A stretch of 64,000 nt of DNA, taken from Bombyx mori. Its lineage: Eukaryota; Arthropoda; Insecta; Lepidoptera; Bombycidae. Position numbers and translations under genes: made by a program. This document shows positions 1 through 64,000 of this stretch, piece after piece (positions within the stretch are counted from its first letter, which is position 1; every line of letters starts with the position of its first letter). Under the pieces are notes generated by a model. The model ran no database searches and had not been told where the DNA came from. It saw only the letters and a program-made list of their open reading frames with translations. The stretch lies in assembly GCF_030269925.1 (NCBI RefSeq), contig NC_085133.1, positions 8,824,001-8,888,000 on the forward strand, written 5' to 3'.

Positions 1-520
1 GCGAGAGCGGAACGCCTCGCGATGTCTACCGCTACCTATTTCAAATTCTTTTGCACGCATTGATTCGTCATGAAACTCCCTTAACAGTTGGGGGATACGA
101 ACATAGAAACATTCTTCACATATCATTATATCATATCATTATCTTTGTTTACGTGGAGAAAGTTATTATGAACTCCCGACAGTTGCAATGTCTCGTTGTG
201 TTTGTCTTTGCAATTACAAACATTAACACGCGGATTCCAATTTAAAACAAATATATCTATCTATCGGGTATAATGATAGTAGAATATTTCTTTTCTAAAT
301 CCAAGTAACTATTCCTTTTTCCCGACAACGTTTAAACAAAATTTGATGATGATTTGCTTGTTTATTAAAGAAAGCGTTAAAAACACTATCACATTTTTAG
401 TATTTCCATAAATAGAATACCTGGTATTTTTATGTCGAATTTACGTTCTCTTCGTACAGTTGAAGGTTGGACGTTATAAGACGTGGGAGGCCACCAATGG
501 AGTGGACCTACCAAATTAAA
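1..520. other. No gene seen
   Basis: AT-rich sequence. Short open frames have no recognisable domain, promoter or codon pattern. I see nothing identifiable here. Confidence 0.5.
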
Positions 521-762
521 ACTTTTTATTTATTGCTTAGGTGGGTAGACGAGCTCACAGCCCACCTGGTGTTAAATGGTTACTGGAGCCCATAGACATC
601 TACAACGTAAATGCGCCATCCACCTTGAGGTATAAGTTCTAAGGTCTCAAGTATAGTTACAACGGCTGCCCCACCCTTCAAACCGAAACGCATTACTGCT
701 TCACGGTAGAAATAGGCGGGGCGGTGATCCCTTTCCGTGCGGACTCACAAGTACCACCAGTA
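521..762 (-). mobile_element. Bm1 SINE, 5'-truncated
   Basis: Reverse complement of the Bm1 body. The A-rich tail appears as a T run at 521 and the body ends at the CCACCAGTA block near 762. The tRNA-like head is missing, the usual state of Bm1 copies in this window. The copy is moderately diverged. Confidence 0.9.
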
Positions 763-1108
763 TAAAACTATATAACAAAAAAAATATATAACTGCAAAAC
801 CCATTTTCTTACAATTTTTAATCAAGCCACTTCAATTCCAAAGGTGCGAAATATTAAACATGTATTCATTTAGTACGTACGAAATTGAGTTTAAATTCTA
901 GTGCACTAAGGTCTATAATACTGTTTTCTTCTCATCAATGAAAGTCGACTACATCTCTTTTTTTTTATAAAACAACCACTACCACTGCCTACACTCGAAT
1001 GATTTAAAACCACAAGTAAACATTATCCTAGACATACCGCGTAATTGAATCTGAAGTGGGAATTTCCAATCATAATTTGCACAAACGGTATGATGATGTA
1101 ACTATTAT

Positions 1109-1268
1109 TTTTTTGCCTCTGTAGGCAGACTTACATACGGCACACCTGATGGTAAGTGGTTACCGTCGCTCATGGACGTCAGCAATGCCAGGGGCAGAGC
1201 CAGGCCACTGCCTAGCGGGAAGCCGCTGCCTACCGACGTGCTTTGTCGCAAACTCTTACCGGATCTGT
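1109..1268 (-). mobile_element. LINE 3' end (CR1/jockey-like)
   Basis: This matches the 3' untranslated part of the LINE whose reverse-transcriptase C-terminus is readable at 21,836-22,361 and 50,088-50,517. It shows the diagnostic blocks for TGTAGGCAGAC, the gagtggttaccgtcg-type segment and the agccgctgcctaccg-type segment. It is 5'-truncated with its tail on the left, so it lies on the minus strand. Confidence 0.75.
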
Positions 1269-1302
1269 TATCTTGACGTCAATGGTACCTTTTTTTTAAT
1301 AC

Positions 1303-1620
1303 GCTTTTATTGGCTTCAGACGTATGTATGTATGTAACGGAATCTTTGAACATGATTTTGATCCCCTTCAAAACACCGGATTAACTCGAAAGGTATACTT
1401 ATTAAGGACCGATGACAATTCAATATTAAGAAAAATATTGAAGAAATTGAAATTCAACTAAAAAATGAAAAATAAATAAAAAAACTAACATAGATAGAAA
1501 TAGAAAATAAATTTAAATTAAAAGTAGTGTGAGAAAAAATTATTTTATTGTAAAAAAAGCGTGGTGTGCTTTCTATTTTTAGTAGGATTTTCTATGAAAG
1601 CGTATTTTGTTAGTTTTTTT
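1303..1620. repeat. Dispersed repeat with inverted internal segment
   Basis: Bases 1303-1425 match the reverse complement of 28,445-28,575. Bases 1525-1620 match 28,205-28,375 in direct orientation. Relative to the copy at 28 kb the internal segment is therefore inverted, with a short actaac/gttagt inverted repeat near the break. No open frame. I do not recognise the family. Confidence 0.75.
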
Positions 1621-1624
1621 TAAC

Positions 1625-1765
1625 TTTTATTTATTTTCTATAGACGGGCTCATGGTGTAAAGCGGCTTCCGGAGTCCATGGATATCAATCATCACATCGT
1701 GCGTGTGGTATAGGTGGTGGTACCTACCCGTTCTAACTCAAAAGACTTTACCACCAGTAATGTGA
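1625..1765 (-). mobile_element. Bm1-like SINE relic
   Basis: Strongly diverged and internally deleted minus-strand Bm1 body. Recognisable pieces are the reverse of the ggctccagtaacc segment and the GGTGGTACCTACCC and TTACCACCAGTAA blocks. Confidence 0.6.
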
Positions 1766-2207
1766 TTATACTGTTTAATGGTATCGCAGCATAGTTAGTT
1801 AGTGGTAGCAGCCAATGCAGCGTAATTTCCCGACAATCTTTGTTTTTTTTACATATATTATACCAGAGTTATATGCAAATCTTATACAGGAATATGCACT
1901 AAAATAACTTTCAAAAGAAGTAAATTCCAAATTCCATTAGTTAATTTTTCACCCAGCTCTACAAAGGAAGTGAAAGAGGAGTTTATTTTTCTAAAAAAAA
2001 AAACCTTTTTTGGATTCACGCAGTTGAAAATTCATCATACAATATATGAAAATTGAACATGTCGAATGAGATGATGTGAATAATGAATGTACCAATTTAT
2101 CTAATTAATCTCGTAGATTAAAAAAGTAATCAAAACATGTTTTTATTAAACTAACTGTTTATTATGAAACGAAAAGTAGTCAAATTATAGTGTTAACGTT
2201 TTTTTTT
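1766..2207. other. No gene seen
   Basis: AT-rich spacer with only short open frames. Confidence 0.5.
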
Positions 2208-2899
2208 TTTTCTATCTGAGCTGATAGCCTTAGGGGCTATTTCAGCGTAACCGTGGCTAGTAGGTGAGCTCACGGGGCTCAAACCTGATGACGATGCTAA
2301 CACTGGCCCTAGCAAGAGCCGTGCTTCGCAGAATCTACCTCCGAATCGGAAACGCGACCCACTGAGAAGATCCGGCGAGAAACTCAGTTGACTGTATCTG
2401 AGAGTTAATTTACTCGTCGAGACCTTCGTCGCAAGCGACGGGTTCGACGGGAACGGTGACCGGTGCTTGAAGTATCTAAAAGCACCGTTAGTGGATCTGG
2501 AGGATCCGAGATAACGTATTTTGGGCGACGTCGACTGCTTTCCATTCTGTCCGCAGGATCGGGAATGTAGTTACCGGCGGCCACGATGAGAGGGTTCTCG
2601 TGTCGTGCCGCTTTATCGAAGTGGCGCATCGACGCCGACTGTAGATACTTACTGATGGACTCTAAATCCAGGTCGTCATGGAGGTCGACGTTCCTGACGA
2701 ACCACGGGGCTCCGACGGCTATCCTGCAGAAACGGGATTGAATAATTTGGAAGGATTTTAAGTGAGTGCGGGCCGCGTGAGCGAACACTACACTTGCATA
2801 GGTCATGACGGGGCGTATGCAAGTTTTGTAGAGTGTCACCTTATTTCTAAGGGACATTTTACTTCGCCTGCATAACCTCGGGTAGAGGGTGTTGACGAA
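2208..2899 (-). mobile_element. Jockey-like LINE, 3' end with RT C-terminus
   Basis: The minus strand encodes about 165 residues of the C-terminal part of a non-LTR reverse transcriptase: LRNKVTLYKTCIRPVMTYAS, then a segment with SDPPDPLTVLL, then an Arg-rich end, stopping at 2405. The open frame continues upstream of the Met at 2857 to about 2899, where the copy is truncated. The 3' UTR follows (cactgagaagatccggcgag block in reverse) and ends in a T run at 2208. The frame is intact but N-terminally truncated, so no activity is expected. The same 3' UTR recurs at 9.4, 10.3, 15.7, 20.7, 40.8, 43.1 and 49 kb. Confidence 0.85.
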
Positions 2900-3008
2900 T
2901 TACGAAATAAGCGAACACATATTTTTCACGACCACAAAATGCTTTATAGAAACATCGCTTTTAATTAACATCGGAAAAGTAATATGAATGGAGCGTTTGA
3001 TGAAACTT

Positions 3009-3248
3009 TTTTTTTTTTTCTAGATGGGTGGACGAGCTCACAGCCCATCTAGTTTTAAGTGGTTACTGGAGACCATAGACATCTACGACGTAAATGCGCC
3101 ACCCACCTTGAGATATAAGTTCTAAGGTCTCAAGTTACAACGGCTGCCCCACCCTTCAAACCGAAACGCATTACTGCTTCACGGCAGAAATAGGCAGGGC
3201 GGTGGTACCTACCCGCACGGACTCACAAGAGGTCCTACCACCAGTAAA
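3009..3248 (-). mobile_element. Bm1 SINE, 5'-truncated
   Basis: Near-consensus minus-strand Bm1 body with its tail as a T run at 3009-3019. It ends at the CCACCAGTAA block. Confidence 0.92.
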
Positions 3249-3976
3249 AAAAATGACGCTATGTTAACACCGTGGTAGGTTTTCGATTTAGATCTTAAAC
3301 TATAGAAATACAAATCACAATACAAATACATCAGTAACGATATGGGCTTTTATCAACGTGTTTCCATATGTTTTTAAACTTTATAAAGACAGACTATTTA
3401 AAAAATACTAATAAATTAAAGTCGGGCACTTTTGACACGAATATCATTCTTTCGACGAAAAAACAGACGAACGTATAATCAGACACAATTATTGTACATA
3501 CTTCGGCCGTACTTTGACTGAATACCGAAACAACTAGCACTTAATTGTACACGCAATAAAGTTGACAATTAAAACATCTACAGAAAATTAAAAAAAATGG
3601 GTCATCAGTTCGTATCGAACTAGTTCATTCATTAAAAAACGCAATTCACATCGATAGAAGTGTTCAGAAATATTCTATCTCTTTCTCTCGCAGGCTATAT
3701 CCTGTATATTTGAGTTGCTTTTGTCTCTTTCGTGTCGCCTTTTCGTTTCATCAAGTTTCAAGCCGGTTCGGTGCTAAAGTTTAAGCTTTGTACAGAGTTA
3801 AAAACATAAGGACATGCATTTTTTTTATCTGATTATATTTTGAATTATTAGTAGTGGCATTTGCAAAAACAGTTCCAAATTAAAAGGACACGGCTTGTCT
3901 CCCAGAACACAGTTTTTTGTTCTATTTGTTACACGAATCTATAATGTATTCTGTGCAAAAACACGTCTTGTGGTTT
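3249..3976. other. No gene seen
   Basis: AT-rich unique-looking sequence with no supported open frame or RNA gene. Confidence 0.5.
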
Positions 3977-3984
3977 CGAACACA

Positions 3985-4186
3985 CAATGGCGGATCCAGG
4001 GGGGAGTCATGGGGGTCATGACCCCCCCCCCCCCCTGAGCTAGTTCCAGGACTTGAACTAGCTTGGACTAATTGAGGAACATAATGATATATTTATTATC
4101 TATTGTTATCAAAATTAAATTATAAGTTCTTAACTTGCCCACGACTATGTGACCCCCTCCTGGCGCCAAAGCTGGATCCGCCCTTG
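3985..4186. mobile_element. hAT-type MITE with 8-bp TSD
   Basis: A 202-bp non-coding element. The left end CAATGGCGGATCCAG and right end CTGGATCCGCCCTTG form 15-bp inverted repeats with one mismatch. An exact 8-bp duplication, cgaacaca, flanks it (3977-3984 and 4187-4194). Eight-base duplications and this terminal sequence are typical of hAT elements. A run of C lies at about 4021-4034. There is no transposase, so it would depend on one supplied in trans. Confidence 0.85.
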
Positions 4187-4556
4187 CGAACACAATAGCC
4201 GAATTCCCGACAAACTCTCCCGGATACGTACGATGATGTGAATTTTTAACCGCTATATCATTGACCCTTTGACGTCACAGTGTGTTATGTGTAGTTTTGA
4301 TCAGCAAATTTTGCACCGAAACATTTCTATTTATTTATTGAACTGTCACAAAAGAAAACTTGTCAAGAAAACTTGCTTTCCGATCTGAAGGTACTTCGAA
4401 ATGTCACAATGGCGCTGCATTTATGCCACTAAAGGGTCCAGTTAAGGTAAATCAAAAACCTGCGCAATAAGCCGAAACTATTTAGAAAAAAAGATTAATT
4501 CCTCATTTCATTAAAATTAGACCATCGTCGACTATTGTCCGTGAAAATTTCGAAGT

Positions 4557-4800
4557 ATTACTGGTGGTAGGACCTCTTGTGAGTCCGCACGGGTAGGTAC
4601 CACCACCCCGCCTATTTCTACCGTGAAGCAGTAATGCGTTTCGGTTTGAAGGGTGGGACAGCCATTGTAACTATACTTGAGATCTTAAAACTTATATCTC
4701 AAGGTGGGTGGCGCATTTACGTTGTAGATGTCTATGGGCTCCAGTAACCACTTAACACCGGGTGGGCTATGAACTCGGCCACCCATGTAAGCAATAAAAA
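4557..4800 (+). mobile_element. Bm1 SINE, 5'-truncated
   Basis: Plus-strand body from the ACTGGTGGTAGGACC block to an A-rich tail of AATAAAAA type. The head is missing. Confidence 0.92.
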
Positions 4801-5361
4801 ATTAAAAAATAGTATTCGGAAATAATGTAATGACAACATGCAAAATTAAATCGTAAAATTAGTTTCAATTGCCTGTACGAGTCGCGAAAACCGATGAAAA
4901 AGACCTCGTTGCATGGTGACCAGACCTTTGACTCTTCTCACATCATTCTTGGAAGTTTTAGCGGCGAGAAACATTTTGAAAGGCATAATAATCAAGAGAA
5001 ACGTTCATTAAAGCATTAAGTCGACCGCAAATTAGTGACTTTAAATTAACCTTAAATACTGGATGCAAAAAACAATAATAACATGACGTCTAACTAGTCA
5101 AAATAACACTTTAATGTTTTAAGATCAATATTCTTTGGTAAATTTTAAACGGTCGTGGATTAGTGGTGTACAAAATTTTTCTCTCTCTCTACGAAACTGG
5201 TCATTTAAATTTTGAAATATGTTTTATTTTTTTTATTTTTACGGTTATGCATTAATGGATCTTTTGTTTATTCCTCTCTATACAATGCTGGACTGGGATA
5301 CTTCATGCAAAGTAGGATACATGAAGCACAGGTTTTGATTACATCTTTTGAATCAAATGAA
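4801..5361. other. No gene seen
   Basis: AT-rich spacer; nothing identifiable. Confidence 0.5.
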
Positions 5362-5490
5362 ATCAAATCAAAAAATTTTTATTCAACATAAATGAAAGTA
5401 CATACTTATTGAACGTCAAAAGAACTACCGCCAATTCACAAGAACTAGCCTCCGTCCTGAGAAGAATGGGCAAGAAACTCAGCGGGCATG
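5362..5490 (-). repeat. Probable LINE 3' terminal fragment
   Basis: The segment resembles a widespread lepidopteran retroposon tail. On the minus strand it ends in a tail-like A-rich run with AATCAAATC-type repeats at the left edge. It is preceded by blocks such as gaagaatgggcaagaaactc. There is no coding sequence, and I cannot name the clade. Confidence 0.45.
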
Positions 5491-6227
5491 TCTTTTTTTT
5501 TTAATATTAGATTTTTTTTTTAATATTAGATTTTTTTTAAACATTCATTTTTACATGAGTATTATAACATAACAATTATTACAATATTGAAATGCCCGGA
5601 GCGAGCAACTCATTCCCACTTTGTGCAATCTTCTAGACAGAATCTTCTTTTAGAAGACTTCTTTTACAGATGAGTCGTGCGCTTGTTTGTTTGTCCACAT
5701 CAAAGAAATACACTTACGTATGTATAAATTTACCATGTAATGTCGTAACAAACATGGTCTTTAAATAAAACTGGCGAGGAAGAAAACTCCGCTTAATACA
5801 AATGACTATTTCCGCCATTTTTCCTTTTGGATATATTCCCGATAGTGCACACACAGGCGCGTCTAATCCGTGTAGTTCGGGAGCGTGTGTGTCGAAATGA
5901 GGGGTGGGGGCAGATTGGGGGTACTGTTAAACTAATTATTGTGAGCGCGGGGGGGGGGACCAGGATTTTTCTACAACGCACAGATATATCACCATGTACG
6001 TACATATATTGCAAGATTAATAATTTCTCTATGTATATACACAAGAGCCATTTATTGAGTTCACATACTGGAATCGCCGTAAGGCATTGCTTCGGAATTG
6101 GCTCAATACTCCACTGTATGTATGTATCGCGAATTTAACTTAGTTATTTCGTGATATTGATTAATATAGATTTTTACACTTTACGCGACATTGAGGCCAT
6201 CGTTTTCTCACATAAATGGTATATAGT
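5491..6227. other. No gene; T-rich tandem and G run
   Basis: A T-rich unit of about 20 bp (ttaatattagatttttttt) is repeated near 5500-5540. A run of about 11 G lies near 5951. Overlapping open frames at 5793-6138 on both strands are low complexity and not credible genes. Confidence 0.5.
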
Positions 6228-6482
6228 TGCCGTCTGGTGTAGTGGTAAGTAACATGGTCACTACATAAGGGGGTCGCGGGTTCGAATTCCGCCAAGGGAA
6301 GATATTTTTAACATAAATATAAATGTCTTTTCCAGGGTCATGGATGTATATTAAATATATGTATGTGTATAATAAAAATCTTACATTTATTTCCGTTATC
6401 TGGTACCTGTAACACAAGTTCTTTACGAACTTATCACGGGACCAGTTAACGTGGCGTGATTGTTAGTAAATATTTATTTATA
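6228..6482 (+). mobile_element. tRNA-headed SINE, second family
   Basis: The head looks like a tRNA gene. It has a perfect polymerase III A box (tggtgtagtgg, 6235-6245) and a B box (ggttcgaattcc, 6279-6290). The non-tRNA body shares the ttccgttatctggtacc and gataagttcgtaaag (reverse) blocks with copies at 12,619-12,868 and 14,945-15,204. It ends in TATTTA repeats, and its body is unrelated to Bm1. The long tail and multiple copies argue against a functional tRNA gene. Confidence 0.8.
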
Positions 6483-6975
6483 TTTATTTATTATAGTTCA
6501 ATTTGCTGTATCCGACACCGACGTTATGTTTTGCGCTATAAATGACCCATCGACTATTATTATTTCATATTAATTGAAAATTTATTTGTATTTGTATTGT
6601 GGGGTAAATAAATACAATTATTATTATTATTATTAAATGCGAGACAACATTGCGTATCATTTATGTCTTTTTTTTATAAATGAAACTCTCAAATGACACA
6701 TACAAATGTAGTATTAGTTTATTTTTACAAATTTTAACGGCCGTTGTTTACCCGACCTTTTAGCCTATCTTATCGGCCGGTCATTTTCTTGACCCTCAAA
6801 GGGCTTTTTTGTTCTATTTTCCCGCTTTTTTCAGATACTAATCGATTTATCGACTAGCTATTGTAAGACGTTTAAGTTCGAATAAAAACTAAATTGAACA
6901 AAAACATCACTATTCAAATATCTGTCAAAAGTAGAGTTGCAATGTTGCCAGCTTTGCTTTTCTAAACTTTTGACA
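6483..6975. other. No gene seen
   Basis: AT-rich with a short ATT microsatellite at about 6619-6637. Nothing else identifiable. Confidence 0.5.
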
Positions 6976-7420
6976 GTCGTCGTGGCCTAAAAGATAGACG
7001 TCCGGTGCATTTGTATATAGCGATGCAACGGTGTTCGAATCCTGCAGGCGGGTACCAATTTTTCTAATGAAATACGTACTTAACAATTGTTCACGATTGA
7101 CTTCCACGGTGAAGGAATAAATAACATCGTGTAATAAAAATCAAACCCGCAAAATTATAATTTGCGTAATTACTGGCGGTAGGACGTCTTGTGAGTCCGC
7201 ACGGGTAGGTACCACCACCCTGCCTATTTCTACCGTGAAGCAGTAATGCGTTTCGGTTTGAAGGGTGGGGCAGCCGTTGTAACTATACTTGAGACCTTAG
7301 AACTTATATCTCAAGGTGTGTGGCGCATTTACGTTGTAGATGTCTATGGGTTCCAGTAACCACTTAACATCAGGTGGGCTGTGAGCTCGTCCACACATCC
7401 AGGCAATAAAAATAAAAAAA
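6976..7420 (+). mobile_element. Bm1 SINE, full length
   Basis: Complete Bm1. The tRNA-like head carries an A box (tggcctaaaag, from 6983) and a B box (gttcgaatcct, 7033-7043). A linker follows (aatgaaatacgtacttaac), then the standard body and an AATAAAAATAAA tail. The A box departs from consensus near its 3' end. Bm1 elements are polymerase III-transcribed retroposons mobilised by LINE machinery. Confidence 0.93.
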
Positions 7421-7573
7421 ATATAGAGATATTCATGTAAACAGCCGCGAAAAAAATATTCAGAAGCAAAATTAATGAAAAGGAACTCTAGAAAGACTAG
7501 AAAGACTAGAATTGGGTCTGCTTTTGGTTATAATAATACTTTTATATACTAATATAATAAATTTCATGTACTA

Positions 7574-8626
7574 CGAGGGCTGTACTAAAAGTATCGGGAA
7601 TGGAATATTTCCACTGTTACTGTCATATTAAAATCTTTTTAATTGAAAACTCCTTGGTTTTAAAAATCGAATACCATTTATTTATTTAAAAAAAGATTCT
7701 CGGTCTTGTCACGAGGTTTTGTCAAACTTGTTTAGTCGTTGAGAAAATGGAATTGACTCGAGAAAATTGAAGTTTAACACAAAAACAGTGTGTTGACCGG
7801 ATGATTTCTGCATTTGGTGATGAAGCCCCATCCAAAACCACAATTTATCGCTGGTTTGCTGAGTTTCAACGTGGACGTGTCAAGAAGCTCAGTGATGATC
7901 CCCGTCAAGGTCGTCCAAAAACTGCAGTCACCCAAGAAAACGTTGATGCTGTGCGTAAGCTGATTGAGGGAGATCGACATGTGACATACCGCGAAATTCA
8001 GGCAACTTTAGACATTGGCATGAGTCAAATTCAAATAATTTTGCTTGAACAATTAGGTGGAAAAAAGTTGTTTTCCCGATGGATACCGCATTCGCTCTGT
8101 GAAGAGCAAAAAGCGGCTCGCGTTACTTGGTGCGTCAGAACTCTCGAAAGATTCCACGCAGGATCCTCAAATGCTGTATACAACATTGTATCAGGTGACG
8201 AATACTGGATATACGCGTACGAACCCGAAACAAAAAATCAGTCACGAGTTTGGGTGTTCGAAAATGAGTTAAAGCCAACAAAAATTGTTCGTTCACGGAG
8301 TGTTGCAAAAAAAATGGTGGCCACGTTTGTCTCCAAAACCGGCCATGTTACGACTATTCCTCTTAAGGGACAAAGAACGGTTAATGCAGAATGGTATGCT
8401 AGCATTTGTTTGCCACAGGTCGTTTCTGACCTCCGTAAAGAGAACTGCAACCGCCACATCATCCTCCATCACGACAATGCGAGTTCTCACACCGCGCACA
8501 GAACAAAAGAGTTTTTAGAGCAAGAAAACATAGAATTATTAGACCATCCGCCGTACAGCCCCGACCTAAGCCCTAATGATTTCTATACTTTCCCTAAAAT
8601 AAAGAATAAATTGCGTGGACAGAGAC
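7574..8626 (+). pseudogene. Mariner transposase, C-terminally truncated
   Basis: A mariner-family element. A terminal-repeat-like sequence (cgagggctgtactaaaag) starts after a TA at 7572-7573. The natural start codon looks like 7747, but codon 8 (7768-7770) is TGA, so the open frame now begins at 7801. The remaining 275 or so residues read cleanly. They contain a helix-turn-helix N-terminal region, then GDEYW (Asp133), HHDN (Asp225) and SPND (Asp260), counted from 7801. The last two Asp have 34 residues between them, the DD34D arrangement of mariner. The frame runs into a Bm1 fragment right after the KNKLRGQR block, so the C-terminal end and the 3' terminal repeat are missing. Apart from these two lesions it looks young. 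Confidence 0.88.
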
Positions 8627-8753
8627 TTAGAACTTGTATCTCAAAGTGAGTGGCGCATTTATGTTGTTGATGTCTATAGGCTCCAGTAACCACTTAATAC
8701 CAGGTGGGTTGTGAGCTCGCCGAACTATGTAAGCAATAAAAAAAAAAACATCT
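8627..8753 (+). mobile_element. Bm1 3' fragment fused to mariner
   Basis: A 5'-truncated Bm1 beginning at the cttagaacttgtatctcaa block and ending in an A-rich tail. It abuts the mariner reading frame and supplies its last few codons and stop. I see no clear target duplication. Confidence 0.85.
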
Positions 8754-9329
8754 TTAAAAGCTAAGAAGGCGTAGACCCTGATAATCGCACCTCATGTTAC
8801 GTGTCTTTCAAAGTACTGAAAGAATACTAGTGTTAAACAAGGAAATTTTTGTCTGCAATCACTCCTCGCCGCCAGCATACAGTTCTTGTATACATTTTCC
8901 TCGAGGAAAACACGCAGTGACTGTTGTATGAGGTAACTTAAATTTAATATATTTATTGCTTCGAAAAGGAGTGCTGAAATATACCTAGCAATTCCCGGCG
9001 TCTTTACGTTGGGAGTCGACAGAATGGCGTTATCCAACACTGCAACAGGACCCACGGTTAATTATCAAATTTAATAAGTAGAAACAAATCACGCACGGTC
9101 ATCCGACCGACAAAAAGCACAGGATTCAAAACAAAGGATATGTTATAGGTACCAGAGACTGGCGTACATACTTATATACGTTTAAATATACACATATATA
9201 GATAATAAACACCCAGACAAGGAGCAAACAAACCTGTTCATCACACGAATGCTTACCCGATTTGGGAATCGGACCCGCGATCCTTGGCGCAACAGTCAGG
9301 GGTGCTAACTACTGCACCATCGAGTCATT
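8754..9329. other. Possible decayed mariner end, then nothing
   Basis: The first 100 or so bases contain short stretches that could be a decayed continuation of the mariner C-terminus (an aaggcgtagac block, then a catgtt block). The frame is broken and I cannot confirm it. No matching right terminal repeat and no gene. Confidence 0.35.
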
Positions 9330-9606
9330 CAAAATAATACACGTCATTTTGGATCCTCCCGATCCACTAACGGTGCTTTTCGGTACCTCAAGCACCGGTT
9401 ATCGTTGTCGTCGAACCCGTCGCTTGCGACGAAGGGCTCGGTGAGTAAATTAACCCACAAACACAGCCCACTGAGTTTCTCGTCGGATCTTCTGTGGGTC
9501 GCGTTTCCGATCCGGTGGTCGTCAGGTTTGAGCCCCGTTAGCTCACCTACTAGTTCAGTTAATCTAGAATATCCCCTCAAGGTTACTAGAATAGGTAGGA
9601 AAAAAT
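9330..9606 (+). mobile_element. Jockey-like LINE 3' end
   Basis: Plus-strand copy of the same LINE tail as at 2.2 kb. It encodes the final SDPPDPLTVL-like segment with its Arg-rich end (here LDPPDPLTVLF). The 3' UTR follows and ends in GAATAGGTAGGAAAAAA. The original stop context is altered. Confidence 0.8.
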
Positions 9607-10257
9607 AATGATACAGGGGTTAATAAAAGAGGTCAATCGTTTATCTCCTGTATACAAATTAGCTCGCCTTATCATCGCAACTAGTCTCGAGTTGAAAGAG
9701 AGAGAGAGAGTATACTTCATTGCACTCCATAACACTGATAACATATAAATACAGTCAACAGGCAGGTATAATTGTACAAATGGTGGTCTGACGTCAAAAG
9801 CGATATCTTCTACCCAACCGCATTTGCAAAGATAAATTTTGAAAAAAAAAAAAAAACTTTTGTGTTGCATTTTACTAACAATATTCGGAGTGATCTACCA
9901 AATTGACGAAACCTTTTTAGCACATCATCAAATAATGAAAAAAAATTTAATACAAATATACAATAAATACACATAATAATAAAAATACAACAAAACGATA
10001 TTTTTTTTAAAACTGAAACACATACAAACAAACAAACAGCACTAATCAAAAAATGTAATGTTTCTTCATCATTCTTTTGATTTGTGTGCTTGAAAAAACT
10101 GCACTTCAAAAATTTTGGACGCAATCTTTTAAGCTTTATTTTCTATATTCTTGTTTTTACAGCTAATAACTTTGTGCTTCTAAAGCTTTATGTATAGTAT
10201 GATAATGATAATGAATATGTTAAAAACGACTTACATACCAACCGCTTATGATGCACC
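9607..10257. other. No gene seen
   Basis: AT-rich, with an AG microsatellite at about 9700-9710 and A/T runs. The Phe-rich minus-strand frames come from A runs and are not credible proteins. Confidence 0.5.
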
Positions 10258-10456
10258 AAACATTAAACCCACTGAGTTTCTCGCCGTATCTTCTCAATGG
10301 GTCGCGATTACGATCTGGTGATAGATTCTGCGAAGCGCCACTCTTGCTAGGGCTAGTGCTGGCAAATTCTCTTAGGTTGAGCCCGTGAGCTCATCTACCC
10401 GTCTGGGCGTAGCTGGAATAGCCTCTTAGGCTACCAGTGAAGAGATGGGGTGAAAA
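10258..10456 (+). mobile_element. Jockey-like LINE 3' UTR
   Basis: 3' UTR only: the actgagtttctcgcc, tctgcgaagcgc and tgagctcatctaccc blocks, ending in an A run after gggtg at 10,450-10,457. Confidence 0.75.
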
Positions 10457-10829
10457 AAATGCACTAAACAGAACATCCAAAGATAATGAAGACCCTAAGA
10501 CAAGCTTATCTGCTCCATCCGACTCAATAAACTCATTATCATGCCCGATAAACAACGCAGCTGTGGAACAAAACACAGCATCATAGGTTATCACAACAAA
10601 ACATTAACGTGACGCGTAACTTACAAGAAAAATTTATATTTATCAATACTTGTTTTTTGTCAATACGAGAAACGCATCGATAATTTTTTTATGACATTTT
10701 CAAGGGGAATTCCTATTCCGAAATTTTTAAAATAGGTTTTTTTTTATTGGAGTCATATCGCACCGCTATCTAGCGAACGAAAAAGCGACACTACAAAGAA
10801 ACAAACATAGGATTTAGCCTGCGAGAGCG

Positions 10830-11110
10830 CGGCTTTTTGGCGGGAACGCGAGGAGTGAAGTTGTGTGATTTGTTTTATTTTGTCTATTTAGTGTTTCTTC
10901 GGGCTTAAATAACTGTAATAACGGTGGTTTATTAAATTAGTATCTGTGAAATTGCACAAATGTGGGAAAATGAGACAAAGTCGGTGAACGTAACTTCTCG
11001 AGTTCCTTCAAAAATTCACTGAAAAAATTTCAATAAATGATCACCATTTTACTGAGATTATATTTCATCCCATATCATCTTATCTCGTTTCATTTAATTT
11101 CATGCCAATT
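10830..11110 (+). repeat. Unnamed dispersed repeat, copy 1
   Basis: About 280 bp similar to 53,505-53,800. Shared blocks are ggcggga...cgag, tgtttcttc(a/g)gg(t/c)ttaaat, acttctcg, aaattcactgaaaaa and gagattatatttcatccca. No open frame. The family was not recognised. Confidence 0.65.
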
Positions 11111-11394
11111 TATTAAGTTTCCTTCGTTTTTTATTATTCATAAACTGTCAATAAATAAAACGGCGAATTATAAAAATCTTATTACTTGACGCTGGCTAAT
11201 GCACAAACCGTGCCGGAGCCAAAATCTAAAGAAAAAGAAGAAGCCTGCGAGAAAATGAGATAGATTACTTCTGATCTAACTTCTACGGTACAGATTACAA
11301 TTAAAACTTGCACTGAAGATACTTATTAAAACAGTCGAATTCAACTTTTTGTAATCTTCTCTTTCACCCCTTCCAAAAGCAGAAAGGTTTCTTT

Positions 11395-11580
11395 TTTCTG
11401 TCTGTAGTCAAATTGAGAATAGGTCAATATTGTTTATTTTTAATATTACTAGTATTTGTCTATAGCGTAGTCTTGGCGAAATCTGTAACAATAGAACCAT
11501 AATAATGTTGAAACTTATAATTGCAATAAATTACAGTCGAATTTCGACTAATGCGGGACCACTAGTAGTGTTATAATTCT
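11395..11580 (+). repeat. Unnamed dispersed repeat, second family
   Basis: About 185 bp matching the reverse complement of 51,040-51,240. It runs from tctgtagtcaaattgagaat through tagtcttggcgaaat to cgaatttcgacta-tgcggga. No coding potential. Confidence 0.7.
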
Positions 11581-11584
11581 TTAT

Positions 11585-11782
11585 TCTGTGTGTATGTATA
11601 TTAGTGAAATCCTCCTAAATGGCTGGACCGATTGTGATGTAATTTCATGTTATTCGTGGTGGATTCGAGAATGATTTAATTCACAATTCGATCCACTACA
11701 AAATATTTTATAATAAAAGGATGAAATTTTCGAATTTAAGACGTGAATACAGAAAGTCTGTCGGGTCTGCTAAAACAACAGA
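11585..11782 (+). mobile_element. Helitron-like non-autonomous fragment
   Basis: Contains the tggctggaccgatt-type block and ends near ctgtcgggtctgctaa. The same end type is seen at 24,976-25,160. The layout resembles lepidopteran non-autonomous Helitrons, but a 3' CTRR end and hairpin are not clear. Confidence 0.4.
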
Positions 11783-11804
11783 CAGACAAATATACAAAAA
11801 TTCA

Positions 11805-12276
11805 TTTTTCTCCTACTTACGCCGAAAGTTCGGTTTTCCTCTCGCTGTACAGGGAAGAAAGTGTAACTTTTTCTCCTTGGGTACAAGTGCGCATGCGCGT
11901 TAGTGTCTACGTCTGCTCTCACGCACCTAAAATTCTCCGCCATTGTTGTGCTCGGGTAATTTGCAATATTGTGTTTAGTGTAAAAGTGAAATAAAAAAGG
12001 CAATAAAATTTAATAGTGAAGTATTAAACAAAGATGAGTTCATCAGACAGTAGTAGTAGTTTATTTAAAAATTAAAAAACAGTTAAAAGTGGTTTTTTTA
12101 TGAGCCCCTACCCCCGCCAGGGCTTCGCCCCTGGACCCCGGCTCGGTACTCCACGAACTTTCGGCCTGGTAGGAGAAAAAATAGAATGTTCACCGCGGGA
12201 AAAAGTTGGACATTTCCTCCCAAGCGTTTGCCAATTTTACACGCGGGAGGAAATGTCCAACTTTTCTTCCGCGGTG
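11805..12276. repeat. Inverted-repeat (foldback) element
   Basis: There are two nested pairs of inverted repeats. The outer arms at 11,805-11,832 and 12,154-12,180 share tttttctcctac and gccgaaagttcg. The inner arms at 12,191-12,221 and 12,245-12,276 are 31-32 nt, nearly perfectly complementary, with a 23-nt loop. Between the pairs lies a GC-richer block (ccgccagggcttcgcccctg). No credible protein. The element class is unknown. Confidence 0.65.
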
Positions 12277-12618
12277 CACAATGTAGGTACTATTGCTGAA
12301 CGAAAATCTTCCTAAGTGTAGAATGTTCCTAATTCTCGAACTAATTGGTTTATGAGCATAAGTGCATAATGCCGGCAATATGTGTAGTTTGGTATGACAT
12401 ATTTGCTATATATAGTGCCATCGTCTGGGAAACCAGGGAATATGTCTGGAGGAATGTCACTCGCGATGCCACTCAAATCTGAAGGTTGATTTACACGGTC
12501 TGCCTGTTTGAACAGTGGTTGTTTCGATACGCTAATAAAAACGTAACCTACAACATCAGATATTGGAAATTATAATATGTAATATACTTCAGACGTTAGA
12601 AATTAATATAAATAAATA
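12277..12618. other. No gene seen
   Basis: Spacer with AT-rich tail sequence toward the neighbouring SINE. Confidence 0.45.
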
Positions 12619-12868
12619 ATAAATAAATATTTACTAACAATCACGCCACGTTAACTGGTCCCGTGATAAGTTCGTAAAGAACTTGTGTTACAAGTACCAG
12701 ATAACGGAAATAAATGTAAGATTTTTATTATACACATACATATATTTAATATACATCCATAAATCTGGAAAAGACATTTATCATACAAATATCTTCCCTT
12801 GGCGGGATTCGAACCCGCGACCCCCTTGTGTAGTGACCATGTCACTTACCACTACACCAGACGGCCGT
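12619..12868 (-). mobile_element. tRNA-headed SINE, second family
   Basis: Minus-strand copy of the element at 6228. Here the B box reads gggttcgaatccc on the minus strand and the A box is the reverse of ccactacacca. The tail of TAAATA units lies at the left. Confidence 0.85.
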
Positions 12869-13065
12869 TAATACTTCGAATACAACTGTGGTTTGATCAA
12901 AATTTTATATTTGAAAAGTTTCTCGAGTTTTATTTTTATTTTTATTAATATCATTATTTCCATGTCTACGAATAGTTTACCGCAAAATTAGGTTCAACTA
13001 AGTAAGTCTACAACTCGCGAAGAAACTACCAAAACTCATAATTACCATTTTTGTTGGCTTCGTTT

Positions 13066-13260
13066 TTTTGTCATACTAGCTGAGTCCCGCGATGTTACCC
13101 GCGGTTATTGTCGTACCGCGGGTGACGCCGCGGGCCGAAGCTAATCTAAAAAAAGTAGCTACTCCTTATATCATCAGCTGCCTATCAGTGAAAGTCCCGT
13201 CAAAACCGGTCCAGCCTTTCCAGAGATTAGCCGGAACAAACAGACAGACAGACAAACAGA
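13066..13260 (-). repeat. Helitron-like or MITE repeat
   Basis: A minus-strand copy of a common lepidopteran repeat. It has the tactagctgagtcccgcg end, two ACCCGCGG/CCGCGGGT inverted blocks (13,098-13,130) and an accggtccagcctttcc block. It ends in GACA/AAACAGAC tandem sequence. Family assignment is tentative. Confidence 0.45.
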
Positions 13261-13565
13261 AAAAATTAATAAATAAATATTTTGATATATGCATTGTGTA
13301 TACATACTTACGCATTTAGTAAAAAGTGGTTATTTTATTATTACAAACAGACACTCCAATTTTATATAATTGTATATATATGTGCGAGCGAACTCATTGC
13401 CTACCTTGTCTAAAGTAAACCTTGAGACGTGAGGTCAGTCTCAATTGCACAAAATACCAACTATCACAAATAACTAACTACTACTAACTAAAAAACTATC
13501 TTCAAATAATTTTTTGGATGTTATTTATAAATGTTACAACAACAATATCCCATTTGTGTTTTTAT

Positions 13566-13860
13566 TTTATTGCCCTTGTAGGCGAACGAGCACATGGCTC
13601 ACCTGATGGCGAGTAGCTACCGCCGATCATGGACATCAGCAATACTAGGAGCACAATCAAACCGTTGCCTGCTGCTTGTACTTTCTAGCGCAAAAGTCTT
13701 TGTCCAGGCGTGAAGTACCAGTTCTCCCAACTCGCCTCCCAACATTTTCAATGTCAACTTGGCTTTGTCCTCCCAATGACTCCGATATTGGACATCGAAA
13801 TGTCGACCCCAAGAATCCCAATACTCGTGGAAGGCTGCAGAGATACTCCTCGCAATAAAG
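13566..13860 (-). mobile_element. LINE 3' end (CR1/jockey-like), diverged
   Basis: Starts with the attgcccttgtaggcgaacg tail block and continues through the catggacatcagcaata block into diverged sequence. No intact coding sequence. Confidence 0.6.
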
Positions 13861-14290
13861 GCCCCGCCACAAAAGGGTGCATTAAAACAGTATCATGTTG
13901 TCAAACGAAATAATAAAACCAATTGAATAGAACAAGGATGATAATTATTTCAGGTGGTTTGACCTTTTCTTTTACGAAAACTGAAATCAATAAAAAATTG
14001 TTTATTGTTTTTTTTTTTACAATCAAAACACGAATCACACAGCCAAAACCCGTAATTACGGAATAGGCTTTTGATGCTAGATTATATTTGATTAGAAACT
14101 TTTCGTAAATTTGGTGGGGTGTATTCTGAGGGCGGACAAGTCATTCGACCCCTTTCGGCCGCGACCCAACCCTGTATTCCGGATTGTACTATGAACATAA
14201 CTTCGACCTCATATCTCAAGGCAGTACTCATACTGTAATGATTATGGACTCCGTTAGTTACTTTTGTTTTTATTGCCCGTATAGGCAGAC

Positions 14291-14517
14291 TAGACTTGTG
14301 AGTCCGCACGGGTACGTACCACCGCCCCGCCTATTTCTGCCGTGAAGCAGTAATGCGTTTCGGTTTGAAGGGTGGGGCAGCCGTTGTAAGTATACTGAGA
14401 CCTTAGAACTTATATCTCATAGTGGGTGGCGCATTTACGTTGTAGATGTCTATGGGCTCTAGTAACCACCTAGCACCAGGTGGGCTGTGAGCTCGTCCAC
14501 CCATCTAAGCAATATCG
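14291..14517 (+). mobile_element. Bm1 SINE, 5'-truncated
   Basis: Begins at cttgtgagtccgcacggg and ends at catctaagcaata. The 100 bp to its left contain a further weak Bm1-like piece (tcgacctcatatctcaagg, 14,200-14,220). Confidence 0.9.
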
Positions 14518-14652
14518 GCTATCCTCATCCACTTCTTACCTGCTACCGTTCGAAAGTCACCGCACCAGCTAGCCAGGGGGAGGATTTTCTACACACACGT
14601 TAGGGTGAAGCTGAAATAGCCTCCCAAGGCTATCAGCATAGGCACGGAAAAA
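14518..14652. mobile_element. Composite: RTE piece joined to jockey-like LINE tail
   Basis: Bases 14,518-14,577 match the minus-strand RTE 3' fragment at 16,430-16,490 (catccacttcttac, ccgttcgaa). Bases from 14,590 are the plus-strand jockey-like terminal block (acgttagggtgaagctgaaa to an A run at 14,648). Two truncated LINE pieces are joined directly. Confidence 0.6.
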
Positions 14653-14944
14653 AAAGAGACAATCACACTATCTAACACACCTAGTACATTGAATATTAAT
14701 AATTCGAATAAGCTTCGCTCTCTTTTATAGTGAAACTGCGATATTGAATTACTGAAAATATCTGAGCACTATCTGTAGAAGTTCTTATTTCGTTTATAGC
14801 CCGCAGTGTACAACGCATAGGTCGATGCCCTTCGCGTCATAAAAACCGACACGCGCGACACATGAATTGAATGTGTTACATTACGTGCCACGCTTTAAGT
14901 ATTATTTTTTTGTCGTTAAATAATTCAAAACGAAAGACAAACTT

Positions 14945-15204
14945 TAAATAAATATTTACTAACAGTCACGCCACGTTAACTGGTCCCGTGATAAGTTCGT
15001 AAAGTAGGTACTTGTGTTACAGGTACCAGATAACGGAAATAAATGTAAGATTTTTATTATACACATACATATATTTAATATACATCCATAACCCTGGAAA
15101 AGACATTTATATTTATCATACAAATATCTTCCCTTGGCGGGATTCGAACCCGCGACCCCCTAGTGTAGTGACCATGTCACTTACCACTACACCAGACGGC
15201 CGTT
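14945..15204 (-). mobile_element. tRNA-headed SINE, second family
   Basis: Third copy, minus strand, very similar to 12,619-12,868. The head has intact A and B boxes at the right end (about 15,140-15,203). The high similarity between the two copies suggests recent activity. Confidence 0.85.
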
Positions 15205-15639
15205 ATTTAGACGTTAATGACAATAATTAGAACTCGTACATATGTATAATGATAATTAAAACTGATCTGTGGGTATTTTTAATTTTAAGCAATTAGTGTT
15301 TCCAATTACTATCAAACTAGAAACTATAGGAGCAGATTCAAATATAAGTCGTTCAAAACATTATTCAAACATAATACGTCAACATCCTAGAACCTCGTTT
15401 ACTATTCAAGAGAGAGCTTAACAGTGAAGTGTAATTTAAGCTCTTTTTTACACTTAAACGCGAGTAACATCATAACGATAATATTATCATTTTGCGGTTT
15501 CATTCGCGCTTGTTTGTGAATGTTTTTATTTTTTTGTGGTTACGTGTTCCGTGTAGTTCGTAAGCCATATGATGATATGCGTACATCGTAGACGTTAAAA
15601 GCGGATATCGCCACACACCTTGAGACAAATGGGCTCACT
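15205..15639. other. No gene seen
   Basis: AT-rich spacer; nothing identifiable. Confidence 0.45.
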
Positions 15640-16096
15640 AAACTTCCCGTCAATTCTTCTCAGTGGGTCGCGATCCGATCCGGTGGTAAATTCAGCGAAA
15701 CACTACTATTGCTAGGGCCTGTATTAGGGATTCTCTCAGGTTAATGTTAAAACTAGACTCTCGAACATTGGAGTTCTTTGGACACATTGCGCGAAAGGAG
15801 GGTCATAACTTTGAGCAACTGATGGTGACGGGCAAGATAGAGGGCAAACGTCCCAGAGGACGCAGTCCCACGAGATGTTCGGACCAAATTCGGCCTTGTC
15901 TGGACATCAAGTTCTACGATGCCCTCCACGAGGCCAAAGATCGCAGCAGATGGAGAACAGTCGTACAAGAGAGATTGATGCAGCGAGGGAATCACGACCC
16001 TGAGTAATGAGGAGGAGGAGCCCCGTCAGCTCACCGACCACTACGTGAGTTGTTAAACCAGCCCCTTAAACTACCGGTAGGAAGGGAAAAAAGGCA
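15640..16096 (+). mobile_element. Jockey-like LINE 3' UTR split by an RTE fragment
   Basis: The UTR reads normally to ctctcaggtt at 15,742 and resumes with gagccccgtcagctcacc at 16,018. It ends at ggtaggaagggaaaaaa. The intervening 275 bp are RTE-derived (separate entry). In other copies (22,620 and 10,370) these two flanks are contiguous. Confidence 0.75.
15743..16017 (+). pseudogene. RTE-clade reverse transcriptase C-terminal fragment
   Basis: The frame 15,744-16,007 encodes 87 residues typical of the C-terminal end of RTE-type endonuclease/reverse transcriptases: LEFFGHIARKEGHNFEQLM, then GKRPRGRSPTRCSDQI, and a stop in TAATGA. The usual Trp in the GRSPTRW block is Cys. The fragment sits exactly inside a jockey-like 3' UTR. 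It is 5'-truncated and non-functional. Confidence 0.8.
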
Positions 16097-16364
16097 TGAC
16101 GTCATAGTCTCAACCGTATAATAGTAGAGCTGAAGTGTAGTACATGTAAGGGCTCTTAATAAATCCTAGTAATATTCATTTATTTATTTATTGCGTGAAT
16201 GGACGAACGTTCTCACAGCCCGGTGTAAAGCGTTTGCTGTCGTCCATAGACATCCCAAAATCAAAGTCAAAGTCTTGATAAGCTCACTGGTCTTAGTCAA
16301 TATCAGTGTTAAATATGTTGGTTTTCGGGATATCGTTATATTAGTCTCTCTATAATCCCCATCA

Positions 16365-16520
16365 TCATGAGCCCCACAGTCAGTCACTGCTGGACATAGG
16401 CCTTTCCCAATTCAAACCACTTGGCCCGATCATCGGCTATACTCATCCACTTCTTACCGGCTACCGTTCGAAGGTCATCGCACCAACTAGCCCGGGGGCG
16501 TCCCGCGTTACCTTTTCTAT
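16365..16520 (-). mobile_element. RTE LINE 3' fragment
   Basis: The minus strand shows the standard RTE terminus: the reverse of cagtcactgctggacatagg, which encodes the end of the ORF, then the (ATG/ATC)n-type tail at 16,362-16,370. The upstream part is present to about 16,520. A Bm1-like relic (reverse) lies at about 16,185-16,255. Confidence 0.7.
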
Positions 16521-17054
16521 ATCTGATTTAATAAATTCTATATCTGAATCACATTACGTCTAATATTTGATTTTAGAAATTTTATTTGTCTTTCGTGACG
16601 CGGTAATGTTCGGAAGAGACGCCGTTTTAAGACATTCAATCAACCGTCCATGTTTTTGATTAATAATTTGAAGCTAGCTAGTGTAGTCCAATAACGCGGG
16701 GGCTCGGCCGCGGTAATAAGCACGAATTGCATTTTTATTGGTTTATCAGTCGCATGTGGATAATATGGGAACAGTTTACTTATGTTTTATTGCGCGGCAG
16801 TTGAAGTCCTATTAAACTCGGCGTTATTCGACGTATTGCGGTTATTAATGTTTTATTCGGCATACGCGAGTCGAGGTGATGCAAACTTTATCGGAATCTA
16901 TTTAAGGTTTAATATCGCAAGTGCCGTTTTCATTTACAAACGATGCTTTCAATACTTTAGTTTTTTATGGGCTTTTTTTTAAGTTTCTCTTATGACGCTG
17001 TGACCGTTTTTGTGTTACGACCTTACGAGTAGACACTACTGCTTCGGCACTCTT
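16521..17054. other. No gene seen
   Basis: Unique-looking AT-rich sequence. The 66-residue frame at 16,782 has no recognisable features. Confidence 0.45.
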
Positions 17055-17140
17055 AGCGGCAAACGTAAGGGCGCTGTTCCAACTCCATACAAATTTGAGT
17101 TAACTTTTACGCGATCGAGAACGTTAAAAAGCTCGCACTG
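17055..17140. mobile_element. Half of a TA-type MITE
   Basis: Matches the right half of the palindromic MITE at 51,689-51,843. Shared blocks are agcggcaaacgta, ccatacaaat, gagttaacttttacgc and cgagaacgttaaaaa. The left arm is missing. Confidence 0.65.
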
Positions 17141-17169
17141 AGCACACGGGTTAGAGTTTTGAGACAGCC

Positions 17170-17412
17170 GTGGTGGTAGGACATTTTGTGAGTCCGCGCG
17201 GGTAGGTACCACCACCCTGCCTATTTCTGCCGTGAAGCAGTAATGCGTTTCGGTTTGAAGGGTGGGGCAACCGTTGTAACTATACAGAGATCTTAGAACT
17301 TATATCTCAAGGTGGGTGGCGCATTTACGTTGTAGATGTCCATGGGCTCCAGTAACCACTTAACACCAGGTGGGCTGTGAGCTCGTCCACCTATCTAAGC
17401 AATAAAATAAAA
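17170..17412 (+). mobile_element. Bm1 SINE, 5'-truncated
   Basis: Body from TGGTGGTAGGACA to an AATAAAATAAAAAA tail. Confidence 0.92.
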
Positions 17413-17844
17413 AAGTCATTTTAGTTATGTCGACAATTCGCGAAACTCGAAGTAAAATACTATAACATAATAAATTATGTAAATCGTAATAAATTTTGTA
17501 ATAAATTAATTATAGAACCGGTTTTAACGTTAATAATATACAGTTTTTGTTATTAGAGACGCCTATTTTCCTGCTATAGATATTATTAAAACCCATTAGG
17601 TCATAAGCAATTAATTATGTATATAAAAAGGTGGGCCGCGAACTCAGATTTTGGTCCGCTTACTGTTTGAGAGACTGTCCACGTATAACGTTGTTATTAT
17701 TATTGTTGACATCAGCGGGTGTGAGTATATGTGTAATTACTCATTGTTACTCATTGAAGTTGATAATAACAGGGTCAGAGCAAAGAATCAATGCACGCAT
17801 TTAAGTCCCTTGCTCGTGTAGATGAATTTATATTACAGAAGTAA
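17413..17844. other. No gene; isolated TATA-like motif
   Basis: Contains TATAAAAAG at 17,622-17,630 followed 14 bases later by a TCAG. No open frame or splice-consistent exon follows, so I do not call a promoter. Confidence 0.35.
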
Positions 17845-18275
17845 TTTCAGTGGTAATGGTCTAAAGGATAAGACGTCCGGTGCATTCGTATCGAGCGATG
17901 CACCGGTGTTCGAATCCCGCAGGCGGGTACCAATTTTTCTAATGAAATACGTACTTAATAAATGTTCACGATTGACTTCCACAGTGAAGGAATAGCATCG
18001 TGTAATAAAAATCAAACCCGCAAAATTATCATAGTGATGGTAGGACGTCTTTTGAGTCCGCACGGATAAGTACCAGCACCCTGCCTATTTCTGCCGTGAA
18101 GCAGTAATGCGTATCGGTTTGAAGGGTGGTGCAGCCGTTGTACTGAGACCTTAGAACTCATATCTCAAGGCCTTACGTTTTAGATGTAGCATTTACGTTG
18201 TAGATTTCTATGGGCTCCGGTGACCACTATCAGATGGGCCGTGAGCTCGTCCATCCATCTAAGCAATAAATAAAT
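17845..18275 (+). mobile_element. Bm1 SINE, full length but body diverged
   Basis: The head has a perfect A box (tggtctaaagg, 17,857-17,867) and a B box (gttcgaatccc, 17,908-17,918). The distal body is rearranged: the segment before the ttacgttgtagat block is partly duplicated around 18,170-18,205. Confidence 0.9.
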
Positions 18276-18504
18276 ATAAACTTAACTGAACACCTTTCTT
18301 ATTAATCCTTGCCCGATATAGAGACTCAAGAAGCATATTAAAAAAAATGTTTACATCATCCATGATAATTAACGTAACGAGAGTAATATATCCGTATATG
18401 TAAGCGTCTTATCAGCGGGAGACTGTCTGGCCCCTTTAAACACATAAATCACAGATAAAAAAGATAAACAACAACTATTCTTTAACTTAGATATCATTTT
18501 TTTT

Positions 18505-18716
18505 ATTTTTTTTTATTGCTTAGATGTGTGGACGAGCTCACAGCCCACCTGGTGTTAAGTGGTTACTGGAGCCCATAGACATCTACAACGTAAATGCGCC
18601 ACACACCTTGAGATATAGTTCTAAGGTCTCAGTATAGTCACAACGGCTGCCCCACCCTTCAAACCGAAACGCATTACTGCTTCACGGCAGAAATAAGCGG
18701 GGCGACAAAATAATGT
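18505..18716 (-). mobile_element. Bm1 SINE, 5'-truncated
   Basis: Minus-strand copy with a T-rich tail at the left, ending in the gcagaaataagcggggcg block. Confidence 0.9.
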
Positions 18717-18993
18717 GTGTTTTTTTATCGAAGACATAACGATTGATTAACTTCACGTCCTAATTTATTTAAACTTATTTATTTAAGCTTTAAGCTCATT
18801 GGTTACATCGAATAATCCGTCGTTTAGTTTTGAAGAGCCATTACAAATTACGATAACAATTTCCGGAAGACGCTAACGAAATTTAATGTTCAAAACGCTT
18901 TAGTGTTACTAATAATAGTCAAACGAATAAATTGGCTAACTACGATGCTACAGTAATTAGCTAATTAGATAAAAAACCACTTCTTGGAAACGT

Positions 18994-19036
18994 TGCGTTA
19001 GACCAGACGAGTCAGTGACGTCTGGTCTTCAACGCA
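18994..19036. promoter_or_regulatory. Imperfect palindrome upstream of a TATA promoter
   Basis: The arms tgcgttagaccagacg and cgtctggtcttcaacgca pair around a 9-nt loop about 110-150 bp upstream of the predicted start site at 19,143. It could be a protein-binding site or a structural relic. The role is inferred only from position. Confidence 0.35.
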
Positions 19037-19108
19037 CAAAGCGAAGGCACAGCCCGAAAATTCTCATTTAAATCATGAATCACGTCGCTTTAGTCAGAGC
19101 AAACTTCA

Positions 19109-19146
19109 TATATATAGAGCGAACGAAACACCCGTATTGATCATTC
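19109..19146 (+). promoter_or_regulatory. Core promoter: TATA box and initiator
   Basis: TATATATAG at 19,109-19,117 is followed about 32 bases later by TCATTC (19,141-19,146). This fits the arthropod initiator TCAKTY with its A at 19,143. It gives a 29-nt 5' UTR before the ATG at 19,172. The spacing is what a strong TATA-dependent promoter would show. Confidence 0.7.
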
Positions 19147-19171
19147 TAACATTGTCCACCAAACAGACAAC

Positions 19172-19582
19172 ATGTACCGATTCGTTTTCTTGTTCGTTCT
19201 TAACGCGGCGGCGAGCGCGGCGCCGGCGCCCAACGACATCCAATGTCCTTGCGAATTAGCCGTCAAGGACCGCGAAAATTTATGGGGCTTCCTGAAGAAG
19301 ATCTCCCTCGACGTTCCTGATGAAGACAAAGAATTCTATTCAGCTCTGCCCGGGCAGTTGTCGCCGACGCTGGACTGTGACTGCGAGGAGTACAACAGAA
19401 AGAAGCGGAAGGTCGTCGAAGTCCCAGAGGTCATTGATGACGAGATCAACCAGACAGGCGCGGAGGAGACCAGAGAAAAGAAATCGTTGTATTTCATTAA
19501 CCACGGTGTCGGTAGCTGCCCAGAAAACACGGTTGCTATCCACGGCTTGTGCGTTGAGAGAATTGAGGAACTCGACTATTAA
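19172..19582 (+). CDS. Small secreted six-cysteine protein, unknown function
   Basis: Single-exon gene encoding 136 residues. The start at 19,172 is chosen because it follows a TATA/initiator promoter at the right distance and gives a clean signal peptide: a hydrophobic core FVFLFVL at residues 4-10, with likely cleavage after the Ala-rich stretch around residues 14-19. The mature part has six cysteines in three pairs: C25/C27 (CPC), C69/C71 (CDC) and C116/C127 (CPENTVAIHGLC). A furin-like RKKR lies at 76-79 and a second basic site REKK at 101-104. A glycosylation sequon NQT lies at 93-95. It may therefore be processed into N- and C-terminal pieces. GC content is higher than in the flanks, as expected for real coding sequence. 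I do not recognise the family. The closing CPxxT...GxC motif occurs in various insect secreted peptides, which is not enough for a functional call. Confidence 0.82.
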   Translation: MYRFVFLFVLNAAASAAPAPNDIQCPCELAVKDRENLWGFLKKISLDVPDEDKEFYSALPGQLSPTLDCDCEEYNRKKRKVVEVPEVIDDEINQTGAEETREKKSLYFINHGVGSCPENTVAIHGLCVERIEELDY

Positions 19583-19962
19583 TTAGGTACAATAATTATT
19601 GTTCTATGGCCTAATGGAAAAAATTGCCGAAGTACTTGAAGAGGCTAAGGAAGGTTCAGTGAATTATTACAGGACTTTTCAGATCTCAATAGATCGTCAC
19701 AAATTAGCGTTTTAACTCGTGTTTTGTGTCATTATATCAGATTCTTATCGTAAATGGTTTCCCGAAGTAACAGTGTTTTTTTTTACGAACTTTTTATGGA
19801 AACTGTAATCTGTTTTTACTTATAAGTAATTAGTAAGGTTTTAAGCTAGTCTTAATTTTTTAGTTGATTTTGTTTTTAAAAAAAATATGTCATCTGAAAT
19901 TAGATTATTTCGTTGTAATATTTGTTTATGATATCCGAGCTTTAATTACAGTGATTAATGTG

Positions 19963-19968
19963 AATAAA
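19963..19968 (+). terminator. Poly(A) signal of the secreted-protein gene
   Basis: AATAAA about 380 bases after the stop codon, followed by a T-rich stretch. It gives a transcript of roughly 0.85 kb. It is the best canonical signal downstream. Confidence 0.55.
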
Positions 19969-20047
19969 ATAACTTAAAAGTATAAATTTTATTTTTCATT
20001 TATTTTCTGATACTTTCTTACATCTGTCATTCAATCATCTAACTGTC

Positions 20048-20118
20048 TTCATAGCTGTCCGGTGCATCGCTAGATACGAATGCACCGGATATCTTATCCT
20101 TTAGGCCATGACGACTTA
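20048..20118 (-). mobile_element. Bm1 head-only fragment
   Basis: The reverse complement contains the Bm1 tRNA-like head (tggcctaaaggataag and the gtgcattcgtatc block) with no B box region or body. Most truncated copies lose the head instead, so this orientation of truncation is unusual. Confidence 0.7.
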
Positions 20119-20725
20119 CTTAAGCTATTTTTTACTTAGAACAATTTTTATTGACTTTTAGTGGAGCAATTAGATTTTAAATGAACTTTTAAGTAATGTG
20201 ATGTGAGACGAGAGACTGACTAGAGTACTATTCTAATTATCTAATTAACGTTATGAAAGATACAGATATTTAAAGTAAACAATAACAACGGGAACATTTC
20301 TGGAGAGAGATTGTTTTTGCGCCGTATAATTATCGCCAGCTCCATTCACGTTTTTATCGAATTTTCTTACGATCATCGTGTAGGTATAGGTATATTTACC
20401 AATTGTTTGCGCAAAATAATTACACGCATAAGATCCAATATATTATGTATATAATTCTAACTTTTCAAATTACGAATTTCGAACGGTAAATGATTGTAAC
20501 GGATGCGTGCACGATTATTTTTAGGTTAAAACATATCTAAATACTAATATTTTAAAGTAAAATTTAATTTAATAACAATTATGATAGCCAATCGAATATT
20601 CCCATGATGCTTACACATCGCGAGCGAACGACTGACATCACGCAGTCAACCAGAGCTGATTCGGAAAAACCAATGTTAGTTTCACAGCATCAGGCAAGTT
20701 TCAGTCGGTTGCTACTCATTGTTTT
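20119..20725. other. No gene seen
   Basis: AT-rich spacer; nothing identifiable. Confidence 0.45.
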
Positions 20726-20935
20726 TTTTTGTTTTTTTTCTCCTACCTATGCTGATAGCCTTGAGAGGCTATATCAGCTTCACCCTAACGTGTAGGTGAG
20801 CTCACGGGGCTCAAACTGGAGTGTTGCTAACACTGGCCCTAGCAAGAGCAGTGCTTCGCAGAATCGACCACCGGATCGGAAACGCGACCCACTGAGAAGA
20901 TCCGGCGATAAACTCTACTTGTAGTGCATTGCATA
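20726..20935 (-). mobile_element. Jockey-like LINE 3' UTR
   Basis: Minus-strand terminal piece. T run and ctcctacctatgctgatagcc at the left, then the agctcacggggctcaa and tgcttcgcagaatcgacc blocks, ending in gatccggcga. Confidence 0.8.
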
Positions 20936-21023
20936 GCGCGAACATTCACCTTTAAGATCAGTATTTAATATAGAAACTCTTACTCTTAATATAGAACAAG
21001 TCTAGAAATCTATGAAAATAAGT

Positions 21024-21148
21024 TTTTTTTATTGCTTAGATGGATGGACAAGCTCACCTGGTGTTAAGTGGTTACTGGAGCCCATAGACATCTACAACAT
21101 AAATGCCCGTCCACCTTGAGATATAAGTTTTTAAGGTCTCAGTATTAT
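21024..21148 (-). mobile_element. Bm1 SINE 3' part
   Basis: Minus-strand fragment from the T-rich tail to the aaggtctcagtat block. A small internal deletion lies in the agctcacagcccacc region. Confidence 0.85.
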
Positions 21149-21749
21149 ATTATATTATCTTAGCCGATGTCAAATGAAAAGAAAAATGTACCTAAATATG
21201 AATTAAGGTTGTTAATAAAGGCTTCTTTATCTTTATCTTTATAGTTACAGATCTAATAGCGCATCGTTAATACCTCACGATTACTCAGTGCATTCGCAAA
21301 AAACCGATATGTAACAATTCGAACAGGAAGGTAAATTCTGTAAGTAGTTTAAAACTAAAGGTTAAACATGATTTATAGAAAAAAAAATGCGTAAATATTA
21401 TTGTCAAAAAAAAAACGATTTTAAACGGAAAGTATAAACATTTCGTGTGTCTTTAAGCTGAAGCTGGACTGATCGAGCTGATTCTATGTTGTATATCTGT
21501 CGCATTGCTGATTACAGAAGAAGGAACACTGGCTGAGCCTCTGCTCGCCCACCTGTCCTGGTGAAACTGGAAAGGTCTCAGGGCCACCAGTAATCCTTCA
21601 ATCATAAAAAAAAGAAGGAACTATGAAATATAACTTCACTGAATTAAGTGAAAAAATTAAGTCATAGACGTCAGCAATACCAGGGGCATAGCCGATTCGC
21701 TGCTTCCTACCGCTGAAAACTCTTCGCAAGCGATCGTCAACTGGGATGT
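21149..21749. other. No gene; scattered repeat scraps
   Basis: Contains a short caggcagacg-free LINE scrap (gacgtcagcaataccaggggc, 21,667-21,687) and a Bm1-like scrap near 21,545-21,600. Nothing coding. Confidence 0.45.
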
Positions 21750-21830
21750 ATTGATGGTAGGGCGTTTTGTCCGCACCACCACCACGCTATCTTCTGTTTC
21801 GACCCAGTTCCGGTTTTAAGAGTGGGATCT
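21750..21830 (+). repeat. Bm1-like relic
   Basis: Diverged remnant with ggtagggcgttttg and ccaccaccacgct blocks, directly before the next LINE tail. Confidence 0.4.
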
Positions 21831-21835
21831 TCGTT

Positions 21836-22361
21836 TTTTTTTTTTTTTATTGCCATTGTAGGCAGACGAGCATACGGCCCACCTGATGGTGAGTGGTTAC
21901 CGTCGCCCATGGACTACAGCAATGCCAGGGGCAGAGCCAAGCCGCTGCCTACCGCTTAATACTCTCCACTAGCCTCGTTTGAAGAAGGACATGTCATAGC
22001 GCTCGGGAAACACCGTGGAGGGGAGCTCATTCCATAGCCGGATGGTACGTGGCAAAAAAGATCTCTGGAAACGCACTGTGGATGACCGCAGTGGCTCCAG
22101 GTAGTACGGATGAACTCTACTCCGATGGCGGGCGGTGCGATGGTAAAAACGAGATGCCGGTATCATCTCGAACAATTCCTCAGAGCACTCCCCATGGAAC
22201 ATACGGTATAAAATACAGAGAGAACCGAAGTCCCTCCGCAGACCCAGAGGTTCCAAACGATCGTGTCTCAATGTATGCAGCGGCATTCTCTTTCTTAGCT
22301 CCTGTAACCAGCCAAGACCGGGTGAGGTCACCAGGTCACCCGCAGGTGGGGGTTCATTCAA
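21836..22361 (-). pseudogene. Non-LTR LINE, RT C-terminal end and 3' UTR
   Basis: The minus strand encodes 130 residues (21,969-22,361), the final part of a CR1/jockey-group reverse transcriptase. It includes LGLRRDFGSLCILYRMFHGE, the RHRSRVHPY block, FLPRTIRLWNELPSTVFP and a terminal FKRG. The frame is intact but N-terminally truncated. The 3' UTR with the gtggttaccgtcgcccatgg block ends in a T run at 21,836. The ORF and UTR closely match the plus-strand copy at 50,088-50,517, so both probably derive from one recently active family. Confidence 0.85.
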
Positions 22362-22567
22362 AATTCAACCATCCCCAAAATAAAATAACGTTACAAACGT
22401 ACCACCATTTAAATAAAGATAGTTTCCACGAACGCCACCGAACAACCGACCTTGAAATGGACATTACTTAATGAATTAATTACTAATGATAATCATTACG
22501 TTCGCTAATAGTTAATTATTGGACAGTATCATTTTTGTTTGTTTGTTTTGTGAATTAGATTTTTGGG

Positions 22568-22730
22568 GAATTCGATTTTGCGCGAGACACTGCTCTTGCT
22601 AAAGCAGACGTTAGTAAACTCTCTCAGGTTGAGCCCCGTGAGCTCGCCTACAAAGTCAGTAGTGGAACCAGAAGTAACTTTCGAGAGCACTGGCAGATAC
22701 GTAGGAAAACATACGGATTTATTTTCCGCC
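22568..22730 (+). mobile_element. Jockey-like LINE 3' UTR, diverged
   Basis: Contains the actgctcttgctaaagcag and ctctcaggttgagccccgtg blocks and ends near atacgtaggaaaac. The usual actgagtttctc portion is replaced. Confidence 0.65.
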
Positions 22731-24352
22731 AAAAAAAAATCGTATATCAGCTTTTTATTTCATACTTTTTTCTTCATTAATTTTAATAATTTTTAATCAT
22801 TTTATTTTTTATTATTTCATTTTATTCATACATATATAATATTGCAAAAAATTGGGTCTCCAATCATCAGTCAACATCGCAAGATGGAGACTCCCGCGGA
22901 AATGCCCTCCATATTTCGCGGTAACCGGTAGATTAGTTGCACGATCGGAAATACCTCATGAGGTACGTTTCAAAGGCTTGGAATCCTAAAAATCATCGCA
23001 TAAATATCCGTAAGACAATCTCTTGTATGATTATTCAATTATTCAACTTGAACTTGAACATAATGATGATAATTATTGCATTGTCGTTCGATAGATTATC
23101 GAACCTAATTCCTCTAATGACATGATTTAATGAGACTAAGTTTTGAGCGGGAAGATAATTTCAACCATACTTTTTTCATAAAAATCTAAGCAAACGATCG
23201 CTTGGTCATAATGCCAACGTTTAATAATCATGTAGTTCGTCACTATACTTAAAAACATTTGAATTGTACACATGTGCAATTAATATTATGATACATCTGA
23301 CGCAAACGTTGAAGGTATGACGCAACGGGAACAATACTGACTCATCCAACGACATCAAAATACGTTGGTAACAGTTAAATTGAAACAATTATGTGCGCGC
23401 ACCTAATTTATTAGAATTATTCATATTATCAATTAGTATTTGTGTCAATGTTTGTGGTTTTGCGTTGTTCTGTTTACGTCAAGATTAGGTAAGACGTGTT
23501 TATTATGCACTTAATATGAGTGGCTTACGTTATGTTATTATAAGTAGTAGTACAAGGGACTTGCCTATTTGGGCCTGCCTATTAAGAATACGAAGACTTC
23601 GGGTTCAAGTGATCAAGTAACGTCTATGGGGCCTACCTTTTTTAAATGACTGACTTTAAAAGACATGTCTAAGATTTTGACTTTTTAACTTGTCAAATTA
23701 TGACAATTTACTTCGAAATTACGTATTAATATTTTTAGAAATATGGTACACATTATCAGTGTTAGATAGCCCATTTATTGAGGAAGACTATAGGATATAT
23801 AACATCACGCTAAGACCAATACAAACGGAGCACCAATAAGGAATGTTTCAAAATCGGTTTTTTTTTCTTTTCAACGTAAATGAAGTCGCGGGTAAAATTT
23901 AGCGTTATGCCAAAGTAACTATTCCACGCGGACGAAGTCGCGGACAAAAGTTAGTCTTAAATAGAATATCCAATTAAAATATTTACTGCTTTGTTTGTTA
24001 TGTACGTACATATATAGATGCTGTGTGGTGTGATTTGTGTTTTTACTTCTTCATTTTTTAGTTTGTTTTTCAATTTATAACCATAGACTACAGATTACAA
24101 CACGTATTTCAATGACTGTCCTATTCTGTGCAGATGAATTCATCCACCAACTAATACAAAGCGGGCTCTGAATTCTCTCGCGCAGATCAATAAAAATAAA
24201 CGTCTCAAAAAGCAAAAAGCTTAATTCGAAGATGTTATTCCAATGCTTGTCAGATCAGACGAGCGTCTCGTAATCCTTGTATGTAATAATTGATGAAGAG
24301 CCGCGGAAGCTAGGAGAGAAACAGAGAAGGATAGAAAGCTCTTTATTGCATA
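22731..24352. other. No gene seen in 1.6 kb
   Basis: AT-rich. At 23,880-23,965 two tandem scraps of a common lepidopteran repeat (gaagtcgcggg(t/a)(a/c)aaa) lie about 55 bp apart. No long open frame, RNA gene or promoter was recognised. Confidence 0.45.
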
Positions 24353-24620
24353 CTAGCTGACCCGGCAGACTTCGTAGTGCCTCAATCGATAAATAAAAGA
24401 CCTAAACTTCTGTATAAAATAAACTTAAAACAAACAACGTCAACGGAAAAACAAAATTGTTATTTTTATTTAAATTGGAGCATTTTCATATTTATCTACC
24501 TTTTAAACCTTCTCTGGACTTCCACAAATAATTCAAGACCAAAATTAGCCAAATCGGTCCAGCCGTTCTCGAGTTTTAGCGAGACTAACGAACAGCAATT
24601 CATTTTTATATATATAGAGA
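24353..24620 (-). mobile_element. Non-autonomous Helitron-like element
   Basis: On the minus strand it begins TCTCTATATATATAAAAATG and ends GACCCGGCAGA(reverse)...CTAG. It is the same family as at 41,477-41,762 and 46,670-46,942. The 5' TC and 3' CTAG termini and insertion next to T fit Helitrons. No protein is encoded. Confidence 0.6.
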
Positions 24621-24653
24621 GATAAAGAAACGTATACAAGAATGTACTCTTTT

Positions 24654-24975
24654 AAAGTCGTCGTGGCCTAAACGATAAGACGCTCGGTGTACGCGGATCT
24701 AGCGATGCGACTGTGCCAGTATTCGAATCCTGCAAGCAGGTATAATTTTTTATATTTTTAATAATCGAATTTGTTTAAAGATATGATATCCACAAACGAT
24801 TTTCCTTTAAACAAATAACGTCACGTAAGAAAATCAGACACGCAAAATTTCTAAATATGCCGTCTAATTAAGACATCGACCTCATGTCTCAAGTTTAGAG
24901 GTTTGCGTTCACGTTGCCCACGACTTGTGGTGACCTGTGCAGTGGGCTCGCCCACTCATTTATACAATTCTACCG
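24654..24975 (+). mobile_element. Diverged tRNA-headed SINE related to Bm1
   Basis: The head has an A box (tggcctaaacgataag) and a B box (attcgaatcctgcaagcagg). The body differs from Bm1 across about 150 bp and then gives weak Bm1-like blocks (tcgacctcatgtctcaag, cagtgggctcgcccac). It may be an old Bm1 or a related subfamily. Confidence 0.6.
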
Positions 24976-25160
24976 TACGTGTGCCACTGAACTCCTCTTA
25001 AACGGTTGGACCGATAATTTTTTTTTTATATGCCTTTGGGTGGTGCCCTGGATGGTTTAAATTCAGAAATTTATTTACGTTAAGTGGCTAGATCGACTTG
25101 AATGAATTTTTGTGTATCCATTCACAGGATAACGTCTGTCGGGTCCGCTGGTTTAATATA
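24976..25160 (+). mobile_element. Helitron-like fragment
   Basis: Shares the (t)ggaccgat block and the gtctgtcgggtccgct end with 11,585-11,782. No coding sequence. Confidence 0.4.
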
Positions 25161-27750
25161 ATACTTGTAATTTCACATTGAAAGCCACCGCAGTACAACG
25201 TGCTCGTAATGCTAACATCCGCCTTCAATGAAGAACATCGCTCGTCGTGGCTGCGTGGTTGGAAGCGACGTGGTTGAATGCGAGCAGTGATGATGAGACG
25301 CAACCCTGTCCATCGCCAGCCACGACTACTTCGCCAAGATTATTCGACAAGGAAGAATACCACATCACCTTTTAATGTAAGGCACGGTTTCCTCTTCTGA
25401 CTAGTCATTGTAAATACCCATTACACAAAATTATATAACGCTTATGAAACGACAGAACAGTCATGTGTTTTATGTGTGTAAAAAAACCACAAAATTTCCT
25501 TATATCACCCGTATAATGATGATAACATTCCAAGATGCAATTTAATGCGAACACGATGTAATATTGCGACATGATTTTTTAAATTTAATTATAAACACTT
25601 TACGGTTTTCGGATGAAAGATTTTTGGTGATTTGGATGGACAGATCGTTGTGGCGAGGCTTGTGGGACGCTTGTGTCGAGTAGTGGTCGTATATGGGCTG
25701 AAAGGTAGAAGAAGATAGACTTTCACCCACAACTAATTAATCACTTGATTGTTTTTTTTTCCAATGTATGGCGTGTGTGTGTATACTTATTAACACAGCG
25801 AAAATTACGGTAATTAACAGCGTTACATCGATAAATATAAATTTGCCAAGCTAATAAAAGCGTGTTAAAAAATTTACAGTTCATGTCAAAAAAAAATACC
25901 AATCTAACATGGCTTCGCTTTTACGGAAAACGCGGGAAAACCACAACATCGTAAACGCGTTTAAAAAAAAAAAACAACGCGATCGGCCTAATTCTTTTTT
26001 TAAATAACAAATCCATTTATCGGATCGGCGAGAAGCGAAAAAAAAAACCTTTTCTAAATTGCGAAATTGATAGTCTCGGGTAATCCCGTACGGCCTTGCC
26101 GCCAACTGGTTTTACCGTCAGCGGTCTTCGGCGACGTCACAACTTAGGACACGCGCTAAACTGGTTCTTCCGATGATTAGAATCGAAACACGTTGTGCGC
26201 GCCATTTTAGTTTTAATAGTCTATGTGTGTTTACATTAACAGTTTCGAATTAATTTAAACAAACAAAAGAAATTTTTGCTTATACTTTATGTGTTTAATT
26301 CGTAATTTTTGGTATATGATTCTCATATATATACTTCAGTTTTGGGAGTTAATAATAATTAATTTATAACATAGTGATTAGTGAGTGATCCGAGAATTGG
26401 CTCAAGTTTATACAGCCTATACTTAGATTTTCTAATAAATAATCACTTAGATTTCCAACTTTCCCGAAATTCGTGGGAATATTTAGTCATTGATTCGATT
26501 AACATAAGGTTGTTTTCAATCAGAAATTATAATAACACGATTATAACGTTATTTGGCACCTATTTTCACACGGCCCATAGACACGAAAAATGTAGCATAT
26601 GGTTTAATTCACACTTTGTGGTAGAACGGCTGCACCAATACAAAGCGTAACGTAACGTAGAATTGTTACGCGGCAGATGTGGCACTACGTACGTGTAGGG
26701 TCGGAGGTAAGGTCTAAATTGGGTAAATACACGAAGTTACCTACGGACGGATAGTAATGCACTGTTAGTAGCAAGATACGGACGAGCCAAAAAGACTTAT
26801 TTTAAAAGCAATAAAAAAAGCAAGATCTTCTGCATGGAAAATTATGTAATTAAACCTATTTTAACCTCGTGCGTTTACATTATTATTTATCATTAAATTA
26901 TTTCTGACATTTCGAATACCTCCCAATTTTCGTGGTCGCGAACGACTACATATAAATAATAAATGCGAGACTAAGCCGCATGTGTAGTTTTGATTACGTC
27001 GTCGACTCGTTAAAATCAAAGAAAATACTAGAAAAATCATTATTTATAAAGCGAAAAGTTCATTGACCTAATGTATTTATAATCAAGTGTAAGTCAGCGG
27101 TCCAGGGTAGTCTAGATTCTAAGAACTAGATACAGACCGGCGAGGTCATGACCTAGGCCTCGCGGATGCCGCTTCACTAGACCATAACCGGAAATCGGAA
27201 ATTCCGTATTATACGCATGTTTACATTTCAAACTTAGAATGTTGTTTATTTCATACGCGTATTATTTCATACGTATTTTCTTTCATAGGCGTACGTACTA
27301 TCTGTCGAAAATTACATACTAATATTCGAATCCAAAAATCGATTTCTGACTCTTTTTTACAATCCAAAGTTTCAAATTAAGAACAATTTTTAAACTTGCA
27401 TACGTGTTTTTAATAAGCGCATCCATTGATGCATATGAAATAATTAAAATACACAAAAAGAATAATAGAATACAGAAAAAAAAAGTACTTGTTTTTGTTA
27501 ATTGTTGTGTTAAAAGAATGTGCTCGAAATGCGGAAGGCGTCTTATCTTAAAGATTAAAAGCTTAACTTTATCTACAACATGTAGTATTCCGAATTACCG
27601 TCATCACGAGCCGCGACTCGCCGCCACCTCTATTAAATTATTGATCCTATGGTAATGCCTTCATTGCCAGCAATGCTTTCCGAGTCAACGGGTTATAGCT
27701 TCTAGATCACAAGCAATCAAAGTATTGTGACCTAAAAATAGAAAATTTGA
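25161..27750. other. No gene seen in 2.6 kb
   Basis: Contains only short frames. A TATATATA at about 26,325 lies in generally AT-rich DNA and has no associated coding exon. No SINE or LINE tail was recognised, so this may be unique intergenic or intronic DNA. Confidence 0.45.
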
Positions 27751-27751
27751 A

Positions 27752-28195
27752 GTCATCGTGGCCTAAAGGATAAGACGTCCGGTGCATTCGTATCGAGCGA
27801 TGCACCGGTGTTCGAATCCCGCGGGCGGGTACCAATTTTTCTAATGAAATACGTACTTAACAAATGTTCACGACTGACTTCCACGGTGAAGGAATAACAT
27901 CGTGTAATAAAAAGTCAAACCCGCAAAATTATAATTTGCGTAATCACTGGTGGTAGGACCTCTTGTGAGTCCGCACGGGTGGGTACCACCGCCCTGCCTA
28001 TTTCTGCCGTGAAGCAGTAATGCGTTTCGGTTTGAAGGGTGGGGTAGCCGTTGTAACTATACTGAGACCTTAGAACTTATATTCAAGATGGGTGGCGCAT
28101 TTACGTTGTAGATATCTATGAGCTCCAGTAACCACTTAACACCAGGTGAGTTGTGAGCTCGTCCACCCATCTAAGAAATAAAAAATAAAAATAAA
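27752..28195 (+). mobile_element. Bm1 SINE, full length, near consensus
   Basis: The best copy in the window. It has a perfect A box (tggcctaaagg, 27,759-27,769), a B box (gttcgaatccc, 27,810-27,820) and a clean linker and body. The tail AATAAAAAATAAAAATAAAA ends at about 28,195. A possible short target duplication (aaaatt-gaa) brackets it. It can serve as the reference for the other copies. Confidence 0.95.
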
Positions 28196-28204
28196 ATTGA
28201 ATTA

Positions 28205-28575
28205 AAAATAGGGTTAGAAAAAATTATTTTATTGTAAAAAAAGCGTGGGGTGCTTTTCAGGATATTATCAAAATAACCCTTCTACTCATATCTGTTCATA
28301 AAATATTTATAACTACTGATACCATGCATTTTTAGTTGGATTTTCTATAAAAGCGTATTTTGTTAGTTTTTTTTAAACTATTATTTATTTTTCATTTTTT
28401 AGTTGAGTTTAAATTTTTTCTATATTTTTTATTATTATTTTTTTATTATAGAATTTTCATCGGTCCTTAATAAGTACACTGAATTTCTAGTTAATCCGAC
28501 GTATTGAAGGGGGTCAAAATCATGTTCAAAGATTCCGTTACAAACATACATACGTCTGAAACTAATAAAAGCGTT
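28205..28575. repeat. Dispersed repeat, collinear partner of 1303-1620
   Basis: Contains the aaaaattattttattgtaaa, gcgtattttgttag, tcggtccttaataagta and gaatctttgaacatg (reverse) blocks. It has about 75 bp (28,260-28,335) absent from the 1.3 kb copy and none of that copy's inversion. Non-coding. Confidence 0.7.
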
Positions 28576-28794
28576 TTAAAATAGACCGAGAGATCTTCCA
28601 CCGAGCGGGTAATATTAGTAAAACAGGCCCAAATGGTATCGTTCGGAACTTGTTAGTATCTGTTATCTTAAAAATGTCTTTAATGCGATTCGAACTTTTG
28701 TGTATCTTCTTTTCTATGATAACTACATCAGGATATTGCGTCACCAACAAAGATATAATGGTCTTTTAGGCTTTTTCTGTCGCGTAACAGTTCC

Positions 28795-28912
28795 GGATTG
28801 AATTCACTTCGACCTCATGTTTAAAAATGGACCTCGAGTTGTAATGTCTGATGGGATCCCGTACCGCTTAACACCAGACGGCCCGTGAACTCGTTCATCG
28901 ATCTACACAATA
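28795..28912 (+). repeat. Bm1-like relic
   Basis: Diverged plus-strand 3' part with ttcgacctcatgt, gatgggatcccgtaccgctt and aacaccagacggcccgtgaa, then an AATAA end. Confidence 0.5.
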
Positions 28913-28954
28913 AGCATAACTCGGTCGTGATCCGCTGTGACATCAGCTATTACT

Positions 28955-29188
28955 GGTGGTAGGACGTCTTGCGAGTCCACACGGGTGGGTAACAACCACC
29001 CCGCCTATTTCTGGCGTGAAGCAATGCATTTCGGATTGAAAGGTGGGACAGCCGTTGTAACTATACTGAAACCTTAGAACGCGTGGTGGGTGGCGGCATT
29101 TTCGTTGTAGATGTTTATGGGCTCCGGTAATCCCTTAACACCAAGTGGGCTGTGAGCTCGTCTATCCATCTATGCAATAAATAAATAA
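28955..29188 (+). mobile_element. Bm1 SINE, 5'-truncated, diverged
   Basis: Body from tactggtggtaggacgtc to the AATAAATAAATAAAA tail, with a deletion around the gcagtaatgcg block. Confidence 0.88.
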
Positions 29189-29269
29189 AAGCATCTTAAG
29201 CAAAATAATCTTAAGATCTGTCGTTGAGTTTTATCTAGCTGCTCTTAAATTTCGAAAAATCCAAAAGTG

Positions 29270-29516
29270 TTTTTTTTTTTTTTTGCTTGTATGAGTGGAC
29301 GAGCTCACAGCCCACCTGATGTTAAATGGTTACTGGAGCCCATAGACATCTACAACGTAAATGCGCCACCCACCTTGAGATATAAGTTCTAAGGTCTCAT
29401 GTTTTAGTTACAACGGCTACCCCACCCTTCAAACCGAAACGCATTATTGCTTTACGGCAGAAATAGGCAAGGCGGTGGAACCCACCCGCGCGGACTCACA
29501 AGAGGTCCTACCACCA
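29270..29516 (-). mobile_element. Bm1 SINE, 5'-truncated
   Basis: Minus-strand copy with a 16-base T run at the left. It ends at CCTACCACCAG. Confidence 0.9.
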
Positions 29517-30209
29517 GGTCTTAGCATTAGTCTCTGGATACTGTTGACGGTCTCAATGATAGAGTTACTAGTGCGATTTAAAAAAAAAACCTGTAAACAA
29601 GGTCAACGCTCCGACACAATGCATTCGATTAGCATATTATCAGATCACAGTCAATGTCTAGACGATACATTTGTAGTTTTTAAATGCAATCACTTCTCGG
29701 AAATTGGGAAAAAAGGAATGGACTTATCAAGCGACTGCCATAATATACCCCATATTTATACCCCAAAATATAATATTACTACTTGTTTATTTTATTTTGT
29801 CCCTTAATGCGCTAAACTTAAGGGTCAATGCGATAGTTCTCCATCCGAAGACTTGTTCGGGGTTAAATATTTACATTGCATGAATGACATTATTTGTCGC
29901 CTACGTCTCTTTAGAATTGAATGAATTCAACAACTACACAATTGAAACTTAGACTTGCCGGACCTCACTGCAGTGCAGAGGGGCCTCCGGTAGCCCGTTA
30001 ACGCTGGATAAGCGGTAAGTTGATTCATGTTTCTTTACAATAAACAAAAAAGTGTACAGTACCTACCCAACTGTACTGTAACCATAAAAGTATAAACAAA
30101 TGAACGTTTCTTCCGTCTCTCCGGCAGCTTTGAACATTTTTTGGGACAAACGTCAACCTGTCTTGAGGCAACAACAAAATTGCGAGCACATAATCTCGAT
30201 CAATTCTAG
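29517..30209. other. No gene seen
   Basis: The plus frame 29,475-29,807 starts inside the Bm1 and lacks recognisable features. The rest is AT-rich. Confidence 0.45.
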
Positions 30210-30463
30210 CTGTTTTTTATAGCTTAGATGAGTGGACGAGCTCATCGCCCACCTGGTTTTAAATGGTTACCAGAGCCCATAGACATCTACAACGTAAATG
30301 CCGCCACCCACCTTGAGACACGAGTTCTAAAGTCTCAGTTTTAACAGTACAACGGCTTCTCCACCATTCAAACTGAAACACAATCCTGGTTCATGGTACA
30401 AATAGGCAGTGGGGTGGTACCTAACCGTGCCGACTCACAAGACGTCCTACCACCAGTAAAGCT
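30210..30463 (-). mobile_element. Bm1 SINE, 5'-truncated, diverged
   Basis: Minus-strand copy with many substitutions but a full-length body outline, ending at gtcctaccaccagtaa. Confidence 0.85.
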
Positions 30464-30614
30464 GCTGACGACTAATAACCTAAATTCCCCTTTAACTTAT
30501 CTGTTGCGAAAATGTCTCCTCATTTACAATTATTATCACCTCCGTAAATTGTTCCTGACCTTTATCCTCGTACTTGAGACAGTGAGGTCTATTCTAAGCT
30601 CTTATGTCCTAACG

Positions 30615-30740
30615 TCGTAATGTGGGCAGACAGCCAACGAAGTGGACCGACGACCTGGTCAAACTGGCTGGTAGGAACTGGATGCGGAAGGCAAGAGACC
30701 GAAGAGAATGAGGTGCATAGACCTACACTCAGCATTGCGT
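30615..30740 (+). pseudogene. RTE reverse transcriptase C-terminal scrap
   Basis: In one frame this reads TDDLVKLAGRNWMRKARDRR followed by E and a stop. This is the terminal region of RTE-type proteins, where an EW dipeptide and about 15 more residues are expected. Truncated on both sides. Confidence 0.65.
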
Positions 30741-30924
30741 GCATACGGGTTGAAGAAGAGAAGCTCTCATGGGTTGATAGTACCTGCTACTCCTGCTACT
30801 GCTGCTAAACATTTTAAATATTTCAAATCGTATTACTTATTTTGATTGCAACAAAACTGGAAATCGATTCTTAATGTTAACACCTATACGAAGTGCCCTA
30901 GGACAAAATTCAACAATAGTCAAG

Positions 30925-31300
30925 GTTTCATCATCATCAGCCCACAGTCGTCCACTGCTGGATATGGACGGCTACCAATCCACACAACTGAGCCCGGTCT
31001 TCGACTCTCCTCATCCACTTCTTGCCGGCAACCGTTCGGAGCTCATCACACCACCTAGGCAGAGGGCGTCTCACGTTACGTTTTCTCCACTACAAGTCTC
31101 CACTCGAGAACCCGTCTGCTCCAGCGATCGTCAATTCTCCGGCATATATGGCCAGCCCACAGCCACTTCAGCTTGCTGACTCTTTGACTATGTCGATGAC
31201 TCTAGTTCTCTGTCGAATAACCTCATTCCTGATTTCATTCTTCAGAGAAACTCCAAGCATGGCTCTTTCCATGACCACCTTGAGCTGATGGACCAATCGA
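30925..31300 (-). pseudogene. RTE LINE C-terminus and tail
   Basis: The minus strand encodes pieces of the RTE-type C-terminus. It starts with MERAMLGVSLKNEIRNEVIR, passes an RTRVIDIV block, then frame-shifted sequence around a GWPYMPENRR-like region. It ends in the canonical tail with (ATC)n at the left edge (tcatcatcatcag, 30,929-30,941). It is a different RTE subfamily from 15,743. Confidence 0.75.
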
Positions 31301-31684
31301 ACTGTGAGGGTCCAGGTTTACCTATTTTTTTATTATCTCAAAAAAAATGAAAATGATATTATACCCTCAACTCAGCAAATAAAACATGATTCAAATCTGA
31401 TCAGGAGTTTTTAATTTTGTGTTAAATACACAATGTACTATTTGAACGATGACGTCACCGTTCACGTGCGCCAAACAAACTGCATACCCACATTCGTTTT
31501 GAGTGAAAGAGAGAAAGCGTTTCCTCCCTAATTTCGAATTTTCGAATGCTTTTATTTAGTTTACTTGATGGCGCACGACTAACATAGCTTCTTAACCCTT
31601 GTTAAATGTTACTACTTTTTTTTTTCTTTCAATATTAACGTTTCATATCCCGCTTAAATCAAGTCGAAAGAGGGTCCTTAATAT

Positions 31685-31820
31685 TTTTTTTATTGCCCTT
31701 GTAGGCAGACGAACATACGGCCCACCAGTAGGTCAGTGGTCACCGTCGCTCATGGGCATCAGTAATGCCGGGGGCACAGCCAAGCGGCCTATCGCTGGAA
31801 CCTACCTACCGCTACCATCG
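31685..31820 (-). mobile_element. LINE 3' UTR (CR1/jockey-like)
   Basis: Tail attgcccttgtaggcagacg, then diverged gtcaccgtcgctcatgggc and gccgggggcacagcc blocks. Confidence 0.7.
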
Positions 31821-32458
31821 CACCCATGAAATATCTTGCTTGCTATAAACATTCGACTAAAACAGTTGCGCCAACCCTGTTACATTTTAGCACGCACTCA
31901 ATACCGGATTATAGGGTTCCGTAGTGGAATAACAAAAAGGAAAACTTATAGCCACAACTTCTTTGTCTGTCCGTACATAAATATATGTCGATCATTTAAC
32001 TTGCAAGTAAATCGTGCTAATACCAATGAACAGCTGTATAATCTCATAAATAGAAAAAATAAAACACTCAGGGATGTCAATTCTACACGTGTAACTGAAG
32101 TCTGGAAATTTAGACTGCCATGTCACATAAATAGAGCTGAAAATAAGAATGTAACGATAATTCAAGATATGCTTACGTCAATAAAAGTAAAATACAATTT
32201 TAAAAAAAATATATATATATATATATATCAATCCTGAATGGAATTCCTGAAGGAACTTTTCGGTGTGCACACACACAAACAAACACACTCGGTCTATTTA
32301 TTTTGTTATCATATACGAGCAGACTAGATCACGGCTCATCTGATTCTAAATGAGTACATTAAGATATCCAAATGGGAATGGCGTCCTCCTTCAATCAATT
32401 AAATAGATAACTGAGAGTAATTGACCAGTAGTGGACTGGGCTTGGTTATAACCAGCTT
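31821..32458. other. No supported gene; AT dinucleotide run
   Basis: A 133-codon plus frame (31,836-32,237) has no recognisable domain and ends in an (AT)n microsatellite at about 32,206-32,229. A Bm1-like scrap lies near 32,295-32,370. Confidence 0.45.
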
Positions 32459-32712
32459 ACTGGTGGTAGGACCTCTTGTGAGTCCGCGCGGGTAGGTACC
32501 ACCGCCCTGCCTATTTCTGCCCTGAAGCAGTAATGCGTTTCGGTCTGAAGGGTAGGGCAGCCGTTGTAAATATACTGAGATCTTAGGATTTATATCTCAA
32601 GGTGGGTGGCGCATCTACGTTGTAGATGTCTATGGGCTCCAGTAACCACTTAACACCAGGTGGGCTGTGAGCTCATCCACCCAACTAAGCAATAAAAATA
32701 AATAAATAAATC
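32459..32712 (+). mobile_element. Bm1 SINE, 5'-truncated
   Basis: Body from ACTGGTGGTAGGACC to an (AATA)n tail. Confidence 0.92.
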
Positions 32713-35700
32713 TTAAAGTTATACAATAAAACGAATATAATATTTTGAATTGCACACTCAATTGTGCTAATATAAATAAATAAATAAAATTGATACTTGA
32801 AAATTCAACCCCTCAGAACACTTAATTAACAATTATTTTCGCTTTATCATCGAAATTAATTCGTGAAGACGGTGAGAATGAGGACGACAGACGCTAATGT
32901 TTAATGAACCAAACCTTGGTACGAGTGTCGTGCGAACTCACACGGAATCATACCGGCCTTTGCTTTTCTTTTCACGAATTCAAATTCGTGATTTCTTATT
33001 AAAAAGTTTTCATCATATCAATCATACCAAAACACTAATATTAAACATGGCCGAACGTTTCTCGCTGTCCGATTCAGAACTCACCCAGCGTAGCACAAAA
33101 CGAAAATAATTAATTACGCACGCTTAACCTAAAGTTAGAACTAATAGAAACCTTTGAAGGAAACGCGAGTGGCGCGATTTTCAAATCGAGGACGGATAAG
33201 GTCGTCTATAAGTGCCGTGCGCTACAAACCGCGGCCTTCGGCGGGCATTCGACACACGTCATCGCTGCCTGTCCGGTCGCTCCCCCAATAAATGAAATTT
33301 AACAGAATGAGGGAAAAAAAAATCAATACGAACACTAGTCACCGGGTATCGGCCACTATCGCAGCCCCTCTAATTTACTGCCAGCGATAAAAACAATCGT
33401 ACGCCTGTGTGCGCGCCTACACACACGCACGCACACACGCCGACAACTATCATATTAAACCTCTACAATATTCATGCGACATTATGAAAGCCCTTATGTA
33501 ACGTACCTAAGTCATCAATAATTCGAGCGGATTGATTCAAGCCACAATACTCACGGATAGAGCAGACGTCAAATGTTCTGAAAGTTGAGCATCCTAATTC
33601 TCCGACACGACGAGGTCGACGAACCCGGCGGACACGCTGACAAACACACAGTCCGCCATGTTGTAATTTAAACGTCAATTTTAAAATTCGAATCCGCCAA
33701 CTGTCAAACTCGTGCGTCAGTAAACTTGGTGACAAACTTAAACCTCGCCCGCGTTACTTCCGAAACATATATCCGGTAGCCGAATTTTTATTTATTACTT
33801 TTAAGGTTTAAAATGTTTATGTTGTAATTACGCCTATCTATAAACACTTTGTTGTATAAAACGGTATAAAAATATTAAAATTATGAACCGTGGAAAACTT
33901 GTAAATGAAAACGAAATATAAATATATATTAATAATAATAAAAACGTTCAAGCGGCTCAGTGTTCGAGCGCCTACTGACTTAAAATTTTTGGGTATAAAA
34001 ACATGCTACAATAGCCTCCCGAGGGAACGAGCAGTCTTGATACTTTCACCGGGAAAACTGAATGATACGAGGAAAATCAGTGAGAAACTAGTCAGAGATT
34101 CGTGAAGGAATTTGATCTTTATGTAATCCTATTACGTTACAATTTCTTAATACATAATATGTATAACATAACAACTGTGTGTTATTGAAATTTTTATTAA
34201 ATTGTTGGTTCACTGAATAATAATTCCACTGAACGACATGTTTTTCACAATTTTCTTGTTGTTGTTATATATTTATATATGTATTATGTTATTTGTTTTT
34301 ATTTATAAAATTATCTGTTCATTATGATGGGAAAAAAATTTGACCTAAGACCTTAGTTTTAAAGATAAAAAAATATGAAGTTATTTTTTCAAATTTGATC
34401 TGTGTAGAGTAAGACAGTGGGCGCTACATGCAAAATAAATGTTAAATTATTTAAATAATTATATTATTCCTTTTACTACTTCTTCTAAATGAAAATTAAT
34501 AATTTATAATTGTTTATCGTGCGTGCGAAAGTGATACAAAATGGTGGTCACGATCCTCAGCAATGAGGAATACGATGCAAGGAGGAGGACGTATCCAAAA
34601 CAAAATAATAGTACAGTAATTCTTAATTGTAAAATGATAGTTGGATGTTTTTACTCTTCTAAAACTTAATTCACACGATACGTACATAGTTGCAAAATAA
34701 TGTAGTATTTTTTTATCTAGTATCAAATGTTCAATTACATTAAGTGTCGAAAATGATCTTTGCCTAACACTTAAATGTTAAAGAACAAAACAAAAATTAC
34801 AGAATCGATCCGTCTAAAATGCTGAAAACGTGTCTCACATTAATGAGTAAAATAATTTTAGCAATATGTATATATAAAGAGAAACAAAAAAAATTCACAG
34901 ATGATAGTGAAAGTGTTCAAGTATCAAGAGCTCGCGGTCGTCGTGTAGGGGAGCGTGTGTGCGTGTGCGAGGGGCGCGCGGAGGTGAGGCGAGGCGGTGG
35001 GGGACGCGGACGGGCGGCGGGTGAAATTTTTCGTTTTTCGCCCACTTTTCCGTCCCGCTCTAGTTTTTCCTCTCCCTCATTTTTTCTTCGCCCGCTTTCT
35101 TCTTCCTAGTGCCCCACCACATGTGTGCCGGGTATAGTACAATTGAAAAATACAGAAGCGACCTACTTCGTTTCCGGTTTCGATATTATTATTATTATTT
35201 TAATAATCTTATGTCTATTCGTGTGTATAAATGGATTTTAATTATCGAAAGAATCTACAAACGAATAAATAATGTATGAAGTCAACTTTCGCCGTCAGCT
35301 TACAAAACTATTTATTAAATAAATCTAAAGATAAAAGCAAAGAATATAATATATACACAGCACTGCACATAAAACATTATAGAATTTACAAAATAAACGT
35401 TTTTCGTGCTTACATCACAAGGAAAAATATTTTACTAAAGCATTCGTATGTAGAAACATTAGACCAAACGTAAAGTTTAGACATCTAAAAACTAATATTT
35501 CAATCATTATTATTTAAAACATATAAATTTTAAAAATTCGAATATTATAATTTAAAAAAAATTAAATTTTAACAATTAAATTTATGACGGTAAAAACTGA
35601 CGCTAAGCCCAACTGCACTTAAGCTATTGCATATAATTATAGTATTTTTCAAGCCTCCATTTAAAAAAATAGTTTTATTACAAGTTTTTAACATTTCAAA

Positions 35701-37190
35701 TTACGCATTAAAAACGTTCGAAATTTGAGCATGTACCCGACACGTGTCAGCGACCTTCGCGCGATATTAGTTGGGTCTGTCTGCTGCTTTTGGGTGTACC
35801 TCGCGGAGCGCGGCCACCCGCCCTCGCTCCGCGGCGGCGCCTTACGGATATACAGAGCGTCCTAAATAGTTTACGTTTTTAATTGTTTTTTTTTACTTCC
35901 TTATATTGATTTTTTATTTATTTACAAATTAATTTTACGACTATTGCTTTAAAGTCGAGAGTTCGCTTAAAAAAATTAAAAAAAATTGGTCGAGTTTGAT
36001 TACTACTTGTAATTACAGCTTTAGACAAGTATAGACAGTACCTAAAATTGTATTATTGTCTAATTCATACTAACTTTAAATTTGCTAGCTAATGGATTCC
36101 AATTTACTTTATCAACTAAACTTAATGTTAGATTTAATGAATTGACGAACTAGCTAATAACTCAGCACTCCTAATAAAAGTACTCGGAAAACGTTATCCT
36201 TCATGAGCTTATGCATCTCGCGGAGTATACTGAACTAGCTCGGCAAAACTGCATTTCAAACAGCGATGATATAGTGTAGTGTAGTTTAGATGATTTTTGT
36301 ATTAAAACAATAGATCTTAAATTTCACCTCAAGGCCAGAGAGCTACGTCTGATAAACGAACAGCCTGTAAAGCAAGCAGAACTAGGAAACGAGGGAGTAA
36401 GTACACACTCCCCACCCCAACCCGAGGGGGAGTACATGGCAAATACGCGAAAGCAATAGGACTTATTAAAAATTCTCCAGAAATATGATTTATGTGTTGA
36501 CGGCAGCGCCTCCTTTCTCTCGCTCAAGGACGGCCGCTTGATTCGATTTTTAAACCACCCCGTGTAGGCAAAGACTTTTTACGAATGAAAAAAATATATT
36601 GTTTTCAATTTTTTAGCTCGCGGGCGTCCCTTTTCCTTTTTTTTTTTATTTTCAAATTCGAACGAAGCTAGCTTTAAAAACAGCTTGGGCGCTGTGTTGA
36701 AATTCCTTTAGCCGATTTGTTGTTTTAATATTGACAGATGTCACATGTCAAAAAATAAAAATAAAAATTTATTTTTTCAAAATTATTAACGATGTATTGA
36801 AATATATGTGCACACACACCTGTTGCTATGTTTCGATGTTTATATAAACGTCATTTTTTCCCATGTTGGTATTAAAAAACTAGCAGACATTATTACTTGA
36901 CGTATCAAAACAAATTAAGATTCCTAACAATTCAACCTTAAAACATTACAATAATTAAATGTAACGATTTGGCTAAGATTTCACCAAAAAAATACCACTA
37001 TTTTTAACAGATATCACCCTAGTATCATCCTAATATTTATTCTAATATTTACACAAAAACATCAGGATTCATTAACAAACCGATTTCACTTTTAATGTAT
37101 CCGAAATATCCGAAGACGTATTTACCTTACGTGAAATAGTTTCTGGAGGATCTTTCACTGGTGGTAGTGTCTTCAAATTATCGTCTTTTT
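32713..37190. other. 4.5 kb without recognisable repeats or genes
   Basis: The longest stretch lacking the common repeats. It contains a CA/CG-type purine-pyrimidine run at 33,405-33,445. It also has two GC-rich patches unusual for this window: 34,920-35,060 and 35,750-35,860. Several short frames (33,472-33,735 minus; 34,819-35,109 plus) have no identifiable domain. The GC patches could be 5' exons or promoters of a gene whose coding exons lie elsewhere, but no exon is supported. Confidence 0.4.
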
Positions 37191-37194
37191 TTTC

Positions 37195-37327
37195 CAACCT
37201 ATGCTGACAGGTTTATTGTCATCAGCCTATAGGACATTGGCTGAAGCCAAGATGCGTCATAATGACCAATCTAGCGATATCCCACCTATCCCTATCCAAT
37301 GATTCCAAGAACGGCTGCCACTCTAGA

Positions 37328-37404
<77 letters not shown>

Positions 37405-37830
37405 TGCTTAGATGGGTGGACGAGCTCACAGCCCACCTGGTGTTAAGTGGTTACTGGAGCCCATAGACATCTACAACGTAAATGCGCCACCCACCTTGAG
37501 ATATCAGTTGTAAGGTCTCAGTATAGTTACAACGGCTGCCCCACCCTTCAAACCGAAACGCATTACTGCTTCACGGCAGAAATAGGCAGGGCGGTGGTAC
37601 CTACCCGCGCGGACTTACAACAGGTCCTACCACCAGTAAAAGCTTTTAGAGACCATCTGTTCTAGAAGGAAGGAAGGCTATGTCGATTAGCACGATTCTC
37701 CTGCGAAACCCCAAGCGTGCTCTCTTGATTGCTGTCTGAGCAACACTGAGCCTTTTATTAATGCTCAGCTTCAACAATGTCCGGGTCCAGCCATAGGTAA
37801 TAGAAGGACCTATCACACGGCTTTTAGTCC
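37195..37830 (-). pseudogene. RTE LINE fragment split by a Bm1
   Basis: Read on the minus strand, 37,650-37,800 gives an RTE-like stretch: YGWTRTLLKLSINKRLSVAQ, then TAIKRARLGFRRRI, which aligns with the RTE block ending MERAMLGVSLRDRI. The terminal part continues at 37,203-37,330 beyond the Bm1. Degraded and non-functional. Confidence 0.6.
37335..37638 (-). mobile_element. Bm1 SINE with about 68-base tail and TSD
   Basis: Near-consensus minus-strand body with a tail of about 68-72 T (37,331-37,402), the longest Bm1 tail here. The duplication aagctttt flanks it at 37,327-37,334 and 37,639-37,646. It interrupts an older RTE fragment. The long pure tail and clean duplication mark a recent insertion. 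Confidence 0.93.
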
Positions 37831-38209
37831 ACGGCGCTTAGGCCAACGTTTAGTCCATTTCTGCCGCAAAGCCATCGCGAGTATAAAGGATAATCCACTC
37901 AAATGCATCTAAGGCAAACCATGAACTACTCCAACCATTCACTATGAACCAAACAAACAAATAATTGTCAAATAAAAACAGTTTTAATCCGACCTAAAAT
38001 CGAAATGGAGAAAGTCTAATTTGACGCGTCTGTTCAAATTTTAGTTCCGAATCAATATCTTCACGCTCGTATTCCGCAAGGGTAAGCACAGACGTATCTA
38101 TATATGTCTTTAGTGAGAAATTGAAGACAAATAGGGCAGTAGGTTTTAAACTTCAAGGGATGAATAGGGGTCCCTTTTATAGTTCACCGGGTGTGTCCAC
38201 TAAACTAGC

Positions 38210-38345
38210 GGTTTTATTTATTATTTCTTTTTGCGTGGACGAGTGAACGATCTCACAGCACACTCGATGTTAAGTGCTCACCGGAGCTCATAGACATTAC
38301 TGTGTTAATCTTGAAACCTGAGGTCTAAATCTCAACTGTATACCT
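38210..38345 (-). repeat. Bm1-like relic
   Basis: Old minus-strand copy with recognisable gcgtggacgag, ctcacagcacactcgatgtt and ctcatagacatta blocks. Confidence 0.6.
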
Positions 38346-39013
38346 ACAATCCTATTGGTCTCACTGGTCTACCGAAGACCGAACCCACTAGAGGAATCTG
38401 ACTCAAAGTGAGACGAAAATTCAAGCTGGACACGACCTTCGGAAATAAAGGACCCAACCAATAATACGAGTTTGTTGGAATTTGTATCCAGTATGTTAAA
38501 ATTTAAAAATATTTATTTATTTCAAGTTGGTATCGCAATTGTTCCCCCTCCGTCTCTTCTTCCTATATACTGAAAAAGGATTACACGCTTCTAAAATTGC
38601 TTCAAAGTTTTTATTGAAAAATCAGCCCCAAAATTCCACCGCTCTCATTTCCCTACAGACCGCTAACCTAACCCGAAACCAAAACTTCATTGCAATAGGA
38701 AGAAGTAGTTGGTAATAGCTAGAACTGGGGGGTAGTCAATAACCGCCGCTTCCTGCCCGATATTCGGCGTATTTTCTACTCAATAGTCGAACACATACCT
38801 AAAGCATCCTATTCAGAAGTAGCAAAACACGCTACACATTTTTGACCAAAGAGCTGCCTGTATCCTACACTGGCCATAAATCACCAGTCAAGTTTAAATT
38901 TTATCTTTAATTATTTAAAAGTTATACATCATTATGGTTTATTATACAGTAAACTGTTATAATAATGACAAAGCCGTGATGGTTCGAGATTGTGCTCCAC
39001 ACAGCAACAGCAC
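38346..39013. other. No gene seen
   Basis: AT-rich spacer with short frames only. Confidence 0.45.
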
Positions 39014-39134
39014 CGAACGAATCTTCGGTCAGCGCACAGAAACGAATTTTCGGTCAGCGCTCAGCATGAATCTTCGGTCAGCGCTCAGAACGACTCTTCG
39101 GTCAGCGCTCAGAACTAATCTTCGGTCAGCGCTA
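39014..39134 (+). repeat. 24-bp tandem repeat, five copies
   Basis: The core ttcggtcagcgc begins at about 39,024, 39,049, 39,073, 39,097 and 39,121, giving spacings of 25, 24, 24 and 24. The unit length is a multiple of three and the frame 38,934-39,143 stays open through it, encoding (T/M)(N/T)LRSALR-type repeats. The frame is only 69 codons and has no other support, so I treat this as a minisatellite. Confidence 0.8.
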
Positions 39135-39340
39135 ATAACATAGACTAGTTGTAACTGTAATCCCGTTCAATTCGTTTAATATAATTTGATAAGTATACTA
39201 AATTTTGCGTGTAGCGATCTATCTATGTAGTCGTAATTTACTTTTCGATATACAAAATTCCAACGGATTCCAGTGGATTCCAAACTGTTTACATACCATA
39301 TAATAATATGTATTTCTTATTTAATCGGAGAGATGCAACT

Positions 39341-39450
39341 TTTTTTATTGCCTTTGAGGCGGATCAGCATACGGCCCATCTGATGGTGAGTGGCTACCGT
39401 CGGTCAAGGACGTCAGCAACACCAGGAGCACAAGCAGATCATTGACTAAA
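39341..39450 (-). mobile_element. LINE 3' UTR (CR1/jockey-like)
   Basis: Tail tttttttattgcctttgagg followed by the cggcccatctgatggtgagt block. Short terminal fragment. Confidence 0.7.
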
Positions 39451-39867
39451 ATCCTATACCAGGAATTAATTTACAAAAAAAATTGCAATTTCTCGACATA
39501 CACTTTTTTTACCTTTAGTGACATAGTAGTTTAAAAACTAACGCGGGTAAATTTAGTGCATTTGCACTTAAAATCAATTAAACTCATCCGCATCCAAAAA
39601 TGTAATGCAAGAATCGAAAATGAACCTCCTATAAGAGTACCTATCGAATAAGCTCAATCGCGTAGTGTCCCTACGCCGTAGCGCCGTAGCGGCTACGTAG
39701 ACATTGCTACTTCTTTCCTATTGTCCGGCCGCTAAAAGACAGCCAGCGTGACAGGTCGTAATCGAACGGCAGATGTAACTTTGGAATCACGTAAAATATA
39801 CAATAAAAAAATATGCATCTTTCCTAGTAGTTAACGATTAAAAAACCCTCAAGTAAATGTAAACTTA

Positions 39868-39990
39868 GAACTTAGAACTTATATCTCAAGGTGGGTGGCG
39901 CATTTACGTTGTATATGTCTATGGGCTCCAGTAACCACTTAACACCAGGTGGGCTGTGAGCTCGTCCACCCATCTAAGGAATACAAAAAA
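39868..39990 (+). mobile_element. Bm1 3' half
   Basis: Starts with a duplicated acttagaacttagaactt and continues to the tail AATACAAAAAAAAG. Confidence 0.88.
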
Positions 39991-40544
39991 AAGATCTCTT
40001 ACAGACAACCAGAACGGACAAGAATCACTTTAAGACAACTTTCTACAAAATTTTATTTTGAATCATTCATTCAATAACTCTCTAGATAGCGGGGTAATAG
40101 TTAAATCATTTGCTACGACATCGCTGACGTGGCTTGTAGGGTCGCACGCACACAGCTCCCGGAGACGTACGTAATCAGCCGTGTAAGTGTAAAGTGTCGT
40201 CCTGTTAGGCAACCCTACCGAGACAGGATCACCCAGCGTCCTGTAAGAGATTTAAAAAAGACATATCAAGGAGTGAATGGCTATTCGGTTTAAGAGACAT
40301 TTTTGAAACTATTCAGGAGAGTTGAAAGTTTAAAATTTTGAAAATATATGAAGACAAAAAAAAACTTCTTCAGCTAGGTATTTGAATGCAGTAAACTTAA
40401 TTGAAGTTCAATTAAAAACATCGAACTGTTGACGCTGCTAATACCAAATAAAACGCACCTTTAATTACTTTTGTAATTGTGCTTACTTAAGTAAAGTAAG
40501 TAATTAATAATTAATTTTAATAATAAAATAATAATTAGTAATAG
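39991..40544. other. No gene seen
   Basis: Nothing identifiable. A GC-richer 100-bp patch near 40,120-40,240 contains no open frame of note. Confidence 0.45.
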
Positions 40545-40668
40545 AGTATTAAGCGGTACGCAGCGGCTTGAATCTGCCGGTGGCATTGCTGAGGTCCATG
40601 GGCGACGGTAACCACTCACCATCAGGTGGGCCGTACGCTCGTCTGCGTACAAGGACAATAAAAAAAAA
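40545..40668 (+). mobile_element. LINE 3' UTR (CR1/jockey-like)
   Basis: Plus-strand tail: tattaagcggtacgcagcgg through accactcaccatcaggtggg, ending in caataaaaaaaaa. Confidence 0.75.
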
Positions 40669-40739
40669 ATTAGAAAAAAAATTAAGCCAATAGGCATACA
40701 TGCAATAGGCGTTCTTATCACTAAAGGCGGCCTTTACCA

Positions 40740-40945
40740 GTTTTTTCCCCCTACCTATTCGCTGGTAACCTAGGGAGCTATTCCCGCTACAACTGGACGG
40801 GTAGGTGAGCTCACGGGCTCAACCTGAGAGAATTTGCTAACACTAGCCCTAGCAAGAGCAGTGCCTCGCAGAATCTACTACCGGTCGGAATCGCGACCAG
40901 CTTAGAAAAAGATCCGGCGAGAAAGCCAGCGGGCAACCTCTACCA
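40740..40945 (-). mobile_element. Jockey-like LINE 3' UTR
   Basis: Minus-strand copy running from a T-rich tail (ttttttccccctacctatt) to gatccggcgagaaagcc. Confidence 0.78.
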
Positions 40946-41109
40946 GACAATTGTTTTCAGGTAAACCGAACAAACAAAAACAAGTCAATAGAATTAAACA
41001 TTCCGCCGCGTATGTGAATTGATATTTGAGAGTTCTGAAAGCAATTTAAGATTGAAGCTATAGCAACTGTGACCTAGTTCGCGGCGTTGTCCTAATGAAA
41101 TTAAATTTT

Positions 41110-41352
41110 ACTGGTGATAGGACCTCTTGTGAGTCCGCATGGGTAGGTAACATCAACCTGCCTATTTCTGCCGTGAAGCAATAATGCGTTACGGTTTGAA
41201 GGGTGAGGCAGCCATTGTAATGCTTGAGACCTTAGAACTTATATCTCAAGGTGGGTGGCGCATTTACGTTGTAGATGTCTATGGGCTCCAGTAACCACTT
41301 AACACCAGGTGGGCTGTGAGGTCATCCACCCAACTAAGCAATAAAAAAATGT
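41110..41352 (+). mobile_element. Bm1 SINE, 5'-truncated
   Basis: Body from tactggtgataggacctc to an AATAAAAAAATG tail. Confidence 0.9.
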
Positions 41353-41476
41353 ATTAGCTATATTTCTTTGATTTTTCTACGAATTTAGTAATACATTTGG
41401 TGTCGTAATATCGAGAAATGAAAGACTGTTTGGCTTAAGGGATACTTTATAATAGACGACAACGTTTTATTTAGTA

Positions 41477-41762
41477 CCAGCTGACCCGGCAGACTTCGTA
41501 GTGCCTCAACCGACAAATAAAAGATCTAAACTTTTGTATAAAATAAACTTAAAACAAACAAAGGAATCCTTCCGATGGGAGATACATCAAAGGAAAAACA
41601 AAATTGCTATTTTTATTTAATTCCAAGCATTTTCATATTAATCTACCTTTTAAACCTTCTCTGGACTTCCACATATAATTCAAGACCAAAATTAGCCAAA
41701 TCGGTCCAGCTGTTCTCTAGTTTTAGCGAGACTAGCGAACAGCAATTCATTTTTATATATTT
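41477..41762 (-). mobile_element. Non-autonomous Helitron-like element
   Basis: Second copy of the family at 24,353. The minus-strand 3' end reads CTGG instead of CTAG here. The body retains the ggccgaattt (reverse) and accttctctggacttccaca blocks. Confidence 0.6.
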
Positions 41763-42270
41763 AGTATTAGCATCAACAGTTCGATGTTTTTAATTGCATT
41801 TTAATTAAGTTTACTCTATTCAATTAACTGAAGAATAATTTTTTTGTTATGATATTTTTATCCAATTTTAAACTTTAAATGGCTCTCGTGTAAAGTTACA
41901 AATTTTTATTTATTTATTTATTATTTGTGGTCATAGGTTAACAAAGATTAATAAGTTAATATTAATAAATGTATCACTATGTCCTGCTAGTAAAGCGTAC
42001 AAAAAAACCTGTCGCTAAAACCAAATTACTTTCTGCCCCTCGATATGTGAATTTTAAACTGTTACTCCCAGAGAACGCTATAAGCATGCCATAGACGTGG
42101 ACACGCGTCAAATTCCTATACATTTCTAAAGTTACGGTTCTCGTATTATAGAACTTTCGGGGTGTTTGACCGGCTATCGTTTTCTTTCCCAATTCGAAGT
42201 AACCCTGAAATTTCTCGGAATCATTGTGTGATAAATAAAACTTTTGCAAAAAAACAAGCAATACCGAAAG

Positions 42271-42618
42271 ATATTTTCATTTATTTCTCGTTGATAATGT
42301 TAAAGTAATTAGAGAATGAACTTATGGCGGTAGGACCTCTTGAGAGTCCGCACGGGTAGGTACCACCGCCCTGCCTATTTCTGCCGTGAAGCAGTAATGC
42401 GTTTCGGTTTGAAGGGCGGGGCAGCCGTTGTAACTATACTTGAGACCTTAGAACTTATATCTCAAGGTGGGTGGCGCATTTACGTCGTAGATGTCTATGG
42501 GCTCCAGTAACCACTTAACACCAGGTGGGCTATGAGCTCATCCAGCCAACTAGCAATAAAAAAATATTTTCATTTATTTCTCGTTAGTAATGTTAAAGTA
42601 ATTAGAGAATGAACTTAT
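42271..42618. repeat. 55-bp direct repeats flanking a Bm1
   Basis: 42,271-42,325 and 42,564-42,618 match at all but two adjacent positions (ttgataatg versus ttagtaatg). They directly abut the two ends of one Bm1, so they look like a target-site duplication of unusual length. Confidence 0.85.
42326..42563 (+). mobile_element. Bm1 SINE inside 55-bp duplication
   Basis: Near-consensus body beginning at ggcggtaggacctcttg and ending in caataaaaaa. The head is missing. No sequence intervenes between element and repeats on either side. Confidence 0.92.
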
Positions 42619-42774
42619 TTTAAAAGTCGATTAACAAAATACCGAACTTTGCTTTCGAAATGAAGGGAAAAGAAATGCCGATCGAAGTCAAGGCACACTT
42701 GCTTTTAAGCGGTTTCCAGAGCCCGTGGTCAGCATAAAGTCGTGCGCGCGTCTAAAGATTATTCTTATTTTACT

Positions 42775-42905
42775 AATTTATATTATTATCTCTTTCTCTA
42801 TATCCCTCCACATTCATAGGTAACGCTCTCTTACCAACCTCATTTTCATTTCGTCTCATCACATGTCCATACCAGGTGCCACTTTCAGACTTCCTCTAAA
42901 ATGTA
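42775..42905 (-). mobile_element. RTE fragment with internal deletion
   Basis: Matches 43,880-44,010 (tctttctctatatccctcca and acatgtccatacca blocks), but lacks the catctcaaacgcgcacttct segment. It is a second, shortened copy 1 kb from the first. Confidence 0.65.
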
Positions 42906-43127
42906 TATTTATATAAAAAAAATTCGAAATGTAGAAATAAAAATAAAATTTTAATAAATAAAATGAACTGCTTTTTTTAAAAAAGATTTTGTATTACTAA
43001 CACTTCATATGAAATTTAATTCTGAAATAAAAGTTTATTATTATCATTATTAGTCCGAGTCTCCGCTTTCGCAATTTTAGTAGCAAGTATAAATAACAAA
43101 TTAATATAGTATGCTCCTGCCAATAGA

Positions 43128-43312
43128 CACAGCCCGCTGAGTTTCTCGTCGGGTCTTCTCAGTGGGTCGCGTTTCCGATCCGGTGGTAGATTCTGCGAAG
43201 CACTGCTCTTGCTAGGGCCAATGTCAGCAACACATCCGGCTTGAGCCCCGAGAGCTCACCTACACGCTAGGGTAAATCTGAAATAGCCTCTCAAGGCTAT
43301 CAGAAAAAATGC
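43128..43312 (+). mobile_element. Jockey-like LINE 3' UTR
   Basis: Near-consensus plus-strand terminal fragment from agcccgctgagtttctcg to ctatcagaaaaaat. Confidence 0.82.
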
Positions 43313-43315
43313 TCT

Positions 43316-43562
43316 TTTTTTATTGCTTAGGTGGGTGGACGAGCTCACAGCCCACCTGGTATTAAGTGATTACTGGAGCCCATAGACATCTACAACGTAA
43401 ATGCGCCACCCACCTTGAGATAAGTTCTAAGTTCTAAGGTCTCAGTATAGTTACAACGGCTGCCCCACCCATCAAACCGAAACGGATTACTGCTTCACGG
43501 CAGAAATAGGCGGGGTGGTGGTACCTACCCGTGCAGACTCACAAGAGGTCCTACCACCAGTA
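43316..43562 (-). mobile_element. Bm1 SINE, 5'-truncated
   Basis: Minus-strand body with a small tandem duplication of gttctaa near 43,425. It abuts the LINE tail on its left. Confidence 0.92.
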
Positions 43563-43714
43563 CACATAATTATAACTACATAGTTCCACAGTTTAATCTT
43601 GCGTTTTTGTTATTGTAGTTAGGTATATCATTAGTGTATTAGTATTTTATTAGTGCGGTAGTACCTTATTAATCATACTGAGTGTCCACGAAAAACTGTA
43701 AAGAATTTTCGAAA

Positions 43715-44015
43715 TAATCATCATTCTCCTGCCCTTCTCCATAGTCACTAAGGGTCGGCGCAACATGTTTTTTCCTTCCATACTCCTCTATCATATACCA
43801 TTTCTTTGCTCACTCCCCTCTTACACATATCGGCTTGCACGCAATCCATCCATTTCTTCTTAGGTCTACCTCTTCCTCTATATCCTTCCACATTCATAGT
43901 TAACACTCTCTTGCCAACCTCATTTTCATTTCGCCTCATCACATGTCCATACCATCTCAAACGCGCACTTCTCAACTTCTGTGTCACAGGTGCCACTTTC
44001 AGACTTCCTCTAACA
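43715..44015 (-). pseudogene. RTE-clade LINE, RT C-terminus
   Basis: The minus frame 43,748-43,996 encodes 82 residues. It has KLRSARLRWYGHVMRRNENE, then RGRGRPKKKWMDCVQADMCK, ending WKEKTCCADP. This is the familiar C-terminal end of an RTE-type reverse transcriptase. 5'-truncated at about 44,015 next to a mariner terminus. The frame is intact over this length. Confidence 0.8.
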
Positions 44016-44020
44016 TAACA

Positions 44021-44977
44021 GGTTGGGGAAAAAGTATTTTCGCATTATAGTATGTATGAACTTGTAAATAAAATCTCTTTGGCTATACTATTTGTATCTG
44101 GCTGGTTTTGGTATCATTAAAAGTTTAAATTTTAAAGAAGATAATCCCAAATTCAAATTAGGATAATGTGTGATATTTATTTATTTATCGTACTATCAAG
44201 ATGAGTGAATCTAATGAAGAAATTCGATACATTTTAAAATTTTACTACAAAAAAGGTAAAACTGTAACGCAAGCCGCGAAAAAAATTTGCGATGTTTATG
44301 GACCTAGTGCAGTGTCTGTGAGAGTAGCACAAATTTGGTTTAAGCGTTTTCAATCCGGAAATTTTGATGTTAAAGATGCACGTCGCTCTGGTCGCCCTAT
44401 TACGGATAAAATGGATGCCATTTTTGAAAAAATGGAGCAAGATCGGCATATCAGTAGTTACGACGTAGCTGAAGAACTGGGAATTGACCACAAAACAGTT
44501 TTGGCACATTTCTGAACTCTACTGCGAACAACTGATGAGATTAAAGCAAGAAGTTGAGAGAAAGCGGCCGGAATTAATCAACAGAAGGGGTGTGGTTTTT
44601 CATCATGATAACGCTAGACCTCACACATCTTTAGCCACTCAGCAAAAATGAAGGGAGCTTGGCTGGGAGGTGTTAATGCATCCGCCGCATAGTCCTGACC
44701 TTGCACCTTCAGATTTCCACCTGTTTCAGTCTCTTCAGAATTCTTTAGGCAGTGTCAGGTTAACATCACGAGAGGACTGCCAAAACCAATTGTCGCGGTA
44801 TTTTGATCAGAAGCCCTAAAATTTCTATAGCAATGGTATCATGTCCCTACTTACAAGATGGCAAAAAGCTATCGAACAAAATGGTACCTACATACTTTAG
44901 TTAAATGTAAATAAACTATATTAAAAAATGTTGGAAATTTTCTTAAAAAATGCGAAGAAACCTTTTCCCCTATTATA
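44021..44977 (+). pseudogene. Mariner transposon with internal deletion
   Basis: The left terminus ggttggggaaaaagtatttt (44,022) and right terminus tgcgaagaaaccttttcccc (44,951-44,970) are inverted repeats. The transposase starts at 44,201 with MSESNEEIRYILKFYYKKGK and reads 104 residues of helix-turn-helix DNA-binding domain. At LAHF a deletion with frame shift removes roughly the central third, including the first catalytic Asp. The second half resumes in another frame near 44,515 with HHDNARPHT and PPHSPDLAPSD, 34 residues between the Asp, and one stop. It belongs to a different mariner lineage from the copy at 7.6 kb. Only the DNA-binding half could be made as a protein. Confidence 0.88.
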
Positions 44978-45567
44978 TATTTATATAAAGAATTTTCGAA
45001 GTGTCGAATTTCATTTAATGGCAATAAAAAATACGCAAGATCAAACCATAAAAGCGGTTTTAATAATAAAAAATATATATATTTAGGAGCGTTTGAAATC
45101 GCTTGCAGAGTCCTTATAAAGTAACAGAGCACATAATACGTACCTACGCCCGAACAAAATATGCCAACCCTAAATAATGATAAGAACAGGGAGAAAAATC
45201 AATACATTCAAGTCACATTAATATTGTACAAGCAATGTATTTATTTCCCACAAATTATTTATTTATAATTGTAATTTAATTACGTATTTTTTGTATATAG
45301 ACATGTAATCTAATAGACAGCCTATTGTAGTCCAAAATGAAACGGGAAAAACGAAAAAAGATACCTGACAATTGACTTTAATACTTTAATAGTTTAAGCT
45401 GTGTTAGTAAAGTTCAATGCTTTTATCGACTGTTGTAGATAGACAAGCGAGCTCACAGCCCACCTAACATTAAGTGATCATAACTATAACCCACGTTAAG
45501 CCATGAAGTGCACGTCGAAATTGTAAGAACTATAATGCCTGATTCCTCACGTCAGGCATTATTTTTT
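44978..45567. other. No gene; Bm1 scrap and small hairpin
   Basis: A Bm1-like minus-strand scrap lies at 45,440-45,480. An 11-bp perfect stem with a 9-nt loop lies at 45,532-45,562. Confidence 0.45.
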
Positions 45568-45812
45568 ACTGGTGGTAGGACCTCTTGTGAGTCCACGCGG
45601 GTAGGTACCACCACCCTGCCTATTTCTGCCGTGAAGCAGTAATGCGTTTCGGTTTGAAGGGTAGGGCAGCCGTTGTAACTATACTTGAGACCTTAGAACT
45701 TATATCTCAAGGTGGGTGGCGCATTTACGTTGTAGATGTCTATGGGCTTCAGTAACCACTTAACACCAGGTGGGCTGTGAGCTCGTCCACCCATCTAAGC
45801 ATTTTTTTTTTT
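45568..45812 (+). mobile_element. Bm1 SINE, 5'-truncated
   Basis: Near-consensus body. It ends at catctaagcattttttttt: the A-rich tail is replaced by T-rich sequence that resembles the left flank (gcattatttttt), possibly an imperfect duplication. Confidence 0.9.
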
Positions 45813-46669
45813 ATTAAAGGCAGGATATAGCAGAACAACACTATTATTACGAATGAGACAGCAGGACAACACTATTATTATGATGAAGAAGATGAGGTTC
45901 CATCCTAGACGGAACACCCCCTGACCCGTATACTGCATCCATTCAAACTCTATAAGCTCGTTACGCTTGTTGAGAAATCAACAGAATAAAATCACATTGA
46001 GTTGCAAAACTTGTAAATACTTAATAACCCTCGTATCGCCTACGGCTTTAATCATAATGAATGGACATTCTAAACAGCGTCGTGAAAGCATAAAAACAAA
46101 ATAATTAAAAATATACAAAATCTCGTGTTCGGAGATAAGTACGAGCGACATCAAAATACATTTCTTTTTTTTTTTTCTAAAACTATCTACTATCTCATTC
46201 CCCCTTCGCCCCCTTGCACCCCTTCGCATGTGTTTGCGTGTGTGTACATTCCAACTCACACAGCGGCCCCTCTGCTTTCACAGTTCTAATTTTTCGGGAA
46301 TTTAGGCCATATTCGTAAATATGAAATGGAAAAAATATTTCGCGTTTAATTGGAATGTCGGCCTTATTTCGATAAGCGCAAGGCATGTTTCGGTCTGAGG
46401 GCGGGTTCGAAAAAAAATTACTTCATATGTCGTCCTTAAGACGGAGCGCCGCGCGTTTCGTATGTGTGTTCGGAACAGAAGTGGAGTTGAGTCGGTTTCG
46501 TTGTCAATTTAAATTTAATTGCATTTTTTTTTCCAAAAATCTGTTTCTTCTGCATCTATTGTGCTAATTTCTTACTTTAAATTAGGTACAAAATTAACTG
46601 CTGGCTTAGGTACCACGGCTGACAAAAGAATAGGTTATACTTGACGTCACACCAAATCAATAGGTAATT
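45813..46669. other. No gene seen
   Basis: AT-rich with short frames; nothing identifiable. Confidence 0.45.
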
Positions 46670-46942
46670 TCTATATATAAAAATGAATTACTGTTCGTTA
46701 GTCTCGCTAAAACTCGAGAACGGCTGGACCGATTTGGCTAATTTTGGTCTTGAATTATTTATGGAAGTACAGAGAAGGTTTAAAAGGTAGATAAATATGA
46801 AAATTCTCGGAAGTAAATTGTTTTCCTTTGATGTTTCCCCCGTCGGCCGGATTCCTTTTGTTTGTTTTGAGTTTATTTTATACAAAAGTGTAGGTCTTTT
46901 ATTTATCGATTAAGACACTAAGAAGTCTGCCGGGTCAGCTAG
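46670..46942 (+). mobile_element. Non-autonomous Helitron-like element, best copy
   Basis: A 273-bp element beginning TCTATATATAAAAATGAATT and ending GCCGGGTCAGCTAG before a T. It contains the aactcgagaacggctggacc and tctttTATTTATCGATTaag blocks. The TC start and CTAG end fit a Helitron, but no rep/helicase is encoded. Confidence 0.65.
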
Positions 46943-47189
46943 TACACTATAAATGCAACTTTAAGCACGCATTAATATAAGGCGATGACGATTATAGTCA
47001 ATGGTAATAAAATATGTACTGAAGTAATACTAACATATTTTATGTTAACTCAAAATAAGTCGTTTTAACCAAAGGAACGGTTTTCAAAGCCATTTTTCAA
47101 AGAATTGAAAGTCGATGTCAGCATACGTCGTGAAGTGTATCCGTCAGTTTAAGTCTGTGCTAAGCAGTGGAGCTTATAAAATGCATTAA

Positions 47190-47328
47190 ATGCTTATAAG
47201 CAGTGGTATGCGGTAGGCAGCGGCTTGGCTCTGCCCTTGGCATTGCTGAAGTCCATGGGCGACGGTAACCACTCACCATCAGGTGATGGTATGGCCGTAT
47301 GCTCGTCTGTCTACAAAGGCAATTAAAA
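47190..47328 (+). mobile_element. LINE 3' UTR (CR1/jockey-like)
   Basis: Plus-strand tail from agtggtatgcggtaggcagc to aattaaaaaaaaaa, with a short duplicated gatggtatgg near 47,283. Confidence 0.78.
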
Positions 47329-47457
47329 AAAAAAACTGAAGTTCGTTTATGTTTGAGCAAGATTTCATTTCTATTTCGACTTCTAGAATGCTCTCTTTAC
47401 GCTCTATACATTAATGATAAGTTATTTTCATGGCAATTTATAAAAGTTGCTATCGTC

Positions 47458-47698
47458 TTAGGAGCTCTTGTGAGTCCGCACGGGTAGGTACCACCACCCC
47501 GCCTATTTCCGCCGTGAAGCAGTAATGCGTTTCGGTTTGAAGGGTGGGGCAGCCGTTGTAACTATACTCGAGACCTTGGAACTTATATCTCAAGGTGGGT
47601 GGCGCATTTACGTTGTAGATGTCTATGAGCTCCAGTAACCACTTAACACCAGGTGGGCTGTGAGCTCGTCCACCCATCTAAGCAATAAAAAAAAATCA
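47458..47698 (+). mobile_element. Bm1 SINE, 5'-truncated
   Basis: Begins within the head-proximal part (aggagctcttgtgagtccg) and ends with an A-rich tail. Confidence 0.92.
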
Positions 47699-47713
47699 CC
47701 AAAACCTGCTTTT

Positions 47714-47757
47714 TTGGCTCTTTTCTAAAACAACACCCTGTGTTAGAAAAGAGCCAA
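47714..47757. repeat. Perfect 15-bp hairpin
   Basis: ttggctcttttctaa and ttagaaaagagccaa are exact complements around a 14-nt loop. It lies just beyond the Bm1 tail. It could be a small foldback relic; no function is implied. Confidence 0.6.
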
Positions 47758-48851
47758 ATTAACAATGCCAGACCAAGGAAGATGTGCGTACTGTCGATAC
47801 GAGTTATACGATCGCTTCATGTCTTCATAGTTTATCTATATATGTATATATTCAAACATTTATAAGTACGGTTATCAGTCTCTGGTGTGACAACACAGTG
47901 AATCCTAAATTGGGGCCGCATGATCGTGCGTGATTTGTTTCCAATTATTAAGTTATTAAATTTAATATTTTGTTTGTGTGAAATCATAATTTTATAAAGA
48001 AAAATGTATGTAGGTACATTGTTAATAGCATGTCAGAGGATTGTTTGTCGATTGATCGCTTCCATGCTTCAAAAAAGAAACGAATGCTGGCATTGTGTTA
48101 TTCCCCCCGCCCAATTAGTCTAATGCCGTCTTTGATACAAAAAAAATTTATTGAAATTAGATAATAAAATAACGATATCATATCATAGAGGCTCCGGAAT
48201 GTTAGTCGCGAAAACAACAATTTTTTTATTTTTTTATTTTTTTAGTAAAACTGAAAACCGTCGTCTCCACGCCATCCTGTGTCCATCACCGCGCAATATA
48301 TATAGCTCAAGCCGTAGCTATGCGAACAAATATATTATATTTTCCTATATGTTAGTTCCATCATTTATACTTTATTACTGTATATACAACTATCTGTGCA
48401 CGATTCTGTCTGTCCCTCTGTAACGTTTCGTTAATGCTGCTGACGTATCCTGTAACCGGACTGTTCGTGAAATTACTGATATTTATATCTTAACGTTCTG
48501 GTATAGAACTGCAAGTTCAAATATGGATATAACAACTCATAGGAAAGTCCATACTGGTATTATTAATGTAAAAAGTGTGTTTGTTTGTTTGTCTATCTTT
48601 CTTCGACACATCGATACGAAACAACGCATTGTTTTTTTTTTTTTGTAACAGTTTTAGGTCTGGACATGTTTTACCACAAAAATAAACCTCATTCACACAG
48701 GAAACTGTATCTTTAGAATTACATGAGACTTTAGACAAAATAAAATACACTTATCGTCGACCGTGCGGACGAAGCCGCGCGTAACTGTTAGTGCTACAAA
48801 ATGAAAAGTCTGGTAGTGATCTCTGATCCCTGTGTTTTGTGTGAGGTTTAT
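47758..48851. other. No gene seen
   Basis: AT-rich. A scrap of a common lepidopteran repeat (gcggacgaagccgcgcg, about 48,768-48,784) is present. Confidence 0.45.
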
Positions 48852-49328
48852 AATTTCTGCCCCATAGACACATCCCAGTCAGTTTCTCGTCGGATTTTCT
48901 CAGTGGGTTGCTATTCCGATGCGATGGTAGATTCTGCGAAGCATTGCTCTTGCTGGGGCCGTGTTCCATTCCCGATCCTGCGGACACAATGGAAGGCAGT
49001 TGACGTCGCCCAAAACACGTCATTTCGGATCCTCCCGATCCACTAACGGTGCTTTTAGGTACTTCAAGCACCGGTCATCGTTCTTGTCGAACCGGTCGCT
49101 TGTGACGAAGGGCTCGACGAGCGAATTAACCCATAGACACAGCCCACTGAGTTTCTCGCCGGATCTTCTCTGTGGGTCGCGTTTCCGATCCGGTGGTAAT
49201 TCTGCGGAGCGCTGCTCTTGCTAGGGCCAGTGTTAGCTACACTCCGGTTTGGGCCCCGTCAGCTCACCTACACGTTAGGGCGAAGCTGACGTAGCCTCTC
49301 AAGGCTATCAGCATAGGTAGGAAAAATT
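48852..49328 (+). mobile_element. Two consecutive jockey-like LINE tails
   Basis: 48,862-48,965 is a terminal UTR piece (cagtttctcgtcggattttc through ttgctggggccgtgttcc). It then runs straight into 48,966-49,328, which carries the ORF end (ISDPPDPLTVLLGTSSTG-type, here FRILPIH after a frame change) plus a second full UTR ending ataggtaggaaaaatt. Two truncated copies of one family are joined head to tail without an intervening A tail. Confidence 0.75.
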
Positions 49329-49721
49329 AAATACCTAAAAAGTAAAACTTAAATTTGTCGCTAAGCGCCAGAAACAACCAGATCAGGAGTGAATAGCCAG
49401 CCCATTGTTTTTATAGAATTGATAAAGAAGAAAGAGCAGACGATAAAAATATTCGGAAAATGCGAATTAACGTGACTTCATTTATACTGCAGACTACATA
49501 AATTAGTATATACTTACTCGAATATACCGTTGCGATCTCTGATCTCCAAGGGAATGATGTAGTAGTGTTTATCAAGAGATAATACATACGAATTTAATAA
49601 AACGTGAATCGTATTAACCACATTTGCAAGATAAGTTTGCTTAAATAGAAAGTGGGAACAACATTAAGACCGTAAGCCTACCGAGCAATACTGACCCCTC
49701 AATGAAAGATCTAGTCTTTTT

Positions 49722-49950
49722 ATTTATTGCGTAGATGGGTGGAGGACGAGCTCACAGCCCACCCGGTGTTAAGTGGTTATTTGAGCCCATAGACGTCTAC
49801 AACGAAAATGCCGCCACCCTCCTTGAGATATGAGTCTTAATGATATGATATGAGCCACTAGTTACAACGGCTGGATAATTGTACCTACCCGGGCGGACTC
49901 ACAAGAGGTTCTACCACCAGTAATTACGCAAATTATAATTTTGCAGGTTT
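49722..49950 (-). mobile_element. Bm1 SINE with partial linker
   Basis: Minus-strand body lacking about 60 bp in the middle. It extends past the CCACCAGTAATTACGC junction into the linker (aattataattttgcagg), so truncation lies within the linker. Confidence 0.88.
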
Positions 49951-50087
49951 GGTCTTCATTGTTTCCTGTATAGCATTATTATCTATGTTTCTGGTTAAAG
50001 TATTTATGAGCTTACTTTTAAACACGTCTCAAAAAAACAACCAAAAAACAACGTGTCAACAAAAAAAATTTTATATTTACCTTAATT

Positions 50088-50517
50088 CATTCTCTCGGAT
50101 CGTTTGGAACCTCTGGGTCTGCGGAGGGACTTCGGTTCCCTCTGTATTTTGTACCGTATGTTCCATGGGGAGTGCTCTGAGGAATTATTCGAGATGATAC
50201 CGGCATCTCGTTTTTACCACCGCACCGCCCGCCACCGGAGTAGAGTTCATCCATACTACCTGGAGCCACTGCGGTCATCCACAGTGCGCTTCCAGAGATC
50301 TTTTTTGCCACGCACCATCCGGCTATGGAATGAGCTCCCCTCCACGGTGTTTCCCGAGCGCTATGACATGTCCTTCTTCAAACGAGGCTTATGGAGAGTA
50401 TTAAGCGGTAGGCAGCGGCTTGGCTCTGCCCCTGGCATTGCTGAAGTCCATGAGCGACGGTAACCACTCACCATCAGGTGGGCCGTATGCTCGTATGCCA
50501 ACAAGGGCAATAAAAAA
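50088..50517 (+). pseudogene. Non-LTR LINE, RT C-terminal end and 3' UTR
   Basis: The plus frame 50,104-50,463 encodes the same residues as 21,969-22,361 minus: LGLRRDFGSLCILYRMFHGE, the HRTARHRSRVHPYY region and IRLWNELPSTVFPER. It reads further, through FKRGLWRVLSGRQRLGSAPG to a stop at 50,461-50,463, showing that the true C-terminus lies in what I otherwise call UTR. An A-rich tail follows. The only truncation is at the 5' side near 50,088. Confidence 0.87.
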
Positions 50518-51039
50518 AATAAAAAAAATTATAATTACCTTTCCGACAAACAATTAAATCAATGACAATAATAATAATGGCTGATTCGAAGTAAGTATCA
50601 GTTGAATGGAATATTTGAAATGTATTCTGAACTGATAATTATTTTTAATAAATGTATCCTTTTTATTTGATTGGTTTTGTTAATTTAAGTATGTTTCAAT
50701 GATACTGTGTACACATGTGGACTTGTTGTTGTCTGAAATAAAATAATTAATTCATTCAATGACAACAAAATTATCAAATACCGTGACAGCGTTGTTTTAG
50801 TTTACCGTAACAAAATAAGAAAACTAGACCTTTTGAAACACCGTCGATTTTAACGGTGTTCCGCTACATTTTGTGCTAGATATTAATACACAATGTAACA
50901 TGGAAGGAACTCAATTAAAGATTTTCGTCTAATAAGAAATCCCAAGGATTTTATTCAGCAGTATTTGTCTTTGCGAGGTGAAATGCTTACGTTACAGGAA
51001 ATGAATTGTTTTCTTTTTAAATCGACGAGTGACGTTTCT
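50518..51039. other. No gene seen
   Basis: AT-rich spacer; nothing identifiable. Confidence 0.45.
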
Positions 51040-51240
51040 CGTAATCTTTTAATCTGTTACTAGAGGTCCCGCAGTAGTCGAAATTCGACTATAATTAATT
51101 GGAATTGTAAGTTTGTACACTATTATGATTGTATTTTATACTTCTATAATCACAAATTTCGCCAAGACTACACTATAAAAAAATATTAATAAAGACAAAG
51201 AATATTTAATCTATTCTCAATTTGACCACAGACGTCAAGA
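51040..51240 (-). repeat. Unnamed dispersed repeat, second family
   Basis: Reverse-complement partner of 11,395-11,580. Bounded by tactagaggtcccgcagtagt on the left and atttgaccacagacgtcaag on the right. Non-coding. Confidence 0.7.
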
Positions 51241-51480
51241 ACGAAAGTTTGACAATAAATAGTATGCATGCGTGTGTGCGTCAAATACATGGTATGTAGT
51301 GTGTGTAAAGTTTTCTTTATTGATTTAATGTATCTTTTACGCATTATTAGCATTATGCACTTCTTCTGTATATTCTCTATAAGTGTGGAAAATTTCATAC
51401 TCCTCCGTCCGCGCAATTTTCGTAAAAAGGGATACAAAGTTTTTGCTTCACGTATTAATATTCTGTTATTAATCTGACTT
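51241..51480. repeat. Probable continuation of a lepidopteran repeat
   Basis: The block aatttcatactcctccgtcc...cgtaaaaagggatacaaag looks like a recurrent lepidopteran repeat. I have no second copy in this window to align, so the call is tentative. Confidence 0.3.
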
Positions 51481-51688
51481 CACAGCACTAATTATTTCAT
51501 TTCGATTTTTTTAAAACGAATCTCCTAATAGTTTTTGAGACGATAAAAAAGCAATCTCAGACTAAAATCTCATATGGCGGTAAAGGAAAAACGAATATGA
51601 AAATTGTTTCCAGTCCCAAATTCATCCAGTCCAAGGTCCCGGACATTCGCTCAGAACTCTCACTGGAAAATTTAGACCTGTGTCCATA

Positions 51689-51843
51689 GTGCGAGTTTTT
51701 TAAAGTTCTCGATAGCGTAAAAGTTAACTCAAATATGTATGAAGTTGAATCAGCGCCCCTAACGGCAAACGTAGGTAAACGTTCCAACCCCATACAAATC
51801 TGAGATAACTTTTACGCTATCGCGAACGTTAAAAAACTCACAC
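51689..51843. mobile_element. Palindromic MITE with TA duplication
   Basis: A 155-bp element. About 45 bp at each end are inverted repeats (gtgcgagttttttaa and the complementary ttaaaaaactcacac at the tips), leaving a short central loop. TA flanks both sides (51,687-51,688 and 51,844-51,845). TA duplication and terminal symmetry suggest mobilisation by a Tc1/mariner-type transposase. A half copy is at 17,055. Confidence 0.75.
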
Positions 51844-51883
51844 TAAGCACAGTAAACAGGATTCTGACGCTTCACTCGAGAGA

Positions 51884-52086
51884 TTACTGGTGGTAGGGCG
51901 TCTTGTAATTGATCTTATTAATTATATCATCCCGAAATGACGTCCTTCGGGATTATCCCGGAGATGAAATCCCGTCTTATCATCAGGACGGGTACCGGCG
52001 AAGGCGGACTTTCGGCGCGCACTGCGGTACCGTATGTCTGGTGTAGCCGGTGTGGTGGAGCTCGATGGGGTAATGGATTCCCCAGC

Positions 52087-52162
<76 letters not shown>

Positions 52163-52370
52163 GTCTTGTAAGTCCGCACGGGTAGGTACCACCACCCCGC
52201 CTATTTCTGCCGTGAAGCAGTAATGCGTTTCATTTTGAAAGATAGGCCAGCCGTTGTACTATAAAACTGAGATTTAGAACTCGCGTCTCAAGGCGTTGTT
52301 GATGTCTATAGACTCCGGTAACCACTTAAAACAAGGTAAGCTTCGAGCTCGTCCTCCTATACGCAAAAAG
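51884..52370 (+). mobile_element. Bm1 SINE split by a retroposon
   Basis: Head-proximal 25 bp at 51,884-51,908, then an insertion (51,909-52,158) and one copy of a 13-bp duplication. The body continues to about 52,370. The body is diverged, so the host Bm1 is older than the insertion. Confidence 0.85.
51909..52158 (+). mobile_element. LINE 3' end with A69 tail and 13-bp TSD
   Basis: About 180 bp of GC-richer sequence with blocks cgaaatgacgtccttcggga and ggacgggtaccggcgaagg. It is followed by 69 uninterrupted A (52,090-52,158). gggcgtcttgtaa is duplicated at 51,896-51,908 and 52,159-52,171. This is a textbook target-primed insertion of a 5'-truncated LINE 3' UTR. The source family is unrelated to the other tails here; an L1-like silkworm LINE is possible but unproven. 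Confidence 0.85.
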
Positions 52371-52547
52371 CAAAAGTTCTTATAATACACTACCTGGTTC
52401 GAAGAATCAAGGACTTACTATATTTATCTAATAATACGAAAACTGAGAAATTTTCGTAGGTTACTGGTATCGAGTTGTCTTAGGAGACTGAAATTCAATG
52501 TAATCGTGACAAAGCAACTATGCATTACGCTTTGAAGGATATACCAT

Positions 52548-52750
52548 CACCCTGCCTATTTCTGCCGTGAAGCAGTAATGCGTTTCGGTTTGAAGGGTGG
52601 GGCAGCCGTTGTAACTTAAGACCTTAAAATGTATATCATATTAACCAGGGTGGGTTGCACATTTACGTTGTAGATGCCTATGGGCTCCGGTAACCACATA
52701 ACACCAGGTGGGCTGTGAGCTCGTTCAACCATCTAAGCAATAAAACAAAT
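52548..52750 (+). mobile_element. Bm1 SINE, 5'-truncated
   Basis: Starts at catcaccctgcctatttctg and ends at catctaagcaataaaac. Confidence 0.9.
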
Positions 52751-53504
52751 TTAAAAAAGGAGGCGATGTTACCCCCAGCGAGCAATGAGAATATAAAAAA
52801 AACTGAATTTAACTTCAAGAGATTAATAAATAGGATATTATTATGTATTCGGAACCTTGAAATTAAACTAATGTTTAAACAAAGTTAGTTCTAAATCATA
52901 CCCACTGTTATGGTGTCTACTGTGTAGTCTGAGCCTGTGAGTATCCTTCAGTAAGGAAATCTTCCTCGGTGTCCAATAATTGAAATGATCAAAAATTTTT
53001 GAGAATTCCAATTTAAAATGAAATGACTCATTCTTTTAATAAGTATTAGTCATAAAAAGGTGACTTCGTTTTCTTGGAATAACTATGTTCCTCTAAATAT
53101 TAGTAATAGATGTTAAATATATAATTGTGTTACAGAATAATTATAATTGAATAGAAATTTTCTAAATCAGTTGTGAAATATTTTGTATAAGCGCCACCTA
53201 GTAGATTGAGAATGAACTAGTTGCAACAAACTTCAATTTTAATCTACTAACTTTATGAGCCATTTCTGTTTTCAATCTAACTTTAAATGTTTCTAATATA
53301 GCCTACTAGATGGCATTACTCTCATACATTTGTAGTAACCGTAAATTGAGGGTATAGAAACTAGTGGTAGAATATGAAAAAATCTGGGATCTCCTTTGCG
53401 ACCTCAATACACATTGATTTTGTAAAAATAAAATAAGACTTGACCTAAAGGTCTTAGTTATCACGTCATAAAATTCCTTAAAAAAATTAATGTAATTTGA
53501 ACTT
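52751..53504. other. No gene; weak inverted repeat
   Basis: gccacctagtagattg (about 53,192) and the complementary-like gcctactagatggc (about 53,300-53,313) might bound a 120-bp MITE. The arms are short and imperfect. Otherwise AT-rich. Confidence 0.4.
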
Positions 53505-53800
53505 TTGGCGGGAGCTCGAGGGGCGAAGCTCTGTACATATTGTGCATGCATAGCTCGGCTTACTGAATTTTTTTACTTTGTAAACTGATTGTTTCTTCAG
53601 GTTTAAATGTGCAATATCGGTGGTTTAACTTACTATCTAACTTCTCGGGATCTTTCAAAGAGTTCACTAAAAAAGTGTCAGTAAATTTGTAACTACCACG
53701 CTAGTGAGACTATATTTCATCCCACATAATCTTGATTCATGTAATTTAATCTCAATTGATTGATGTATCAAATTAATCAACTTCTTTTCATTTCGCTACA
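53505..53800 (+). repeat. Unnamed dispersed repeat, copy 2
   Basis: Partner of 10,830-11,110, same orientation, with substitutions and small indels throughout. It ends about 175 bp before the scramblase-like ORF and so could contribute to its 5' region. Confidence 0.65.
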
Positions 53801-53975
53801 TTTTATTTTTCATAAAACAAAAAATACAAAAGATTAGGCTCTATGGTATAATACCTGCGCCTTTCCAGTAGAAAAAAGGGAATACTACTCTAATTTAAAT
53901 TTTATTTAATACCTATGTCACAACAAATTAAATAAATTAAAAAATGGTTTTTAATGTTACTAATTTCTGTATTAA

Positions 53976-54569
53976 ATGAAAAACAAGCAAAATCATGACG
54001 CAAAAACGACCAAATGGATGTCCTGTCCTAATGTAAATACTGAATTCCCTGGATTAGCTTTTATATGTATTTTAGAAGAATTATGCATTGTCAAAAGAAA
54101 AGATTCGTTGCACGACCTAATAGGTACTAAAGGTATTTCATACACGATACTTAACAAAGATGGAGAGAAAGTGTTCTTAGCAACACAAGAAACAGCGTGT
54201 GAAAAATTCAAACTAAAAATATTCAACTACTACGGTAACGAAGTGATCACTGTCAAAAAACAGTATTCCTTTTGTCAAAACAAATTATTTGTTTGGGCTC
54301 CGCCCGATAACTTTTTAGGAACTGTCCATCAGTCAAAATTTGCGAAAAGAAAACTGCTTGTCCAGAATAAATCACAAAAATTAATATTTACAATCGACAA
54401 ACAGGGTTTGTGTAAAGACGAATTAAAATTACAGGAAAAATCAATTGGCTTAATTAATATTTTCAAAAATTCTAGCACTATTCAGCTGTGTTTTCCAATT
54501 GAAATGGAAATTGAACAAAAAACCATTCTGCTTGCTGCTTGTTTTCTACTAGACTATATAAAACTGTAA
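53976..54569 (+). CDS. Divergent phospholipid scramblase-like protein
   Basis: Intronless frame of 197 residues. The scramblase domain outline is recognisable from end to end. It opens with FPGLAFICILEELCI near residues 24-38 (compare the family PGLxxL start) and has a YTILNKDGEKVFLATQE block. It continues with FKLKIFNYYGNEVITVKK and WAPPDNFLGTV (family qaPPGxxiGyv), and ends with FPIEMEIEQK-type and LAACFLLDYIKL, matching the terminal FPLDLDVxxKAxxLGACFLIDFMFF region. In classical scramblases this domain binds Ca2+ and is membrane-anchored by palmitoylated Cys clusters plus a C-terminal hydrophobic helix. Here the Cys-rich clusters are deleted and the Ca-binding segment is degenerate (NSSTIQ before FPIE). 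Canonical family genes generally have introns, so a retrocopy is likely. An 11-codon upstream frame at 53,944 overlaps the start by ATGA. The frame has stayed open despite strong divergence, which hints at selection. Scramblase activity is doubtful. Confidence 0.8.
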   Translation: MKNKQNHDAKTTKWMSCPNVNTEFPGLAFICILEELCIVKRKDSLHDLIGTKGISYTILNKDGEKVFLATQETACEKFKLKIFNYYGNEVITVKKQYSFCQNKLFVWAPPDNFLGTVHQSKFAKRKLLVQNKSQKLIFTIDKQGLCKDELKLQEKSIGLINIFKNSSTIQLCFPIEMEIEQKTILLAACFLLDYIKL

Positions 54570-54674
54570 CTAGTAAAATAATTAAAGTGTCTCTCTATAA
54601 ATATGAAATTATGTTCTTTGAAAATTTATTTAGGCTCTTATGTATTATTATATATTATAATATTTAAGCATCTC

Positions 54675-54680
54675 AATAAA
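54675..54680 (+). terminator. Candidate poly(A) signal for the scramblase-like gene
   Basis: AATAAA about 105 bases after the stop codon, the first canonical signal downstream. Confidence 0.5.
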
Positions 54681-56150
54681 ATCGATGTAAACAAAATGAA
54701 AACAAGGAGAGAAAGAATGAATGGTGGTATGGCCTACCATTATTAACCAAGTCAAAAGAAAAAAGGTCATAAATATACTTACAGAACAAGGTCAAAACTA
54801 AATGGGTTAGTATATTATGGTGTAAGTTCATATTATGGATAGTTCATCATCGCTTACAAAGTTCGGGTGAAATTCATTTTAATATATTTAACATTAGAAG
54901 CTTTAAAGCTTCTAATTTAAATACTATAGGAACATATTATTTGTAATGTTGACAATAGTCAACAGAATTTACAAGTGAAATAAATAAATCACCTATTATG
55001 AAAACAAGCTTGGAGGCTGTAAATCTTACAATGAACCATAATAACGATGCTTGAAAGGCAAACGTGACTAAGCAACGATGCGTAAACTTTATAGTAGACT
55101 AATTTAAAGTTGAAATTAATTTAAAATATACATGAGAAATACCTGTGGTGAGAAATACCTGGGTGGCTCAGGTTTTTGTCACGTACCTAGTCGTATTTTT
55201 TCGACCTATATTCGAATATAGCGCGTAGTGTTTAGCGCTTTGTAAACTCACAGTTGGTGGCGCTGACGCACATAATATTCCGAGCGTCAGCTGATTGAAA
55301 ACAGACACTGTCAAACAGTTTGTAGCTCAGTTAAGTTGTCAAAAGCAGATCGACAAGAGTTCGTGCTGGCACAAAAATGTCGTTGTACGATCGGCTGTAC
55401 AAAAGCTTTTATTAGATATTATAAGGATTCCTTGTCAATGCAAGCAATCCAAAAGAAAACAAACGTATTTTGGGTACCGTTAAAAAGATAAGCACAAAAA
55501 AAATCCAAGAGTTAGAGCGCCTTACTTTGTTAAAAGTCGAAGAACTGTCAGTTTAAGTGTGCATGCAGTCTTGTGCAATAAAGACGAGTATAAACCAATT
55601 TTTCTTTTTCTATTTTTGCCTGTAAAATGATTAAAAATCATAATTATGAATTACTACGTGAAAACTAAAGGGGGAGAGGGGGAGTCTTGGCATATACTCC
55701 GAGTGATCACCGAGGGGAGGGAGAGGTCGAAAAAACTAAGAAAATAGGTCACGTAGTATAGGTACGTCCCCTTAGTACTTACGTAGCAAATGTAGCGTAT
55801 ATATAGCGATAGTGATGAACAATAAAATGAAAAATATGTTAACCACAGTTAAGACATTTAAAAAGTACCTATATACCTTGAAACATATAAAGAACTTACG
55901 AAGTATCTAGATTTAGTGTTGTTAGGCATGCCGCAAGCGTCGTTAAGAGAAACGCAATGGAACACTTGCTTATTTAATTACATTCTTTATATTTCTCGCT
56001 CACTCAGTTCACAGAACAGAACAAAAATAATGATAATACACATACACATAGGGTGGCAGACACCCTATGAAAAATAAAACACTCATTTAAATCATCCAAC
56101 TTATATTTTAATTATTACTATTGTTTATGCTTATTTTCTTACAAAAATCA
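54681..56150. other. No supported gene
   Basis: At 55,250-55,590 the sequence is less AT-rich. It has short frames around a CRCTIGC-like stretch and an AATAAA at about 55,577, which could be a small decayed gene or element end. I could not identify it. Two GA-rich runs (about 55,670-55,725) are present. Confidence 0.4.
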
Positions 56151-56154
56151 GTCT

Positions 56155-56160
56155 TTTATT
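56155..56160 (-). terminator. Poly(A) signal of the small heat shock gene
   Basis: AATAAA on the minus strand about 40 bases after the stop codon at 56,199. Confidence 0.6.
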
Positions 56161-56198
56161 ACTAATACGCAGTCGGTAAAATGTGTCCATGGTGAAGT

Positions 56199-56765
56199 TT
56201 ACCGTTTTCGTTTCTTCTGAGGCGATTTAGTTTCTTCTTCCGCATTTCCATTGATCTGGTCGTCGTCATGCTGCTTTCTTCTAACCGGACCGGTGTGGGT
56301 AATAGGAACAGCTCTCTCGTCCTTACTCTGAGAGGATTTCGGAGCTATAACCGTCAACACCCCATCCGAAGACAGTCTAGATTCCACGGTCTCCGGCTTA
56401 CATCCTTCAGGCAGAGCATAACGACGCTTGAAATGGCGCGTAACGTAACCATGCTCATCTTGTTTCTCTTCGTGTTGTCCTTCGATCACGATGTACCCGT
56501 CCGCAGTCTTCACAGATATCTCCTCAGGCGTGAAATGTTGAACATCCAGATTGATCTGGAGTTTGTCTCTGTCAGTCTTGATGGTCGAACCGACGTCGCG
56601 AGCGGCAGCTGCCAAGTTTCGCCACGGACGTACATATTTCATGCGCACAATTGGCCGATCAATAATGTCCGCTAGAAAATCGTCCGGAGACAAATCCATA
56701 CCGAAGAGCTGGTCCCGAATGCGATGAGGACGCAAATCATCCAATAAGTATGGTAACAACGCCAT
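56199..56765 (-). CDS. Small heat shock protein (alpha-crystallin family)
   Basis: An intronless 188-residue frame of the HSP20/alpha-crystallin family, an ATP-independent chaperone that holds unfolding proteins. The N-terminal region (1-60) has the insect-type LLDDLRPHRIRDQLFGMDL start and an RPWRNLAAA segment. The alpha-crystallin domain spans about 65-143: DKLQINLDVQHFTPEEISVK, GYIVIEGQHEEKQDEHGYV, then RHFKRRYALPEG with the conserved Arg pair at 114-115, and SSDGVLTVIAPK. A VPI at 153-155 is the usual C-terminal anchoring motif. The extra C-terminal extension ends in SPQKKRKR, a plausible nuclear localisation signal and not typical of short lepidopteran sHSPs. The start at 56,765 is the first Met and matches the family N-terminus. 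Intronless structure suits stress-time expression. Upstream there are only weak heat-shock-element-like TTC/GAA blocks, so inducibility is unproven. Confidence 0.95.
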   Translation of the reverse strand: MALLPYLLDDLRPHRIRDQLFGMDLSPDDFLADIIDRPIVRMKYVRPWRNLAAAARDVGSTIKTDRDKLQINLDVQHFTPEEISVKTADGYIVIEGQHEEKQDEHGYVTRHFKRRYALPEGCKPETVESRLSSDGVLTVIAPKSSQSKDERAVPITHTGPVRRKQHDDDQINGNAEEETKSPQKKRKR

Positions 56766-57299
56766 CGCTTACGTTTTGTTGAAAAATTGCAGGAAAAACT
56801 CTGGAACTCGCTTAGAACTGGGTCATACACATACATAAGTTCAGGGTGTATGTTGTTTAAAAAGAATGGATTTTATTCAAATTAAATTATATCGGGACAT
56901 GAATTACAGTTACCATTTTAAATACAAATGATAATCAAGCAAAAAATTATTAAATTACCTGTGTAACTTATTTTTTAGTTTCCTATTATCCCTTTCTGTG
57001 GACTGTTCGCAAAGGCAGTTGCTACATTTCGATATCATTTATTGTTGTTTGGTGAGAGTTATCGTATAATAAAATGCAAATATATCTTTAGTATATATGT
57101 CAAATATTTAAAAATATGCATATAATTATTATAAATAGATTAATTTATAATAAAATTTTAAATAAACATTTAGTTACACGCAACCGCATCACTTCTGTGG
57201 ACTTAAAATTTCGCCAAAAAAATCAATATCTACTAAAAGTACTACTCACCACATTTTTTTTATACTGGCCACATTATAAAGCTAGCATTGGCCATTTTG
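56766..57299. promoter_or_regulatory. Divergent intergenic region between sHSP and DDE-like gene
   Basis: A 530-bp AT-rich spacer between the minus-strand sHSP start and the proposed plus-strand first exon. Imperfect TTC/GAA blocks at 56,785-56,815 lie close to the sHSP start. The motif (c/a)(t)ttctgtggac occurs at 56,992-57,003 and 57,191-57,202 and again at 61,618 and (inverted) 61,837. It could be transposon subterminal repeat. Confidence 0.4.
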
Positions 57300-57402
57300 G
57301 ATACAGCTACTGAGCGTTGGCGATCGTTCGGAATATTTTTTATAAATTCAGTGGTGATTTCGTAAAAGATCGGTAGAACTTTTCTGTTCCTGATATATTT
57401 CG
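57300..57402 (+). other. Proposed 5' non-coding exon of the DDE-like gene
   Basis: The 3' boundary is a consensus donor, TTTCG|GTAAGTAA (junction after 57,402). The 5' boundary is a guess. It lies just after cattggccattttgg, which includes a GCCATTTTG-type motif common near insect and vertebrate start sites. No long open frame, so it would be 5' UTR. Confidence 0.4.
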
Positions 57403-57428
57403 GTAAGTAATTATTGATTTCAACAATT

Positions 57429-60400
57429 GATGATGATGATGATTCATCCGACCGATTTCGGCCATGGCGACCACTTTGACTCCTATCCGTCGATTTGGCG
57501 CTCGTGCGCTCGAAGATGGCTTATATAGCCTATCTTCGCGGCAAAACTCCTTGCGCATTGAGGGCACGTAAGCACGCCGTTCTCATAATTATAGGTTATG
57601 GCAGCAGGTGGGCGGACCTTCAACTGGTCGCGTTTGTAATCAAGGTCAGCTTTACGCTGATCCTCGAGCTCGCGTACTTTGCTGTTCACCATCCTGCGCC
57701 ATTCTGGCCGCTGTGCTGCCAAGCGCTCCCATTGAGAGGGCTCTATATTACATCTCTTCATGTGTCGTTTCACGACATCCTTGTACCGCAGGAGCTGTCC
57801 GCCATGCTTTCGCTTGCCATCCTGCAATTCAGAGAAGAAGATGCGCTTCGCCACTCTTTCCTCCGCCATGCGTGATATATGACCGCACCATCGAAGCTGC
57901 CGACGCATTAAATATGACTCAATGCCACCAACATTGGCACGTCGCAAGACTTCGGTATTTCGCACTCTATCAGACCATCTGATTTTCATGATGGCACGAA
58001 GACATTTAAGGTGGAAGCGATCCAGAGTGCGAATGTGGCGGCGGTACACACACCACGACTCGGAGGAGTATAGGAGGCTTGGCAGCACAATTGCCATGTA
58101 AACTGAAATTTTAGTGGCCAACTTAAGGTCGTGCGAGCAGAAGACCTTGGAATATAGCTTTCCAAATGCTGCAGCAGCGGCACCGACCCTGCTATTGATC
58201 TCATCATCAAGGTCACACTTGGATGTTAAAGTGTTCCCCAGATAGCGAAATTTATCCACCTGCTTCAACACATCCTCACCAAGCTTTATGGTTAGTGTCT
58301 CGTGACCGTGACTGTCCAGGGACATCACCTCCGTCTTATTGACACTAATCTTCAGGCCGAATTTACGGCAGGCTTGGTGAAAAACGGACATCAGCTGTTG
58401 CAGGCCGTCTGGGGATTCTGCTAAGAAGCACAAGTCATCAGCATAAATGATCTCAGTGATCAATGCATACGACACTTTGGTGCGAGCCTTAAGTCTAGCC
58501 AAATTGAAAAGGCTGCCGTCCGTACGAAAGCGGATGCGGACTCCTTGGGAAACAGTTTGTAAAACCTCTCTAACTACGACCGCAAAGTACAAGGCGAACA
58601 GAGTAGGCGCTAAGACGCATCCTTGCTTCACCCCACAGGTAACGGGGAAGAAGCCCGTCTGTTCACCATCTACAGTGACGCAGCATTGCATGTCGTCATG
58701 TAGGAGTCTAAGAAGCGCCACAAACTTTTCCGTGCATCCGAGTTTCCGTAACACCAACCATAAGGCTTCGCGAGGCACGCTGTCAAAAGCCTTCTCCAGG
58801 TCAACAAAACAGAGGTACAGCTGACGACCCTGTTCTCTGCTCTTTTCTTGTAGTTGACGCACAGAGAAGATCGCTTCACATGTGCCTCGATCCGGTCGGA
58901 AGCCAAACTGAGTTTCGGGCAGGATCTTTTCAGATAAGTCCTTTAGGCGGTTTAAGAGTACCCTAGCAAATACCTTTCCGGGGGCCGATAGGAGCGAAAT
59001 ACCGCGGTAGGAGTCGCAGTCAGATCGGTCGCCTCTGTTCTTATAGAGAGCAGTTATGCGCGATACTTTAAAGCTATCCGGAACGCGCTCTTCCTCCCAC
59101 ATACGAACAAACAGTTCCCAAACCAACGTGTGCAAATCCTCTCCACCGTACTTGATCAGCTCTCCTGGTATAAGGTCAACGCCAGCCGCCCTTTTATTTT
59201 TTTGCTGTCTAATGGCAGTAACAACCTCGTCACGCAATAGGGGCTCGTCCAGCTCAAGGGCAAGAGGGAGTTGAGGCATTAAAGCGATGCTTTGCAGATC
59301 TGCTGATCGATCCACATTCAGCAGGGCATTGAAGTGCTCTGCCCAGCGCTTTAGTACATCCTCCTTGCTTGTTAAGAGGTGCCTACTATCCAGAGACCTT
59401 AAAGGAACCTTTGCATGATTGGATGTACCCATCAGCTTACGCACCTCGCTATAGAACTCACCGAGCTGGTTTGTGTCAGTGAGCCATTGCATATGAATAG
59501 CTTTGTCCTGCCACCACTTGTCTTTTATTTGTCGAGACAGCTTGCGCAATTCGAGGTCACTAGCTTTGACCGCCGCAACGCTTCCTTTACGCCTTCTGTG
59601 CTGTCGCAAGAGATCACGGTGTTTGTCGAATGCCGCCCGCAAAACCACATCATTTCCATCAAACCAGTCTTCATTGCGACGGCATTTCCTACCCAGTGCA
59701 ATTGATGCGGTATCCATGATATGAGATGATAAAGCGCCCCAGTCAGCATCAACATCACCTGTCTCATTAACTGGCAACAGGTTCTTAGACAAAACTTCAG
59801 CATAGTTCTTCCTCACCTCAGGATCTCTTAGCTTCTCTATGTCCAAAGACGCAAGCTTTTTCTTAGGAGATCTACGCGGGCGGCGAAGACGGAGTCGTAG
59901 CTTAGTGACAATAAGTCGGTGGTCAGACCAGCAGTGCGCACCACGCATAACGCGGGTGATCTGCACTTGGCTGAAATCTCTTTGCCTTACGATAGCATAG
60001 TCGATCAAATGCCAGTGCTTGGATCTTGGGTGCATCCATGTTGTCTTGTACTTAGCGGCAAGTCTAAACATAGTGTTCGTAATTGCTAGACCGTATTGAG
60101 CACAAAGACTGAGCAGCAACTGACCATTGCTGTTCATGTTGCCGACTCCATGTCTACCCAGAACTCCAGGCCAAGCCTCATAGTCCCGACCAACCCTGGC
60201 ATTGAAGTCGCCAAGCAATAGTACCTGCTCTCTGGCGTTTATGCTGTCAAGGCAAAGAGTCACTTCCCCATAGAATTTGTCCTTAATGTCATCAGACTTG
60301 TCAAGCGTTGGAGCATAGACACTGATGACATTAAGGTAATTGTCTTTGTTCAGGTGAACGCGCAGTGTGGTAACGCGGTCCGAGATATGTACAGGGTACT

Positions 60401-61503
60401 CCTCTAATCGCTTTACTAAGTGATTCTTGATGGCAAATCCTACACCTGAATGTCGCGTTTCAGAGGCAGCGGTACCTTTCCAAAAGAAAGTATAACCAGC
60501 ACCTACTTCCACCAGCTCTCCTTCATCGGCAAGATGTGTTTCGCTGAGAGCAGCCACATCTACGTTGTAACGATGAAGTTCCCGAGCTACTATGGCGGTC
60601 TTGCGTTCAGGGTAGGCGTTGCCATCTCGATCAAGAAGCGTTCTCACGTTCCACGCGCCAAATGTCATGATAGATGTTTTTATAATACTTCTTTTGCAAC
60701 GTCGACCACGATTTGACTGATGCAGTGGCAGCCGCGGTTACTACCACTTATCAAATGGGACGAGCAATTTTTAGGGCACCTTTTCTAGCCCCCTCCCCGG
60801 CTGAGCGGGGAAAGCAGTGCCTCCCTAAACAGGGCTGCTTTGTCATCTCGGGTGCTGCCGAACCCACGCTGTCGCCCCAAACTCGCAGCGCAAGAACGAC
60901 CACGGTGTGTACTCACACCCCCGAGACCGCCTATGTGCAGGTATCGGACAAAGCCTAGCTTACATCAGGCTAGACCTCTCTACTTCTACCCATCGCCACA
61001 GGACTTTTGCTTATTCGGAGTCCATTAACGGAAGCGGTCAGATACGCAGGATATATTTAGGTGCGCAAACGTTTGCGCTCACGCAGGCGCACACCCTCGT
61101 CCTATCCCTTCTTGGATCAGTGGAACGGGAAACCGCTACGACTGAAGAAGGGGTTGGATGTTGTGTCTGGCCGACGGTGACTACATGCCCTCCACCATCG
61201 CCCTAGGCCATCCACCTTGCCTTGCTGACCTGCCGAGTCCGCCAAGTCACGTTGCATATCTGCGTTGTGTTGCCTTCCTCGCCAAGTCAGACTTTGTATG
61301 TTAGGCGGGAGGGAGCCGCGTGTAGGGATGGGTATTAGAGAGATGAGGAGAAGAGGGAGTTAGGAGTAGGAAGGACAGGATACTGTAGCCACGGAAGAGT
61401 AGGTTGTGGTCTATAGTAGCTCAGGGAAGGCGGGATCGCATGCCCGTGCACTCAGTAATATACTACCGGACAAATAGTATATTTGAGGGCCCCCTGCCTC
61501 AAA
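57429..61503 (-). mobile_element. Complete LINE with 9-bp target duplication
   Basis: A 4,075-bp non-LTR retrotransposon. Target duplication tcaacaatt at 57,420-57,428 and 61,504-61,512. On the minus strand it starts with a GC-richer 5' UTR of about 835 bp, carries one long ORF, and ends after a 54-bp 3' UTR in GAATCATCATCATCATC. A short tandem-repeat tail like this, in place of poly(A), is seen in RTE- and CR1-type LINEs. Both ends and the ORF are intact, so it is probably full length and young. Confidence 0.85.
57483..60668 (-). CDS. LINE endonuclease/reverse transcriptase, intact
   Basis: A 1,061-residue protein. The N-terminal apurinic-type endonuclease has WNVR (6-9), SETH with catalytic Glu43, [12 protein letters not shown] (Asp154, Asn156), WHLIDY and WSDHR (His250 region). 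The central reverse transcriptase has [17 protein letters not shown] (588-597), FVDLEKAFD (Asp624), VKQGCVLAP and the catalytic YADD (743-746), then the KISVNKTEV and YLGNTL thumb-side motifs. The C-terminus carries a C2H2 finger CPQC-x12-H-x3-H (Cys1035, Cys1038, His1051, His1055). Every expected catalytic residue is present with no stop or frame shift, so it is potentially active in target-primed reverse transcription. A separate ORF1 is not evident upstream. The clade is uncertain (CR1/L2/Rex1/RTE-like). Start chosen as the first Met, directly preceding the endonuclease motif. Confidence 0.9.
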
Positions 61504-61512
61504 TCAACAATT

Positions 61513-62053
61513 ATCACGTAGCCGTATGGCCGTTCATGGAGTAATTTCGGAAATGTTTTTGTCTTATTTTCTAACCTTAAAAACTAAAAGAGCATTGTGA
61601 TTTTTTTATTGAATGTCCTTTCTGTGGACCCCTTTTATGTGGACTTGAATGTCCACGCGAAAGACAATGTCTGCAGAAAATATCACATTATTGATTTCAA
61701 AACTAAAACACTGTCTTACTTATCTCTTAACTAGATGACGTTGACTCCTTTGGTCGTGCATGCTATTAAATCTACATAACATGAATTTTAAAAGAGGTTG
61801 TCTTGTATTTTGGCCAATGCCTACACGAAAGAAAGTGTCCACAGAAAATCGTTCTTAAGTTTTCCAACTGATTCAGCAGCTTGTTTGTAAACGTGAACAA
61901 TGTGCATTGTGTATCATCGGTAGCTGATTTATATCCCCTGCTAGACCTCTGCTCCAAGACACGCTTCTTGCGTATAAACTAAAAGGGTTTGGCTTATTTG
62001 TATCTATTGCATGGTATGGTAGGTAGAAGTAAATATAGTTTAATTTGTTCCAG
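61513..62053. other. Remainder of proposed intron; repeated TGTGGAC motifs
   Basis: AT-rich with clustered (g)tccac/gtggac motifs: 61,618-61,629, about 61,639, about 61,651 and 61,837-61,847, in both orientations. Ends in a polypyrimidine tract and CAG. No open frame. Confidence 0.45.
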
Positions 62054-62057
62054 CTAC

Positions 62058-64000
62058 ATGATGCCACGTTCAAGTAGATCTAGGTTACAACTGAGTGAAG
62101 AACAAAAGAAAAAACGTAGGCGTGAGCAAAAAAAACTAAGTATGCGCAGAGCTAGATCAAAGTTAGATTCTGTTGCTCTTGAAGAAAGACGCAAAAAGGA
62201 CCGAGAAAGGTATCATCGTAAAAAAGAAGAGGGGCTGATTAAGACCATTAAAGACTTGAAACCCCGAGACCAGCGACAATTACGGAAAATGTGGCGAGAG
62301 AAAGCAAAACTTAGACGTGAGAAAGAGAAAATAAAAAGAACGACTGAGCAAATGTTACACGAAAATACACCCCCTTCAAGTCCACAACCATCATCTTCAC
62401 CACAACAATCATCTTTTTCACGAATTCGGTCAGGAAAAGCAGTAGGTGCACGGAATAAACGAAGATTGAAGGCTAAAAATGAATATTTAATAAATAGATT
62501 AATTGTTTTAGAACGAAAGCTAGCTAAATACAGAATGCGTCTACACAGAATTAAAAAAGGACAGAAACGAGGTAACACTGTACTAGTCAAACGAAAAATA
62601 CATGACTTTTTTATTGACGATGAGCATAGCAGACTCACAGCAGGCAAAAAAGAGACTATCACACGACGTAAAGTAAAAAAGCAAATACGTCTGTTGAATG
62701 ACACAATTCTCAATCTACACAAGATATTTAACAATAAGACGGGTTTAAACATATCATATGAGACATTTCGTAGACATCGTCCTTTTTGGGTGATATTTCC
62801 TAAAACAACTTCTAGAAATACCTGTTTGTGTCGTCAACATGCCAATAACGATTACATTGCTAGTGCTCTACATCAAGCTAAGATAATATCATTTTCTAAC
62901 GCCACTGATGTTGCCAGGTCGCTTTGCTGTGATAACATTCTGAGGGTTTCTTGTCTTGAACGAACATGTACCCTATGTTTTGAAAAAACTTTGGACTATA
63001 CGGTCATCAATGGGAATGACACGATTCTTTACCAAAGATGGGTCACTAAGAAAGTGCCCCAAATAATTAAAGGCAATGAAAAATTATGTCAAAAAACACT
63101 CAAAGAATGCGTCAGAACTTCTCATCAATTACTTGTTAATAAATTTAATATAAGTTTGTCGACATTTATGCAACATCTTGCAAATATAATGAACCAATAC
63201 AAGGCTATTCGATATATTAAACAAAACTTATCGCCATCACAAAGTTTACTGCATATTGATTTTTCAGAAAATTATTCCTGCAAATATGGATCAGAAGTTC
63301 AGTCAGTCCACTTTGGTGGATCCAAATCACAACTCTCGTTACACACTTGCGTTTATTATTCTGTTGATTCTCAGCCACCAACAAACCTTATAAAAACAAC
63401 ATCCATTTGCACTGTCTCGGAGAACTTACGACACGATCCTGTACTCATTTGCGCCCACTTGAAGCCCGTAATTGAAAAAATTAAATTGATTACACCAGAT
63501 TTGACAGAGCTGCATATATTAAGTGATGGACCCGCTACTCAATATCGTAATAAAACAATGTTCCATATGTTAGCAAACTATGTGAGCAAAATTTCAAATG
63601 TAGAAACTATTGTGTGGCATTTCAGTGAGGCTGGACATGGCAAAAGTGCTCCTGATAGCGTAGGTGGCTGTGTAAAACGCACATGTGACAAGGCTGTTGC
63701 AAATGGCCAAGACATATCAGGTATTGACAGTTTTGTTGATTGCGTAAAAGTCACCTGTAAAGGCATTGACATTATTCGTATTAATAATGATGTATCTGAT
63801 ATACAAAAAATTGCCGATGCTAACAAAGTACGCCCCTTCAAAGGGACCTTAAAAATTCACCAGATCACATGGAGCTCAAAATCTCCTAACATTATTCACT
63901 GCAGGCGACTAAGTTGCTTATTGTGTGCACCTCACATTAGGTGTACACATTTTAAAATTGGGCAAATTCAGATTGAATATATTTCACGAGATACAAAAGA
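62058..64000 (+). CDS. Transposase-derived DDE-like protein, 3' end outside window
   Basis: Open from the ATG at 62,058 (a second ATG follows at once) to the last base: 647 codons without a stop. The first 85 residues are extremely Lys/Arg/Glu-rich and probably helical or DNA-binding. A Ser/Pro/Gln linker (TPPSSPQPSSSPQQ) follows, then a second basic helical region (140-240). Cys/His clusters come next: C256-x-C258-x2-H261, C290-C291, and C299-x4-C304-x2-C307. The following region has HIDFSENY (Asp401), LSDGPATQYRN (Asp490) and WHFSEAGHGKSAPDSVGG (Glu524), a D-D-E arrangement with 33 residues between the second and third acids, as in many cut-and-paste transposases. Another cluster, C615-x4-C620-x2-C623-x2-H626-x2-C629-x-H631, lies near the window edge. 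Similar proteins occur in many animals, as I remember it, usually unnamed. The superfamily is not one I can assign. It may be an autonomous transposon gene or a domesticated one. Confidence 0.8.
   Translation, partial: MMPRSSRSRLQLSEEQKKKRRREQKKLSMRRARSKLDSVALEERRKKDRERYHRKKEEGLIKTIKDLKPRDQRQLRKMWREKAKLRREKEKIKRTTEQMLHENTPPSSPQPSSSPQQSSFSRIRSGKAVGARNKRRLKAKNEYLINRLIVLERKLAKYRMRLHRIKKGQKRGNTVLVKRKIHDFFIDDEHSRLTAGKKETITRRKVKKQIRLLNDTILNLHKIFNNKTGLNISYETFRRHRPFWVIFPKTTSRNTCLCRQHANNDYIASALHQAKIISFSNATDVARSLCCDNILRVSCLERTCTLCFEKTLDYTVINGNDTILYQRWVTKKVPQIIKGNEKLCQKTLKECVRTSHQLLVNKFNISLSTFMQHLANIMNQYKAIRYIKQNLSPSQSLLHIDFSENYSCKYGSEVQSVHFGGSKSQLSLHTCVYYSVDSQPPTNLIKTTSICTVSENLRHDPVLICAHLKPVIEKIKLITPDLTELHILSDGPATQYRNKTMFHMLANYVSKISNVETIVWHFSEAGHGKSAPDSVGGCVKRTCDKAVANGQDISGIDSFVDCVKVTCKGIDIIRINNDVSDIQKIADANKVRPFKGTLKIHQITWSSKSPNIIHCRRLSCLLCAPHIRCTHFKIGQIQIEYISRDTK

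Follow-up and report, generated by a model that had tools for sequence, protein, structure and literature searches.

The 64,000-nucleotide stretch of Bombyx mori DNA analyzed here (the window) ends within a long open reading frame, and we are confident that this frame encodes the transposase of a complete DNA transposon, most likely a cut-and-paste element and most likely of the Sola (Sola2-like) kind. The element is young, recently mobile and multicopy rather than domesticated, since an identical second copy lies elsewhere in the genome and exact 4-bp target duplications flank six copies. A first-pass annotation had placed the frame in no known superfamily and had regarded it as either a poorly described transposase or a domesticated derivative.

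The open frame and its product

The first-pass annotation was correct that the frame stays open for 647 codons to the window end, but the start that it gave, 62054, is out of frame. The stop-to-stop frame spans 61983-63998 and is still open at the window end; its first ATG is at 62058, and the first 647 codons of the gene occupy 62058-64000 on the plus strand. Extended to its stop codon in the genome sequence, as had been recommended, the frame closes 349 bp beyond the window end and encodes a transposase of 763 amino acids. The motifs HIDFSENY, LSDGPATQY and FSEAGHGKSAPDSVGG are all present, and D401, D490 and E524 stand where they had been reported. The best protein match of the window protein (P0001) is LOC134198688 of B. 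mori (97% over 88%). Pfam, NCBIfam and PDB sequence searches with the window protein returned chance-level matches only (Sec8_N at 0.018, a V-ATPase subunit at 0.46), and no Mos1 chain was among its PDB sequence matches at E ≤ 10. Elsewhere in the window, a 292-codon open frame at 7771-8649 (plus strand) encodes what we take to be a mariner-type transposase.

Ends, target duplications and copies of the element

A genome search with the window protein produced 37 matches, many of them fragments; four, including the window copy (locus L010, in which the window position equals the L010 position + 58000), span the whole protein at 98-100% and contain no stops. Several copies that are almost identical are spread over different contigs. 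Eight element copies were fetched, and comparison of their flanks gave a common right end and then the left inverted end. Both ends are present in six of the eight, and each of these six is bounded by an exact 4-bp target duplication (AACT in the window copy and L014, ATAT in L009 and L012, TTAT in L011 and ATTT in L015). A 3-bp or 5-bp target match at the same boundaries failed in all four copies tested. In L013 and L016, the sequence retrieved is missing one end or both. The inverted repeats and target duplications that the first-pass annotation had suggested looking for thus exist, as 12-bp terminal inverted repeats (TIRs) and exact 4-bp duplications in six copies.

In the window, the left AACT duplication (56816-56819) is followed by the 12-bp left TIR GGGTCATACACA (56820-56831, plus strand), which is perfect relative to the right end; these ends are common to the six copies that have both. 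Positions 1-609 of the element, its 5' part, lie at 56820-57428 (plus strand), where the full-length copy L009 aligns by blastn at 100%. The rest, from element position 610 on, begins at 61513, continues on the plus strand to 64000 and runs 613 bp past the window to the right TIR TGTGTATGACCC, with the right target-duplication copy at what would be 64614-64617. The window element without its nested insertion, from 56820 to 613 bp past the window end, is 3,710 bp long. A nested retrotransposon separates the left end of the window copy from the gene; a 5'-truncated, retrotransposon-like copy is ruled out by the left end found beyond the insertion.

L009 resides on another contig and is identical to the window element over all 3,710 bp, with its target duplication differing from that of the window copy. 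Damage is evident in other copies: HIDFSENYS has lost four residues in L011, the reading frame stops near residue 570 in L013, L014 and L015 are frameshifted, and an insert of 3.4 kb precedes the gene in L012. This insert had no blastn match to the retrotransposon nested in the window copy.

Nested LINE, neighboring gene and subterminal repeats

The insertion that interrupts the transposon is a 4,075-bp non-LTR retrotransposon (LINE) on the minus strand (57429-61503), flanked by a 9-bp target duplication, TCAACAATT, the first copy of which is at 57420-57428 and the second at 61504-61512. Its frame of about 1,084 codons (57483-60737) matches Pfam RVT_1 (1e-38) and Exo_endo_phos (7.7e-11); by eye it has a zinc-finger-like C-terminus, and the LINE has a GATGATGATGATGAT end. 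The order of events is that the transposon inserted and was afterwards split by the LINE.

The left end of the transposon (56820) and the start codon of a small heat-shock gene are 54 bp apart; the transposon lies on the upstream side, and the insertion is therefore in the promoter or 5' untranslated region of that gene. The heat-shock ORF (56199-56768, minus strand, with its ATG at 56765) encodes an HSP20 protein (Pfam E 3.3e-26).

The motif TTCTGTGGAC has four exact matches in the 64 kb, all of which are inside the element. Three are on the plus strand (56994-57003, 57193-57202 and 61620-61629; element positions 175, 374 and 717) and the fourth is inverted (61837-61846, minus strand; element position 934). 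A shorter motif, CTGTGGAC, occurs five times with at most one mismatch in the first 1,150 bp of the element, whereas 300 mononucleotide shuffles averaged 0.24 occurrences and never exceeded 2; this figure is descriptive only, as the motif was chosen after viewing the sequence. The TTCTGTGGAC repeats are candidate transposase-binding sites.

The protein family and its conserved residues

A protein search with P0001 detected 549 proteins at E ≤ 0.001, of which the best 120 were listed, and a second search with a divergent member, P0121, detected 827, again with the best 120 listed. The named organisms among the matches listed are moths, butterflies, beetles, a leafhopper, a stick insect, a wasp, a spider and one Wolbachia metagenome-assembled genome (MAG). 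The last of these, P0151, is filed under a Wolbachia pipientis MAG, a label that probably reflects contamination of the bin by the insect host. In the gene model P0117 of Araneus ventricosus, named ERI1 exoribonuclease 3, a transposase domain of the window type is joined to an RNase_T exonuclease domain; this is either a chimeric model or a real fusion. Scans of IMG/VR with P0001 and with profile A2, and scans of bacterial and archaeal genomes with profile A2, found no relative.

Alignment A2 comprises the window protein and 100 of the 120 listed matches, picked by eye (101 rows); most of the 20 omitted proteins were short or incomplete. Its invariant columns include D401, D490, H418, Y496, H527, G528, K529 and G536. 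The three acids singled out in the first-pass annotation proved to be conserved across these relatives, D401 and D490 in 101/101 rows and E524 in 99/101, and D533 is kept in 100/101. The exceptions at E524 are alanines in P0027 and P0041, both of which keep the remainder of the box, and the exception at D533 is a valine in P0094.

The Cys/His clusters that had been noted are likewise present, with most positions conserved across the 101 rows. In the internal cluster (62823-62978, plus strand), C256-x-C258-xx-H261 is followed by C290/C291 and C299-x4-C304-xx-C307; C256, C258, C291, C299, C304 and C307 are kept in 99-100 rows and H261 in 96, while C290 is kept in only 83. The C-terminal cluster, C620-xx-C623-x5-C629-x-H631 (63915-63950, plus strand), retains its three cysteines in 97-98 of the 101 rows and H631 in 93. 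Both clusters are putative zinc sites.

The box at 63633-63668 (plus strand) reads GHGKSAPDSVGG in the window copy. The first-pass annotation had found this box striking; it is present, yet it is an altered version of one that recurs, with variations, in each of the 100 aligned relatives. The commonest family form, GHGKGAPDGVGG, is exact in 46 of the 101 rows, and the remaining forms differ at other positions. Residues 530 and 534 are both glycine in 100/101 rows, the window protein with its two serines being the sole exception. The box is readable in seven genome copies: the window copy and its twin L009, to which Ser530 and Ser534 are confined, have the Ser form; L011, L012, L013 and L015 have the Gly form, and L014 has the Gly form as far as its frameshift. 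Since the Ser form occurs at two sites with different target duplications, it has presumably been mobilized at least once since it arose, whether by its own action or by that of another copy.

The silkworm genome contains further relatives. Of these, L019 and L020 have 743-amino acid open frames, the TIR GGGTGAATTTTCA and target duplications of AAGC and CTCT. The more distant L018 has a 686-amino acid open frame; a search for inverted ends at this locus yielded two short AT-rich pairs with unequal flanks, and its ends were not found. About ten genome fragments, most of them with one or a few stops, correspond at 50-57% to no more of P0001 than its N-terminal ~95 residues and are perhaps derivatives of another related family.

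Resemblance to DUF7869

Pfam family PF25273 (DUF7869) has 113 matches across the silkworm genome, for example L031, L024 and L041/L042. The last two are identical copies of a DUF7869 unit with TIRs, and 4-bp target duplications flank both of them. The TIRs of the DUF7869 transposon begin with CTAGGGTC. Because this unit, the one multicopy case examined, has TIRs and 4-bp duplications, DUF7869 looks like a transposase domain, which suggests that the Pfam family represents a transposase catalytic domain.

DUF7869 and the window transposase have the same order of strands and helices, with an Asp in strand 1, another at the end of strand 4 and one more as the third residue of the helix after strand 5. 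The spacing is D-x94-D-x41-D in DUF7869 and D-x88-D-x42-D in the window protein, and the motifs SDNCGGQNKNK and GHTQNEAD of the former have counterparts in SDGPATQYRNK and GHGKxAPD of the window family. Both elements make 4-bp target duplications, whereas their TIRs differ. In hhalign comparisons of the window family with DUF7869, the probabilities were low (6.9 to 37.8%), with P-values of 0.00034 to 0.0052. The PF25273 model did not match P0001 at E ≤ 1, nor any of 22 A1 members at E ≤ 5.

RNase H-like core and proposed mechanism

An AlphaFold model of the transposase contains an RNase H-like core, the fold for which the first-pass annotation had proposed a search, and the best matches of this core are retroviral integrase and Mos1. 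Foldseek comparison of the model with the PDB gave nothing at E ≤ 0.001; the best rows were a viral terminase nuclease, Argonaute and NurA, which are not transposases. These three proteins are also RNase H-like. In BFVD, a single uncharacterized phage protein matched at E ≤ 0.001. The window protein is a DDE/D-type transposase, encoded between TIRs with target duplications. Neither result that would have refuted the first-pass annotation, a lack of conservation of the three acids or of an RNase H-like core, was seen.

The first two catalytic acids of this predicted core are Asp401 (codon 63258-63260, plus strand), in strand 395-402 of the model, and Asp490 (63525-63527, plus strand), at the end of strand 484-490 and aligned with an Asp of DUF7869. 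The first-pass annotation had completed the triad with Glu524 (63627-63629, plus strand). Its first two members occupy catalytic places; the third is more probably Asp533 (63654-63656, plus strand), and Glu524 is probably not catalytic. In the model, E524 is in the loop after strand 517-522 and D533 is the third residue of the next helix, 531-548, which follows strand 5. The third acid of a catalytic triad usually sits on the helix after that strand. We favor D533 because the DUF7869 relatives keep an Asp at that column in 64/64 sequences and have no acid at the column aligned to E524, which is Ile, Leu or Val in 64/64.

We propose that the 763-amino acid protein would bind the element ends through its basic helical N-terminal part and the zinc clusters, and perhaps also bind the repeated TTCTGTGGAC sites. 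Asp401, Asp490 and Asp533 would hold metal ions in the RNase H-like core, which would free the element and join it to cuts in the target with a 4-bp stagger, and this stagger would give rise to the 4-bp target duplication. A cut-and-paste rather than a replicative route is most likely, judging from the kinship of the enzyme alone. The window copy retains both ends and an open transposase frame. However, its two Gly-to-Ser changes adjoin the probable catalytic Asp, and therefore its own activity is uncertain.

Alternative interpretations

A domesticated host gene of transposase origin is extremely improbable. The frame is open, and a locus that matches it closely carries an NCBI gene annotation, LOC134198688, both of which could be read as signs of a host function. 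However, that locus corresponds to the broken copy L005/L013 (C28:5158275-5159978), in which residues 566-628 are matched by a further piece some 4 kb downstream of the truncated frame, and very likely the gene model represents what is left of a transposon. The window element has intact ends and an identical counterpart at a second site with its own target duplication, and several of the other copies are damaged, none of which fits a domesticated gene. It also seems quite unlikely that the transposon is as drawn here and the catalytic acids are nevertheless D401, D490 and E524, with D533 structural. E524 is almost as well conserved as D533, and the 33 residues between D490 and E524 resemble the spacing of D-D34/35-E enzymes; against this stand the alanines of P0027 and P0041 in an otherwise intact box, the position of E524 in a loop ahead of the helix that bears D533, and the DUF7869 columns described above.

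With the D-D-D transposon as the preferred interpretation, its affiliation can be drawn differently. The family may stand as a separate transposase superfamily, a distant relative of Sola that has no more than the 4-bp duplication in common with it. No Pfam or NCBIfam family covers the window protein, profile comparison ties it only weakly to the DUF7869 transposons, and its likeness to Sola is one of features rather than sequence; nevertheless, the duplication, short TIR, size and probable D-D-D triad all fit Sola, which itself already spans three distinct subgroups (PMC4455052, excerpt), and we consider a separate superfamily rather improbable. Another arrangement, which we think unlikely, is that the GHGKGAPDGVGG-type proteins, for which there is no Pfam model, and DUF7869 form two deeply split branches of one arthropod D-D-D superfamily with 4-bp duplications; the window branch would then be a separate undescribed group with recently mobile silkworm copies, if it matches no Sola group.

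Relation to known transposons

The first-pass annotation saw no motif match to Tc1/mariner, hAT, piggyBac or P elements, and the target duplications exclude all four. Elements of the hAT and P superfamilies make 8-bp target duplications; they are excluded by the 4-bp duplication, a 5-bp match having failed in the four copies tested. Tc1/mariner uses a TA target (PMC10741241, excerpt) and is excluded by a duplication of 4 bp that is not TA. piggyBac and Kolobok share the 4-bp duplication length with the window element but use TTAA (PMC9587614, excerpt), and they are excluded by the absence of TTAA from all six target sites.

According to published descriptions, Sola elements encode a DDD transposase, produce 4-bp target duplications, carry TIRs of 11-1124 bp and are mostly 2-9 kb long (PMC10741241, excerpt). 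The window element has a 4-bp target duplication in all six copies with both ends, a TIR that reaches at least 11 bp (12 bp, perfect), and a length of 3,710 bp with an ORF for the 763-amino acid transposase. Because the target duplication, the short TIR, the size and the probable D-D-D triad fit, the element probably belongs to the Sola superfamily, to which it is likened by these features and not by sequence, and the label of unassigned superfamily can probably be dropped. The silkworm element is not named in the available excerpts of PMC10741241, PMC3627910, PMC9587614, PMC10294476, PMC4455052, PMC8634313, PMC5199201 and PMC9783078, and Sola is not mentioned in PMC3706591. DUF7869, PF25273 and the four motif strings were not found in the literature searched.

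As the element most likely belongs to Sola, an already named, little-studied superfamily, the value of these findings is that of a helpful identification and less that of a new system. Several hundred unnamed arthropod protein clusters (549 at E ≤ 0.001, and 827 with the divergent member) thereby gain a function, and the findings correct a probably misassigned catalytic residue, from E524 to D533. They also provide a young silkworm element with defined ends that is open to transposition testing. The family is large and has no Pfam model, and DUF7869 gains a probable function.

The three groups of the 2009 Sola paper by Bao are reportedly very low in identity and linked only by PSI-BLAST, a relation resembling the one seen here between the window family and DUF7869. 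In Repbase, Sola1, Sola2 and Sola3 are distinct subgroups that have diverged too little to be separate superfamilies (PMC4455052, excerpt). Dictyostelid Sola2 elements have TIRs of 12-13 bp or imperfect TIRs of 21 bp and AT-rich 4-bp duplications, and the one dictyostelid Sola2 transposase with a stated length has 888 amino acids (PMC3627910, excerpt). The window transposase differs in its length of 763 amino acids, and the sister family L019/L020 departs from the AT-rich pattern at both of its target sites. The window element resembles Sola2 in its 4-bp and mostly AT-rich target duplication, its 12-bp TIR, its size of a few kilobases and its one long transposase gene, the product of which is probably of the DDD type.
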